This document shows, piece by piece, positions 1 through 64,000 of a DNA stretch of 64,000 nt. The position numbers and the translations under genes were made by a program. The stretch spans positions 211,451-275,450 of the forward strand of contig CAMXCT020000274.1 of assembly GCA_947184155.2 (NCBI GenBank), read 5' to 3'. Positions within the stretch are counted from its first letter, which is position 1. The number at the start of each line of letters is the position of its first letter. The notes beneath the pieces are model-generated. The model ran no database searches. It was not told the origin of the DNA and saw only the letters and a list, made by a program, of their open reading frames with translations. This stretch comes from Cladocopium goreaui. Taxonomy: Eukaryota; Sar; Dinophyceae; Suessiales; Symbiodiniaceae.

Positions 1-706
1 AATTTACCAGAGGGTAGTGACTATAGTGACCTGATCACGAACCGAAGCACTGAAGATGGAGGTAGCAAATCGGCCGCATGTGGTGGGCGAAAATGCTCAA
101 ACTTCAGGGAACATAACCCAACATAACCCAAATAATCCAGAGATCTCATTTAAAAAAATGTATCTTGAATCCGGATATCTTATCATATGGATTCATATGG
201 ATCATATGAATCGTAGAACTATGATCCCATCTTTGGAAGTGTTCTTGATTCTTCATTGCACGACTGTCCTTGCCTGTTTAACCATGTTCAAAAAAGCCTT
301 TGGCTGTGGCCGATCCCTAGGAACGTCCTGCAAACGACCATCTATTGGTGGGTGCATTGCTACTCCATTTCGCTGTCGCCATCGCGATATGTTCAAGTGC
401 TAGATGATTCTAAATGCCAGCAACATTTCCCAATATCTTTGGGATCAAAGGTTGAATGACACATCTACAAATAGCCACTAAGTATATGTCTATATATGTC
501 ATTATATGTCTATATCATCCATATGGAGGTTTCCTGAAATGGGGGTACCCCTAGAAATCATTCATTTTTGTAAAAAGGATGTTCCACGAAATATTCACCA
601 GCGAGCCTGGGGATCCCCCCATGACTTTGGAAATCCCCATTCGACTATTTCCCATGTCCCACGAAGCTCATCCCTATCCCAGGTCTGAAAAAAACCGCGA
701 AGGCAC
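1..706. other. Intron or spacer, no exon recognised
   Basis: AT-rich sequence after the last visible kinesin exon. It holds the right end of a family A inverted repeat at 1-16 and a GGGGGTACCCC-containing element near 525-560. No kinesin-like exon was found on the minus strand. Confidence 0.4.
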
Positions 707-770
707 AGTTGGTCTTTGCTGGGGAGATGGCCGCCATCATGGTGGTGAGCGCATTGCCACCCAGCGACTC
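707..770 (-). CDS. Kinesin exon: ESLGGN..ISP
   Basis: 64-nt exon, acceptor TTTAG|GA, donor AACT|GTGCC. It encodes ESLGGNALTTMMAAISPAK, the end of the motor core. The next exon (ETL.TL.FA) was not found in positions 1-700. Confidence 0.88.
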
Positions 771-3700
771 CTAAAGTAAGTAAAATGGCAGCTGCTACGG
801 TCGTTGCTTCGTGCTGAGTTTTTACAAATGTAAACATCATGCCCAAATTGAATTCTATACCATACATATATACATACATATACCATAAATGAGGGTATAA
901 ACCATCCATTTAGGGCTGGTTTACGACATTGCTTTACTAGCATTATATATTATAGGCTTATAGCTGGTTAATCACTAGGTTATTTATGGTTACTATATAT
1001 GGTTACTATACCCTTATAGTAGCCCTTATAATCACCTGGGTGATTGCCGAATAATTGGCTACTTGGTATAACCCGCTTGGTCTAAATATTAGTACAATAT
1101 ATAGTTGCTATAAGTATTAACCAAGCTGGTGCGACCCTCGGAATTGATAAATATTAAGGCTTTATAGCTGGTGAATCAGTGAGTTTGCAAACACCCTTAT
1201 AATTATTGGATTATAGCTAAATGGTGTTTATTGGTATTTGGATAATACTTGGATTATAGCTGGATGTTGTAGCTAACTAATAGCTATAATCACCTGAATT
1301 TAACAATCACCTAGCATTATATCTTGGATTATAGTGGGTTGTAGCCAACTTGGCTTAGTTGGTTTACCTCACTAATATAATAAGAGGATCTATGGTGATT
1401 TGACTATAAGATCCAAAAGTTAGATGGTCTTGGACACCAACATAAATATGTGGTATGGCAATCCATCCCACAATGGGATTCCTCACAATGTAATCCCTAC
1501 AAGTATCAATGGATTGACAACCAGAAAGTAGAATAGGTATATACAATGTGGGCATATAGTGGGTACATATTGCGTATATATTCGGTATATACTGGTAAAA
1601 GTGGAATACACTGGTAAACATTAGAATCACATGGTACAAACATGGAATAAGAGGAATACTATATATCCAACATCATGGTCAATTTGCATATATATATATA
1701 TGTATATATATATATATTGGTCAATATTAATGACAATCATTTGTGGGCCCCCAACAAATAGGTTTCTGCTGGTATGCCTACAAATAACAATAAGGAATGG
1801 GTTTATGGTGGCAAAATCTAGAAATGGAATTGGGTGAAACTAGACCAATTCAAACAAAAATGCTACGTTGGCGGCTTCACAACTGGCTTGTGTGACTCAA
1901 TGGATAGAGAGGCCTGGAACCAACATAGTGGTTTCTGGCCGGCAATAGATGTGGTTGATGTTCTAGTGAGTTTACTGTCAGTTTGCCACTTCCACTTCAT
2001 CAACTTCAGGATGCTTCAACCAGAACACAGAGAGCAGATAATGTTCAGATGTGATTATTCGCTTTAAACATCACTTAAGGGACTAAACCACTATCAAGAG
2101 AAAACAACACAATCATCTTCAACTTGTCTGAAAATAAAGTGCCCCGTTCCATCCACTGTTTAATCATCATTGTCCCTATTATAGTTTCCATGTGGGGATA
2201 TGTACCCCATGTTCAGACACATTAGAATATCAATCCCACGTTCACTCCTGATTGGATGGAATAATGAGATGGAATTAGATTCATGGATTATTTGGACTTA
2301 TTTGGAACTAGACTCTTTAGAATTTAGAAAATAAAGACATATAATTCCATGGAATTATCTGGAATTATTTTGAATTATATGGAATCATGTCCTCCATAGA
2401 CATGATTCGTATCCCATTCATATCTCATGATGAATATCCTATCCATTTTTTGGGATGATCATCCCGGTCATGTTCCGGTAAAAAATGCCATTAAACCACC
2501 CATTTTATGCAGGGAGAATCATGCCACCCGGACTCCTGAAGCACTCGTGTCAGTTTGGAGTTTCCTTGGTGACAAAATTGGACCAATCAAATGGGAAAAA
2601 ACCAAGTTGCCAACAGCCCGATTTGCCTGGCTGTTTTTTGGCCTGGATTCCATGTTACAGCTTGAATTCTAGATTCCCATTGTTGTTGGGTTATACCACA
2701 TTAACATACATTAACCACTATGAACCATCACTTTTTAATGGACGATTCCAGATTCCAGATGGGCTGTGGGTGGATACCATGCCACAACCTGCAAAAAGGT
2801 CGAAAAATTGTGGGTGAAGGACTCGGACTTGCAGAGTTTTTGAAACGGGCTGCGCGGCCTCTGCGAACACATTTCATTGAAAAGTGGTCTTGTTGTCATG
2901 ATTAAAAAAGCCAAAATATCCCTTATATTGCCAACATTTCTTCTACTTCCCCCAATTTCAATGAGACTAACATAGCCTAAAACCCGGAATTTCAATGGAT
3001 TTCAAGCAGATTTCTGTTTAAAACAAGCCCCGTTGACCAAGGAACGATAGGGGATGAAGACCTTCTTATTTCCAGCCGCCAATTTGCTCAAGGAATTGAT
3101 CACCTCAGGCCGGTGCTCCAACCAGGGAGATATCGCAGAATCTGTTTTTGTTGATCGGATGATATACGTATTAATACATATGTATATATATATATAGATA
3201 AACAAAAACAGATCGACGAAAAAATATATAGATAATATAAATATATATATATATAGATAATTAAACCATAGATAAACAATTCCACGAAAAAACTCTATAG
3301 AATTATAGATTCACAATGATTCAGATAAACATAGATATAGATATACGGCATTGACAAAATCTGGGAAAACAAGAACAACAATAGGCACAGTCATTTTGGA
3401 GTAGATTCTCTACCAAATAACTACAATTTGCCTGGACTTACATCTTTTGAACTGGAGATTTTGCATATTTCTCTGAAATAATTCCGTTTTTTCGAACCCA
3501 ATATTGACTTGACTCATGTTCGTTTCAGGATTGAAGTCAAACTACGGTACCACACCCATTCCATCGACTGGTGAATCATCACCATCTTCGAGCGTCTGCC
3601 CGATCTGCATCCCTTGGCGCCCAGACGTTCCCCAAAGCAGACAGGCTCTTGTTGATGTTCGCACCCTCCTTCCTTGGAATTTTCTCGGCAAACAGCCAAC

Positions 3701-6700
3701 GGGATGATCAACCTCCGAAATCTTGGGGATATCGTCAGTGGTTGTGCCAAAAAAAATCCCCTGCTTCATACACTTCACCATTTTCCATACATTTCCATCT
3801 TCTGGCTACAATCCCTCTATATTATGTCACAGTAATCTGCTTTTGGTATGTCAAATCCGATCTTTTTTTCATGGTCAAATTCCTACCTTTACAATGTCCA
3901 AAGCCCTAAAAATCATCCCCTGATCTCCTGTGGTTTCCCAGGCCATTTCTGGTGGCCTTCAATCCTGATTCGGGATGTGAACTCATGGGTGCCCCCCAAA
4001 AAAAACGTGTACCTGATTTTCAAACAAACCCATATTACGAACCAATAAAAACGCAACTTTTTGGTGGCTTCAAACAGATTCCAAAACAATGAAATACCAC
4101 TACAATTACAACAAAAACACATTCATTCCATTTTCGTATGCAGATCGCCTGAACCGATTTCCGTTTTTTTTAAACCTTTGTTGGCTAAATCCCATTAACA
4201 TCTCCATCAATATCCCAACGATATCTACAAGATTCTACAAGAAATCTCATTCAAGAATCCCATTGATATCTATACAAACTATGAGCAATTCCATAGATAT
4301 TTCATAGAAATGATGGTTTTTTTCTATCCCATATGATATAATATAATATATATATTACTATCTATCAACTCACCAGCCTCGTTCCTCCTTGTTAACCCAA
4401 CATCGACCAGCTTCAGGGTGGAGCCCTCCGCGCCGGTGCGCGAGGCGCGCTCGGAGCCTGCCAAGTCCACCTGGTGAACGATAGGATTGATACCCTCTGG
4501 TAAACTAAGAAAAATGGTGATTTAATGATGATTGATATTTGATGGGCTTAGATGGTTTCTGGAAGGTGGTTTGGGATACCACTTATGGGTTTTTATGGGA
4601 TTGTTATATAGGAGATTGGTATGGGATTGTGGTTTTTCGAAAATTTACTATTGAAAATAATAAATAGTACCCTCTGGTCATTTAACAGTTTGATATTGAA
4701 CATGACCATTTCTAGTTGATTTACTTATTAGACATGGTGATTGTCCATAGCTATGATAGTTTACCAGAGGGCACTAATTGAGTGTCATTCTTACACCATT
4801 GATGGGAATATCAGGGGATTATAATGTGAATCTAAATGGGACGATGGGATTACCCTCCTGCAAACCGACATCGATGTGGACAACCCCTAATGCAACCATC
4901 GTTTTTTCACGTCTATGTTAGTTTACCCTATTGTACAATGGTGCCCCATATAGTTGGTTGAAAGTGCCTGATTCATATACGCTAGTTGGGGAAGTGGGTT
5001 CACCAAAAAATAGTGCTTTGAACCTGGAAATATGAAACATAAAACCTGCAAAAAGAGACAGGTATGAGACACATTTTTCCAAATATGGAAACTGACCATT
5101 TTCAACTGGAAAAACATATTGAAACCAAAAATAGGGCAAACTTGAACAATATGTTTTCTGTGTCTGAAAATGGGGGACACCAGACCAACATTGTGACCAG
5201 CCGATTTATAAAAGCCCTATGATTAGGTCCGCATAGGTCAGTTAGGATTGGTTCTTTGTTCCATGTGGTCCCAATTCAGATTCCTCCTGAGTCAGAGATT
5301 CACCACACCGGTGCCGAGACACCAAATTCATCTTCGAGAAGTTGTTGTTGGCGCCTGAAGCATCTAAGTTTCAGTCTGGATCTGCCCATCAAGGCAGTAA
5401 AATCCTCTAGGTCGGTCTCCAAATTCATGAGATTTGGAAAAAGAACTTCCTGGTTGGTAGTTTCAACCCCTCTGAAAAATATGAGTTCGTCAGTTGGGAT
5501 GATGATTATTCCCAATATATGGAAACAAGTATGTTCCAAACCACCAACCAGCTTCGGATCATGCTGGCGCCCTGGTGAACATCATTTTTTGTTGCTAAAC
5601 GGATGGTCCATCCCCGGTGATGCTAAGTCTCCGAAGGAACTATTGACCCATTTGACCAATCTGTATACGTGGCGTTACCATTGGGTTATCCTCTGGTCAT
5701 TTAACAGTTTGCTAGTGAAAATGGCCCATCGAAATAGGGGATTGACCTATTATAAGTGCTGATTTTCCATAGCTTTTTGTTAGTTTACCATTGGGTTACC
5801 CTTACGTAGAACTTCACCAACCCACCAACACTTGAAACAAAAGAGCTCTCCGTACCTCAGATGCGCCAAGGAGCTCACATGATCGTCCTGCACCAATGAT
5901 GGCGGGGATATCCTATATGGGGCTTTCCATAAATGCGGATATCAAAAGATGGATGGTTTATACTGGACAATTCCATTAAATAGATGATTTGGGGGTACCC
6001 CCATTTCAGGAAACATCCTGAAATGTTTAAACCAAACAATCTACTGAATATCAAGATGACTGGGTACAGTATCAATATGTTTTTTTTCCATTGCTGGATT
6101 GGATACCAAAGGGGAGCATTCTTGACACCGTATTGAAACCCGTGCTGAACTTGCGCCAAATCCTTTATCGCGGATTCCATCGCTCAACACGAGTCCAACC
6201 TTCCACAAGTCGAGACTGTTCTAGACCACTGCAAACAAAACAACCCAACATGATGCAGCGGTCACGTCAACATCTGCATAGATTATGGTACCAGAGGCAA
6301 AACTCTTTGCAGAGGGAACTGTCATTCACATTATTTTACCATTTTTTGGGAGTCCTTCTCTATCAAATTGACCAAAAAATGGTAAAACAATGTTGATAAA
6401 TTCCTAGTTTTACCATGGTAAATTACCATTGACATGGTCAAAATACATGGTAAAACAAGGCAATTGACCATGTCATCTGTGAGCTACGCAGCTACCTCTG
6501 TTTCAGATCCCTGCGATTTGCCAGAAAAAATCTCTCAAACCTCAGCGAAAATGGAACGCTGAAGGCGTCCCACCAGCGAAAAATTTCCATCTTGCTATGA
6601 ACTCTTCAGTGCCAAAAGTTAGACTACCCAAAATAAAGCACAAAGTGCATCTATTTAGCAAATAGTGAGTGGCCTTGCTAGCAACCTAGAAGATTTCTTC

Positions 6701-9700
6701 AACCCCAGAGCGCGTTCCCTCAGCGGCAGATTGAGGCAAGCATCATGTGGATGGTGTTAAGTTCGGGAAAACCCACCAGCCAGGGTTTCTCTATTGAATT
6801 ACATGGTTTACGTATACGCTTATACGACTTCGGTCAGCCTGCATTTTATTGTTATCTGATCTTGCATCTCATTGTGATTGAGCTCCCAACATTTCCAGAA
6901 AAGCACCCATGATGGCATGATGGTGTTGCTTGTAACCCCATCAATCTTGTTACAGAGATACATTTCCAAACTTCTGACCTGGGTAGTATTAAGTGGTATG
7001 TACCGCAAATGCCATAACTTTTAGTTCCCCAAGGTCGCTATAGGTCGCTTGAGCATATACACTCATCTAGCATCCCATCCCATCTCCAACAAACCCCAAG
7101 GATCCCCAATCTCTGCCCACCTTCCTGATGCTCCTAATTGTCAGCTGGTTTTAAGAAAACAATTTAGATAATATAGATATATCATGACATATCCTTCTTG
7201 AACAGACCTTGATATTAACCAACTTTGCCAAGTACTGCACCACCAAGTGAATGGGATATTCCATCAATCCAACAGTTTTTTTGTTATATGCTGACACATT
7301 GAAATGCCTCCTTAGGTGGGCCATGGAATTAGCTCACTGATTAGTAACTTGCTTATCTTATATCCCCTTATACTTGGGTACATATGAGTTTGTCTGAAAA
7401 CAGGGTATCACCAATTTTGATGGCATATGTTCATTTCCCCACTAAAATTCCATATATTTCAGTATACACCAGTTTCAGACACAGCCACATCAGAATATAG
7501 TTGATTATAACCCCGCTGCTAACCACTTAACATCACTGAAAACTACTTCCCCTCCGGCCCAAATGGGATGCACTGGATGCACCAACTTGAAACCGGTGAG
7601 ATATTCCGTAATTGGCTTAACATATTCTAACTTGCATTGCGTAAGCGACTTCATTCTTCAATGAAAATTGTTTTTCCTTGTCCCCCAGTGCATTCCCAAA
7701 AAGGCGATTCAATAGTTTGCCATGAACAAAAAATCACCAGTGATGCACCTGACTTCACCTAACCATAGCATTGCGACCAGTATGTTACTGGCCACCAAGG
7801 CAGTCCTTCTGATGGAGTTTGATGGTGAAAATGCAGTGCGACCGGCTGCTAGTGGCATTCATCTGCGTCGCAGCTGTGGCCCGATGAGCAAAGCCTGGCA
7901 CAACGAATCTAAACTAGAAAAAACATATGTATGCTGCATGTATAAATATGTGTATATATATACATAATCATATATATATAAACTATATATATATATATAC
8001 TTTATATAATGTAGATACTTACAGAGACTTACAGTGCATAATTGGTTATTCTTTTTTTTACAGCATGTAATAGATGTTGGTTCAACAGTGGTATCATTCT
8101 CTACAGCTTGCTTCATGGTGAATCCCGGAACCTGCCTTCTTTGCAGGTCTTGTTAGCTTTCCATTGGAGAAGAAAAATGGATCCTTCAATCTGCAAAAAA
8201 ACCATGTCCTGGGAACATGTGTTGCATCTTTATTGACCTTGCCATTGGCACTTATTTATATATTATATATATACATGTTTACACTTCCCACTCGCTTACC
8301 AATTCCCTATCTCAAGGTTCAATGATGAATACCACAACTAGAGAATGGATTACACTGACTCTTCAAATCTAACACCATCTGCAGCCAGAGCCAGTACTTG
8401 GCCATAGTGAAGTGACATTGCACACAAAAATTGAATGGTGAAGTAGAAACAGAAACTGTCACCAATGGTGCATCCCAATCTGTCTCGATGTGTCTCGATG
8501 TGTTTTGAACAAATCAATCGGAACTGGTTGGTGGTATACCTACCCCTCTGAAAAATATGAGTTCGTCAGTTGGGATGATGACATTCCCAAGTAGATGGAA
8601 AAATAATCCAAACGTTCCAAACCACCAACCAGTTGGTGTCTTTATCAATCCCAATTTGGACCGGATACATCACGGCCATGCAAATCATCGCCACTTGTGC
8701 AGCAAGAATCGCCATTCTGTGAGGGTTAGGAGCATCAAACATCACAATCACAACCTGGGTTAAGTGATCTCAAACACTTTGGTCATGATGAACGACATTC
8801 TTTTGTGTTTCTTTGCTGGGTATCCCCTGGTTAACATGGCTGTGGAAAATCATCATTTTTAGGGAAATCATCGAACTAAATGGGCCATTGTCCATAGCAA
8901 ACTGTGCAATCTCCATATTTTTGAAGAAAACAACGGAGGCATCTTTCCCCAACCTATCCGCCCAAATTCTCAGGTGGTTTTTCTGATTGGTTCATGCCAT
9001 GGGACCTTTGTTGATCAAATGCTGTAATCGCTCTGCGGTGTCCACCACGATCTCCTGCAAGTCCTCGATTTCGGGAAGGGGGCAGGTCGTCGCAACTCTT
9101 TGACAAAAAAAAAGACTGAAACATGAGGCAAATATGAGAAATTATAAGATGGTTTTATCATGTTTTATCATGTTTTATCATGTTTTGTCCATTTACCCCT
9201 ACTATTTCAAGGAGAAACTCACATCTATTGTTTCAATTTCAGTGACCACAGATATGGAAATTTAAAAATGGGCCACGAAGGCCTCATTTTTTTCAGTGAC
9301 CCCAGGAGACGGGACAACCGGCCTTGACATAAACTCCCATACCCTTGGCTTCTCGAATCTCGAGTCCACCCGCTGGCATGGCAGTACCTGTGGCTGGGAA
9401 AACTTATGAAAACTGCGGTGAGTCATGGTGAGTCAGAGTCGTCAGAGAACTCAACTGGCTGCAAGATGTAGCCTCTGGGCCTCTGGTGATTTGCTACAGT
9501 TCGCCATGGTTAAGCCATGGGCCTAATCGAAATAGACGGTTTACCGTTCTTAGTAGCATGGTGGATCTTTCCATGGCGAACTGTTAGTCATACCCAGATG
9601 GTAAATACAGTAAATGTTTCTGACTCACATCCACCGAATCTAGAGACTGTAAATGACGCAGTAATGCTTGCCACAAGCTTGTTGCAAACAGAATCTACAT

Positions 9701-12700
9701 CTGCACAGGATTCGGGGCCAACACTGTCAACACATTGCCCTGACTCTCACATTAACTTTCAGGTTTCCTGGCTCAGGATAGGGTTTATGAGATCTTTCAT
9801 GTTTCGTCTGGTTGACGATGTACGCCATCCCAAAAAACGTTCCCATTTCCGGCCCATTTCCCATTCCATCGCCATGCCGGCCTTTGGGTTGTAACAGATC
9901 GAAGACGATCCTGTGCAGAGAATGTGAAGGATCAGCAATTTGGAGCACCCTTGCAGAACAGTTTATGATTTATACTGTGTTTATCCGTTGGCTTAAAAAC
10001 CCCAATAGTTACACTAGTAGATAGCTATAGAAAGTTATATATATACATAATATTATATGACGCACATTTTGCCTGGATATATCTACAGTTGAATGGCTGA
10101 AAACAAATCAATTTTGGCTGTACCCATCAACGGTGGATTTTTTTCCCGATGTGGAGATGATCATCTGATCATCCCCGAAGAAAGTAAGTCGCTAGTGGGA
10201 TATAAATGTTTTTTATTTGTTTTTAGATCTTTCAATACATTTTTTGTATTTCTCCCATGAAAACCAACGGAGAAACAAAGAGCCATCAACCATTCCCTGG
10301 TGTTTTCACCATGCATTTCAGCCACATCTCAAGGCAACGGTTTGCGCCCAGTTGCTCGTTGTAGATCTCCAGGAAAGAACAACAGATCAGAAACCTCGGG
10401 ATCCGATCTAAAACCATCCAACTCTTTGGGCCCTGGAAGCTCACCTGGTGCATCTGCACCCAAATCTTTTGGGGGTGTTTTTTCAGATTCGTTTCCTCTT
10501 GAAGATAGCCAGAAAATGCCAGACATTTTCTATGGAATTCATCCTAAAATTAGGTCTGGTGTTTTGCCACATTCTTTTTGCGACTGCGGATTAGAGGTTG
10601 CCCGGAATGAGCGAACCTCTAAAAATCCTCTGGTCAATCATACTTAAGTCCCTATCAAACGCACAACTTTTGGAGGTTTTTATCCCCCATGTTCAAACAC
10701 ACCCAGAATGGATTTTCCCACCAATCAGCAATCTAACAAGCATAGATCATAGATTCCCTCCCAAATTTCCATGGTAAAAGTTACCCTGGTACCCTGTTTC
10801 AATCAAACAAAGTGGGATGTGGGGACCTCTAGTTCTAAGTTGGTTTATAATCTCACCTAACTATAGATATATCTTTTGCATTCCCCATTAACCCCACAGT
10901 TATTGTAGTTGTAGACCAAGTTAGCTATCTTGGGGGCCATTTTTGTTGCTTGTATTTTCTATATTTTTCTATTAAATCCCATTAGAATACCATTCATATA
11001 CTCAAAATCACATTTTTTTCGCTAACCCCCATGAAATATTGGATATTAATGGACATACCATATAAAAAAAAACTCATAAAAACAATGAAAATCACAACTG
11101 TTCTGCCTCCAACCCTTCCATCTCCAAGGGGCTTCCGGCTGGGAGACGCCAATTTGGTGGTTCCTGTGTTCGGCGGTGTTGGTCGAAACGTGGAAAATGG
11201 AAAATGAATCGTTTCCCTATGGTAAGTACTGCGAGAGTTGGGCTTTTGATTATTTGTATCATATGATTCAATGCAAAACACATTCTAAAATCATCCTATA
11301 TGAATGGATGTATACATACACTGTGTATATATATAATTATATATATATATACACATGGGACATGTTCCATGTGGAAGAAGAAAATAACTTGTCACTGGCA
11401 ATGTCCAGCACCCTTTTTCTTGACCAACTAGGTAGCCACAATCAAAGAGATCACCATCGGGTACAGAATCTGCGCCGGTACCCTGCAGTATAACCCAAGT
11501 CATCACCGGTCTGCAAGCTGGGAGATCTTCACAAACATGTTGCACCCCAGATGTCCAAATATATAACTGGTTGGTGGTGCAATAACCATCGTGAAAAATC
11601 TAAGTTATTCTAAGTTCGTCAATGGGAAGGATGACATCCCAGCCATATGATGGAACATAAAATTCATGTTTGAAACCACCAACCATTTTTCAGATATGCT
11701 ACATGGATGGACGTCAACACTAAGCACAACTTCCTCCACATATCAACACCGCCGAACTGCCAAAGTTTGGTCATCAAGAGATATCATGAGCAGTTTGCTG
11801 TGCCATTTTTGGCAACCGCTTGTGGTCACACCATGTGCTCTCCGGCAATAAAAAAACCTGGCTGGATTTTTTGTCACTTTTGATCCTAGTATATCCTGGT
11901 ATAGCCTTAGTTGAGAACGGGATGAATCACGGACCAATGGATTGTGATGTTCCCCATTAGAAATATTGGTGAAACAGTAGATTTGTGGATAGTATCATCC
12001 CATAAAAATCATCCACCACCCGAGGTTTTGAACACTGCGCACATGAGTTTTTTTTAAAAAAAACCCAAAAAACTAATGGGACAATGGGATATGAATGTAT
12101 TTGCAGTAAACAAAATACCCTCTGGTTATTTAACATAGCCATGGAAAATCACCATGCTATTAATAGGTAAACCATCTATTTCTATGGGCCATTTCCCATG
12201 GCTATGTTAAATAACCAGAGGGTACTATATTTCATTATATATGGAGATGGGTCAAAACCTGGAAAACCCCTTCTGTGAAAACATCAAAATCATTGGGATT
12301 TTGAACGATATTCATCCCATTTCATCCCCCTAAAACATGCGCTTAAATAGCTATTGATCTATGGCGATTATATCTCAATATTATATATTGTTCTCATCAG
12401 ATGTTTCAGTGGTCATTGCGAGGTTGGATTCCCGATACTCCATAACTCCATACAGATCTTTTGACACGCCACGGTCAAAGAGCCCCTCGGAAATCCTGCA
12501 GCGGACGCAGCTTGTCATCTGGATGATGCCTTGTTGATGGATGACACCAACCAAAATTACTTGGTATGTTGCTTAAAAATGCTTAAAACAGATTAATGCT
12601 AGGGTCAAAACATGGTAGATTATAATATATATATGCTCGTCCATCCCATGCCATGGGAGTCCTTTGGAATGGGTATAGAAAATCCTGATGAATGGATTGA

Positions 12701-15522
12701 TGACCATACCCCAAGGACTGGGTAGACAATCGCGCGCGCGAGCGGCCACCCCAAGAACCATAAATCCGGACTTCGACAACTTCTAGTGGGGTGTCTAACA
12801 TCACCCTACCTCGACCCTTCAAGGTACACATAAAATTGATGTGTCATCCCATTTTGGATGCTCTAGGTATGTCTAGGTAAACACATCGAATCAAAAAGCA
12901 TCATCCTGCAACAACCTGCCTGGGAATCAGCCCCGCATCTTCGCCGGTATTGCGATCTGCCCTGAGTGGAACGTAGTGGAACGTGGCGACTGCACAGCTT
13001 CCGTCGTAGTTGGGGACATGACCAAAGAAATGTTGTCTGAAAATGGGCCAGAGCCCACTTCGAGGCCAATTTCATTGGGAAAATCATTGTAAGCCCTGTA
13101 ACATAGTGTCGAAAAGATCCTGCTTGATTCAAGACGCACCGAGCCATTTATTTAGGATTTTGCATAGACAAGCCAAAGAAATTCGGTACGTCGGCTGGGA
13201 GGCGGTGTTTGAGCTATCTTGGAATGAAATTGCCCAGTCTGAAGCCCAGAAGCTGATTCAGATGAATCACCGGTGAGTAACATAGAAAATGCGGACATCT
13301 TTGATCTGGATTCAAGGAATTAACGACCACATATATCTAATATCAATGAAAATGATCCAGATCATTAAGTAATCATTATATGCGATCATTATACGTGTTT
13401 CAGATGATATGTGATGAAATATAGTGGCTCACTCACCTGAATTAAGGCAATATTGATCAATCAAACGGGATTTTTTTACCCCTGCTCAGTACCCATCATT
13501 CCAGTGACGCAGTGAGGTCACTGGAACTCGTCAAGATGTATGTATATAATCTTTCTCAAGTCGAAGCTCATATCTATTTTTCGTCGCCTCAGCCGTGTTT
13601 TTATAGAGCGAATATCTCTATGTTGACAAGGTGACTGGTACCTTTACCTAGTAGGATATGTATCTAATACAGAAAGTTGAACTACCCATAAAACATTGAT
13701 GGACGCCATAGACATCGCCCATCGCCAAGTGACATCATGGTGTGGGTCTTGCCGGACCCGGTTTGGCCATAGGCAAAGATGGTGGCGTTGTATCCTGACT
13801 GACCATCATGATACATGATGGCACAGAACATGCTCATATCGACAAAGCCCTGCACAAAAAGCATGCACAAATCACCGCAAACCAAGCACCCTATGCCTAT
13901 GCCGGGTTCATGCCCTGGTTGTATACCAACAGTTGGATGGTAAAATCACCGAGTTCCAATGACAGTGACGTCTCGAAAAAATCGTCCTGAGAAGGCTTTG
14001 TCCAGCAATTGGATGCCCAAAGATCTGAAGACTTGTACTTGACTTGAGTCTGAACCTTAGCAGCTATGGTTTTTTGTTGCATGAGAAGCGGCGACTCAAC
14101 CAATGGGAAGGGCATGTTCACAATAGATTGTCTAAGTCTATTTCTCCTATGTATCACAGCTATATACAAATACAATATCAATATACAATATTAATATATA
14201 ATATTAAAATACACTACTAATGTATATATATATATATATAAATAGAGATTTGTCTGGTACGAGTAAAGGTTCATCCCTACATCTCTCCGAGACCTCACGT
14301 ATGCAGCATAAGTATGTATTTTGCAGATTCCTCTGGATCTGCAAGCTGCAGTCACCCCGAAACCCCGAATTCAAAAACGGGGCGAAGAACATGAAATCGT
14401 GACAATTTACAACAAAACCCAAGATCCAAGCCTATTCAAAGGCAATGCTTGATGCTTTTCCCCGACAATAAGCGTCATTGGTGAGATCGGCTATGAAGTC
14501 GCTCTAAATTTGAACATTCCGCGGAATATCATGGAATCATGTCTTGATGGCTCCTCCTTCCCATCCTCGAATGGAGAAACCAAATGCATGGTCAAAGGTA
14601 AAGGATTTGTCTTGGAAACCTTCACGTTGTAGAACCACCTACAGCAGTGCACTCTGAAAGGCCGTGCTGTGGCAGTTGCAGCATGTCATTCTGAGCTGTC
14701 CTGCTACGTTTGTTGGGTTCACAGAAACACTACGTACTACGGAGCCTATGATTGTGTGTGTGAAATCCCTTCAGCATGTCATGGTTGAGAGATGTTGAGC
14801 GAAAGGTCATCTCCGTTATTCAGTTTTGACTCGTGTTCAGTAACGCACAACGCTGAACTGGTGATGATATCTTATACTTATTGTATCTTATTGTCACCAG
14901 AACTTGTTTGTTCAAAAATAGAGGGAAATAAACCAGCAAATTCCATATAAAATCTATTGTACTAACCAGTTTGTATAAACCGGTTTTAGAATGTTTTAGA
15001 ACTTGTTTGTCTATGATTGTGGGGTTCCACCGGCGCATGAAACGGAAAAGCACATGATCGGACGATGCCGATGATACCCGAAAATGATAGACAGTCAATA
15101 ATTTTTAGAGACAGGGCCCCCCAAATGATCATCATGAATCTACTGGAATCATTATACTACATTGTTTGCTCTTCCAATTTGGCAGTCATGATGCCTGATG
15201 TTTGGTTGGTGATGTGCTCAAGTTTGCTGGGTATATCAGTGCATGGGGTATATCCCCTTCTTCTTTGCAAATTCCGTACCCTGTTGTTCTTAGTGAAAAT
15301 CTAGATAGCCATTTTTAAAGATCCGCATCAAATTCCTATTCATCCTACTAAAGCCAATTATAAAAGTCCCTGGTCCATCCTGGTCCCATGTTTCCCATCA
15401 CGTCCCCAATGGCTTCTGGCGGATTCCGCCTCGGCTTTCGGCCCGATGACGTCCACGCAGACCTCGCCGCCCTCCCGCAACTCTTTGGCGGACATGGGCC
15501 GCATGCGGACTGCCACACAGAC
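707..15522 (-). CDS. Kinesin motor protein gene, partial (17 motor exons)
   Basis: Plus-end or minus-end directed microtubule ATPase. Seventeen exons joined by hand give 964 nt, about 321 codons, with reading phase kept at every junction. In order they encode the N-terminal strand (VCVAVRMRP), FTFDHAF, the P-loop GQTGSGKT, GLIPR, SFLEIYNE, VFDLL, GVYVKDLQE, switch I (NATSSRSH), switch II (VDLAGSER), GANINKSLSALG, IPYRNSKLTRVLQ and ESLGGN...AAISP. The GANINKSLSALG stretch and the ISP end resemble kinesin-3, but I would not insist on the subfamily. Only 16 residues separate GLIPR from SFLEIYNE, roughly a dozen fewer than usual, so one in-frame exon may be missed between 12466 and 10394. The start codon, neck, stalk and cargo tail are not identified; the tail must lie left of the window. 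Introns carry inverted-repeat elements and no other genes. Confidence 0.9.
771..2535. other. Long kinesin intron
   Basis: A 1.76-kb AT-rich stretch between two kinesin exons. It contains a TA microsatellite near 1685-1720 and degenerate 'tggattatagctgg' repeats at 940-1360. No coding signal was seen. It begins with GA and ends with AG in the gene's direction. Confidence 0.6.
2536..2564 (-). CDS. Kinesin micro-exon: NSKLTRVLQ
   Basis: 29-nt exon, acceptor CCAAG|GA. It encodes NSKLTRVLQ. The following intron must start with GA (CTTCAG|GAGTC) to join ESLGGN in frame; no GT or GC alternative keeps phase. Confidence 0.85.
3046..3103 (-). CDS. Kinesin exon: VI..L..IPYR
   Basis: 58-nt exon, acceptor CTGAG|GT, donor TATC|GTTC. 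It encodes VINSLSKLAAGNKKVFIPY with the Arg codon split by the next intron. Confidence 0.88.
3627..3668 (-). CDS. Kinesin exon: NINKSL
   Basis: 42-nt exon, acceptor AGGAAG|GA, donor GGGAAC|GTC. It encodes EGANINKSLSALGN, the alpha-4 microtubule-binding motif; this form is typical of kinesin-3. Confidence 0.9.
4408..4470 (-). CDS. Kinesin exon: switch II (VDLAGSER)
   Basis: 63-nt exon, acceptor CACCAG|GT, donor AAGCTG|GTCG. It encodes VDLAGSERASRTGAEGSTLK. DLAGSE is switch II. A second GT donor (CTG|GTGAG at 4374) would lengthen the exon but break phase with the next one. Confidence 0.92.
4668..4773. mobile_element. Family A inverted-repeat element, diverged
   Basis: TACCCTCTGGTCATTTAACAG...TTACCAGAGGGCA. 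A lone left end lies at 4491, and a related copy at 5676-5802. Kinesin intron. Confidence 0.7.
5323..5354 (-). CDS. Kinesin micro-exon: FSKMNL
   Basis: 32-nt exon, acceptor CTTCAG|GC, donor AATTTG|GTGTC. It encodes ANNNFSKMNL and joins in phase 0 to VDLAGSER, giving the usual SK.NLVDLAGSER. Confidence 0.85.
5450..5551. mobile_element. Family B inverted-repeat element
   Basis: CTGGTTGGTAGTTT...AAACCACCAACCAG with the body 'ctctgaaaaatatgagttcgtcagttgggatgatga'. Kinesin intron. Confidence 0.8.
7796..7894 (-). CDS. Kinesin exon: switch I (SSRSH)
   Basis: 99-nt exon, acceptor TGCCAG|GC, donor CCTTG|GTGG. It encodes AHRATAATQMNATSSRSH and then CIFTIKLHQKD. NATSSRSH is the switch I nucleotide sensor. 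Confidence 0.92.
8522..8634. mobile_element. Family B inverted-repeat element
   Basis: AACTGGTTGGTGGT...ACCACCAACCAGTT. The body shares 36 bases with the 5.45-kb copy. Confidence 0.85.
9006..9063 (-). CDS. Kinesin exon: DLQEIVV
   Basis: 58-nt exon, acceptor TCGAG|GA, donor AAAG|GTCCC. It encodes DLQEIVVDTAERLQHLINK, corresponding to the GL.E..V......L...G segment leading to switch I. Confidence 0.85.
9323..9372 (-). CDS. Kinesin exon: GLEIRE..GVYV
   Basis: 50-nt exon, acceptor GCCAG|CG (the only acceptor not followed by G), GC donor GTCAAG|GCC. It encodes GGLEIREAKGMGVYVK, the L.I.E....GVYV hairpin of kinesin motors. Confidence 0.82.
9882..9910 (-). CDS. Kinesin micro-exon: VFDLL
   Basis: 29-nt exon, acceptor GCACAG|GA, GC donor CAAAG|GCC. 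It encodes IVFDLLQPK, completing the EIYNE..x.DLL motif across the splice junction. Confidence 0.8.
10356..10394 (-). CDS. Kinesin exon: SFLEIYNE
   Basis: 39-nt exon, acceptor CCGAG|GT, GC donor AACGA|GCAAC. It encodes FLICCSFLEIYNE, one of the most conserved kinesin motifs. Confidence 0.88.
11567..11685. mobile_element. Family B inverted-repeat element
   Basis: CTGGTTGGTGGTG...AAACCACCAACCA, 'aagttcgtcaatgggaaggatgacatccc' inside. Kinesin intron. Confidence 0.8.
12116..12224. mobile_element. Family A inverted-repeat element
   Basis: 109 bp, ends TACCCTCTGGTTATTTAACA and its inverse. It lies between kinesin exons. Confidence 0.85.
12466..12495 (-). CDS. Kinesin exon: ISEGLFDR helix
   Basis: Acceptor CTGCAG|GA completes the Arg of GLIPR and continues ISEGLFDRG, the helix after IPR in kinesins. 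The donor GGCGT|GTC is the one that keeps phase; it is less certain than the acceptor. Confidence 0.65.
12920..12961 (-). CDS. Kinesin exon: GLIPR
   Basis: 42-nt exon, acceptor CTCAG|GG, GC donor CCCAG|GCAGG. It encodes ADRNTGEDAGLIP plus the first two bases of Arg, equivalent to the GIIPR motif after the P-loop. Confidence 0.75.
13719..13849 (-). CDS. Kinesin exon: P-loop
   Basis: Acceptor TGCAG|GG. It encodes GFVDMSMFCA, then GYNATIFAYGQTGSGKTHTMM, the ATP-binding Walker A of kinesins. A GC donor after GATGG keeps phase with the next exon; the donor is inferred from phase. Confidence 0.9.
14018..14055 (-). CDS. Kinesin exon: SSQ..VF helix
   Basis: 38-nt exon, acceptor CTAAG|GT. It encodes SDSSQVQVFRSL, matching the S..Q..VF motif of kinesins. 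The downstream junction is non-canonical: the intron begins GGCATC, or GCATC if shifted by one base. Confidence 0.75.
14581..14619 (-). CDS. Kinesin exon: FTFDHAF strand
   Basis: 39-nt exon, acceptor GAAG|GT, donor TTTG|GTTTC. It encodes FQDKSFTFDHAF, the F.FD.VF motif that precedes the P-loop in kinesins. Phase 1 in and phase 1 out match its neighbours. Confidence 0.75.
15402..15522 (-). CDS. Kinesin exon: N-terminal beta-1 strand
   Basis: Acceptor CCAG|GT, donor GAC|GTGATG. It encodes VCVAVRMRPMSAKEL followed by a short acidic loop and ends in phase 1. This is the first strand of a kinesin motor (consensus V.V.VRVRP). The exon that supplies the start codon was not found. Confidence 0.85.
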
Positions 15523-16249
15523 CTGGACGATGGCATACGAAGTTTCGCTGGAAGCGTGGGATGGTGGGATGGCCCTTTTTAAGGGGAAAATCCATGGATC
15601 CACTTGGAATATCATCGGAATATCCTCATCAAAGATGGCAATAGGTGACTTTCCAGCTAGCCATGTTTGCCAGAGGGTACTCTTTGAACACAATCTGCGT
15701 CCATGTTCAACTCCAAACCTATTGGGTTATTTGATCTTTATCGTTTCCATTCATAGGCTGTGGCTAGTCCCGAAAGAATCATAAAAAATCAACGTGTTCC
15801 AAAGAGGTTTCCTGTATAATGGGACCTCAAAATGGATGGAGATATGGACATGTTTGATATTGTTTGATCCATACATTCCAGTACCAAATATGACTAAACA
15901 ACCACCAGGGTTTAACCCGGGAGAGTTTGAATATCGAAGGGAGGAGATTCCAAGATGTTGAGATATGTCCCCCCATGTTGAAAGATGATCCAGCTGGTGC
16001 TCAAGTCATCTGTGTTGTGGTGCAAGGTGAGGTCTCATGGATGGTGAAAAAGGACTTGTCTAGCTTGGTTCATCTTGGTTCCCTAGGATTTTTGAGGGAT
16101 ATAACATGATATAACTAGACTTAATGGGTTTATAAACCAAGTCTAGTTAACCTATAACTGGAGGGCCTCAGCTTGTGGGCCATAACCATGGTTTCTCATC
16201 ATTTTCCCCATTTCTAAACTGCCAACCAGGTTCTGGGCTATCCCCCCAT

Positions 16250-16370
16250 TTTTGCGCAACCCCCGAAGCGCGGGACAAGTCACGGTGGCATCCCCCTCCA
16301 CGACCAAATCCATGGCGTCCGTGGTGACCGAAAAAGCTGAGAACACACCGGGCTCGGTGGTCTCAGCAAC
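16250..16370 (-). CDS. Exon-like island, beta-strand module
   Basis: The minus frame encodes GVFSAFSVTTDAMDLVVEGD then ATVTCPALRG, paralleling the 19.1-kb exon (F/S...D-M-x-L-x-G-D-x-x-V). It could instead be 5' sequence of the kinesin gene. Confidence 0.42.
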
Positions 16371-19300
16371 CGGGAATGGTAGCGGCTGGCGAATAAAACT
16401 GGGAAAGTGCTAGGTATGATACAACTGGTTGGCTATTGCTATAAAGCCTTAAATCTATTAAAAAATCTGGTGAAAACTCTTTAGGAACAAAAACACGTGT
16501 CAGAGTTGGAACGTTGGAACACTTGAATCTGTCAAACAATCTCCTCCGTTCAGTGTCATACATATTTGTACGTTTGGCAGGTGAAATGTGTCAGCTGGCT
16601 TCGTCTAGGACTTCAACCACGTTCACAGGTGCCGTTCGTGTATCCACTTGGTGATCCTCGCTCCCTCGAGGCAAAAACGCTGCGCTCTGATCCGTCTGGT
16701 TCTGGATTGGTTGTGGGATAGCGCATGCTTGATGTGCGACCTGGAAAAGCTGTTCCCAGAATCAAATTCTGTGCGCGGTCTTTTGATAATGTTCATACAA
16801 ATCAAATAAGATTCATGTGGAACAGCTAAAAAACGATTGAAACAAATCATCTAGAAACGATTGAGACACTGGTCCTCAGGACTTGGTTTGGATGCCAATG
16901 TCCGTTTAAATAAGAACTTGGGTAGCATCTCCCCGCAATACATGGCTGATATCAGATATGTATACTGTATAATATATATATATAGATATGTTTGATATTC
17001 CCATGTGCTGCAAAATGGTCATCGACTGAGCTGCTCTTCACCAAAGTGTCGACATTGATAGTAAAATCATGAAACATCCATGGGTTTCTGTTGCTTAAAT
17101 CAATGGATTGGTTTAAGGGAAAAATTACAGGAAACCATGGTTTTTACCATTAAATATGGGGCTTTCCTGTAAATTTTCCCCTAAACCAATCCATTGATTA
17201 AACATGCTAAAAAAACATCCGCTTCAGCCACGACATGAAACATCCGCACAGCTCGGCCCCGCTCGGCATAGCTGGAGATCTGCCAGGTGGTAGGGTTGAA
17301 ACCTCGGAAAAAACGCATGAATGTGAGCTTAGGGTTTAATACTGGCTGAAATTGATTCAACATTAATGGTTCATAGTGGCTAATAATGGTGAATAGTATG
17401 GTTAATAATATGATTATTAAGATGGTTAATAATATGGTTACTGTAATAATGAGTATTGATGGTTAATAATGATTGACAATAGTTGATTCATATAGTTCAT
17501 AATGGTGAATAATGGTTATTGATGGATATAACCATGGGATTACCCTCATACGTCGGGATATGGGACCCCTTTTTTTTTTACTATGGCATGCTATGGCTGT
17601 CTACTTTTTTAACTGGAACTGCACCGCAAACAGTTTTTTACATGATGACATGGGGCAGCAAGATCATGAACCACTGGATCTTGGAATCTTGGGGTCTACA
17701 AGTAGCGATACATCCAATTTTTCAAGGCTGACTCCTTTCTGCTCCTGTGAGTGCAGTTGCACTTGGATACCCTAAAGGATGCCCCTAAGTAAGGCCCCCG
17801 ATAGGGATCCGAAGGGTACAGTAGTTTCTGTAGGTTCGACCCACCCCGAAAATCAATGGTATAAACTCAATATCTAAATTCAGTATAATTCAGTATCATA
17901 GGGATCCTCTTCTAAGCATAGGAAAACTACGATCATACTATCATAGTCATAGATATACTTGAAAACACCAGAGAAGCACCAAGGGATAGAAGCCCGAAGC
18001 GAACATTCTGATGCATCATGCTCAAAAAAACCTTCCCTGCGATGTCAAAAAAGAAGGGCTTGAAGCAACAAAGAAGCCTTCCATCATGAAGGCAAGATAC
18101 CCTCTGGTAAACTAACATAGCTATGGAAAATCACCATTTTCAATGGGAAAATCCACTATAAATCACCATTTTCAATAGCTACGTTAAATTACCAGAGGGT
18201 ATCCACAATCTCTGAGGTTTAACTGGATGTTTTTTACATCCATGGAACAACCCGTGAAAAAATTCTTCTTTCCAGCGCTGTCACTTTTTTTTACCATCCC
18301 AACAAACAGCCCTCCATGGCTGTAGCGATATCTTGGAATCCCCAACTCAGGATCTCTGATGGGTTGTAGACACTCAGCACAACCAAGTAGTTCAAACCTG
18401 CAGTGACAGTTTGGCATGTGGGAATCTCAAACGATGCAGTGGGCTTACTCTGCAGGATGGATGCCGTCATTTTACCCAAGATGGATTTCTACCTCAAGGA
18501 ATAGTGAAGATGGGTATTGGTGTTCTTCCTTTCCACCCCCTAAATGGTATGCTGCATATGCTCGTCAACGGGGATCATCATACCATCTCAAACATTCTCA
18601 AACCACCAACCAACCAAATAATGATAGGCGGGCGTGCTGATTTGCCTAAGCCCTACATACTCAGCCTCTGTTACTCAAACATGACCAGCTGGGAAATCAA
18701 CTATAAATGGAGGTTTCTAGCTGGAAAAATGATCAGATAAGTGATGGATTTTCCTGCAAGCCATGTTTGATTTGATGACGGTAACACCGACATCCTGTCT
18801 CTTGCCGAATATTTTAAGTGCTCCTTCCTGTCGCAGTTTCCCAGGGCCCCCGGATGGCGAAGTGGGCGAAGTGCGACTTCAAATGCAGATCCAATGACCC
18901 AGGACATCATGTGACAACCCTGATATCTATTTGAAAGTATGGGATAAACATTATGGGAAAAATATGTGTTGAACATCTAACATTATGGGAAAAACACCAC
19001 ACATAAATTTATGGGCCAATTGGCCATTGCTTCCATAGCTACATGTAAAAAAAAGATGGCTAAAAGAACATGTCATCCAAAATGGCTAACACACCATGCA
19101 AGCGCCTCCACTTTTACATCACCATCCAAAATCATGTCAGATGTGGCTGTGCGATCCCAGCCCTCTGAAGAAAACGCACCTGCACTGATTGGTCGTGCAT
19201 TGCGGTACCGCACAGTCACCTGCGAGGCACTGTAGAAGTGGAACTGCATTGTCCATAACCTTTGTGATGCTTAGACACTGTTATCAAAAATGTGTTGTCA

Positions 19301-22300
19301 GAATAACAGATATCAAATTTATCTCTTATTTTATTGATATTCTATATTTTGATTTTAAGTTGTAAGAATATGTGGAACATGTGATGGTTATTCCGTTGGA
19401 ACTTCCATTGATTGTAGATTCAAGCTGAAAATCAAACACCAAAAGAAGACCCAAACATGATTTTCCCTTGAATCGTCAAGGCACATCGGCACATCCATGT
19501 TGACAATCTGATCAAATGGTCAAAAGATGTCAAACCATCATATTTTGGCTATGCAGTTCCACGTATTTGGGTGGGTATATGGCCTTTTGTGGTTATATCA
19601 AGTTATATCCCACCGTATCAGGGTTATGGGGGTCATTTCACCATACAAGTAATTAGTCATTATTACGTAATCCTCGAAAAAGGTAGACAAGTTATATGAA
19701 TCATTATCACGATTTTAGCTTCGGATTTTACCAATTTCTATCTTTTTTCAGGGAATTAGGAGAATCACCAACCAAGCACTTTTTGAAACACACGGGCTGT
19801 CGAAGACTGTCGAAGGGACCGGCCTTCCGCGAATCGACCGCATCGACCTTGGGGTGGAGCCACTGCAAACAAGTGAACATGATAGCCACATATATATATA
19901 CTGTATAAAATATAGGATAATATATGTGTATATATATATATTAAATAAGTTGCATGTTACGTTATACAATGTTATACACTATATTTTAATAGTGATACTC
20001 CTATAATATGCACTAATATACTATATATATACATATATGATGAATGATATATGACTCATGATGAGTGACGCTGCCACAGGTACCCTTGAAACACCATTAA
20101 TGTCGGAACATGCTGTGGATGGCAAATCTGAGGTTCAACAGAAAACATATGCACTGGTTGAGTAAAGTTGGAACAGAAACTGCTTACCCTCCGGTGTCAT
20201 GAAAGGTGGCTAGCTGGGACATCCCCGAACAAAATGGAGGTTTATAGCTGGGCAAATCACCCATAAATGGCGGATTTGCCATTGCAACGATTGATTACCA
20301 ATAGCTCTGGACTTGCACCGAGTACAAATGAAGTGAACAATGAAACATATATTTTTGGTTTCCTGAGTCTTGCAGTGAACTTTGGACAGTTGAAACACAC
20401 CGCTTCGGGAAAACAAAGGTGTGTCCCTTGGCATCGTGACTTAATCCGTGCCCGTGTTGGAATGGGTTGACACCCATGCGGCAACAACCAACAAATACAC
20501 CAGCATTACAAGACATGACATGGCGCAGACTGTGAACCATGACCCAGAACCAGTTCCTGTCGAATAAGTCAGTTCAAGAAATGCAACAAACAAGCCACCA
20601 AACAACAACTATGCATTCCAAAAAACAAAATCAAGCTTCCTACATATCAACAAGTGCTGCACAACCATCAAACCATCAATAGCTTCTTCACATTGGGAAT
20701 GTGGGCGAACAGCACGTCCACACTCAGAACTACCGAAGGTTGTATGAGAAATCATAATCAATAACTAATTACATATACATTTACAATGAGGTACAATATG
20801 ATTAAGCTACACACAATTTAAGTATAATACAACAAAATGCAATAGTTGAGATTGGATCCTTCGAGAATACTTATCAATTACGAATAAAGTGTAACTAATA
20901 TTGCTTGATATATCATAATGTATGTACTTGGTATATATGTATATCATCACTGTACATATCTTAATTTCTCAAAACCAATTTCGATATGTTGTGATCTTGT
21001 ATATTTACAATCTTAAATCAAAAGAGAGCATCTCAAACCTATAGAATATCTTCATCATTCAAGATAGTACCTCAATCATATATTGTACCTCATTCAAAAT
21101 AATATTATATCATATATCAAGTTGATTACATCCAATTAAGTGCCATTAATATTCCATTAGTATTCCATTCACATTTCATGAATTTTCTCAAAGTCTCAAT
21201 CTTCCCAAATTATGCTAACAACTATTGTATTTTATCATTAATATTCCATTAGTACTCCATCAAATTATACCCTCTGGTAAATTGACATAGCTACGTATGG
21301 AAAATTACAAAAAAATAAGAACAGTAGATCAACTATCATCATATTCGCTAAGTTAAATTATCCAGAGGGTACCAGTTATAAACCCCCTGAATTCACCATT
21401 AATTCACCACATTTTGTTGGTTAAATTACAATTTTGGCTATTAATTCACCATTAAATCACCATTGAATCACCATTAAATCACCATGAATTCACCATTAAA
21501 TCACCATTGATTCACCATTAAATCACCATGAATTCACCATTAAATCACCATTAATTCACCATTAAATCACCATGAATTCACCATGAATTCACCATTAAAT
21601 CACCATGAATTCACCATGAATTCACCATTAATTCACCATTAAATCAACATGAATTCACCATGAATTCACCATTGATTCACCATTAAATCACCATGAATTC
21701 ACCATTAAATCACCATTAATTCACCATTAAATCACCATGAATTCACCATGAATTCACCATTAAATCACCATGAATTCACCATGAATTCACCATTAATTCA
21801 CCATTAAATCAACATGAATTCACCATGAATTCACCATTGATTCACCATTAAATCACCATGAATTCACCATTAAATCACCATTAATTCACCATTAAATCAC
21901 CATGAATTCACCATGAATTCACCATTAAATCACCATGAATTCACCAGTAAATCACCATGAATTCACCATGAACTCACCATGAATTCACCATTAAATCACC
22001 ATTAAATCACCATGAATTCACCATTAAATCACTATTAATTCACCATTAATTCACCATTAAATCACCATTAAATCACCATTAACTCACCATTAAATCACCA
22101 TGAATTCACCATTAAATCACCATGAATTCACCATGAACTCACCATGAATTCACCATTTTCTTGACATTTCTTGGGGCAGTCATGGTCACCGTCACCCCGT
22201 CACTGAGGCGTCAAGGCCAAGCAGACCAGGTCGTCTTCAGGCCACACCTTGGCGCGGCTGGGGCGGTCGATGGAAAAACAAATGCCTAGAATTAGATATA

Positions 22301-25300
22301 TAATAAGATTTCCAATGCATTATTCTCATTATTCCAGATCATAGGAGGAAACCACCAGTTACACTGTTTGGTGGTATAACTACACCTCTGAAAAATCATG
22401 GAGTTCGTCAGTTGGGAAGGATTATCCCATATATATATATGATAGATGTAATAAGATATTTTCCATGATTGTATCAACTCTGAGATCAAATGCATAGATG
22501 TAGAAATAGGATGTCCATATAATATTACACATATAATAATATGATACATACATATATATATATATGTATAGTTATATATATATATGTATATAGGAAACCA
22601 AACAAAACATGTGGGCGACCTGGAATATCCTGGAATCGTCTTGGTTTCCCAAATCTGGGAAGAGCAACATTGGATCCAAACAACATCGAGCAGTGCACTG
22701 ATAAAAGCGCTGTGAAAACATCATGACGCTGCCATTTGCAGTGCGTTGAATCACCCCGATGAGTTCGATAAGTTATCTCGATCAGCCACTAAAACATGGG
22801 AATTTCTGCCAAGATATTGATCTTGGACTCCCCCATGACTCCTCCCGAGCTTTTCAGCCGTTTTCTAGAGTATAGGATTCTTGATAGGGTCTGATAGAAC
22901 AACATATGAAAACATCGTCCCCATCGCAGTTTTATATTGAAATTTGATGTCAACAAATCGCTGTCAAGACCTGTCGTTCTCTGGATTTCTTGACATTTCC
23001 TCAGGTCAGGGCGAAGCCAGGGTAGTAGACGCCCAAGTAGGTGTATGGCAACTCCTTATGGGCCGAAATCAGCCGAAACATCACCCCATGGCGGGGTGAA
23101 CTGCCAACATTGCCTCCAAACTTGACGTGGAACCCATATATATATAATATATATATACACATATAGGTATATTTTTTAAATATGTGTGAGTATATATATA
23201 TATATACATATTGATTTATGGTATTCTTTGGCCATCATTTATGGTATTCTTTGGCCATACCACATGAATATTCATGAATATTCCAAACCCAGTGTTTAGG
23301 GCTTCATTGTCAAACTTAGGGGTGTTTTTCCCTATGTTGCTTAAAGCCCTGGTGCCTTGCCGTGTTTAACCCAGCTCCCCCAGAGCTGCCTGTCCTGAAT
23401 CTCAGTAGTGCAGGCTTTGGATGGCTCGTGAACCCATTGAAACCCTTCAGGCCTTGGTTTCCCCAGCAACGGCACAAGCGCCGCACAAACGATCAGATCT
23501 TCATTGAGACCATGGTTGTTGAGGTCGCATCCTCCATTTTCCTCATTTGAAGGGTAATTACACGTCCATATATATGTCCTAATATATATATATATATTCA
23601 TATATATATATATAATATATGAATGGGTTTGAATCTGATCTACAAAACTATTCAATATTCAAAAAGCACAGACTCACAAAAATGCCTGTGGCAAAGCACC
23701 GGGATTGCTGCCATCATGGACTTGTTGCAGTATGACCAGCTTGATAGCACCAGAAATCCTGGAAACTCGTGCTCCAAATGGCCATTTCATTGGTCATATG
23801 ATGATAACCTCTGGAAATTGTGGGGGTGTTACTATGTTAATCTATGTTACCCTAAATTTTCAGACAAACCCATATCAAATGTTCCACAGATCACAAGAAA
23901 CTTGATCATGTCGAACAAGATTCTTCAACACCCTTCAACCACATGGGTATGGGTCAAAATTAGGTACCCCAATACTTGGATGGTTAATGCTAAACTAGAC
24001 TAACATCTGTGGTCCCCTAGGTCTTCCATTTTGACCCACATCCACATCATGGGATTCCATCAGCTACAATCGCCTTGGCTGGGAACAGCCATCGTCGCTC
24101 AAGTTGGTGGATTGGGGGATGGATCGTCATCATGTCAAATGGTATAAATGGGGATGGGTCAAAACCCTGGTACCGTGCGGTGAACCCCAAGTCATAGCTG
24201 GGATTTATGGATGTGAATAACCCACTAAAAATTAGTATCTATAGGTATTGACCCATAGCCAAATGAGTATAAATGAGGTCTCTATAATTCACCCAATTCA
24301 CCCACACTGTACCTCACAGGAAAAACACCAGAGATTTCTCCAGAGATTTCTCTCCCCCCCCAAAAAAACACCAGCAACGCTGCTCTAGACTCCCGACGCC
24401 ACGGCGTGGAGCTCACCGTTTTGCGCGATGGTGTTGAAGGGCCGGAGGCCTGAAAGACGCTGGGTTGAAAAAAAGGTTGGGAAAGCAGTGGGAGGTTCTT
24501 CAAAATGGGGAACGTCCAAAAATGAGCGATCTAAACCAATGGTACTTAGAAAAACTTCTGCTGGTACTAATTCTGCATATGATGTAAATCTTTTTTGGTT
24601 CACTTTGTCACTTTTGTTTATATCATGTTATATTCCTCAAAAACTGAGAGTTTGAATCCCAACCGTTGGTCATATTCCCAAATCTTTAGATTGTGGGTAA
24701 ACCAGAATGATTGTTCACACATCATCCATGCACACATGTTAAATGAATCCCAATTTTCCTCGTCGAATCGCTCTTTAAATCCCAATTTTGGTTGATTAAA
24801 ACTCCTTTTCTTCAAAACGGAACCATTGATATTAATTTGATATTAAAGTTACTAACAATTACCATCTAACCATTGGTTTGTATTACCCTCTGGTAAATAA
24901 ACAGTTCGACCCTGAAATTCACCTATTTTTAATGGAAACTCGTCTTCCAACCCCGATGACCAGGGTCTAATTGGTTGATCTCTAAGCACCAGCTGCGGCA
25001 GCTGCGGCAGCTGTGCTCCCGGACGGAACTTCAGAGGATTTTGGGTTCGCACCTCACCTGCCAACCTCAGAATGATGGGATTTGGCGATTTGGAGGTCTG
25101 AAAAAACAGGGAATTGGATATACTTGTGCATATACATGGGATATCATGGAATATATCATGGAATATCATGGGATATAATGGGATATACTTGTACAATTGG
25201 ATATACTATGTATATAAATCCATATTGTATAATGTGATATAATATGATATACCCTCTGGTAAACTAACATAGCTATTGAAAATGGCCATAGAAATAGTGG

Positions 25301-28300
25301 ATTTTCCCATTAAAAATGTTGATTTTCCATAGCTATGTTAATTTACCAGAGGGTAATATGATATCATGGAACCATATGGAATCTACCGGTACCTGGTCAT
25401 GCTATGGGACATCGGGGACCAATGGATCACGATGTGGTCGCTTCTGGAAATTACCATGTCGATTTTCCCAGGATGTCATTGGGATATTTTTTGATCATTT
25501 TAATGATCATTAATGATCATTAATGGGATATTATGGGATTATATTATGTCATTATATCATGGGATATTTGATCATTGGGAAATTTTAATGATCATTCATG
25601 GAAAATATATGATATAATGTCATATGGATATTATAATAATCATTTTCATGATCAATATATGATTATATGATATAATGATCTTTTTCATGATCATTCATTT
25701 TTGAACACACACATAAACAGATCCAAGGAATCCAAGTTCCAAGTGGTCAGATCACCACCAATAAGTAATTTCACTCAGAAAGTTGAGGACTGACCATCGT
25801 GAAAATACATCCCACTATTAAATATTCTCAACCATCATTCCAGTGCAGTGAGGTCGTTATAATTTATCCAGATTGATAGGTGATAATGAGTGCCGTGGCC
25901 GAGTATATCGAGTATGGTCTGCCGATGCCGATGTTCCTTAGCCCACGGGATTAAGATATGTCGAGGACTTAAAGACATATTAGTATATTTATAATTATAC
26001 ACATAATATCTATCTATCTATTTATCTATCTGTCTGTCTATCTATCTATCTATCTGTCTATCTATATGTATCATAGATTTATTTACATCTCTACAGTTCT
26101 AAAGTACAGTCCCTACGATTCCTGGGATGATGCTCCAAGATGCTCCCATTCAGTGGTAATTCCATGGGCTACACGTCAGCTCGGCCAAGGCACGTTCGAT
26201 CACGTGCCGTGGTAATCGGTTCCACACCTGGAGAACAAAGATTTTGTGGAGACATGGGACATGGGTGGGGGATTAAACGTGACTTACCCTCTGGTTATGT
26301 CAAAATAGCTATTGAAAATGACCATAGAAATAGTGGATTTTCCCATTAAAAATTAGGTGATTTTCAATAGCTATGTTAAATTACCAGAGGGTAACCAACA
26401 AACATTCTCATTCTATCTGATTTCTGTATATGGGATACATGGAAAATAAGGTGGAACACCCAATGCCAAAAATCATAACATGAATCAAACAAGAAACAAT
26501 AATAAACGGGGATGGTGTATTATTGGGTTTACCACAAGATACAAAAATCCAAGGCTTGTATACCTCTTGTATCTGTCACTCACAATCATCCTCCCACATT
26601 GAGTGCGGGAAATATGGACTTTGGAATCGCCACACACACACATTTTTTGAAGATCATTCATATGATATGAATCATATATGACTTAAACATGAAGCACATG
26701 AATCGTATTAGCGAATCATGTGTAAATTTTAATCACAAGGATTTTGCATGGTTATATTCATTTATGTTCATTTGACAGAGAGTGGAGCTGGTTGTGGATG
26801 CTCTCCGACTCGTCATGGGCTCATCTTGCCCAATGATTTTTAATGGGCTCCTATGACTCTTGACTCCTACCCCCACTTATGGTGTTTTTTTTTCCAATGT
26901 CTAACTGGTATGAAGCCTTTCTTATATTTCTTGCATGAGTTAAACATGGTTGCAATGGATCAAAGATCCGTCTTGCACTGACAGGAAAATATGTCACACT
27001 CCTGGAAGAAAGTCATCCAATGTACCTTAGATCTTCGCAAACCGTTTACACTGATCAGTGAATTGGGTCATCATCCCAATTTCTCTTGGAAAAAAACATC
27101 AAGAATACCCTCTGGTAAACTAACATAGCTATTGAAAATCACCTAATTTTTAATGGGAAAATCCACTATTTCTATGGCCATTTTCAATAGCTATGTTAGT
27201 CATAACCAGAGGGTACCACCGACAGATACCATCCGGGGGGAGTTCCCAGCCGAGATGATTTCCGGAGGGTCATCCTTTTCCCAGCCATACTAAACGCCCC
27301 CAAATCATAAACACCTCAGGTAGTTTTTATTAGGGGGATATTTATTATTAGGGAACCCTAATTAGTAAATTTAAACCCTTAATTAAAGAAACTATTTGTT
27401 TCGATTTCAAAATCAATTAGATTTCCTTGTATAACGCAATTAAAATATCACCAAAAATTGGTTTTCGAAGCGGCCCCTGATGATAAATTAAAAACCCTAA
27501 TATAAAAAACTACAAATTTTCGGACGGACCCTAATAATAAACACCCCAGGGTTGACGAGTTTTATTATTAGGGGGCGAAACCCACAAATGGTAGTCTTAT
27601 TTTTACATTGTTTTCTAAAGGGGATCAATTAAAAGTCAAATTGACCAATCTGAAATTTTCCAAAATTGGAGATGGACCCTAGTTTTCATTATTTGGGGGA
27701 GGTTTAGTAATAGGGGGAAGGGATTATGCATTGCTTTCTTCAGTGTTCACTATCATTAACTATTAACCAAGAGTCAGGCAGGATTAGATACCCAACAATC
27801 GTTTTTTGGCATCCCTTGTGACTTGGTGCCCAGCTCGTCTGCGTGAAGGCCCAGAGCCTTTTTGTTGCCGGCGACAGCGCCACATCGGAGAGGAATAAAT
27901 ATGGAATACATATGGAATATAATTATGATTATAATAGTAAATATATTCCATATGATCAAGATCAGTAAAATGGAATATAATAATTATGGTCATGATCATC
28001 ATGATCATGATAATAAGAATACTCCATCACGTAGAATATAAAAATAATATGCAATAATACATACTCATACATACTAATAAGAACAACAATAATAAATAGC
28101 ATAAAATCATCTTCGTCTCAATCCTTGTCTATTGCACTTTAACATGCCATCCTCGAGTCGCGGGCTCTTCAATGGACGGAGGCAAAATCAGAATGGTCCG
28201 TCTTTTTGGACTCTTTTGGTTTCAAACTATGGCAAAGTGGGGGGAAAAACGTATGAAATAAACATTACCATTTTGGTGGTTTAACAGTTAAACATGTTCA

Positions 28301-31300
28301 TGAAGATAAAGTTGATGTTATTACCCCAATCAACATATTGTTCAGAGGGCGTGGCAAATTTTCATGTGATGATGGTCATGATGTGATGGTATGATGATGA
28401 TGATAATGATGATGATGATGATGATGATGATCATGACGATTGTAAGTGCGCCACCTCCTCTGAACAATATATTGATTGGGGTAAGAACATCAACTATATC
28501 TCCATGAGAGATCAACATTTACCACCCCCTATGAACAATATGTTGTTTGGGGTAGCAACATCAACTGTATCTTCATGAGGGAACAAAATTTACCACCCCC
28601 TATGAACAATATGTTGATTGGGGTAATAACATCAACTTTATCTTCATAAGGGATCAAAATTCGCCACCCCTTTGAACAATATGTTGATTGGGGTAATAAC
28701 ATCAACTTTATCTTCATGAGGGATCAAAATTCGCCACCCCCTATGAACAATATGTTGATTGGGGCAATAACATCAGCTTTATCTTCATAAGGGATCAAAA
28801 ATCGCCACCCCCTATGAACAATATGTTGATTGGGGCAGTAACTAATAACATCAACTTTATCTTCATAGCCACCTGAAGTCAGACGCGGCGCAACGTCAGT
28901 GTTGCAGCGATATTTCAACCATCTTAGTTGGTGGCTAAACCATGGGGGATCTTTAACAAAATGGCTGAACCGCAACTAACCCATCTCAGTTGGTAGTCGC
29001 TGGCCCAGCTCTTCCAGCCGTCGACATCTGCGATCCAGAAACGTCATACCCTCAATGGGCTCCGAGGCTTCTCCCGCAAGCTGAACGATCCAGCCTGGCA
29101 CGAGCTGCAAAGAAACCAATGGCCACATATTAATTAATGGTTGATAAGGGAATCCTTAATGGGATATTGATGATATATGGAGATATGTGTGTTTTTTTAA
29201 CTAATGATATGTGCAGGTTTAACCGTTTCACCAACAACAATAGCGATGTAAAGGGATGATTGGGATATATTGGGATAATGCTGGCATTAGTACCCTCTAA
29301 CCAAATATGGCTAGCTGGAAAATGATCCTGCACATGGCTAGATGATGTTCCCAGGGAACTAAACCTTCATTGACTTCAGGGATTTCCATTGCTATGCTTG
29401 ATGACACCGGAGGGTAGCATGGTTAAATGCTATAGATTGCTATATTGATTTATGATGCTCCACCTTCAGGGTGGAATGGATGGAATGGATGGAATGGATG
29501 GTTGATACTAGAAATGGTATGAAATTCCAAAATATGCGTTTTGTTTAGTCAGTTTTCGACGTTTGAGCCATGGCCACATGAAAAAAAAACAAGCGCATAG
29601 CATGGAGAGTTTCTGAAGATCAATCCTGAAGAAATTCCGTACCGCTGCCAGGTCAAACAATAAAATGCAATAAATTGAGCTTAGCGGCTTAGCACACTTA
29701 CGATGGTTTATCTCCCGGAAGGTTTGGTGGTAAGTTGACGACTCAATGACTGGATGCTGAAGCAATGGATGCCTGCGGCTAGCGGCTAGAGTCTCAAAAG
29801 TGTATCTCTTCAGAGCTGCCCCGGGTCACCCTGCCCCAAATCCACTGGTCATCATTGGTCAAGTGTGTGTCTTCAGATTCAACTTTAGTGACAAAAACAA
29901 TTCGCTGTCATCTTGTATAACCCCTGCAACAATCACTACTGAATACAACATGTTTCAACACAGTGACTTACATGTATTCAAACATTCAAATTGATATAAT
30001 GTTGGTTCCTGATTAGTGTGTGGCCCCCCCAAAACTATATCTGGACTCTCTTTAAAGTAGAAAGTCAAAAATTTTCTTCCCAAAAGAAAAACATATCCTC
30101 AATTAAGTAAGGATTTCAATTGGCTACAATTGAAATCTAATTACTATTGTTTTTTTTGCCGATGAAGTTGTGGTATTTGTAGTACTTGTAGTACTTGTAG
30201 TACTTGTAGTACTTGTAGTACTTAGTAGTACTGTAGTACTTGTAGTACTTGTAGTACTTGTAGTACTTGTAGTACTTGTAGTACTTGTAGTACTTGTAGT
30301 ACTTGTAGTACTTGTAGTACTGTAGTACTTGTAGTACTTGTAGTACTTGTAGTACTTGTAGTACTTGTAGTACTTGTAGTACTTGTAGTACTTGTAGTAC
30401 TTGTAGTACTTGTAGTACTTGTAGTACTTGTAGTACTTGTAGTACTTGTAGTACTTGTAGTTGTAGTACTTGTAGTACTTGTAGTACTGTAGTACTTGTA
30501 GTACTTGTAGTACTTGTAGTACTTGTAGTACTGTAGTACTTGTAGTACTTGTAGTACTTGTAGTACTTGTAGTACTTGTAGTACTTGTAGTACTTGTAGT
30601 ACTTGTAGTACTTGTAGTACTTGTAGTACATGTAGTACATGTAGTACATGTAGTACTTGTAGTACTTGTAGTACTTGTAGTGTAGTACTTGTAGTACTTG
30701 TAGTACTTGTAGTACTTGTAATACTCAGCTAAATCTCAAGAGACACTGAACCAGCTCATGCCCAGCTTGCTGCAATAGTGAACCCAGCAAACAAACCTAC
30801 TAAAGTGAAATGGAGCCTCTCCTGGTCCAGGGCCTTGGAAAATTGTGGAAATGCTGTTCTTTAATAAGGGTTTAATAAAGGATTGGTTCTTTTGGGAAAG
30901 GCTTGCAGTTTGAATTTGGCAATTTTGGAATGGCTTGCTTCCCTTCTGAACAAACCTACTAAAGTGAAATGGAGCCTCTCCTGCTCCACACCCTTGGAAA
31001 ATTGTGGAAACGCTGTTCTTTAATAAGGGTTTAATAAGGGATTGGTTCTTTTGGGAAAGGCTTGGAGTTTGAATTTGGCAATTTTGGAAAAGGCTTGCTT
31101 CCCTTCTGGGCTTCCAGGGGCTGCTCTGGCACAGCTTGCTGCAATAGTGAACCCAGCAAACAAACCTACTAAAGTGAAATGGAGCCTCTCCTGCTCCACA
31201 CCCTTGAAAAATTGTGGAAAAGCTGTTCTTTAATAAGGGTTTAATAAGGGATTGGTTCTTTTGGGAAAGGCTTGGAGTTTGAATTTGGCAATTTTGGAAA

Positions 31301-34300
31301 AGGCTTGCTTCCCTTCTGGGCTTCCAGGGGCTGCTCTGGCACAGCTTGCTGCAATAGTGAACCCAGCAAACAAACCTACTCAGATAGAGATGCATTTACA
31401 GCTCAGATAGAGAGATGAGCAAAAACTTGACTGAGCTACAGCGTTTTTGAGAAAAAAAATTGCCTCTCAGCAATTACAGTTTTTTTTTCAAAAAAAAGGG
31501 CTCTCCCGATTTTGTTTTGCCACAAAAGCGAACCCTCCAAACAATACATGAGTTTCAGAATAATTTGGAAAAATTGCCACAATAGCGACCCTAGCTACTA
31601 ATCAGGAGCTAACATTACATGAACGCGTGCTGGTAAGTTTAATGCAGTATAGACAATAGTTATATAAACTTGCCGAAAAAACGCGGGGACCATCTATGCA
31701 GCCTTCAAAATCTTCTCTCATTTCATTATGCTGGCTTTTCAATAGGGATTCAAAAACACACATGGATTATACATAATGCACCACGTATTGGGTAGCACAC
31801 CCTCCTATCATCAACCAACCATCGTTTATCAATGATATTCCCATCTTCTTGAAAGAAAAAAAACACGAAATTCCGAAATATGATGGTTAGGTCGCCATTA
31901 ACCCCATAAACACCTATAAATGATGGCTTCCAGCACCATTAAGGTGCTATATCCAGCACCATGGCTGTATCAACCAACATCCGGATAGATCGCAGCCACA
32001 AGCGGTGCCGAGGAGTACGGTTGAAGGTGGGCGTGACCATGGGGTTGGACTTGATCCTTGAAGGCGAACCAATGCTTCGCCATCAGCCAACCAAAATGGA
32101 ATGGAACCATCGGAGCACAATAAAAATAAGATAAAATACATTAAAATACTGTATATAATCATACTGAAGTAGAAAGAATGTGGATTTCTTCAAACATAGT
32201 CTCACTATGTGTCATTCTAGTCAGGATTGTTTTGTCTCTTTCATATTCTATCTGCTGCAGGACGACTATCTACATGTGTATGTATGTATATATATAATTA
32301 TATGTATACACGTACTTGTATATGTAAACACTAAACTATATTACATAAACAGTAATTCAGTAATAGTAAGCAATGACAGCAATGAACAACATACGCTGAC
32401 ACTGATCTGGTTGTTGATCCTTTCACAACTCTTGCCCAAGCATTGGACGTCAGATTTCTGATCCAAAGCAATTGGATGACAAGTATGGTCACCGTAAGGC
32501 CGTCATTCCGGGGTCCAATTCGACACTTCTTTGGATAATCTTCGAACATATATCCCTAATCGATCACCCAAAATTGATCCGTTTTCTGGCGAACGTGACA
32601 CGTAGTGACACGTAGCGATTCATCATGACTATCCCGTGATCATTTGCCCCTTCAATGGCCCTTATTACTTCCGGTAAATCCATAGAAACCTGTACATGTT
32701 GTACATGTTGTACGATATACAGTACGCATAATAGAGACAGGGGCACCGGGGCACCAACTCTTCTGGGCCCCAAACCCAATGCGGAAGATGTACAGCTCGT
32801 TTTGTTTCAACATCGCCCTTGGCAAATCGATGCCAAGTCCGGCTGAAAAAAAAAGTGCAGCTGAGCATTTTCCGTTGAATTCAAATGATTGATTTGAGGA
32901 AATCATGACAACATGTGACAAATGTGATGGTTTTTGCCCAACAATTCTCATTCCACCACTGAAAAAACTGGCAGTCATTGCCGAAGGAGAAAACAACACT
33001 TGGCGAAGACTGGAAAATTTCCTGCCTCCTTGGGCAGCCAATTGTGGTACAAGAATCATTTGGAGGCCTGAAATAGGGGTACCTCCAGTATCCATAGATG
33101 GGATTTTCCTTTACAGTATAATCAATTTCAAGGTACCTCCATTTCAGGAAACCCCCCATTTATCAATGAAAAACTCGACACTGGACAGTCTGATGAAGGG
33201 TCGATTAGCGATAGCTCCAGTTGGAAAATCCTTGGGATAATCCCCGATGACATGTGCTAAAATTTGTGTATATATATTATATACTATATATATACTATAT
33301 ATACTATATATACTATATATATATATGCTAAATGTTAAAATATGTTAAAATGTTCCATTGCCATGTTTGATTACGAGAGAGAACTGAGGCGACTTTTTCG
33401 CGGCGATCCCCTCAGTCACCCCACCCTGCTTGGAAGGTCAGGGTCAAATGTGCGCTGCGATCCACACCGCGACCTCGAGGCTACGTGAGAACTTCGCTTC
33501 TCATGTTGAATCTACCTAGATGGCAAAAAAAAGAAGAGAAGCTAAGCGGCGATTTCCACGAACTCTGCTTATAAATGGGTATGTCTGAAAATGGGGTATA
33601 CCCCCAATTATAGCCATTTAGTAGGGATAATGATCATTAACCATTGGGTGTAGGGGTACACTATTTTCAGACAAACCCAAATAATTTCTGGCGTGGAAGG
33701 CTTGTCTAAGAGCAGCGTCAGCCCAACAGTGGATCCGTATTCCTGAGGCCCCCAGCACTGCGAGATCAAGACGTTGGCTGGCCACACGGTAAACTCCTGG
33801 CGGATCCACAATGCCATCGGCTATTCTACCTAATTGAACAGGATAGACTGCAGTTAAAAATTCTAGCATATGGTAATACATGGTATATTTACTTACACTA
33901 TATTACCATGTGAGCACAAGTGAAAGTAATTGACAACCACTGGAATGCAATGGGATAGGACGGATAGGACTCGTGTCATGTGAAAACAATCTCTCAAACA
34001 TGATCAATCAACGAAACACTTGACTACAGCCAACTTAAAATAGAGTACTCACAATATCTCACAATGTTTTATGGCTTCCGTAGTTCCTACATGTTCCTAT
34101 ACATCAGCCAGTAATAATCTATCTTTCGATGGACAACAAAAAACATAAATTCCATGGGGTCGTAGCACCACGCTTTAACGCTCCGGTCTTGGTCACCCCT
34201 GAACCTGCATGTGGATATCGCGTTGAGGATCTCATTTCCCATTGTTGGAGAATAATTGTCCTTCTACCCCTCCAAATCATAGTAATGCGGGTAAAACAAT

Positions 34301-35872
34301 ACCATAAACCATCCCCCAAATTCACCATTTTTATAGGTGGTATGTTTACCATTTCCAAATGGGGTGGTTTATGACTGTTTTAAGCACATTACGTTTTTTT
34401 CCATCTCATTGTGGAGGTACTGCCTTTACCCCTATCTTTGTTCCAAAGATACTGGCAGTTTGCACCCTGTGTCCTCTGGGAAACGGACTTTGGGGCCAAA
34501 GGTCGCACTTTCGCTCACTTCCACGAAGGACAAACACTCCTGGCACGATGAATAAACCGTTGCTGTTGTCCCATGGAACTGTGGAGGTAAGTAGAAGGGT
34601 TTTTTCTCCTTTCCTTTGGATTTGCTTTTTTTGAAACAACTGTGTTTCTCTGGCTGCACATACCCAATATTAGCCAATATTCTATTCTTGGTCAGTTCCC
34701 AGCGTTGGTCTAAGGCCACCAATTTGTGAACATCCGTACCGCTGACGGGCTAGGTTACTAACCCAAATGCGTTTTTTTTTTTCTTGCATGCATTTTTGAA
34801 GCCGGAGCATTCTGAGGTCCACCACAGCCTGCTAATTTGCTATGGATTAAACTGCATCAAACTCAAAGATGTCAACATGTGCTATTCATAAAACTGAATG
34901 TTTCAATTTGCTATGAATTTGCTATGGAATCACACATAAATGTTCAACGTGTCCCAGTATGATGGCAACATCGCCTTAAAGCATCCACTCCCCCACTGTT
35001 CTGTTTAATAAACAATCAGCAATGCACAATTGAATCATACCGACCTGTATGTATCTGTCTATCTATCTGTCTATTAGTAATAGATAGATTAGAAATAGAT
35101 AGAAATAGATCGATTAGTAATAGATAGAGATATAGAGAGACAGCTAAGACAGACAGACAGGCAGACAAACAGACAAATAGATAGATGGATAGAGAGATCA
35201 AGTATCACTGATCTACAATCATCCAAAGATAAATGATCACATATTGACTCAAACTGATCGTTGATCTATCGATCTATGGCTTATTCGCAAATATCGCTGG
35301 TCCTCTTCGAATGTGAAGCCGTAAGGTGCTCGGACCAACATCTCCCCATCCACCGTTGCGTCTTGACCTTAGACCCAAACAACGCGGGAATAGATGTTTT
35401 CAAACCACCTGGGAAACCCAAGGAAAATGGCAAGTCCCCTATAAATGGCGTTTTAAAGCTGGAAAAAAAAACATCTACAAATGGTTCATGTTCCATCTCA
35501 ATGTTCATTTACTGAACAAGTTCAGCGGAGTGGAGCCTGTAAATCTCAACCAATCACGAAAACGAAGGCTATCGACCTGAGCAAACCCCATGCTGAGGAT
35601 ATTAAAATGATAGACATAACCGTGACAGCAACAACACAACTAGCACATACATACATACATACATTACATTACATTACATTACATTACATTACATTACATT
35701 ACATTACATTACATTACATTACATTACATACATTACATTACATACATTGCATTACATACATTGCATACATACATTGCATACATACATTGCATACATACAT
35801 TGCATACATACATACATACATACATACATACATACATACATACATACATACATACATACATACATACATACA

Positions 35873-35904
<32 letters not shown>

Positions 35905-38900
35905 CATACATACATACATACATACCATTACATACCATTACATACATTACATACATTACATACATTACATACATTACATACAAACTAATAACACATAAAC
36001 ATGACATAACATTACATAACAGTACAAGTTTTAACATAAATAACATACATTAACATACATAACATAAAATAACATACATAAACATACATTACATACATAC
36101 ATACATTACATACATTACCATACATTGCTTTACATGCAGTGAGAATTGCTTACTTGGGCGGGGGGAAGGGGGAGGGGGGGAAAAATAGGAAATACATATA
36201 CAAATTGCATACATTGCATACATTGCATACATTGCATACATTGCATACATTGCATACATTGCATACATTGCATACATTGCATACATTGCATACCTTGCAT
36301 ACCTTGCATACCTTGCATACCTTGCATACCTTGCATACCTTGCATACCTTGCATACCTTGCATACCTTGCATACCTTACATACCTTACATACACACATAC
36401 ACACATACACACATACACACATACACACATACACACATACAGACATACAGACATACAGACATACAAACATACATACAAACATACATACATGCATACATGC
36501 ATACATGCATACATGCATACACACATACACACATACACACATACACACATACACACATACACACATACATACATACAGACATACAGACATACAGACATAC
36601 AAACATACAAACATACAGACATACAGACATACAAACACATACACACATACANNNNNNNNNNNNNNNNNNNNNNNNNNNNNNNNNNNNNNNNNNNNNNNNN
36701 NNNNNNNNNNNNNNNNNNNNNNNNNNNNNNNNNNNNNNNNNNNNNNNNNNNNNNNNNNNNNNNNNNNNNNNNNNNNNNNNNNNNNNNNNNNNNNNNNNNN
36801 NNNNNNNNNNNNNNNNNNNNNNNNNNNNNNNNNNNNNNNNNNNNNNNNNNNNNNNNNNNNNNNNNNNNNNNNNNNNNNNNNNNNNNNNNNNNNNNNNNNN
36901 NNNNNNNNNNNNNNNNNNNNNNNNNNNNNNNNNNNNNNNNNNNNNNNNNNNNNNNNNNNNNNNNNNNNNNNNNNNNNNNNNNNNNNNNNNNNNNNNNNNN
37001 NNNNNNNNNNNNNNNNNNNNNNNNNNNNNNNNNNNNNNNNNNNNNNNNNNNNNNNNNNNNNNNNNNNNNNNNNNNNNNNNNNNNNNNNNNNNNNNNNNNN
37101 NNNNNNNNNNNNNNNNNNNNNNNNNNNNNNNNNNNNNNNNNNNNNNNNNNNNNNNNNNNNNNNNNNNNNNNNAGCATTACATTAACATTACATTACATTA
37201 CATTACCTTAACATTACATACATTACTTACATTACATTACATTACATTACATTACATTACATACATACATACATTACATACATACATTACATACATACAT
37301 AACATTACATTACATTACATTACATTACATTACATTACATACATTACATACATTACATACATTACATACATTACATACATTACATACATTACATAACACA
37401 ACATAACATAACATAACATAACATAACATTACATACATACATACAAAGATACACACGTGGCTATATTGTATCTGTTAGGAACAAAAGACTGGTTGGACCC
37501 GAAACATGGAACATTTCCAGTTTGGTGCTGAAAACTCCAATTCTGCTTGAGACGCCTTGCGTCTCAAACCAGGTGAACACTGTGGCTGGTTTCCCTGCCG
37601 AGATCGACCAGCTTGGGTTGAGCTTTAAGCTGTTTTGTTTTTTGCAACAGACAGAGGCAAAATGTCTGGAAATCTGATCCAAGTAGACGCTCAAGATAGA
37701 TGGTGAGGAAGTCTCCAATTTGCCCAACAGTGAGTGAAATATGACAACTACTAGTCATATTCAGCATCAAACCATTCCAGTAGCATTTCTAATTCAACTG
37801 TCAAGTTTGAACTTCCGGCATGGAAAGGAACAATGGCAATGCCACCTAACAATGGTTCGGGCAATGTGCCACGAACACTGGTATGGCATGTTACATTAAT
37901 ATTCTTGGCAGGTTATATGGGTATGGGTCAAAATTAGGTACCCCAAAATTATGGATGGTTAATACTAAACTAGACTAACATCTGTGGTTCCCTAGGTCTT
38001 CCATTTTGACCCACATCCATATGCAGTTCCTTAACAATCGCTATGTTTCCAGAAATCTTGGCTGTGTCCTACATGATCCGCTGATGGATGCTGATGCTTC
38101 AGTGTTCAGCCCATGTTGGCCGTTTCATCCCCCATTAAAATTCCGTGCAGCATGCTTCAATGCTCATGTTCATTGCTCAACATCTGTAATCATGGTTTAG
38201 ATCTTTACAATTTTAAGGCTGGTTGAAATCTTAAAAGCACGAACTAAAACTTATATGTTGACTATTGACCCAACACTCCAAAAAACATGTTACCCAATTT
38301 TCAGCTGGCAAAAAAAATGTTACACCTGTTTGACATCACCACGTTCTCCGTATCTCCCCCCCAAAAAAAACGCGGTGCCCAGTGCTCCACCGGGCGGCTC
38401 AGTTTGATGGCAAAGATCAAAGTGTTCGCTTGCCCGGGCCGGTCGTCGCGACCAGTGCCCAGCCTGGCACGAAAAACTTCACGGCCATCAAACGAATGAA
38501 CAAAATCCTGGAGAAAAAATAGAACATGATGAATATGGATTTTACATCTGCACTATTTTTTTGATTTTGAAAAAAACATATTCATCCATATTCTATCTAC
38601 TTCAGGATGATGAGTAGCTGCAACCAAAATAGTATGGTACCAGTATGGCTAGATTGACAGACTGGCCATCAATCTAGCAGCTAGGATCATAATCTAGCCG
38701 CTAAGGATCTTAGGATTCTTTCTGGGACCCACGCAACTCCATGTTCTTTTCAATCTTACAGAGACTCTCATAACCAATTTTCACATTAACAACTTCCAAG
38801 CAGAAACTGTTTTTGACCAAAATTGCGACGGGATTGATTGGCTTGTGGACTTGATGATCCTTTGCAATTTAGGAAGGAAACAACTAAACAAAATCATAGA

Positions 38901-39190
38901 AACATCTGAAGCCACCAAACAGTTGCTTCTGCCACTTCAACGTGCTTCGATTTGACAATGTTTGACATCTCTCTGCTGGTGGTGTCAATCCATCACAGGA
39001 ATATACGCGTCAACTAGAATCATCATCCAAGGTAAAACCGGTTCCTGAAATCTTCCAGATTTGGTGCTAAACTGCTGGGTAACAAAGTAAAACCATGTAA
39101 AATCAAATCTCAGCATTTATCAAATATACTATGTGACCACAAAATCTGATATACTTATATCGTATACTATATCATATACTGTACACGCAC

Positions 39191-39221
<31 letters not shown>

Positions 39222-42200
39222 CATATATATATATATACACATACTTGTATCATATACTGTACACGCATATATATATATATATATTTTATATTATAATCTG
39301 TATATATATATATGCAAAATACAATATATACTATCTATATATACATATCTATGATCACATCATATCCCTTAACTTTATCAGATATATCAATCAGCATTGG
39401 ATCCCATCTGCCAATCCGCCCCGTTGTCGTTGATAAAGCACCGCACCTTTGTTCCTCGGTCAAGGTGGGGATCCGCGCCTGCGCGCAACGCACAACGTGA
39501 CTAAAAAGGGCTGTTTGATGATGGAAAGCATAACGATAACATGTCAAATGGCTATAAAATGGGAATATTATGGATTAATAATGGATAACTATAGTAAATG
39601 GATCATTATATTGTGTATAGTAAATAATATATTATATTGTGGATTCATAATGGTTTGATATGGGGGTTTCCATAGTCATGGGGGGTACTCTAATAGCTGG
39701 ATGGTTTATTTCATGGAAAATCCCATCAAAATGGATGATTTAGGGGTGTACCCACATTTATGGAATCCCCAATATGGAATTGTATGGACTATGGATGTGT
39801 ATGGAATGGGGATATCCAGATTTGATGTTGGCGAATCATCAATTTGATGATATGTAGCAGGATGGTATATCACCGCATGTGAAGACATCAAGTCTAGTAA
39901 TGCATGCTTTGAAAAGCAGGATGTCCAAGAAGCGGAATCTTCAACCATACTCTTATCATGATTTGTAGGCGCTTACTTTCAAGCCAAGGTTTCATGTACG
40001 TATCCGAACCCACTCGCCGTGGCACCGGCCCATTCACTTTGAACCATGACCGAATACAAAAGAATACACATATGAGATCATGCGTTGATATCACACTTTA
40101 CTATCATACTTTACTATCATACTTTAAGCATCTTTAAGCATCTTTAAGCCATAGCTAGATATTTCTCACCAAACTTCCCAGAATTTTCACCGCAAAAAAC
40201 GCCCAGGCGGGACCTCCAACATCTGTCGAGTGATGTCAAAGCCCTGGGCTGCCGTGGAGTAGTCCAGGCGAACGCTCCTCAGCGCAGGGCCTTTTTTAAA
40301 GTGTTGATGACCGGGTGATTTAAACAACAATATTACTGGGATTTCATGGGGACAGATATCATGGGATATTTTCATGAATGTATATAATGTATATATGATA
40401 CTACTGTATGATCGAAGATGGCTGGGAAACCCAAGCCACGAATGCCATGAATGTTTAGTTCGCTAGGAAGTCATCATCGAACTAGCCATGAATGATTTTC
40501 CAGCAAGCCATGTTTGACTACCAGAGGCAAGTCACCATTCTGAGCAAGCCATCCTGCTTACCTGTAGGCATTGCTATCGTAGGTTGTCAACCAGGACTTG
40601 CACTTTAAACTAATTAATAAATTAATGACAACTAGGACTGGTCGGACACAAGCCTGAGGATACCAGCAAGATGTAACAAATGAAAGTTGAGATGCATACC
40701 CACAGTTAAGCAAATGCAAATTGAAGCAATGTCAAGCATACAATATACCATACCAAGCACGACAAATCGGTATGTGGCAATTTATGGAACAAAAAAAGAA
40801 ACCAGTAAATAGTCTGCATGTTGTTCTCTTTGCCAGAACATGTTGTCCATTGTTGTCCACAAGGGTCCAAACTGGCTAAGCCAATGAAAGCTGAACCTGA
40901 AGGTATTTACACTATGTTATGTCTACGTGGGCTGTATACTTGGTACAGTGCATCAATACTGCAAGTCATGAGCTCGTCCAAAAATGGAGTACCTCATTCC
41001 ATCACCATCCACTGCCTAATCAATATATATTCCCATTAATATTCCCTATTTGTTCCCTATTAACACATATTAACACAATAAAATATCTATGAACATGACA
41101 ATTTGGCTTTTATAACTTCTCCGCCCCCATTTTCAGATAACCCATCTTCTGTATATCCAATGACAAAAAGCCGAAGTAACCCGAAGCCGGTAACGGCCTC
41201 GACACACGACCCATCCACATCACCAAGCCACGACGGATTGGTGATGTTGGCCATGAATTGGAAACTCTCGAAGACCCAACAAATCAAGGTGCCTTAGCTC
41301 GCGAAAATTGGGTGATTTTTTTGAACAAAAAAAAGGTCACAATTTTGGTAAAATCGAGAGCAACAAATCACACATTTCCCCCATTGTGGCCACTGTGCCG
41401 CGGCCGAATTGTCATGGACCATTCTTGGATATTATTTGAGTCTGTGTTTTGTCATTCCAAAAGGGACGGTTTTCTCATTGCCCGAAATGAGGCTTAAATC
41501 TGTGCCAGGACCTTCGATGTTGTCTTATACCCGTTTGCCATAAATGACTAAATGACGGTAGAAGAAAATCCTGGCACCGTGATGACACGTCAAATCAATT
41601 TCAAATCGAATGTTCATCATCCCCAATCACTGGTGGTTTCCTGAATTTATGGCAGGCAATGAAATACCTAAAACCGTCTACTTTTAGTGGGAAAAAAGTT
41701 CTGGGAGTCCCCAATTCAAGCAAACTCCCACTTGTATGATACTCAACAACATGGTATATGCATGTATATGCGGTATGGTCATTCCACAGTCATTTAGGGT
41801 GTTTCTTAATTGCAATGTTTATGGACATATGGGGGTGTCCAGCCCCTTATATTTGCAAAAATAAATAATGTAACTTGATCCTGGCACAAACTGGATCAAA
41901 CTGGTGGTTTATACACCCATCCAATCCATCTATGGGTATAATCAAAATCATCATGAAGCCCAGTGAACCTACAAGCAAGGCTCTCAACTAACTTAGCGAT
42001 TCCGAACTGGGGTACCACCAAAGGCTCCAAGGTCACCAAGGTGCCACAATCCAAGTTCCCCGTGCCGGTGACGGGGTAATTCAGCAACGTTGACTGGGCG
42101 GATGTGATGCCCATCTTTGGATCGAACTGGATCGAACTGGATCAAACCGGAAACCACGTTGGATCCAAAGTTAGACCACCTGGTTTCAACAGCTGTGACC

Positions 42201-45200
42201 TTTTGCCTCTGAAAGTGAGGCTTGGTGACCAGAAAATTTGGGGTACTGAGCATTCAAACCCATATTTTTCTTGATCTCTTGTTTAGGGTCTGTATAGAAC
42301 CAGCTTCTTTTTCTCCAAAATCTCTAGCGCGATGTGCTGGCCAAGTCGCCAGGTCGCTAGACACCACTCTTTTTACGAAAGCGACAAGCTCTCGGACCGG
42401 CACATGCGCATCTATATAATGACGAATTAAACATCCATGGCGGACATTAACCCCATTCATACACTGTTTCACTGTAGGACATGACAATCCGCCATTATTG
42501 CCATTGGCCTCCAAAAGAAAGGATTATATTATATCTTCACCAAAATAACACAATATAAAACAATGAATCATGCCAAAAAACGGCCTTTTGCTGTGGAACT
42601 CTATGTAATGAGGGAAAAATAAACATACCACCCATGACTGGGAATGGTTTTTACATACCACCTATCAAAATGGTGCTGACTGGGGAATGGTTTATTATTG
42701 TTTTACCCACATTTCTCGACATTTCCGTTCGAGATCTCTGTGTTTTTCGCAGCCGCCTGTGGATTCTCTGACAACACCGCGAATGCATGGTGCGCAGCCT
42801 CGCTAAGAGCGAAGAATGCAGAACGTGGAGACTCAACTGGTCAATGTTAGGTGATTTTACAAGATTGACCATGTAAGTATAGTATAGTATAGTATAGTAT
42901 GGTATGGTATGGTATGATATAGTATAGCATGACATAGTTATGATTCTGGTCATATTATAGTATGATTAGGTCATGATTAGGTGATATTGCAAGATTGACA
43001 ATGTATGACAATGTAAGTATAGTATGATTATGGTAAAATCTGGTACATATTACGTGGAGAATAAGGTCATATCATTGTAATAATTGCAATACGAAGTAGC
43101 AATACAATGGCTAAAACATTGCAATATGGTGTTTGATTTTCGGTAGTCAATGGTAATAAGTAATCAATCATCGTGGTGTGGTCCTCCCTTTTGAATCCTT
43201 TTAATAGGTGTCTGTTGCTTCAGAAGTACGATAACTATCGATAACTAGGATCTATGATGGATTCTCATCGAGTTGAATGGGTTTATTATTTATCAAGAAC
43301 TCAAGACTGGGGGGTGTGGGGAACACTTTGTAGGTAATAACTGACGATAGCACAGTATTTTTGATCAACAAGTCAGTTCAACTGTACAGTAGCTACTGTA
43401 AATAGTTGTCGTATCAACACGGACCATGCTGGCACAATTGAATTCACAGGTTGCTGTGTTCGTTCCAATCCTAACAACATATCATTGCTCATTACAGGAT
43501 AAATAATGATGATCTTAGTGACAATACTGATAAGCATAAGAACTAAATAATCACAACAATGATCTCAAGAATGATAATATAATCATGATAGTGACATTTC
43601 ATATGACACACATTGGAAAACACATGGAAAACACCAACCATCTCCAACCGTGGTTTTCTTGTGGCGACAGCCTGGTTTTTGTTCGACCAAGGTACCACCA
43701 ATCCTTGGTCTGCACGCAGTCGCAAGACCAACCGTCCATTCCTCGGCGACAGACTCAACTTGAAACGCGCTTTGTAAAGGGGAAAGTTGCCCTTAAGTTT
43801 GTTGGGGGCTAGAAACTGGCTTATTGGGGATTATGAAGTACCCCATAGGAATATGTATGAAGCAATGTAATGGGATGGGATAGAAGTATATTCCATGCAG
43901 GAGTTAGTAAATGTCCCAAGTTGTCACATCACCCAACTAGTGGGGATGTAATCTCCAACAAATACATTTAAGGTGATGTTCAAAATCCCCCAAAGCGGGA
44001 CATTTACGCACCTCTGACAACGGGGGAAGAAAAATGCGGGTCCTTCGGGACATTGTCTGGAAATGCAATGATATGTACATGTAAAAATGAAAGATGAAAC
44101 AACTCCACAACCACAATCTTCGACGAATGTCTGGACTTGTGTCTTACTCCAATTTCTAACGACAAAGGGCGGCTTTCGCGCCTAAACACCAAGTCATTCG
44201 ATACTTTATAGACCCATGTTTGGACCTTAAGTACCTAACCCAAATTCATAGCTCTTCGATTTCTTCATTTTTTTTCTCCTGCTCCATGGTTAGTAAAGTC
44301 TGCCGCAACAAGGGGCATCAAGGGACCACTGGGCGGCCAGACAACCCCAGGCTGGAATCCAGAAAGGCTTCGCAGCTCAAACTCGGTGGTGGGGGTGCCA
44401 TCGGATCCCTGACGGCGAGATCGACCATCTGGGTGACCAACGGGAAGCATCAATGGTGACCAATGCCCAGTGTAATATATGGCTATGGATCAAAACCCTG
44501 GTACCTAGTGAACCCCAAAATAGCTGGTAAATGGATGTTCATCCCACTAAAAATGTATCTATAGGTATTGACCCATACCCATATATCATATCTTTATTCT
44601 TTTCTTAACAGCAACAAAGCGCCGCTTGAAAGTGAGGTGTTTGTAGTGAAACATGGGGTTCAAGGAACATTGTGTTGAAGATATAGTATAGCCAGCAAAC
44701 ATGAAGATGTAGCAATCAAGTAATTAGAGTCGTCACTCTCTGACAAAAATATGTTGGTGTGGTTTCACTGTCCATAGGGATATTCAACTCATTCATGAAA
44801 ACCTAATCCCGCAGCATCAGAATGGAAGCACCATTTTTGTGAAAGTAAGTTTTCTTTTTGATGAATCTATCCCCATAAGGCCAGAACAAGAAAGGTCACA
44901 ACGAGGCATTGTGATCCCAAAAAACGCAACCAGGAAAGGTGTTTTGATGTGTTTGGTCGCTGGGAAAATAAATCTGCTTGGTGGTATGTTTCAACCCCTC
45001 TGAAAAATCATGGAGTTCGTCAATGGGAAGGATTACATCCCATATATTATCTGGGTAAATTATAATATTTCACGAACCTGAATTAAGACCATCTGGGGAT
45101 GATTTCCCTTATTAACCATGATTTCCAGGGCTCGGTCGCAGTGAGGTCGTTAGAATTTACCCAGATATTATGGAACATAAGCATGTTTGAAACCACCAAC

Positions 45201-48200
45201 CAGAAAACTTGGCCATTTTTCATCATGTCAGTGCCTTTGGTCAATGGTCAAGGTACATCTCTCCCGTGGATATCGCCATTATATGGGGCTTTGAAGAAAT
45301 GGGGGTACCCTCATAGCTGGATGGTTGTTTTATAAGGGGAAATCCTATTAAAAATGGATGAGTTCGGAGTACCCCCCATTTTGGGAAAACCCCAATATAC
45401 GGAACATTACAGAACCAACTGGCTGAATTTGCTGTGGTACCCCCACCTTCCCTTGTCACCCAACGCGCCTCACTTGCACCAACTCGCAATTAGTGTCGAT
45501 TTGGAATCCTGAAAACTCAGCCGATTGGAGCGTAAAAAAGTAACACTTCAACCACATATTGAGCAGCGTCAAAACCTATAGTGGAAAAAAAACACCAAAT
45601 ACTAGGGGTTCCCAGTTCATTGAGTATGATTCCCCAATAAATAAAAGGTCCTACAAGCATCAACCAACTGCTTTTATTGAAACTCCTCTATTGAAGAGGA
45701 AATACCAGGCAAACAACCCCTTTTGAACGAGCAAACACTTACAATATACAAAAAAAACAAACATGTTCCCTCTGCAGGAAAGGAACCAGTTGCATCCGAA
45801 GGGTTTGCTGCAAAAAATGCTAAATGTGCATTGTCTCACCATGAGCTCTTGTGGTTGATTGATAACTCAGTATGAAATCTCCCAAGTCCAATGTGTTTTC
45901 TGATTTTAAAAAAACTATGATAGAAGATGACACCAGTCTGTTTCCATTACAAACAAATGACTGTGTTATCAGTGTTATCCCTCTTTTGACAGGGTTGCTC
46001 CAAACACCCCCAGTACAAGGAAACTTTGGGCAAATAATTATATAGATGTAGTATGACTCAGTATGACCGATCTATCCCCTTTGTGGTTACCATCTACCCT
46101 CTGCTTATTTAACATAGTCAAGGTATAGATGGTCCATAGAAATAGATGGTTTACCTATTAATAGCATGGTGGATCTTTCCATGGCGAACTGTTAGTCATA
46201 ACCAGATGGTAAATCCCATGAAAATTACCAGTATATAAAATTATATAAATCCCATTATATAAACCAATATTAAACCACCATTAAATCACCAGTCTAGCTA
46301 TAACATGGTGGATCTTTCCATTTATAGATGGTTTACCTAAGCATGGTGGATCTTTCCATGGCTATATCTGTTAGTCATAACCAGATGGTATCCCATTAAA
46401 TCCCATTAAACCACCATTTTCCTATGGTTTTCCTATGGTTTTCCATAACTGTTAGTCATAACCACCATGATTTTTTTCGGTGGAACCGTGCCTTCGGGTA
46501 CTGTGATTTCGATGCCACCACCTGGGCCGAGCAGATTTCAAGATGCTGCCAGATGCTTAAAACACCGGCAGTGCTTCGGTGGAGTGGGGTCTACAACAAA
46601 CATGGAACTCGTTTGGTTCAACAGTTTCACCAACCGAAAAAAACAAAAAAAAACAGATTTGAGGCGTGAGAAAAAAGGAGTCTTTCATTTCGCAGTATCA
46701 AATATGATGAAATCAATTGAAATCATCTATTTTGCACAACCGGTTATATATATTAAGTTGACCTGACAAACCAACAACATGGGACACATTGGGTATGTGA
46801 TCATAATTTTCATGGGACAGTTAAAGTTTGGTAGCTTCAGCCTGTCTCAAACCCCGGATATGTCAGAGCGCATCGTCAAAACCACAACCACAAGCAGAAT
46901 CCAACCTCAGTGAATCAGCTAGTGAATGTCAAAGTTCGAGTACATCACAGTTTCATGCAGCCATACACATGCGACAGTACAGTAATACATAGAAAATGAC
47001 AACCCAAAGCCGGCGCCCAATTCTAAGGGGTTTGACCCACATGCCCAACTCTCACTATCTCTTGCCCGTCACCGTAAAAAACCAACCGCCTGCTGGGATG
47101 TCTGTGATCGTCTCCAAGCGAAATTGCACCAGATTTTCCTGTCGTCAAAAAATGTCAAGGGATGTCACAGGGTACAGATGTACCATTGATGCCAACAATT
47201 GGATGTATTCATAGTGTCTATGACATCCCATGACCAATTCTCTGGGCTCATATCCCTACCTTCATTGATGTAACCCCGGTATGTGTTGCTTTAAATCCAC
47301 ACATGTGATTTGTTTGGCCCCAAAAAATTCACATCATTATGATGATGGTGATGATGATGATGATGATGATGATGGTGATGGCGCACTTACAATCGTCATG
47401 ATCATGATCATGATCATGATCATCATCATCACCACCATCATCACCATCACAATCATTATCATCATCATCATCATCATCATCATGAACATGACAATCAAAT
47501 CTTAACTAGCTCTTACTCCATGCCATTCACAGCACGGCATAGTGAAATACCAAATTACAATATATCAAGCTGGAATATCCCGGTATTAATTTGGCATCCA
47601 CATCATGTATCCATAATTATCTGTACGTATCTGTATGTATACATATACTGTACCTATGTATGTATATCATTGTGAAGTCCCATCATTTTGCTGGGAATAC
47701 CCTCTGGTGAACTAACATAGCAATGGAAAATGGCTATTTATAGTGGATTTTCCCATTAAGAATGGTGATTTTCCATTGCTATGTTAGTTCACCAGAGGGT
47801 AATCACTATGCATCTCATCCCACCATAGCCGCAGGCTGTCCGCCGGCTCCGCTCCGCTCCGCTCCGCTCCTTCCCAATGATGGTGGTGGCATAGTCCACC
47901 TTGGCGTTCTTCAAGGATCGCACCCGAGGCGCCTGGCAGCATCTCTGCTCTATATCTTTATAGTAGACATATATAGACTTCTCTATACATATATAAGATA
48001 TCTGGTATATAGATGTTAGTATATCATAGTATATCATAGTATATCATAGTATATCATAGTATATCTACTACATAATGTTAGGTATCCATCTATTATATAC
48101 ACTATGTATGTGTCTACATTATATATACATATGTATACATATATATATATATATATACTCATGCACACATATCATGTCATTGTCCTGTTGCCGGAACCCG

Positions 48201-51200
48201 CGGAGCGGATCGAGCAGCTGGCTGGCACTCAAAAAAGGCTCATCCCAGCAAACCATGGGCTGTACATGCTGTACGTGGAGGGGTCTCTGGGGAAACCCGA
48301 GCGACTGGTCATTGGAAATCCTGAGTTGAAAACCATAGGCAAACCATAGGTTAATGGTGATTTACTGGATTTTAATGGTAATTCAAGCTATTCAAGGCCC
48401 ATCTCCAGTGCGATTCAAAGAAAAATCCATGACGCTCCGACGCTCCGATTTGAGCCATTCGAACTTGCACCTGAAAATCCACCGAGTTTTAGTGTTGGGG
48501 CTTGTGTGGTACCGGAAAGAGTTTGGAGGTCCCAAGTTTTAGTCATCTCCACGTTGTTTCACTAGGCAACAATTTCCTGAAAGAAATGCATCGACTTGCG
48601 AGGTGTTTTGGAGGTCCGTTAGTACCCGAAAGTGCCGTGTAGAACTGTTACATACGTACATGACCATACCGGGGATCATCGGCTTGGCCTCCACAAAGGC
48701 AGCTGCAGGGCGGTTGGACCTGCAAGGGACAGGTTCGGTGTTTTTGGGCCGGGGTGGTTTTCAGAAAACGAACAGGTACCGTGGAGTGTGGATCAGAAAG
48801 ACGTCCGGGCACTGTTGGCATTTGGATTCCAATGTGAATTCGTTGGGTCTATTTCGAAAGTTTTTGCCTCTTTATGGGTATGGATCAATAGTTAAGGCCC
48901 AGGGGACTGCAGATTCTGCTCATTTTTGAGTATCATATAACCGACTTTTAACTGTCTAGATTTTAGGAATATCTCATTTTGACCCATACCCATCCATAGC
49001 CATATCCTTTCACTGCCCCAAGATTCTGCATTCCCAAAACCCAGCAGCTCCGCAAGATTCTCTCAGCTTCCCTACGTGTCTGTGGAGTTGTATCCCATTT
49101 CCTGGGAATCGTCACGTGGGGGACTGTGAGTCGAGCTCGCTAACGGGATGCAGCTGAACTAGCCTTTTTCGGGATAATGGCACATAGATTCAGATGAAAA
49201 TCCAACGGTGATTTTCCGCCTTTGTCGCTTGTTTTGTTACCAGAAACTACAGATCTACTGAGATGATCCCATTACCAGGGAATAAACAGAGTCACTCACC
49301 ATGAAAAATCACCATATCTGTTGGTTAAATGGGGATGGGTCAATACCTATAGATACATTTTTAGTGGGATGAATATCCATTTACCAGCTATTTTGGGGTT
49401 CACTAGGTACCAGGGTTTTGACCCATCCCCAAATCCCAAAAGTCGGGAAAACCAACGACGACCGCCGTCAAGCGTCAAAGAAGAAGGCGTTGGTCGATGC
49501 TGTGGGCGTCATGGAAGGCACCTGGTCGATGGACGGCTTTTGAAAGGTGCCGGCAAAGCAGGATCAGCCCAAATAGAACACACAACTCCTGGTTGGTGGT
49601 TTTAACCATGTTGAAAAATATGAAAGTCAATGGGAAGGATTATCCCATATATTAACAAAGAAATGTTCCAAACCACCAACCAGACTCAATCCCAATGGGG
49701 TTTCTTAAAATGTAGAGAGTTTTTAAAATGGGGGATCTCCAAGTCACCATGGTTGTTTCAATACTTACCAAAATGGTCATCCATGACTTGGATTTGGGGT
49801 ACCCCATGGATTGGAAACCTCCATAGGTGAATCTTAGTGTGTTTTATTCTTAGATCTATATATCAAACTTTGACCTACTTTGGATTCCTATACATCCCTA
49901 TACCCGATCCCCAAAAAGTGATCAACATTTGGATCTAACGTAATACATGAAGGATCATGGAGGTCTACCCGATTTTTTTCGGACTCCGTCAACATGTCAG
50001 GCCATGTCAGCGCTGAACCATTTCCGGGGGACTTAGGTGACTATCCCTATTGGAGGTCGGATGGGGAAAAGTTCACCGTTGTCATAGCTAGAAAACTATA
50101 CAAAACTACATCCCCCGGATATTTTTTGAGTGTTATACCACCAATGTCTTCAAATTATAATGGTGCGGGTATAAGATTTTATAATATTATACCGTAGTTA
50201 TACCCAAGTAGTATAGTACAAGAATTATAGATTAATATAGTACAATACTTATTGATTACAGTAAGGAATGGAAAATTCATATCTTAGTTCGATGATTTTC
50301 CCAGCGAACAAAACCTCCCTCTAGAGGTGATTTTCCATCACGTCCGGCACCGTGGCAGCCTCCACTGGGGCCGCAAAACCATAGACCGCAAACTCTGCGA
50401 AGATGCTGGGCCTAAGAAGTTCAAGATAAGCAACATCTGCATGTCGTTGTTTACTATAATATACATATATATAATATCATTGCTATATGTTGGAGAAGCC
50501 CATATTGCTGATACCTAATGATAATATATATATATATATCATGTAAATAAACACATAGCTGCAGTTATGTTTGTGTATAATATCATGATATTACATCCCA
50601 TATTTATAAGTATCCCGTTCAATGCCACTCAAATACCAGGGCCAAGAAACCGGAAGATCAACGTGTTGGATCCATCTCTAGGATTTGGAAGGCCTGTGGC
50701 ACAGGGAAAGCTCGTTTGGAAGCCGCAGATGGGAGAAATCATGGGATATGCATAGATAATGGATGATAATGGAATATTGATGAGATTTAATGGGATTTTA
50801 AAAAATGCATACAACCATCAGATTCCGAATGAGGGAATCAGAATTTTCTCTCCATCCACATTTCGAACCATCAAGACCCATCTATCTTTCTATGGGTACC
50901 AGTCTAGAACCCTGGCAACCGATTGAACATTCCAAGAATGAATAGAATGGAAGACATGCTGGGAATCGCTGCGATGTGTTAGGTTTTGCCCAATCAACAG
51001 GCCCAAGGGGTTCAAACGACATTGTGGATGTTCACTTCTTACTTCCCACGAAAAGTATCAGCCAATTGATATAATCCAATAGATCCCAATAGGGGATCGC
51101 TATCCCAATATAGGGATGGCAAACAAGACAAGCAATGAAACCATCCACCCGATCTCTGCAAATTATCACACTTGTTGTTTGTGGCCCTATTTGTGGATCA

Positions 51201-53130
51201 TATCATCAGTACTGAGTATTGTTTGTTAAACCCACTAGCTCGCAAAGATCATACAAGTTCGACTACAAAAGATTATAAAAGATCTCCCGCAGTATGCAAA
51301 ACCTCATACATTAACTGGCTAATAATCCAAACAATACATGGGAACCACCCGCTTAATTAACTTACCATTCGTGAACCACATTGAAATGCTTAATTAATCT
51401 TAGATTTGCCGAAATATGATAATTCTATTCCTCCATGTTATATGGCTAGGACGTTAAGACGAAACCAAACTTTGCGGCACCAGGTGTGCCCATCCCCACC
51501 TGCCGGGAAGTCCTGTGTCACCCCCGGAGGTACGAGCTCACGAAGGGCTGGCGCGGCGCGGCTGGGGAATACCCAATCAAAAACGAACAGTTTGCTGCGG
51601 AAGATGACCCATTTATAGATGATTGAGTTGCTGTGAAAAAATGATGCTCGAGAAAGCAGTTACCGTCTTTTGAAAAGGCTAAGAAAAAAGGCAAATCCAC
51701 CTATTGAACATGGTGATTTTAGGTGATTTGCAATAGCTATGTTTACCAGAGGGTATGAGTTCTTGAACAACAGCTAGGTAGGTGTATACTCAACCATATT
51801 ACGGGAATCTAATAGGAAGAAATACCCTCTGGTTATTTAACATAGCCATGGAACATGGCCCATTTATAGATGGTTTACCTGGGTTTACCTATTAAAAATG
51901 GTGATTTTCCATGGCTATGTTAAATAACCAGAGGGTAAATAGGGGAGAGTTGGAACCAATCAATATCAGAAGTGGGTATGGATCAACATTAGGGTACCAA
52001 TGGAGAGACGACATGTGTAATGTTTACCCTCTGGTAAATTAACATAGCTATGGAAAATCACCATTTTTAATGGGTAAATCCACTATAAATAGCCATTTTC
52101 CATTGCTATGTTAGTTCACCAGAGGGTAATATCGAATCATCCATTCTGAATGGGAACATGCTTTGTAGCTAGGCTAGGAATTTGATTTGTGGTATTGATC
52201 TACATGGTTGAGCAAATTTATTAAATAACTTATAACTGTGGGTCCCTCTTGCTAAGTCCCAAGATAGATCACCAACCACAGAGAGGGGAATTGATCAAGA
52301 GATTTCAGATTTAAGTGCGATAAAAATATATATCTAATCTGACTATAGGAAAACACAAATATACAGTTGCAATACATGTATAATTCAAGTTCCAAAAAAA
52401 ATGCAAAAAAATGGTTATTGTTTTTTTTCAATATCTTGAACCAGACCCAATACAGTGACATCCTGGCGATAGTCAGATATGCCAAATGGATATTTCATTT
52501 ACAGACCAGGGTGCACACATAGTTGATTCATTGTCACGGGCAGGTCAGGATTTGAGCAATGAATCTTTATAAATATATTTGAAAAACAAATCTATTAAAA
52601 TAATCATGGACCTATATATTAATCTACACGTATGATTTTATGTTTATGATCTACAATTCCTTATCCCGCGTTATACAGAAAATAACGCTGGACAATGCCC
52701 AAAGGAATAAACCATTGAACATATTGTGCGTTATGCCTGTGTGGTTGCCTTGAGTCCAAGGTTTTGAGAAAATGATTTCTCAGGACTGTCTGGTTGGTTT
52801 TGCCACTGGCATTCAACATAGAACATAAAGTGGTGTCAACATTCCAGAAAAAAAACATTCCAGAAAGAAACATATCAGTCGTTATTTCATTCTCATGGAG
52901 TGGCAACACAATGTTTTAAACTGCCAAACCAAAGAAAAAAAACCTTCACTTTCACCATATTCACCAACAACACCACCACACTGCACAGGCCAGCCCCCCA
53001 AAAAGCGCACCAACTGGTGTATTCTCCAGGGTCTGATAGATGAACTCGGCATCATCGAAGTTCCAAACCTCGTAAATCACCGCAAAACTCAGCAACGACT
53101 TGGCGTTCAAGCTGTAACTGTAACTTCATA
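16250..53130 (-). CDS. Long multi-exon gene(s) with beta-strand modules, unrecognised
   Basis: More than 25 GC-richer islands on the minus strand read as exons between AT-rich introns. Several share a motif of Asn, two residues, an aromatic or Leu strand, then often Asn-Pro and Trp: NTLIFAIKLSRPVEHW (38.4 kb), NTLIFRFLGPG (50.7 kb), FQFMANITNPSW (41.2 kb), LNYLVVLSVYNPSEILSW (18.4 kb), ELYIFRIGF (32.8 kb). This looks like repeated beta-sandwich modules of a very large, possibly surface, protein; alveolates encode such giants, but I cannot name the family. Exons are on the same strand as the kinesin, fitting dinoflagellate unidirectional gene runs. Whether this is one gene or several is unknown, and most boundaries are approximate. 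Transcript evidence would be needed to join the exons. Confidence 0.45.
17096..17202. mobile_element. Long inverted repeat
   Basis: 'aatcaatggattggtttaaggg' and its complement, with 'acaggaaa' and 'tttcctgt' inside. It is similar in size to the other families, with no second copy seen. Confidence 0.7.
17215..17340 (-). CDS. Exon-like island, unrecognised
   Basis: The minus frame encodes LTFMRFFRGFNPTTWQISSY then AERGRAVRMFHVVAEAD. It lies immediately left of a perfect-stem inverted repeat (17096-17202). Confidence 0.4.
17361..17530. repeat. Degenerate 'ggttaataat' repeat
   Basis: Repeated 'atggttaataat' and 'aatggtgaataatgg' phrases; no coding signal. Confidence 0.7.
18098..18201. mobile_element. 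Family A inverted-repeat element
   Basis: 104 bp, same termini (TACCCTCTGGTAAACTAACA and inverse), body 'gaaaatcaccattttcaat'. Confidence 0.85.
18310..18397 (-). CDS. Exon-like island with YNP..W module motif
   Basis: Acceptor CTGCAG|GT. It encodes LNYLVVLSVYNPSEILSWGF. N-Y-strand-NP-W is the clearest instance of the module motif after 41.2 kb. Confidence 0.5.
19074..19219 (-). CDS. Exon-like island, beta-strand module
   Basis: Acceptor CGCAG|GT. The frame encodes VTVRYRNARPISAGAFSSEG then TSDMILDGDVKVEALAW. The D-M-x-L-x-G-D-x-x-V pattern recurs at 16.3 kb. Confidence 0.5.
19250..21267. other. Intron or spacer, no exon recognised
   Basis: AT-rich. A slightly GC-richer patch at 20230-20480 is open in more than one frame on both strands, but no frame stands out. 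TA microsatellite at 19880-20040. Confidence 0.4.
21268..21371. mobile_element. Family A inverted-repeat element, diverged
   Basis: Same termini but a diverged middle. It lies directly left of the 11-bp minisatellite. Confidence 0.75.
21424..22160. repeat. 11-bp minisatellite with 165-bp higher-order unit
   Basis: Units of CACCATTAAAT, CACCATGAATT and CACCATTAATT alternate for ~730 bp. The rare variant AAATCAACAT occurs at 21641 and again at 21806, 165 bp (15 units) later, with matching flanks. Confidence 0.92.
22204..22275 (-). CDS. Exon-like island, beta-strand module
   Basis: The minus frame encodes IDRPSRAKVWPEDDLVCLAL then TP at a GT donor. DRP...LV.L.L resembles the DRPGQANTLIF segment at 38.4 kb. 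Confidence 0.42.
22361..22435. mobile_element. Family B element, left part only
   Basis: 'gtttggtggtataactacacctctgaaaaatcatggagttcgtcagttgggaaggatta' matches family B; the right end is replaced by TA-rich sequence. Confidence 0.65.
23000..23130 (-). CDS. Exon-like island, beta-strand module
   Basis: The minus frame encodes VKFGGNVGSSPRHGVMFRLI then SAHKELPYTYLGVYYPGFAL; alternating beta pattern ending near a possible donor. Confidence 0.48.
23365..23530 (-). CDS. Exon-like island, unrecognised
   Basis: The minus frame encodes CDLNNHGLNEDLIVCAALVP then LLGKPRPEGFQWVHEPSKA. Long, open and protein-like. Confidence 0.48.
23943..24046. mobile_element. Family C inverted-repeat element
   Basis: TGGGTATGGGTCAAAAT...ATTTTGACCCACATCCA. 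Nearly identical to 37918-38020 across the whole length, including 'taaactagactaacatctgtggt'. Confidence 0.85.
24150..24258. mobile_element. Family C2 inverted-repeat element
   Basis: GGGGATGGGTCAAAACCCTGGTACC...TATCTATAGGTATTGACCCATAG, similar in layout to the 44.5- and 49.3-kb copies. Confidence 0.8.
24985..25075 (-). CDS. Exon-like island, unrecognised
   Basis: The minus frame reads RTQNPLKFRPGAQLPQLPQL, with a QLP repeat from a CAGCTGCGG trinucleotide-like duplication. Confidence 0.3.
25250..25355. mobile_element. Family A inverted-repeat element
   Basis: TACCCTCTGGT...ACCAGAGGGTA with a near-palindromic body. The 10 bases AATATGATAT occur immediately outside both ends, a possible target-site duplication, although the flanks are low-complexity. 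Confidence 0.85.
25981..26075. repeat. TATC/TGTC microsatellite
   Basis: 'tatctatctatctgtctgtctatct' with interruptions. Confidence 0.85.
26285..26393. mobile_element. Family A inverted-repeat element
   Basis: 109 bp, TACCCTCTGGTTATGTCA...ACCAGAGGGTA. Confidence 0.85.
27106..27215. mobile_element. Family A inverted-repeat element
   Basis: 110 bp; reverse-oriented relative to the 26.3-kb copy, to which it is very similar. Confidence 0.85.
27222..27290 (-). CDS. Exon-like island, unrecognised
   Basis: The minus frame reads YGWEKDDPPEIISAGNSPRM immediately beside a family A inverted repeat. Confidence 0.35.
27800..27885 (-). CDS. Exon-like island, unrecognised
   Basis: GC-rich block open in two minus frames (VALSPATKRLWAFTQTSWAP or CGAVAGNKKALGLHADELG). 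Confidence 0.3.
28302..28870. repeat. ~70-bp tandem array with one inverted copy
   Basis: Five to six units of 'ccctatgaacaatatgttgattggggtaa' plus 'aacatcaactttatcttcat' from about 28455 to 28865. A reverse-complement copy lies at 28302-28366, separated from them by a GAT microsatellite (28385-28432). Confidence 0.9.
28981..29104 (-). CDS. Exon, unrecognised
   Basis: Acceptor TTTGCAG|CT and donor GATGG|GTTAG bound a 124-nt exon encoding LVPGWIVQLAGEASEPIEGM then TFLDRRCRRLEELGQRL. It ends in a charged amphipathic helix. Confidence 0.55.
29291..29416. mobile_element. Family A-like element, diverged
   Basis: Ends TACCCTCT and GGAGGGTA; the body carries 'ggctagctggaaaatgatcc'. Confidence 0.5.
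30166..30724. repeat. TAGTACTTG 9-bp satellite
   Basis: About 60 units of TAGTACTTG with occasional 8-bp TAGTACTG and a few TAGTACATG variants at 30620-30650. Each unit contains the palindrome AGTACT, so single strands can fold into stacked hairpins. Confidence 0.95.
30763..31385 (-). repeat. ~210-bp tandem repeat, about three units
   Basis: Units carry 'acctactaaagtgaaatgg', 'aatttggcaattttgga' and 'agcttgctgcaatagtgaacccagcaaa'. The leftmost unit is shortened to ~150 bp. The minus frame (30736-31395) is open through all units, encoding repeated FQNCQIQTPSLSQKNQS text, but there is no other sign of a gene. Confidence 0.85.
31400..31985. other. Spacer, nothing recognised
   Basis: Homopolymer A/T tracts (31447-31500) and AT-rich sequence; no exon or inverted repeat was found. 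Confidence 0.4.
31990..32090 (-). CDS. Exon-like island, unrecognised
   Basis: Two minus frames are open (IKSNPMVTPTFNRTPRHRLW is the more protein-like). Frame uncertain. Confidence 0.32.
32757..32842 (-). CDS. Exon with N.L-YIFRIGF module motif
   Basis: Strong acceptor TTTTTTTCAG|CC. It encodes GLGIDLPRAMLKQNELYIFR then IGFGAQK, matching the N-x-x-F strand motif of the other modules. Confidence 0.52.
33067..33158. mobile_element. Family D inverted-repeat element
   Basis: CCTGAAATAGGGGTACCTCC...GGTACCTCCATTTCAGGAAACC. Related elements lie at 5941-6030, 39660-39770 and 45284-45396. Confidence 0.75.
33577..33684. mobile_element. Family E inverted-repeat element
   Basis: TGGGTATGTCTGAAAATGGGGTATACCCC...GGGTACACTATTTTCAGACAAACCCA. 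A similar but diverged element lies at 7378-7478. Confidence 0.75.
33690..33830 (-). CDS. Exon-like island, unrecognised
   Basis: The minus frame encodes QLGRIADGIVDPPGVYRVAS then QRLDLAVLGASGIRIHCWAD. Long, GC-rich, without stops. Confidence 0.48.
34432..34560 (-). CDS. Exon-like island, unrecognised
   Basis: Two minus frames are open (for example PGVFVLRGSERKCDLWPQSP). Frame and boundaries are uncertain. Confidence 0.3.
   Translation of the reverse strand, partial: TVYSSCQECLSFVEVSESATFGPKVRFPEDTGCKLPVSLEQR
35040..35190. repeat. Inverted TCTA / TAGA microsatellite
   Basis: TCTATCTG units on the left and TAGATAGA, GACAGACA units on the right, so the block can form one long hairpin. Confidence 0.8.
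35280..35367 (-). CDS. Exon-like island, beta-strand module
   Basis: Acceptor CTAAG|GT. The frame encodes DATVDGEMLVRAPYGFTFEE then DQRYL. DG.M.VRAP.GF.F is a typical beta-sandwich strand and turn. Confidence 0.5.
35641..36651. repeat. Compound ACAT/ACATT/ACACACAT microsatellite
   Basis: Blocks of ACATT (35660-35735), ACAT (35810-35925), TTGCATACA and CTTGCATAC 9-mers (36205-36380), then ACAC/ACAG/ACAA variants to the gap. Long open frames here are products of stop-free repeat, not genes. A GC-rich interruption lies at 36158-36182. Confidence 0.95.
36652..37172. other. Assembly gap (521 N)
   Basis: A run of N flanked on both sides by ACAT-type microsatellite, so the gap is probably unresolved repeat. 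Confidence 0.99.
37173..37445. repeat. ACATT/ACAT microsatellite right of the gap
   Basis: Continuation of the block left of the gap, ending in 'aacataacata' near 37395-37430. Confidence 0.95.
37490..37700 (-). CDS. Exon-like island, unrecognised
   Basis: The minus frame encodes LKLNPSWSISAGKPATVFTW then FETQGVSSRIGVFSTKLEMF. NPSW recurs from the 41.2-kb exon. Confidence 0.45.
37918..38020. mobile_element. Family C inverted-repeat element
   Basis: Second close copy of the element at 23.9 kb. Confidence 0.85.
38379..38507 (-). CDS. Exon with NTLIF module motif
   Basis: The best-defined exon of this gene: polypyrimidine acceptor TTTTTTCTCCAG|GA, 43 codons in phase 0, GC donor CACTGG|GCACC. 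It encodes DFVHSFDGREVFRARLG, then QANTLIFAIKLSRPVEHW. The pattern is a beta strand with a downstream Trp. Confidence 0.6.
39186..39350. repeat. TA-rich microsatellite cluster
   Basis: Alternating ATATAC blocks with 'catatactgtacacgca' duplicated (39173 and 39252). Similar TA runs occur near 1685, 7940-8005, 14160-14242, 22430-22595, 23135-23205, 23570-23620, 33265-33325 and 48120-48160. Confidence 0.85.
39400..39500 (-). CDS. Exon-like island, unrecognised
   Basis: The minus frame reads ARIPTLTEEQRCGALSTTTG then RIGRWDPM. It sits next to a TA microsatellite. Confidence 0.35.
39660..39772. mobile_element. Family D inverted-repeat element
   Basis: TGGGGGTTTCCATAGTCATGGGGGGTAC...GTACCCACATTTATGGAATCCCCA. 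Confidence 0.7.
39976..40050 (-). CDS. Exon-like island, unrecognised
   Basis: The minus frame reads WFKVNGPVPRRVGSDTYMKP. Short, flanked by AT-rich intron on both sides. Confidence 0.4.
40199..40290 (-). CDS. Exon-like island, unrecognised
   Basis: The minus frame encodes ALRSVRLDYSTAAQGFDITR then QMLEVPPG, ending at a possible GC donor (CCTGG|GCG). Confidence 0.45.
41130..41285 (-). CDS. Exon-like island with NP-W module motif
   Basis: The minus frame encodes SFQFMANITNPSWLGDVDGS, then CVEAVTGFGLLRLFVIG. The N..NP.W followed by V.GF is the recurring module pattern of this gene. Confidence 0.5.
41990..42112 (-). CDS. Exon-like island, unrecognised
   Basis: The minus frame encodes SAQSTLLNYPVTGTGNLDCG then TLVTLEPLVVPQFGIAKL. 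A second minus frame is open over the same bases, so the frame is inferred from composition. Confidence 0.42.
42318..42420 (-). CDS. Exon-like island, unrecognised
   Basis: The minus frame encodes AHVPVRELVAFVKRVVSSDL and then ATWPAHRARDFGEKEAG. Helical, with no stop codons across the GC-rich block. Confidence 0.42.
42700..42820 (-). CDS. Exon-like island, unrecognised
   Basis: The minus frame encodes LSEAAHHAFAVLSENPQAAA then KNTEISNGN, an amphipathic helix pattern. Confidence 0.42.
42870..42945. repeat. TATAG / TATGG pentamer repeat
   Basis: 'agtatagtatagtatagtatggtatggtatgg'. A shorter, related stretch follows near 43010-43030. Confidence 0.85.
43630..43755 (-). CDS. Exon-like island, unrecognised
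   Basis: The minus frame reads SPRNGRLVLRLRADQGLVVP then WSNKNQAVATRKP; a strand-turn-strand pattern consistent with the other modules. Confidence 0.42.
44280..44450 (-). CDS. Exon-like island, unrecognised
   Basis: The minus frame encodes GTPTTEFELRSLSGFQPGVV and then a Pro-rich stretch. A plus frame is also open, but the minus one has the more protein-like pattern. Confidence 0.4.
44480..44582. mobile_element. Family C2 inverted-repeat element
   Basis: GGCTATGGATCAAAACCCTGGTACCTAGTGAACCCC...AGGTATTGACCCATACCC. Confidence 0.85.
44974..45203. mobile_element. Family B element split by another inverted repeat
   Basis: Family B ends (CTGCTTGGTGGT and ACCACCAACCAG) are 230 bp apart instead of ~100. 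Inside, at about 45047-45172, is a second inverted repeat with ends TATCTGGGTAAATT and AATTTACCCAGATA. Confidence 0.75.
45284..45408. mobile_element. Family D inverted-repeat element
   Basis: GGGGCTTTGAAGAAATGGGGGTACCC...GAGTACCCCCCATTTTGGGAAAACCCC around 'gctggatggttgttttataag'. Confidence 0.75.
45410..45500 (-). CDS. Exon-like island, unrecognised
   Basis: The minus frame reads RVGASEARWVTREGGGTTAN and continues SASWF. It is bounded downstream by a GGGGTACCCCC-type inverted repeat. Confidence 0.4.
46094..46212. mobile_element. Family A-related element (ACCAGATGGTA variant)
   Basis: Shares 'gcatggtggatctttccatggcgaactgttagtcat' with 9550-9590, and further partial copies follow to 46460. 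Ends are degenerate. Confidence 0.6.
46465..46520 (-). CDS. Exon-like island, beta-strand module
   Basis: After an AG|GT acceptor the minus frame reads GGIEITVPEGTVPP, typical of a beta-sandwich strand pair. Short, so confidence is modest. Confidence 0.35.
47058..47145 (-). CDS. Exon-like island, beta-strand module
   Basis: The minus frame encodes ENLVQFRLETITDIPAGGWF, an alternating beta pattern with a T.IPAGGW turn like that of other modules here. Confidence 0.45.
47335..47485. repeat. GAT / CATGAT microsatellite
   Basis: (GAT)n, then 'ggcgcacttacaatcgtcatgatcat', then ATC repeats. The middle phrase is the reverse complement of bases just right of the GAT run at 28.4 kb. Confidence 0.85.
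47698..47801. mobile_element. Family A inverted-repeat element
   Basis: 104 bp with TACCCTCTGGTGAACTAACA ends; same length as the copies at 18.1 and 52.0 kb. Confidence 0.85.
47850..47940 (-). CDS. Exon-like island, unrecognised
   Basis: The minus frame reads APRVRSLKNAKVDYATTIIG. A short GCTCC pentamer repeat (about four units, near 47847-47870) sits at its downstream edge. Confidence 0.35.
48010..48065. repeat. ATAGTATATC 10-bp repeat
   Basis: Five units of 'atagtatatc'. Confidence 0.85.
48650..48726 (-). CDS. Exon-like island, unrecognised
   Basis: Acceptor TTGCAG|G, then SNRPAAAFVEAKPMIPGM and a GT donor. A long open plus frame covers the same bases. Confidence 0.3.
49330..49430. mobile_element. 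Family C2 inverted-repeat element, opposite orientation
   Basis: Close to the reverse complement of the 44.5-kb copy, showing that the family inserts in both orientations. Confidence 0.85.
49455..49540 (-). CDS. Exon-like island, unrecognised
   Basis: The minus frame includes VPSMTPTASTNAFFFDA after an AG|GT acceptor. It is short, with an ambiguous strand. Confidence 0.3.
49589..49683. mobile_element. Family B inverted-repeat element
   Basis: CTGGTTGGTGGTTTTAACC...GTTCCAAACCACCAACCAG, 95 bp. Confidence 0.85.
50310..50420 (-). CDS. Exon-like island, unrecognised
   Basis: The minus frame reads SIFAEFAVYGFAAPVEAATV. A plus frame is open as well, so strand is inferred from the neighbours. Confidence 0.35.
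50630..50745 (-). CDS. Exon-like island with NTLIF module motif
   Basis: The minus frame contains CATGLPNPRDGSNTLIFRF, matching the NTLIF strand at 38.4 kb. This shared motif is the main reason for assigning the 48-51 kb region to the minus strand. Confidence 0.45.
51490..51610 (-). CDS. Exon-like island, unrecognised
   Basis: GC-rich. The minus frame reads SKLFVFDWVFPSRAAPALRE; a plus frame (RYELTKGWRGAAGEYPIK) is also open. I prefer minus because all other supported exons are on that strand. Confidence 0.3.
51823..51937. mobile_element. Family A inverted-repeat element
   Basis: 115 bp. A second, half copy (right end only, to 51755) lies 70 bp away. Confidence 0.85.
52025..52128. mobile_element. 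Family A inverted-repeat element
   Basis: 104 bp, third family A copy within 400 bp. Confidence 0.85.
52995..53130 (-). CDS. Exon-like island, unrecognised
   Basis: The open minus frame includes LNAKSLLSFAVIYEVWNF followed by an acidic stretch. It is denser in hydrophobic-alternating residues than the plus frames. It is the rightmost exon candidate before the repeat region, so the gene's 5' part may be missing or disrupted there. Confidence 0.45.
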
Positions 53131-53399
53131 CATGTCAAAAGGGGCTGAACCTTTTATGCGTCTCAATTGATCTCCACTGACTGTAGCCATTCCCGGTTTC
53201 ATCAATATCTTAGAATCTTTGTATTTGTAAGGTCACCAAACCCCAATTGGGTTTCTCTGAAAATTGAGGAACCGAAAACTGAAGCCCAATATATAGTTTA
53301 GAACATCATTTTCGCAACAAAAAATCCAAATGGTTTAGTTTTTTAACATATTCGAAGGAGTTTTAGAAGTCAAACTTCCGGCAATATGGACAGATGCAA

Positions 53400-53990
53400 A
53401 AGCAGAGGTGGGAAGAGTCAGAGAAGAGAAGAGGGAGGAGAGAAGATCAGAGAAGAGAAAGAGTCAGAAGAAAGAAGATGCAGGTGCGCGAAAGGGTAGA
53501 AAAGTCGCGAAACACGGTGTTTCTCCAATGATTTGTGGCTCCGGCTGTCGAAAAGTAGGCTCGCTAAAGCGGCGGGTGCGGAGCCATCTGGCCAGATGAG
53601 AGATGAAAAATTGCACGCCATTGTGGCACAAAGCACATTTGCAAGTGAAAAAGCTAAAACACCTCACGTTCGGAGCGCTTTTGGAAGTTGCGATGTCGAA
53701 AAAGTGCAGGCCGTTGTGGCGCGAAGCACATTTCCAAGTCAAAATGTACAAAGCAGACACACCATTCTCAGACCACTTTTGGAAGTTGAGATTTTGAAAA
53801 AGTGCACGCCGTTGTGGCGCAAAGCCGTTTCGAAGTCAACACGTACAAAACACACTACGTTCAGAGCACTCTTGGAAGTTGAGATGTTCAAAAAGTGTAC
53901 GCCGTTGTGGCGCGAAGCACATTTCGAAGTCAAAATGTACAAAACACCACATGTCCGCGCCGCTTTTGGACGTTGAAGCGTTGTTTTGTG
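53400..53990 (+). repeat. ~96-bp tandem repeat with open plus frame
   Basis: Units starting 'ttggaagttg' near 53681, 53776 and 53872, with a partial one before and after. The plus frame (53533-53976) repeats KCTPLWREAHFEVKMYKTPH and related text. Similar ORFs recur, from memory and unchecked, in Symbiodiniaceae assemblies; I regard it as a repeat family rather than a host gene. Confidence 0.7.
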
Positions 53991-54299
53991 TGGCAAGCGC
54001 AAGGGACTCTCCACCGTGCCAAAAGTGAGAAAAACGTGACACATGAAGAGGGTTGAGGGATCTGCAAAGATAGATTTCGCGTGGCAGGCGCAGTACAAGA
54101 GACATGTCAGGCCGCTGATTTCCTAAGAAGGGTTGCATTTTGGAGCATCAGATCTTCAGGTTTGCGAAGATGATTTTGCAGCAGTTTGTATGAGTTGGCA
54201 TCACTTTTTCGTGGCAAGCGCAGTACTTTAGACAGATGGAGTGGAAAAATCGCAAAACGCATTAGTACGAGGCCGTCAGCTCTGCATTCAACTTTCCAT

Positions 54300-54450
54300 T
54301 CTTGAAGGAAGTCTCGCAGAATTCTTTCGTTTTTGACGTTGTCAGGTTCAAAAATTGAGGAAGTCTCGCAGAATTGCTGCGTTTTTGATGTTGCCAACTT
54401 CGAAAATGGAGGAAGTCTCGCAGAATTGCTTCGTTTTCAAGCTTGCAGAT
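54300..54450. repeat. 51-bp tandem repeat
   Basis: Three units beginning 'gaagtctcgcagaatt' near 54306, 54357 and 54408. Upstream, 'gtggcaagcgcagtac' recurs near 53989, 54075 and 54213. Probably part of the same family as the 96-bp array. Confidence 0.75.
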
Positions 54451-54479
54451 TGCAGATAGACAGATAGTTAGATAGACAG

Positions 54480-55020
54480 CTGCAACTACAACTACAACCA
54501 CCACTACACTACTACTACAAATACAAATACAAATAAACTACGCTACATTACACTACACTAATTAGACTACACTGCGCTACACTAATTACATCTAATTACA
54601 TTACACTACACTAATTGCACTACAACTACAACAACTACTACTACCACAGCTACAACAACAATGTCAACGACACCGCATTACACTACACTGCGCTAATTAC
54701 ACTGCAGCACGCTTCAACTACAACTACAAATGCAACTACACTACAACTGCACTACATTGCACTACACTACACTAATTACATTACATGACGCTACAACTAC
54801 AACTGCAACTGCAACTACAGTTGTAACTACCACTAAATTGCACTACACCACACTACACTAATTCCACTGCACCACACTACAACTACAACTACGACTACAC
54901 TACCTTACGCTGCACTACGCTAGTCTACACTACACTATACCACACTACAGTACACTACAACACACTACGTGCACTAATTCCACCACACCACAACTACAAC
55001 TACAACTGCAATTGCAGCTG
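54480..55020. repeat. Degenerate ACT/TACA simple repeat
   Basis: Runs of 'actacaact' and 'tacactacactaatt'. No coding signal. Confidence 0.85.
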
Positions 55021-55034
55021 CACTACACTTATTA

Positions 55035-55145
55035 CGGTTAACAACTCACTTCCAACACCGAAAATCAACTCACTCCCAACACCGACTCACTCCCAACACC
55101 AAGAACTCACTCCCAACAACAAAAATCAACTCACTTCCAACACAA
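55035..55145. repeat. ~18-bp tandem repeat (caactcactcccaacacc)
   Basis: About five imperfect units of 'aactcactcccaacacc'. Confidence 0.8.
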
Positions 55146-55256
55146 AAAGCACTTTTCGGCGTCGAGGGCGAGTCGATTTTCCATTACCCCATTGGTACTG
55201 AGGCGTCACTTCTGGAACCCCATCATAAACAAACATTACACGGCAAATGATCAACA

Positions 55257-55500
55257 CTGTGGGGTGGGGTGGGATGATAACGTTCATGTTCCTATGCACA
55301 CACAGGCACAGCAACCTCATCATCTTTCTTGCTGTTGAGCAGAGACAGGCACAGCTCTTTCATGATCAGTTACCGGTGGGGTGGGGTGAGTTAATAAGGT
55401 TCATGTTCCTATGCCGACACACGCACAGCAACCTCAGCATCTTTCTTGCTGTAGAGAACTTACACGCACTGCTCTTTCATGATCAGTTACCCGTGGGGTG
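55257..55500. repeat. Tandem duplication of ~120 bp
   Basis: Two copies of a block running from 'gtggggtgg' through 'gttcatgttcctatg', 'cacagcaacctca' and 'tttcatgatcagttacc'. The second copy ends in a G-rich run. Confidence 0.8.
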
Positions 55501-55531
55501 GGGGGGTGGGGGGGGTGGGGTGAAGAGGGGC
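55494..55531 (+). other. G-rich run, possible quadruplex
   Basis: Several G tracts of three to eight bases in 38 bp on the plus strand. Structure is inferred from the tracts only. Confidence 0.5.
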
Positions 55532-55720
55532 CCTAGCGTCTACTTCAAGATCAGCTAAGGCGTCTTCCCCAATGACAGCACTCTTTTACTCTCAGCCTGT
55601 TGCCGGTCAGTGCTTGTCTACAGGGTTACTCTATATACCTCTTGAGCCTTGAAGGGCGCATATAAATGTGCTCAATACTCATGCATGTACCTATGTAGGT
55701 ATTAGGTCGAAACAAAAACA

Positions 55721-55737
55721 CAGGCACAAATTCAAAA
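55721..55737. repeat. 17-bp direct repeat, distal copy
   Basis: Identical 17 bases to 62019-62035, 640 bp past the stop of the 1863-codon ORF. The two copies bracket the ORF like a target-site duplication; neighbouring bases differ on both sides. Confidence 0.9.
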
Positions 55738-56020
55738 GCAATGAGTAGAGCACTACGCCTTGCCGTACCCAATTGGTATTAAGAGTATCTTCCTGACTTC
55801 TCTACACAATGGCAAATAGCAAAAGAAACCGGAGTTACGCAGTGGCTTCGAATTGAAAAACACGTGAAAGCAGCGAATGTCCTAAGGACATGTCGAAAAA
55901 GAACAGCGGATTCGCTAATTTTTCCAGTAGTGACCAATGGTGCTTCGCGCACGGTCTCTCCACAGGCAAAATGCCTCGCTCTACCGGTGAAAGTTCGAAT
56001 TGAAAAGTTCGGGTTCGCAA

Positions 56021-56377
56021 GATTCAGAAATTCAGGTCATACGAAAACAATTGACCAAATCACGAAATAAACGGAAATAGCGGATCTCCAAAGTTGCTCA
56101 TTCAAGCAAACAATGGACTGAAATCGAAGTTGGTAAATTTTTGAAGTTCGCTCCATTCGGAGTGGTCTGCTCGCCGGATGATTCATGGAGATAAATGTAT
56201 ATAGTATCTCTATTTACAAGAGTCTCTATTTTACATTAAATTGAAGTTCAGACACTTGTGGCATTATCTCTATCTAAAAGAGTATATGCCATCTGTGTGA
56301 AATAAGTTGAACGCACAGAAAAACTGTACACGGCTTCTCATGCTGTGTTATCTTCAATTAAAGAAGTGTACACTCAC
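56021..56377. other. 3' flank of the 1863-codon ORF
   Basis: AT-rich, with duplicated 'atctctat..aagagt' phrases (56212-56230 and 56263-56285). I looked for a copia long terminal repeat (TGTT...AACA with a purine tract) and could not define one, because the partner LTR would be off the window. Confidence 0.4.
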
Positions 56378-59300
56378 TCATCGCCACTCACTTGATCTCC
56401 ATGGTCTGGACGCTGAAGATGAGGATCCACCCCACTCTGTGTTGCCCTGATACGTCGATGCTTGATCTTCATATGCCTTTCTCTTTTTCTCCTTCTGTCT
56501 TTCCTTTCTTGAATCAGCATACTGCTTCTTCTTGTAGGCCTGTTTGTAATGATGTCGTTCATTCCATGACATATCAGAAGGATCAAGATGGATAAGAATT
56601 GGATTATGAGCATCGCGATCATTTGGAGCAACCATGAAGATGTTGTGATCACCATGTAAGCAAGTTTCATTTACCTTGAAGTAAAATTCACCCACATAGT
56701 TCATGTGATCTTCATCCTCAAAGTCTTCTGGGTGTTCCTCACACATCAAACGTGAATGACCCCACTCAACAACTGTTAACATACAACAATCACCTTTACC
56801 ATTTGTCTTGTTCATGAGCTCGTCGGTGTATGTTGCTGTTGTAATGCCATCCAAGTGCGTTGCAAGAAAATCCAAGTCACGATAACTGCAAGAAATGAAA
56901 TGCTTGACCCTGATTGGAGGGCAAGATGAATCAAAATACTTGCGCATGGCTTGTGTTGCAACACCTACCATTCTGTTGATCCAGAATTGGATAAGGCTGT
57001 GTTGATATGTAGGGACACCTGGAGATTTTGGTGTGCTGTAATAGCATGCCTTGTTTCCATCACCTGCGATGAAGTCAACTTGATATCTGGCACACTCAAA
57101 AGCCATAACAGCTAAGCACTCACCAACAATCCCAGCAGAGTCTGATGCATACTTCTGTCCGACGTGATAAACGCACACACGTGTCATTCTCATCCTAGCT
57201 CTTGTCAAGTCAACAATCTCATCTGTATCTCGATCCTGTGTCTTTCCCCAAGATACTTCAAAGATTGCCCATGAGACTTGTCGAACTCGTGTGTCGTTGT
57301 CATCTGTGTGATATCCAGCAATTTGCTTGATATAGCCATCCTTTCCAAGGCGAGCTGCCACCATCAAGTCATGATAGTCATTGAAGCAAGTTTTAAAGTC
57401 AACCTCGTCGAGTCTTTCTCTGTGAGGATACAACGAACCAGCCTCGCAATTCATGAAAAGATGTCCTCCAAAGTTCTTGATGACATTGATGAAGTAATTG
57501 TTGAACTGTGATTTGGTTTCATCAAATTTTTCATGATCCTCATCGATAGTGTAGTCAATGTGTGGAATGAATTGTTGAAATCTTTCTGGAACCGGGCATT
57601 TTTCAAATCTATTTCTGCACCAGTTTCCCAAATTCCAAAACATTGCTGTTATCTGTGGAGAGGATCTGTATGGAAATTCAGCATCCTTGTACGTTGGGTC
57701 TGATAGGCCTCCACCTAAATACCTGTAAGCCAAGCTATGCAAGATCATACAGTAAGGCAAGACCTTGTGGTCCTCAACGTAATCTTGGAGTACCCTTGTG
57801 AGATTTCCAAAATCGTCATCAATCCTCTTTTCTGCTTCTTTTGAGGATCTTTCTGCTTTGTCTTGATGAAGAGGATGCATCCTTGGATCACTACAACCAT
57901 ATTCAATGCGCTGATTAAGTTCTTGTAATTCTAGTTGTGGATCCTGATTCTTGTGTCTGGCAATGTACTCAACCATCAACTGGTCATCTGTAAGATGGTA
58001 CCAGAAATCATGATGTGGAGACATGGTCTTCCTGTACTTAACATGCCAAAACATATGTCGATGCTTCGAAGACGCTGGATAACCTTTGTTGTAAAATCCT
58101 GCCCATTCACCATGGTAACCATCTGTAAAACAATCCTTCAATCTTCGAAAAACTGAATCATCTTCGTTTCCAGTGATATCTTGACCATAGTAAAGTCGAA
58201 CTGCAGGTTTCACTTCAGGAGCTGTCTCATCATCTTGAATGTCTGTCTTCTTCTCCCCTGATTCCTCCTTTTCTGAGGAGCGTTCAGGTGGAGCTGATTC
58301 CTCTTTCTCTGAAGAGCCTTCAGCTGGGACATGTGGCTCCTGTGTGTCTTTTTCTTCTTCTTTTTCTTCGTCAGCAATCTTCTCTTCTTCATCCTTTTCT
58401 TTCTCTTGTCCTTCTTCTGGTTTGACAAAACTTTCCTTGATCTTTCGTTGAACATTCTGATTGCACATACTGATCCATTTCAATGTACACTCAACCAATT
58501 TGTCATCATCAGTTTCCAAAATGATATGTTTGTCCTCAATGTTCAAACTTTCAATGGTATGCTTGTACTCAGGATCACCTGCGCCTGGTCTTTGAAGATC
58601 TGGAAGTGGAGTGTCTGGATCATCGTCCACCATATGAGGATCCTCTGCTCCAAAGAAATTTTCTGCGCCAAGGTGTTCATTGTCCTTGAGAACTTGGTCA
58701 ATATCCAGTTTGAACTCATAGTACTTGTCGTAAGAGATCTCATAACCCATCATAGGTGCATACTGCTCCATAAATGTTGAAAAGGAAGCATCTGATAATG
58801 CTGACATCATCAACCATAATGAGAAGAAGCTTATGTCACCACGTTCAAGGGGTTGACCTCCTTCAAGATCATCTCCTGTGAGGACTGATTGGCCTGCGAG
58901 TGTAATATCATGGAGGATCTGTCTGTGCTCTGGTTTGAGTTGCCTGACTAAGAACAGTCCCTGTCGATCTTCCATATTTCTTCGAGGATTTGCATCAGGT
59001 AATACCTCACTTTCTTGTTGTGGTTGTGTTTCCTCTCTTTCTTGAGAGCATACACCTTCTTCCTCTCTTTCCTGAGAGCCTGATGCCTTTTCCTCCTCTT
59101 TCCTGACAAAAACTTGTAGTCTTGGCAAAAACTCCAAATCATCTTCAGCATCATCATCATCGTGACCTTCCATGTCCACATTCTGTTGCTCTGATCCTGG
59201 GATGTGAGCGATCTTGTCCTTTCCATCTACCCAGATGTAGCCATCGAGCTTTGTAGATGTGTGGAAGTCACCTGAACCGCATTCCCTGACCTTTGTCCTT

Positions 59301-61969
59301 GCTCTTGCAGATTGATGGAATGCTTCATGCTGAAAGAATTGATTGTAGGCATGTTCAACAAAGAATCTGTAGGATTGAGCTGTCAATTCCTTTCTGCTAT
59401 CCACAAATTGTCGAAGCTTGTTCAAAGCAAAAACTGTGAAATGGCTAAAGCTAGCAGGTGCTTCATCTTCATACAGATCGATTGCCATGATCATCATCTT
59501 TGTGGAAAACGAGAAATGCCGTTCAGGTTCAGGGATGACTGTTCTCTTGTTCATGGGAACTGTAATTCCTTGAATAGTCATGTCATACCCATGTGTGTTC
59601 AACTCCAGTGCATCCAAAATGTTACCATCACGGTCCTTCTTTCTCCTGCAGAAATCTCCCCAGAGTTTGTTGTTCTCTCTAATGAACTGATCAAGATGCT
59701 TAGTGTAAAAGACAAAGACTGCTTCTGAGAGATACTCCATGTCCTTCTGTATTGCTAAGTCTCTTTCGTATAGCAAGAACTTCTCTCTCCATTCGTCTCT
59801 GTTGATACTGTGTCTGTCTTCCCAACCTGTTGGGGCAACTTGACCTCGCATCCAGTCTGTCCAATATTGTCGACAAGAGTCCATGTAACCTTCCATGGCT
59901 TCAATGTTTCCTTCTCGATGGAAGTGTGCCAACATGCGTCCAATCTCCCAAGCTCTTGTGAAGAGTAAGCATAGATGTCCTGTCCATGGTAACTTCTCCC
60001 AGTCTGAGCGAGTGATCGATTGTCTACGAAGTGCTATCTTTTGTGAAGAGAGTAGTAGGTTCCATTCACGCAGAACTATCACTTTTTCTCCTGAGGAGTT
60101 CTTGATGAGTTCACCGCTCTCTTCTCTTGCACAGACAATACCTGCCTCATACAGGACCCAGGGATTCGATGCAGAAATTGAACTTTTGGTAGCCTGTTCT
60201 ACAACAGGGTCTTCAATATCATCTGGTGGATCTTCTGCTTCCCAGAGGTTGACAACTTCTTCACCCATTGGGTCGTCCTGGACTTCCACTGATGGCTCCT
60301 CTTGTTGATTGTCTTGAGCATCTTGTTGAGGATCATCATGTTGTGGAGGTTCTGAACTTCCTGATGATGAGCGTTGTTGCTCCCATGCATCTTGAGGTTC
60401 CTCTCTTTCTGGAGAGCGTCCTCTTCTTGATGGCTGTTCATATGGGTTTTCCATGGTTTCATCAACTTGCGCAGATACCTCTCTCTCTTGAGAGCTTTCT
60501 GCTGCAACACCATAAATTGACTCCACAATAGGATCAAAATCTCTCTCGTTGCATAATGGTGTACCAAAAACCAATCTTCCATAGTTTTGTGGAACTTGTT
60601 GACCCATGAATTGCCATGCTGTAATTCTGACTTCATCAGGAATTTCTTGTCCAGGAATAAAACTTGGACCCTTCTCTTTCATGACATGTTTCCATGTGGT
60701 GTCCTTGTGCCATGAACCACCTGTAACTGATGGAGGTAGAGAATGACCACGTCCTTGATGAACAACATTGCATGCTATGGTGGGAATCTGTTCCTTGACG
60801 TGGAGGTACTGGAAAGGAATGTCACCATGAAATAAAACTACACCATTCCTTGTCAGGTAGAGTTGGTTATCCACAATAAAACTTGGATCCAACACGAGGT
60901 ACACTGGTCGCCTGTACACTCTTGGTGGCTTAGTGCCCTCTGCCATCCTGATGTAGCCCTGACCATTGTCATTGTGATACATAAAGTGGACTGCATCCCT
61001 TCTACCTTTTCCACTTCCTTTCACAAAGGTCTTCAGGCCTGATTGTTGAATGGAATCTAGGTTCATGTAATCAGTGACATGAAAAATCCAGCCCAAACTC
61101 ATAGCCTCATCGTATGTCAGTTGGTGATATGCCACAGTAGGATCGACAACTTGATTGCTATGTCCCTGACAAGCACCAAGACGAACGTCGAATGGATATT
61201 CTGCAGCTGGGCTATATGGGTACCACTTCCATCTCATGGAGATCTCAATAAAGAATCGTTTCTTTGGATTACACAGTAACATAGCAGCAAAATCTGCTCC
61301 CGACATGTGATACTCCTTTGGATTCCTGTCTTGCATCTGATCAAACAATATTGAAAGGTTCATAGCTCCACTGGTAGTGAACAATGTTTTGTCTCTGCAA
61401 TGTCTCAGCACTTCGGACATCTTCTTGCTACAAGACATGTAGTAACTTTTCCTCGATGAGCTAGTCATGTCCACATTGAAATCATTGCATCGTCCATCAA
61501 ACCAGTCTTCTTCTGCCTGAGTGGTAAAGCCACAGAGATACTTCAGAAAACTTGAAGTCCATTTCAAAGATTCATCAAATTCTCCATGACTAGTTCCCCA
61601 GTGCAAAATCCAAGCTATGGCGTCCATGAACATCTCATATCTGTCAGTTGCTCTCATGTTGTGTGGTCCCATCAATGTATGTAGATTGCGCTCTCTTCTC
61701 TTCCTCACATTCTCGTGAGCATGAAACCAATCTGTGCTGCGCCTGTAATTGTAGCAAAATGCTAAATGGTCCTCCTTGGGTAGTGTTGATGGTGTTCGAA
61801 ATCTGTCATCTGGGATTTCCTCTGATCTTCTCAGAGCATATCCATCAGATGAATGTGTTCCAGTAGCATCATTTCCAGAACTGTGATATTCTTGACCTCG
61901 AGTGTTAGATTGTGCCTGATCGCTAGATGATGCGGCTGAGGTCCTATTCCACCGGCTAGAGCTCGACAT
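56378..61969 (-). CDS. 1863-aa ORF with Tpt1-like and EEP-like domains
   Basis: Intronless ORF, ATG at 61967-61969, 71 nt after the copia stop and in another frame. Residues ~181-391 match KptA/Tpt1, the NAD-dependent RNA 2'-phosphotransferase: SEVLRHC (R189-H190), KKRFFIEI (237-244), RLGACQGHS (R263), SIQQSGL...GRRDAVHF (306-329) and NGVVLFHGDIP (375-385). The Arg-His-Arg-Arg set of bacterial Tpt1 appears present; the usual HGT is HVT. Residues ~1440-1800 match the endonuclease/exonuclease/phosphatase fold: WNLGNW (N1446), NCEAG (E1509), IAGDGNKA (D1637, N1639) and AHNPILIHL (H1788). This second call is weaker because inserts lengthen the spacing. Residues 490-600, 950-1000 and 1180-1255 are acidic Ser/Glu/Arg linkers; 600-945 and 1255-1440 are unrecognised. 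The position after pol suggests an accessory retroelement gene; alternatively it is a separate cassette. Confidence 0.8.
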   Translation of the reverse strand: MSSSSRWNRTSAASSSDQAQSNTRGQEYHSSGNDATGTHSSDGYALRRSEEIPDDRFRTPSTLPKEDHLAFCYNYRRSTDWFHAHENVRKRRERNLHTLMGPHNMRATDRYEMFMDAIAWILHWGTSHGEFDESLKWTSSFLKYLCGFTTQAEEDWFDGRCNDFNVDMTSSSRKSYYMSCSKKMSEVLRHCRDKTLFTTSGAMNLSILFDQMQDRNPKEYHMSGADFAAMLLCNPKKRFFIEISMRWKWYPYSPAAEYPFDVRLGACQGHSNQVVDPTVAYHQLTYDEAMSLGWIFHVTDYMNLDSIQQSGLKTFVKGSGKGRRDAVHFMYHNDNGQGYIRMAEGTKPPRVYRRPVYLVLDPSFIVDNQLYLTRNGVVLFHGDIPFQYLHVKEQIPTIACNVVHQGRGHSLPPSVTGGSWHKDTTWKHVMKEKGPSFIPGQEIPDEVRITAWQFMGQQVPQNYGRLVFGTPLCNERDFDPIVESIYGVAAESSQEREVSAQVDETMENPYEQPSRRGRSPEREEPQDAWEQQRSSSGSSEPPQHDDPQQDAQDNQQEEPSVEVQDDPMGEEVVNLWEAEDPPDDIEDPVVEQATKSSISASNPWVLYEAGIVCAREESGELIKNSSGEKVIVLREWNLLLSSQKIALRRQSITRSDWEKLPWTGHLCLLFTRAWEIGRMLAHFHREGNIEAMEGYMDSCRQYWTDWMRGQVAPTGWEDRHSINRDEWREKFLLYERDLAIQKDMEYLSEAVFVFYTKHLDQFIRENNKLWGDFCRRKKDRDGNILDALELNTHGYDMTIQGITVPMNKRTVIPEPERHFSFSTKMMIMAIDLYEDEAPASFSHFTVFALNKLRQFVDSRKELTAQSYRFFVEHAYNQFFQHEAFHQSARARTKVRECGSGDFHTSTKLDGYIWVDGKDKIAHIPGSEQQNVDMEGHDDDDAEDDLEFLPRLQVFVRKEEEKASGSQEREEEGVCSQEREETQPQQESEVLPDANPRRNMEDRQGLFLVRQLKPEHRQILHDITLAGQSVLTGDDLEGGQPLERGDISFFSLWLMMSALSDASFSTFMEQYAPMMGYEISYDKYYEFKLDIDQVLKDNEHLGAENFFGAEDPHMVDDDPDTPLPDLQRPGAGDPEYKHTIESLNIEDKHIILETDDDKLVECTLKWISMCNQNVQRKIKESFVKPEEGQEKEKDEEEKIADEEKEEEKDTQEPHVPAEGSSEKEESAPPERSSEKEESGEKKTDIQDDETAPEVKPAVRLYYGQDITGNEDDSVFRRLKDCFTDGYHGEWAGFYNKGYPASSKHRHMFWHVKYRKTMSPHHDFWYHLTDDQLMVEYIARHKNQDPQLELQELNQRIEYGCSDPRMHPLHQDKAERSSKEAEKRIDDDFGNLTRVLQDYVEDHKVLPYCMILHSLAYRYLGGGLSDPTYKDAEFPYRSSPQITAMFWNLGNWCRNRFEKCPVPERFQQFIPHIDYTIDEDHEKFDETKSQFNNYFINVIKNFGGHLFMNCEAGSLYPHRERLDEVDFKTCFNDYHDLMVAARLGKDGYIKQIAGYHTDDNDTRVRQVSWAIFEVSWGKTQDRDTDEIVDLTRARMRMTRVCVYHVGQKYASDSAGIVGECLAVMAFECARYQVDFIAGDGNKACYYSTPKSPGVPTYQHSLIQFWINRMVGVATQAMRKYFDSSCPPIRVKHFISCSYRDLDFLATHLDGITTATYTDELMNKTNGKGDCCMLTVVEWGHSRLMCEEHPEDFEDEDHMNYVGEFYFKVNETCLHGDHNIFMVAPNDRDAHNPILIHLDPSDMSWNERHHYKQAYKKKQYADSRKERQKEKKRKAYEDQASTYQGNTEWGGSSSSASRPWRSSEWR

Positions 61970-62004
61970 GTTGAAGAAACAGTACGATCCTCGAGACTCT
62001 GCCT

Positions 62005-62012
62005 CTTGAGCC
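62005..62012 (-). promoter_or_regulatory. Possible spliced-leader relic before the 1863-codon ORF
   Basis: The minus strand reads CGGCTCGGCTCAAG, whose last eight bases equal the end of the dinoflagellate spliced leader (TTTTGGCTCAAG). It lies 35 nt before the ATG. Upstream bases do not match well, so this may be chance. Confidence 0.25.
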
Positions 62013-62018
62013 GAGCCG

Positions 62019-62035
62019 CAGGCACAAATTCAAAA
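62019..62035. repeat. 17-bp direct repeat, pol-side copy
   Basis: CAGGCACAAATTCAAAA, identical to 55721-55737. It lies between the pol stop codon and the ATG of the 1863-codon ORF. Confidence 0.9.
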
Positions 62036-62040
62036 AATAG

Positions 62041-64000
62041 TCAAGAATCCCTCAAGATGTCACCTAACAGAAATACATCATGTCTGAAATCAACATGACT
62101 ACAAACTGTTGGCAACCATGACCTGAGGTAAGCTTTGTGTTCCAGTAACGATCTAAATGGAGGATGAGCATCAACTTCCTTAAGAACACCTTGTCGAACA
62201 GCATCAATAAGATTCTGAGGATTAGCAGACTTCTTAGTCAAACAATCAGCTAAACACCATTGAGTTCTGATATGTGACAAATCAGCAATGGAACCTGAAC
62301 ATGCTTCTTTCCTAAGCATCTGAATCATATGAATGGTCTCTTGTTGTTCAGGAACATGAGTAGTGCTGGCAGTAGTCACAAGATTGTTTGCATCAGTCCT
62401 CATATGAATCTCACTTGAAAGTTCAGTGATGTCCTTGATCAGTCCTCTCAACATTTGACATGTACCATAACACTTCATGAGTGCATACAACTCTGCAACA
62501 GTTGTGCTCAACGTGGTACGTTTGATTTTGGTTGATTCAAAGAAAATAAGAGAACCTCTGGTGTTTTTGCTCTTTTCCTTTCTCGGTTCAGCCATGAAAA
62601 TAACCATTGCGCGCTGTGAGGATTTGTCGCTGTTGTTCCTAAACGCTGCATCTGGCATTGCAACTAATCTAGGACCACCTTGCAGTGGCCAGAACATAAG
62701 TTCCATCGGGTCACCTACAATTTGCCTGTAAAGTTTGTTCAGCGTTTTGCAATCACCTATGGTGGGGGAAGCAGCGGCAGAAGCACAACGTGAAAACTGA
62801 TAACATGACTGAAATTGGGTTCTTGATTGTAACCAGTTGATACTACCTAAGAGTGATCTGTAGGCAGTGTGGAGATCTTTGTCACATTTGTCTTCATCCT
62901 TCAAACCTTTTGGTATGACAACCTCAGTAAGTTCACTGACGCAAAGTGATTGTTCAACAGTGATATGTGATTTCTTCTTGGTCTTCTCATCAATGGTCCA
63001 TTTCACACGTTGACCAGTGAACATCAAATCATTCACATCTTCATGACCAATCTTGAATTGTGACTTGACAACTTTCTTGAACTTCTCCAGAAACTCTGGA
63101 GTTCCTGTAATGAACAAGTCGTCAACATGCAAACAACACATGCCAATAGGTTTTCTTCCTTTGGCATTACTGCCATTCACAGGGTCCATGAAGTGTTCCA
63201 AGAGTTGTTCAACAATCTCTGGTGTCAACTGTGGTGTCGTGGCAAGATAAGTACGCTCTGAAGGTAAGAAGACTGAAACAAGTACTTCAGCTTCTTCTTC
63301 CAAACTTGTGGAAACATTGTCCTTGTTCATGTCATGATTCATCTCAAGCAACCACCAAACTCCTTTCCTCTTCACAATAGAAGTTCTCAAGGGAAACTTC
63401 TTTCGATCATAATGTGAATCAGGAGTTCTCAAAGCTTTTGCACGATAGGCAACTTGAGCATGACCATTTTCAAAAGGATACCAACCAGACTTGTGTTCAA
63501 CAGATTCCAAAAACTTCAACAAAGTTTCATCAACAACAGGAGTCCAAGCACAATCTTCAACCTTCTTCTCCTTGACCTCTTTCCTCTGTTTCCATGTTTG
63601 GGTTTGTTGATAGCAAGCTGAAAACAATCTTTCTTCAACCAAAAGAGACTTATGAACTTCCTCAGCAATGTCGGAGGATTCATCACGCGTTTCCTCACTG
63701 TCTTGTGAGCTTACGTAGTATGTCACAGGTGCTGGTTCTGTTGCCTCAGAGTCAGCAAAGCTAACCTGTTTTGGCTCCTTGAAAGCACCATCATAGCATA
63801 CATATGTACACCTGTCAGCTCTTGTAGGTTGAATACCAAGCGAAATCAGAAATTTGTCAAGGCGGTTCCACCATCTACGTGGTGCGTCCGCAAGTCCATA
63901 GACGGAACGAGTGCACAAACCAACCAAGTAAGGGGGCAAACCAATGTCAGTAGGCAACTGAACATGGATAACGCGGCGGTCTAAGTCGTATGTTTCCCCC
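62041..64000 (-). CDS. Ty1/copia polyprotein, reverse transcriptase-RNase H part
   Basis: The retrotransposon polymerase makes cDNA from the element's RNA. The frame is open to the right edge (no start in the window; upstream codons continue beyond the first Met-like codon) and stops TGA at 62041-62043. Counting from 63957: SVYGLADAPRRWW (18-30) is the copia YGLKQAPRxW motif; LHVDDLFITG (276-285) is the catalytic YVDD box with His for Tyr; the RNase H aspartate/glutamate set is PDAAF (D436), TTVAELYAL (E489), RTDANN (D522) and LADCLTK (D571). About 215 extra residues (57-272), acidic then Lys/Arg-rich, separate the fingers from the VDD box, where copia elements normally have a short loop. There are no stop codons or frameshifts, so the copy may be recent. 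Gag, protease and integrase lie off the window. Confidence 0.92.
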   Translation of the reverse strand, partial: GETYDLDRRVIHVQLPTDIGLPPYLVGLCTRSVYGLADAPRRWWNRLDKFLISLGIQPTRADRCTYVCYDGAFKEPKQVSFADSEATEPAPVTYYVSSQDSEETRDESSDIAEEVHKSLLVEERLFSACYQQTQTWKQRKEVKEKKVEDCAWTPVVDETLLKFLESVEHKSGWYPFENGHAQVAYRAKALRTPDSHYDRKKFPLRTSIVKRKGVWWLLEMNHDMNKDNVSTSLEEEAEVLVSVFLPSERTYLATTPQLTPEIVEQLLEHFMDPVNGSNAKGRKPIGMCCLHVDDLFITGTPEFLEKFKKVVKSQFKIGHEDVNDLMFTGQRVKWTIDEKTKKKSHITVEQSLCVSELTEVVIPKGLKDEDKCDKDLHTAYRSLLGSINWLQSRTQFQSCYQFSRCASAAASPTIGDCKTLNKLYRQIVGDPMELMFWPLQGGPRLVAMPDAAFRNNSDKSSQRAMVIFMAEPRKEKSKNTRGSLIFFESTKIKRTTLSTTVAELYALMKCYGTCQMLRGLIKDITELSSEIHMRTDANNLVTTASTTHVPEQQETIHMIQMLRKEACSGSIADLSHIRTQWCLADCLTKKSANPQNLIDAVRQGVLKEVDAHPPFRSLLEHKAYLRSWLPTVCSHVDFRHDVFLLGDILRDS

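Follow-up and report, generated by a model that had tools for sequence, protein, structure and literature searches.

In this study we describe nine short hairpins within two reading frames of a putative retrotransposon from the dinoflagellate Cladocopium goreaui, found in a stretch of 64,000 nucleotides that we call the window. The hairpins appear to be an RNA-level element that is kept by selection, the RNA itself carrying the repeated signal, because matching base changes preserve the hairpins where the protein differs. Our preferred interpretation, to which we give a probability of roughly 40%, is that they form a dispersed protein-binding signal, with Gag as the most likely reader and packaging as the most likely role.

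The hairpins and their carrier element

All nine hairpins were found where the original prediction had placed them. All have minus-strand orientation, and both ORFs are encoded on that strand too. Eight are held by an ORF of 1863 amino acids that follows pol (56378..61969, minus strand) and matches Tpt1/KptA (PF01885) at residues 179-380 of 1863, with 33.4 bits against a curated cut-off of 26. The ninth is in the 3' part of a Copia-type pol ORF (62041..63999, minus strand). The RVT_2 match (PF07727) of this second ORF, at 30.5 bits, is slightly below the cut-off of 31.6 in a frame that is incomplete, the end of the window being the end of the contig. PF07727 is also carried by P0019, a protein that matches the window's pol with 93% identity over 301 residues, and the protein P0039, named RE1 of Symbiodinium natans, shows 60% identity over 653 residues. 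Judged by this homology, the carrier is a Copia-type retrotransposon family of dinoflagellates. Self-comparison of four 20-kb stretches, each cut off close to the 3' end of the ORFs or short of it, gave no clear terminal repeat pair. For the last 614 residues of the Tpt1 ORF, the predicted structure was unusable (mean pLDDT 37.8) and a sequence search of solved structures returned no match. Relatives of the element were sought in viral contigs and genome contigs and none were found, so that the DNA comparisons are within one genome.

From low to high coordinates, and always on the minus strand, the series begins with H11 (58262..58281; GCTC-CT-CAGAAA-AG-GAGGAA) and H10 (58298..58317; GCTC-TT-CAGAGA-AA-GAGGAA), which are 36 nt apart and both encode SSEKEE; through two synonymous changes, a T-A pair of the H10 stem is C-G in H11. 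H9 (59030..59049; GCTC-TC-AAGAAA-GA-GAGGAA) and H8 (59060..59079; GCTC-TC-AGGAAA-GA-GAGGAA), 30 nt apart, both encode SQEREE. They are followed by H7 (60398..60417; GCTC-TC-CAGAAA-GA-GAGGAA, peptide SPEREE) and H6b (60476..60495; GCTC-TC-AAGAGA-GA-GAGGTA, peptide SQEREV). H5 (61701..61720; GCTC-AC-GAGAAT-GT-GAGGAA) is in another frame (AHENVRK), and H4 (61817..61837; GCTC-TG-AGAAGAT-CA-GAGGAA) has a 7-nt loop through which the frame shifts (ALRRSEE). The last, H3 (63691..63710; GCTC-AC-AAGACA-GT-GAGGAA, peptide SQDSEE), is in the pol ORF, and next to it we note a degenerate additional hairpin (63658..63677; CCTCCGACATTGCTGAGGAA, peptide SDIAEE) with four of five pairs.

The details of the original prediction also held. 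The tail is exactly GAA in eight hairpins and GTA in H6b, the loop of H4 is indeed 7 nt long, and the inner stem pairs covary as claimed (CT/AG, TT/AA, TC/GA, AC/GT, TG/CA). In seven of the nine, the first G is at codon position 2, giving the peptide S-x-x-x-E-E/V. H5 starts at codon position 1; the 5' half of H4 is in the frame of H5 and the 7-nt loop returns its 3' half to the main frame. The consensus in the sense RNA is 5'-G CUC xx loop yy GAG G-A/U/C-A-3', with the lower stem and the flanks almost invariant, the upper stem free provided that pairing holds, and the loop largely free.

Excess over chance

Shuffle counts rule out chance and codon bias as the source of the hairpins. Synonymous-codon shuffling, which had been proposed as a refuting control, gave a mean of 0.06 and a maximum of 2 hairpins in 2000 shuffles, far below the nine observed, and codon-order shuffling gave a mean of 0.0055. 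When the pattern was relaxed to one mismatch, the count was 11, and dinucleotide shuffles predicted 1.8. Scanning both strands of all 64 kb of the window under strict criteria (five perfect stem pairs, loop of 5-7, GAA tail) recovered the eight GAA-tailed hairpins and no further copy. Between positions 56000 and 64000 of the window, Rfam gave no match at gathering score and none at the hairpins, the single sub-threshold match (20.5 bits against 40) lying away from them; we therefore set aside a known Rfam family as their identity in this region. Folding alone is not exceptional: eight hairpins folded by themselves have energies of -3.7 to -8 kcal/mol, and compared with shuffles H10 is no better (z 0.01) and H11 reaches z -1.6.

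Covariation in DNA and protein

At the DNA level, 99.3% of cells are paired against 84.7% after shuffling, and two-sided changes number 23 against 6.4, values that were reached in 0 of 500 shuffles. Two of the five covariation measures, pairs with a two-sided change and pair types, are not above the shuffles. For a test on proteins we used 46 homologous proteins, including close copies of the window's family, with 95 distinct Ser-a2-a3-a4-Glu-x cores. In 61 of these cores, against 32.9 expected (z=6.4), codon a2 can have a first base complementary to the second base of codon a4. Nothing comparable came from controls with other motifs, spacings or base positions, apart from the pair that would lie next to this one in a longer stem (z=2.8). 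The other 34 cores misfit the rule, for example STQREA and STQRET in P0008, and SKEPEE and SPQDEE in P0016. For S-a2-a3-a4-EEP, 12 of 13 distinct residue pairs are complementary against 4.1 expected (0 of 20000). Third bases pair at nine of ten in-frame sites, and the remaining one is G.U.

These results bear on whether selection acts on the protein only, with S-x-x-x-E-E as, for instance, an interdomain protease site and the hairpins as a by-product. The constant residues are indeed S and E-E, the motif is located in linkers, and one frame contains 11 of the 13 sites that are found per copy of the element, which points to common descent by duplication or to the peptide also mattering. But the hairpins are lost in synonymous shuffles, and we see no peptide reason for the pairing of third bases, for the compensatory pair of synonymous changes that distinguishes the stems of H10 and H11, or for the complementarity of residues 2 and 4, and H4 and H5 involve other reading frames. 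We consider this explanation extremely unlikely, and reject it on the shuffles, the protein-level covariation and the third-base pairing. The hairpins are not confined to places where SQEREE is conserved; different peptides and different reading frames carry them as well, which together with the shuffles supports the earlier claim that the peptide does not explain them. The accompanying proposal of an RNA structure under selection, probably with a protein as its reader, is likewise supported.

Hairpins in other copies of the element

Three other copies of the element, scanned over most of their length, have 13 hairpins each, on the sense strand and inside ORFs. Beyond the hairpins of the window, element copies elsewhere have H1, H2 and a weak H2b, all located upstream, and some copies add H6a, a 33-nt tandem partner of H6b that is absent from the window. 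Within the gag-pol ORF the first hairpin is met after about 1.9 kb, and the Tpt1 ORF accounts for nine of the 13. By eye, most are in charged linkers that separate conserved protein blocks.

A DNA similarity search supplied 20 more copies in which the H2 site is kept; in its 23 rows, one pair is broken in L051 and one constant base is changed in L049, while H2b is poorly kept across copies. H4 shows zero changes across the 10 alignments counted, and H5 has one constant base changed in L030. The H5 stem is identical in the window and L012 and its loop is variable, the surrounding stretches being 89% and 81% identical to the C42 copy. C2657, chosen as the place most like P0004, belongs to the same family as the window element. 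With tandem gain and loss units set aside, the GCTC and GAGG positions are almost unchanging and the loops change like the flanks, in a count that leaves out H6a, and L012 at H8 and H9. An unsorted count, in which absent or misaligned tandem units are mixed in, makes the hairpins no different from the flanks. Hairpins of the SPxGEE type are few in the own genome (5 matches against 1 in the control), so that this class is seen only as protein.

The original prediction had also suggested a small hairpin that multiplies itself. Such a 20-nt insertion element could account for the many near-identical hairpins within one element, and there are 4168 genome-wide pattern matches against 931 with a reversed-pattern control. 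However, hairpin sites are shared between copies, and what is gained or lost are 30-36-nt in-frame tandem units; the 20-nt steps expected between orthologous sites are 30-36 nt instead. The window has no strict copy elsewhere, four isolated genome matches that we inspected, three from the five SPxGEE-type matches and one from the genome-wide pattern matches, have no evident shared context, and the copies examined contain no bare-hairpin presence or absence with a clean 20-nt gap and target duplication. We rejected the mobile insert on the tandem units, and it is the least probable explanation that we considered. Rickettsia palindromic elements and similar repeats are larger mobile inserts that place palindromic repeats within reading frames; the hairpins resemble them in this location, but are small, site-conserved and duplicated with linker sequence.

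A purely mechanical origin would produce covariation without selection. Quasi-palindromes are known to be corrected by mutation, and as a retroelement goes through reverse transcription, template switching could perfect imperfect inverted repeats. This process would not hold GCTC and GAGG near constant at many sites while loops drift, nor would it preserve one motif across families. In addition, 5-bp stems of any sequence lack a comparable excess (36 against 25.6 expected, sd 5.2, the 36 including the nine hairpins). We regard this origin as very unlikely.

Discussion

Our preferred reading is that of a packaging signal. The fixed letters at the stem base would be recognised by a sequence-specific RNA-binding protein, and the element's own Gag may bind many hairpins along one RNA, an arrangement that suits a packaging or assembly signal and from which we infer this role. 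Bound hairpins would then mark genomic RNA for virus-like particles. Short stretches of linker, duplicated in tandem and in frame, would give rise to new hairpins, which selection would then keep or lose. The gag part of the element has a long Lys/Arg/Gly-rich stretch, and such a basic stretch is in keeping with Gag as the reader.

In ssRNA viruses such as MS2, dispersed packaging signals are short stem-loops that share a recognition motif (PMC6281560). Our hairpins are similar in being multiple short stem-loops across genomic RNA with a shared motif on a variable background, and different in having their fixed letters at the stem base and 3' flank and not in the loop. A common sequence-structure motif at several sites and compensatory change that preserves structure are features shared with dispersed packaging signals. 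They also differ in that their carrier is a Copia-type element, for which coat-protein binding is putative. The packaging and dimerisation sequences known for Ty1 occupy the 5' terminus (PMC5454406). Both are cis-acting structured RNA in a Copia-superfamily element, but Ty1 has a 5'-terminal structured domain and here many copies of one simple hairpin extend across gag-pol and the later ORF. That the hairpins begin well inside gag-pol and lie mostly in the later ORF, unlike the Ty1 sequences, goes against packaging. The preferred reading is also weakened by the unexceptional folding, the two covariation measures at shuffle level, the single frame of most sites, the poorly kept H2b, the breaks in L051 and L049, the unsorted count and the protein cores that misfit the rule.

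The hairpins could also be bound by a host or element protein for another purpose connected with the very long mRNA of the element, such as its stability, its export from the nucleus, its localisation or its translation, which we judge possible if rather unlikely. The same evidence for an RNA element, from shuffles and from covariation in DNA and protein, applies to such a signal. The purine-rich loops and the GAGGAA tail presumably resemble sites of host RNA-binding proteins, and the position in linkers between conserved blocks would be as for pause-and-fold. Yet linkers may simply tolerate such sequence, and hairpins of these folding energies count as weak for ribosome stalling.

Another question is whether the hairpins are sites of cleavage and repair, at which a nuclease would cut, the ends would be rejoined and the Tpt1-like enzyme would remove the ligation 2'-phosphate, as in tRNA or HAC1-type splicing. 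A Tpt1-like recognition site at the hairpins is possible, given that the Tpt1/KptA match above the Pfam cut-off is in the ORF with eight of the nine; with seven of the nine in a single codon phase, joining any two of these would preserve the frame. IRE1/HAC1 splice sites are short mRNA hairpins, and Tpt1 acts there after ligation. Our element likewise combines short hairpins in mRNA with a Tpt1 domain, but splicing here is purely hypothetical and no conserved loop cleavage sequence is evident, since the loops change about as fast as the flanks. Furthermore, gag-pol also has hairpins, and removing segments would delete essential protein. Pfam found neither a nuclease nor a ligase domain in the parts of the element scanned. 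Overall, cleavage and repair seems doubtful.

The repeated covarying hairpin offers a concrete cis-signal for binding and packaging tests. As a point of method, amino-acid pairs across related elements can reveal RNA structure in coding sequence even without the DNA of those elements. More broadly, we see about even chances that this is a dinoflagellate Copia lineage with a dispersed hairpin code co-written with the protein code, a repeated assembly or cut-and-repair signal that would be read by Gag or by the Tpt1-bearing second polyprotein, and that would be detectable from protein sequence alone because residues 2 and 4 of S-x-x-x-E-E must be codon-complementary. In our literature searches we found no equivalent dispersed hairpin signal described for LTR retrotransposons.

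Hairpins in the window

All nine hairpins of the form G-CTCxx-loop-yyGAG-GAA that the original prediction placed between 58262 and 63710 were confirmed on the minus strand, from which the two ORFs carrying them are also read. H3 (63691..63710) lies in the upstream pol ORF, and H4, H5, H6b and H7-H11 in the downstream ORF. When all 64 kb of the window were searched under strict criteria (G-CTCnn, a loop of 5-7 nt, a perfect 5-bp stem, GAA), there were eight matches on the minus strand, the ninth known hairpin ending in GTA, and none on the plus strand. Nor do shuffled codons reproduce them: 2000 synonymous shuffles of both ORFs, the control proposed with the prediction, averaged 0.06 hairpins with a maximum of 2, and codon-order shuffles averaged 0.0055. 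Since 5-bp stems of any sequence are in no striking excess (36, the nine hairpins counted in, against 25.6 expected, sd 5.2), the signal is a specific motif. A relaxed pattern has 4168 matches in the 1.17-Gb genome, compared with 931 for a reversed-pattern control, and Rfam gave no match at the hairpin sites. Folded singly, eight hairpins have energies between -3.7 and -8 kcal/mol; H10 folds no better than its own shuffles (z 0.01), and the remaining ones reach z -1.6 to -3.7.

An S-x-x-x-E-E-type peptide is not always a hairpin. Among peptides S-x-x-x-E-[EVATM], all six in the large ORF have the motif, fully paired, while one of six in the pol piece does (H3). Three of the other five are unpaired, one is a degenerate further copy of the hairpin (63658-63677, minus strand, peptide SDIAEE) that lies 13 nt from H3 and has 4/5 pairs, and one (63295-63314, minus strand, peptide STSLEE) is fully paired in the DNA with a lower stem of TTC/GAA instead of CTC/GAG; this is possibly a relative of the motif, or else chance. 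A gag-pol ORF on another contig, C42, has four such peptides, two with the motif (H1, H2), one being the weak hairpin H2b and one unpaired.

The carrier element and its copies

The window lies at the end of a contig, and its upstream ORF, a truncated piece, covers the 3' part of a pol of Copia type; the RVT_2 match of this piece falls barely under the curated cut-off. The homologous protein P0019, with 93% identity over 301 residues, has the RVT_2 domain. Another homologue, P0039 (named RE1), shares 60% identity over 653 residues. Because P0039 and P0042 carry the name Symbiodinium natans, the genome is probably that of a dinoflagellate. The downstream 1863-aa ORF (56378-61969, minus strand) has a Tpt1/KptA match above the cut-off, its only Pfam match up to E=1; it follows the pol and has a conserved C-terminal block without Pfam match. 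In the homologue P0004 the pol end and Tpt1 region stand in the same order within one open frame. By its co-occurrence with the hairpins the Tpt1 domain may link them to a cut-and-repair process, our third choice of function and one that we consider improbable.

No terminal repeats were seen in the element stretches compared. Two copies (L021 on C42 and L016 on C25) have long degenerate tandem-repeat arrays directly upstream of the gag-pol ORF, and in the C46 copy an internal duplication of about 1.6 kb repeats the H4-H5 stretch at about 97% identity. Elsewhere in the window, 36089-37396 has overlapping long ORFs on both strands in very AT-rich sequence (GC 0.26 over 36001-38000).

We compared element copies at 19 loci on 10 contigs, taken from the first places listed by the hairpin-pattern search and so chosen through containing such hairpins, with one more copy found by protein search. 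The sites are shared at the same positions as far as each locus extends. The copies on C42, C24 and C25, each scanned over most of its length, have 13 hairpins each on the sense strand of the ORFs: H1, H2, H2b (containing a G.U pair), H3, H4, H5, H6a, H6b and H7-H11. Most antisense matches in these three are the same hairpins in reverse, and the few other stems on either strand lack the GCTC/GAGG frame. At 11 of the 13 sites, the exceptions being H4 and H5, the hairpin starts on the second codon position and encodes Ser-x-x-x-Glu-Glu/Val with highly varied middle residues (TEI, LKK, KKI, QDS, QER, PER, SEK).

The original prediction also considered a small hairpin element that multiplies, and asked whether 20-nt steps match. 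The window lacks H6a, as do several other copies, hairpin spacings are 30, 33 and 36 nt, and the homologues P0001, P0002 and P0013 have the motif duplicated in-frame as 12-residue units. These observations point to gain and loss of short in-frame tandem units, and we reject a bare 20-nt insert as the copying unit.

Constraint and covariation

With the C42 copy as reference, and without H6a (a unit gained or lost whole) and locus L012 at H8/H9 (where a tandem pair has collapsed), 99 site-by-copy alignments show 10 changes in 792 at the constant positions GCTC/GAGG, eight per hairpin, as compared with 1181/27107 (4.4%) in flanks and 30/604 (5.0%) in loops; with those cases included, constant positions (43/888) and flanks (1501/30385) do not differ. 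The ten changes comprise eight alignment gaps at the H6 tandem, one deleted base (L027) and one substitution (L030). Variable stem positions changed at 8/396 and the AA tail at 6/198. For H2, 20 copies, out of 40 that a DNA search listed, and three copies already compared gave 1/184 changes at constant positions (L049), 19/138 in the loop, 11/46 in the tail and 280/5519 in the flanks. Its stem has T-A in one lineage (4 rows) and C-G in others, with one broken pair in L051. H2b is poorly kept, most rows reading GCTT.

Across 28 distinct hairpin sequences, 99.3% of cells are paired (shuffles 84.7%), two-sided changes number 23 (shuffles 6.4) and the covariation score is 0.439 (shuffles 0.127), each with 0/500; the rows are mutually related and the shuffles therefore overstate independence. 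This set leaves out H4 (7-nt loop), H2b, the broken rows L027 and L030, an H5 variant with a GAC tail, the L012 form of H8 and the 20 further H2 copies. Sliding the partner abolishes the signal. Two other measures do not exceed the shuffles: pairs showing a two-sided change (2 against 1.8) and additional pair types (5 against 4.5). At ten in-frame sites from the window and the C42 gag-pol, pre-filtered for GC-TC-GAG so that free evidence comes only from the third bases of codons 1 and 4 and the final A, nine third-base pairs are Watson-Crick (joint probability about 10^-5.4 from codon usage) and the tenth is G.U. H10 and H11, 36 nt apart, differ by two synonymous stem changes with pairing kept.

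If in-frame hairpins persist in relatives, then in S-a2-a3-a4-E-x the first base of the a2 codon must complement the second base of the a4 codon. We tested this rule on 46 distinct proteins from three protein searches, comprising close copies of the window's own family (P0001, P0003, P0019, P0020) and others down to about 35-45% identity; found by homology and not by motif, they make the test, whose evidence is confined to protein, independent of the hairpin search. For S...E[EVAT], 61 of 95 distinct cores are compatible where 32.9 would be expected (z=6.4, 0/5000), in proteins that are related and hence mutually non-independent, and the next pair inward (a2 second base, a4 first base), which would lengthen the stem, fits as well (z=2.8, 22/5000). 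Twelve other X...EE motifs gave z of at most 1.1, two being low (-2.6, -2.5); five other S...XX motifs and ten other base combinations reached at most 0.8, and three other spacing tests 1.6. Counting distinct residue pairs, 36/67 fit for S...E[EVAT] against 22.6 (8/20000) and 26/44 for S...EE against 15.6 (6/20000). The S...EEP form fits in 16/17 cores against 6.2 and in 12/13 distinct pairs against 4.1 (0/20000): Ala-Ala, Glu-Pro, Gly-Ser, His-Arg, Pro-Gly, Pro-Arg, Gln-Arg, Ser-Glu, Ser-Lys, Thr-Ile, Thr-Val and Val-Pro, with Lys-Pro failing. All four base pairs occur, and where the proteins align at H2, SLKKEE is replaced by SFKKEV and SAPAEE, a change from T-A to G-C.

The 34 non-fitting cores include some plainly within conserved domains and, in linkers, STQREA and STQRET (P0008), SKEPEE and SPQDEE (P0016), SPQEEE (P0015) and SSQGEA (P0018), the last fitting if G.U is allowed. 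Most linker copies of P0004 and P0011 are SPQGEE or close forms, not SQEREE, with one STKVEE obeying the same rule; P0012 has SPKGEE.

We conclude that the hairpin is selected at the RNA (or at least single-strand) level at numerous sites within one element family, and that relatives of this family follow the same pairing rule.

Possible function

A lower stem fixed together with the bases flanking it, an upper stem that is free but paired, and a free loop suggest a reader protein that would contact the stem base and 3' tail. Such contacts may also belong to an RNA-binding role other than packaging, our second choice, which we regard as rather unlikely. Many copies on one sense RNA, through gag-pol and the later ORF, would suit a property of the full-length RNA, and a packaging or assembly signal is our first choice, with a probability of roughly 40%. 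A literature search with most subscription journals outside its scope (excerpts of PMC5890265 and PMC6281560 among the sources) returned no description of such hairpins. Ty1 packaging sequences are 5'-terminal, according to PMC5454406. The closest known system in manner of working, judging from the excerpts of PMC6281560, is the dispersed packaging signals of RNA viruses; the hairpins of this family would work like these signals rather than be counted among them, the coat-protein binding that defines them being putative here.
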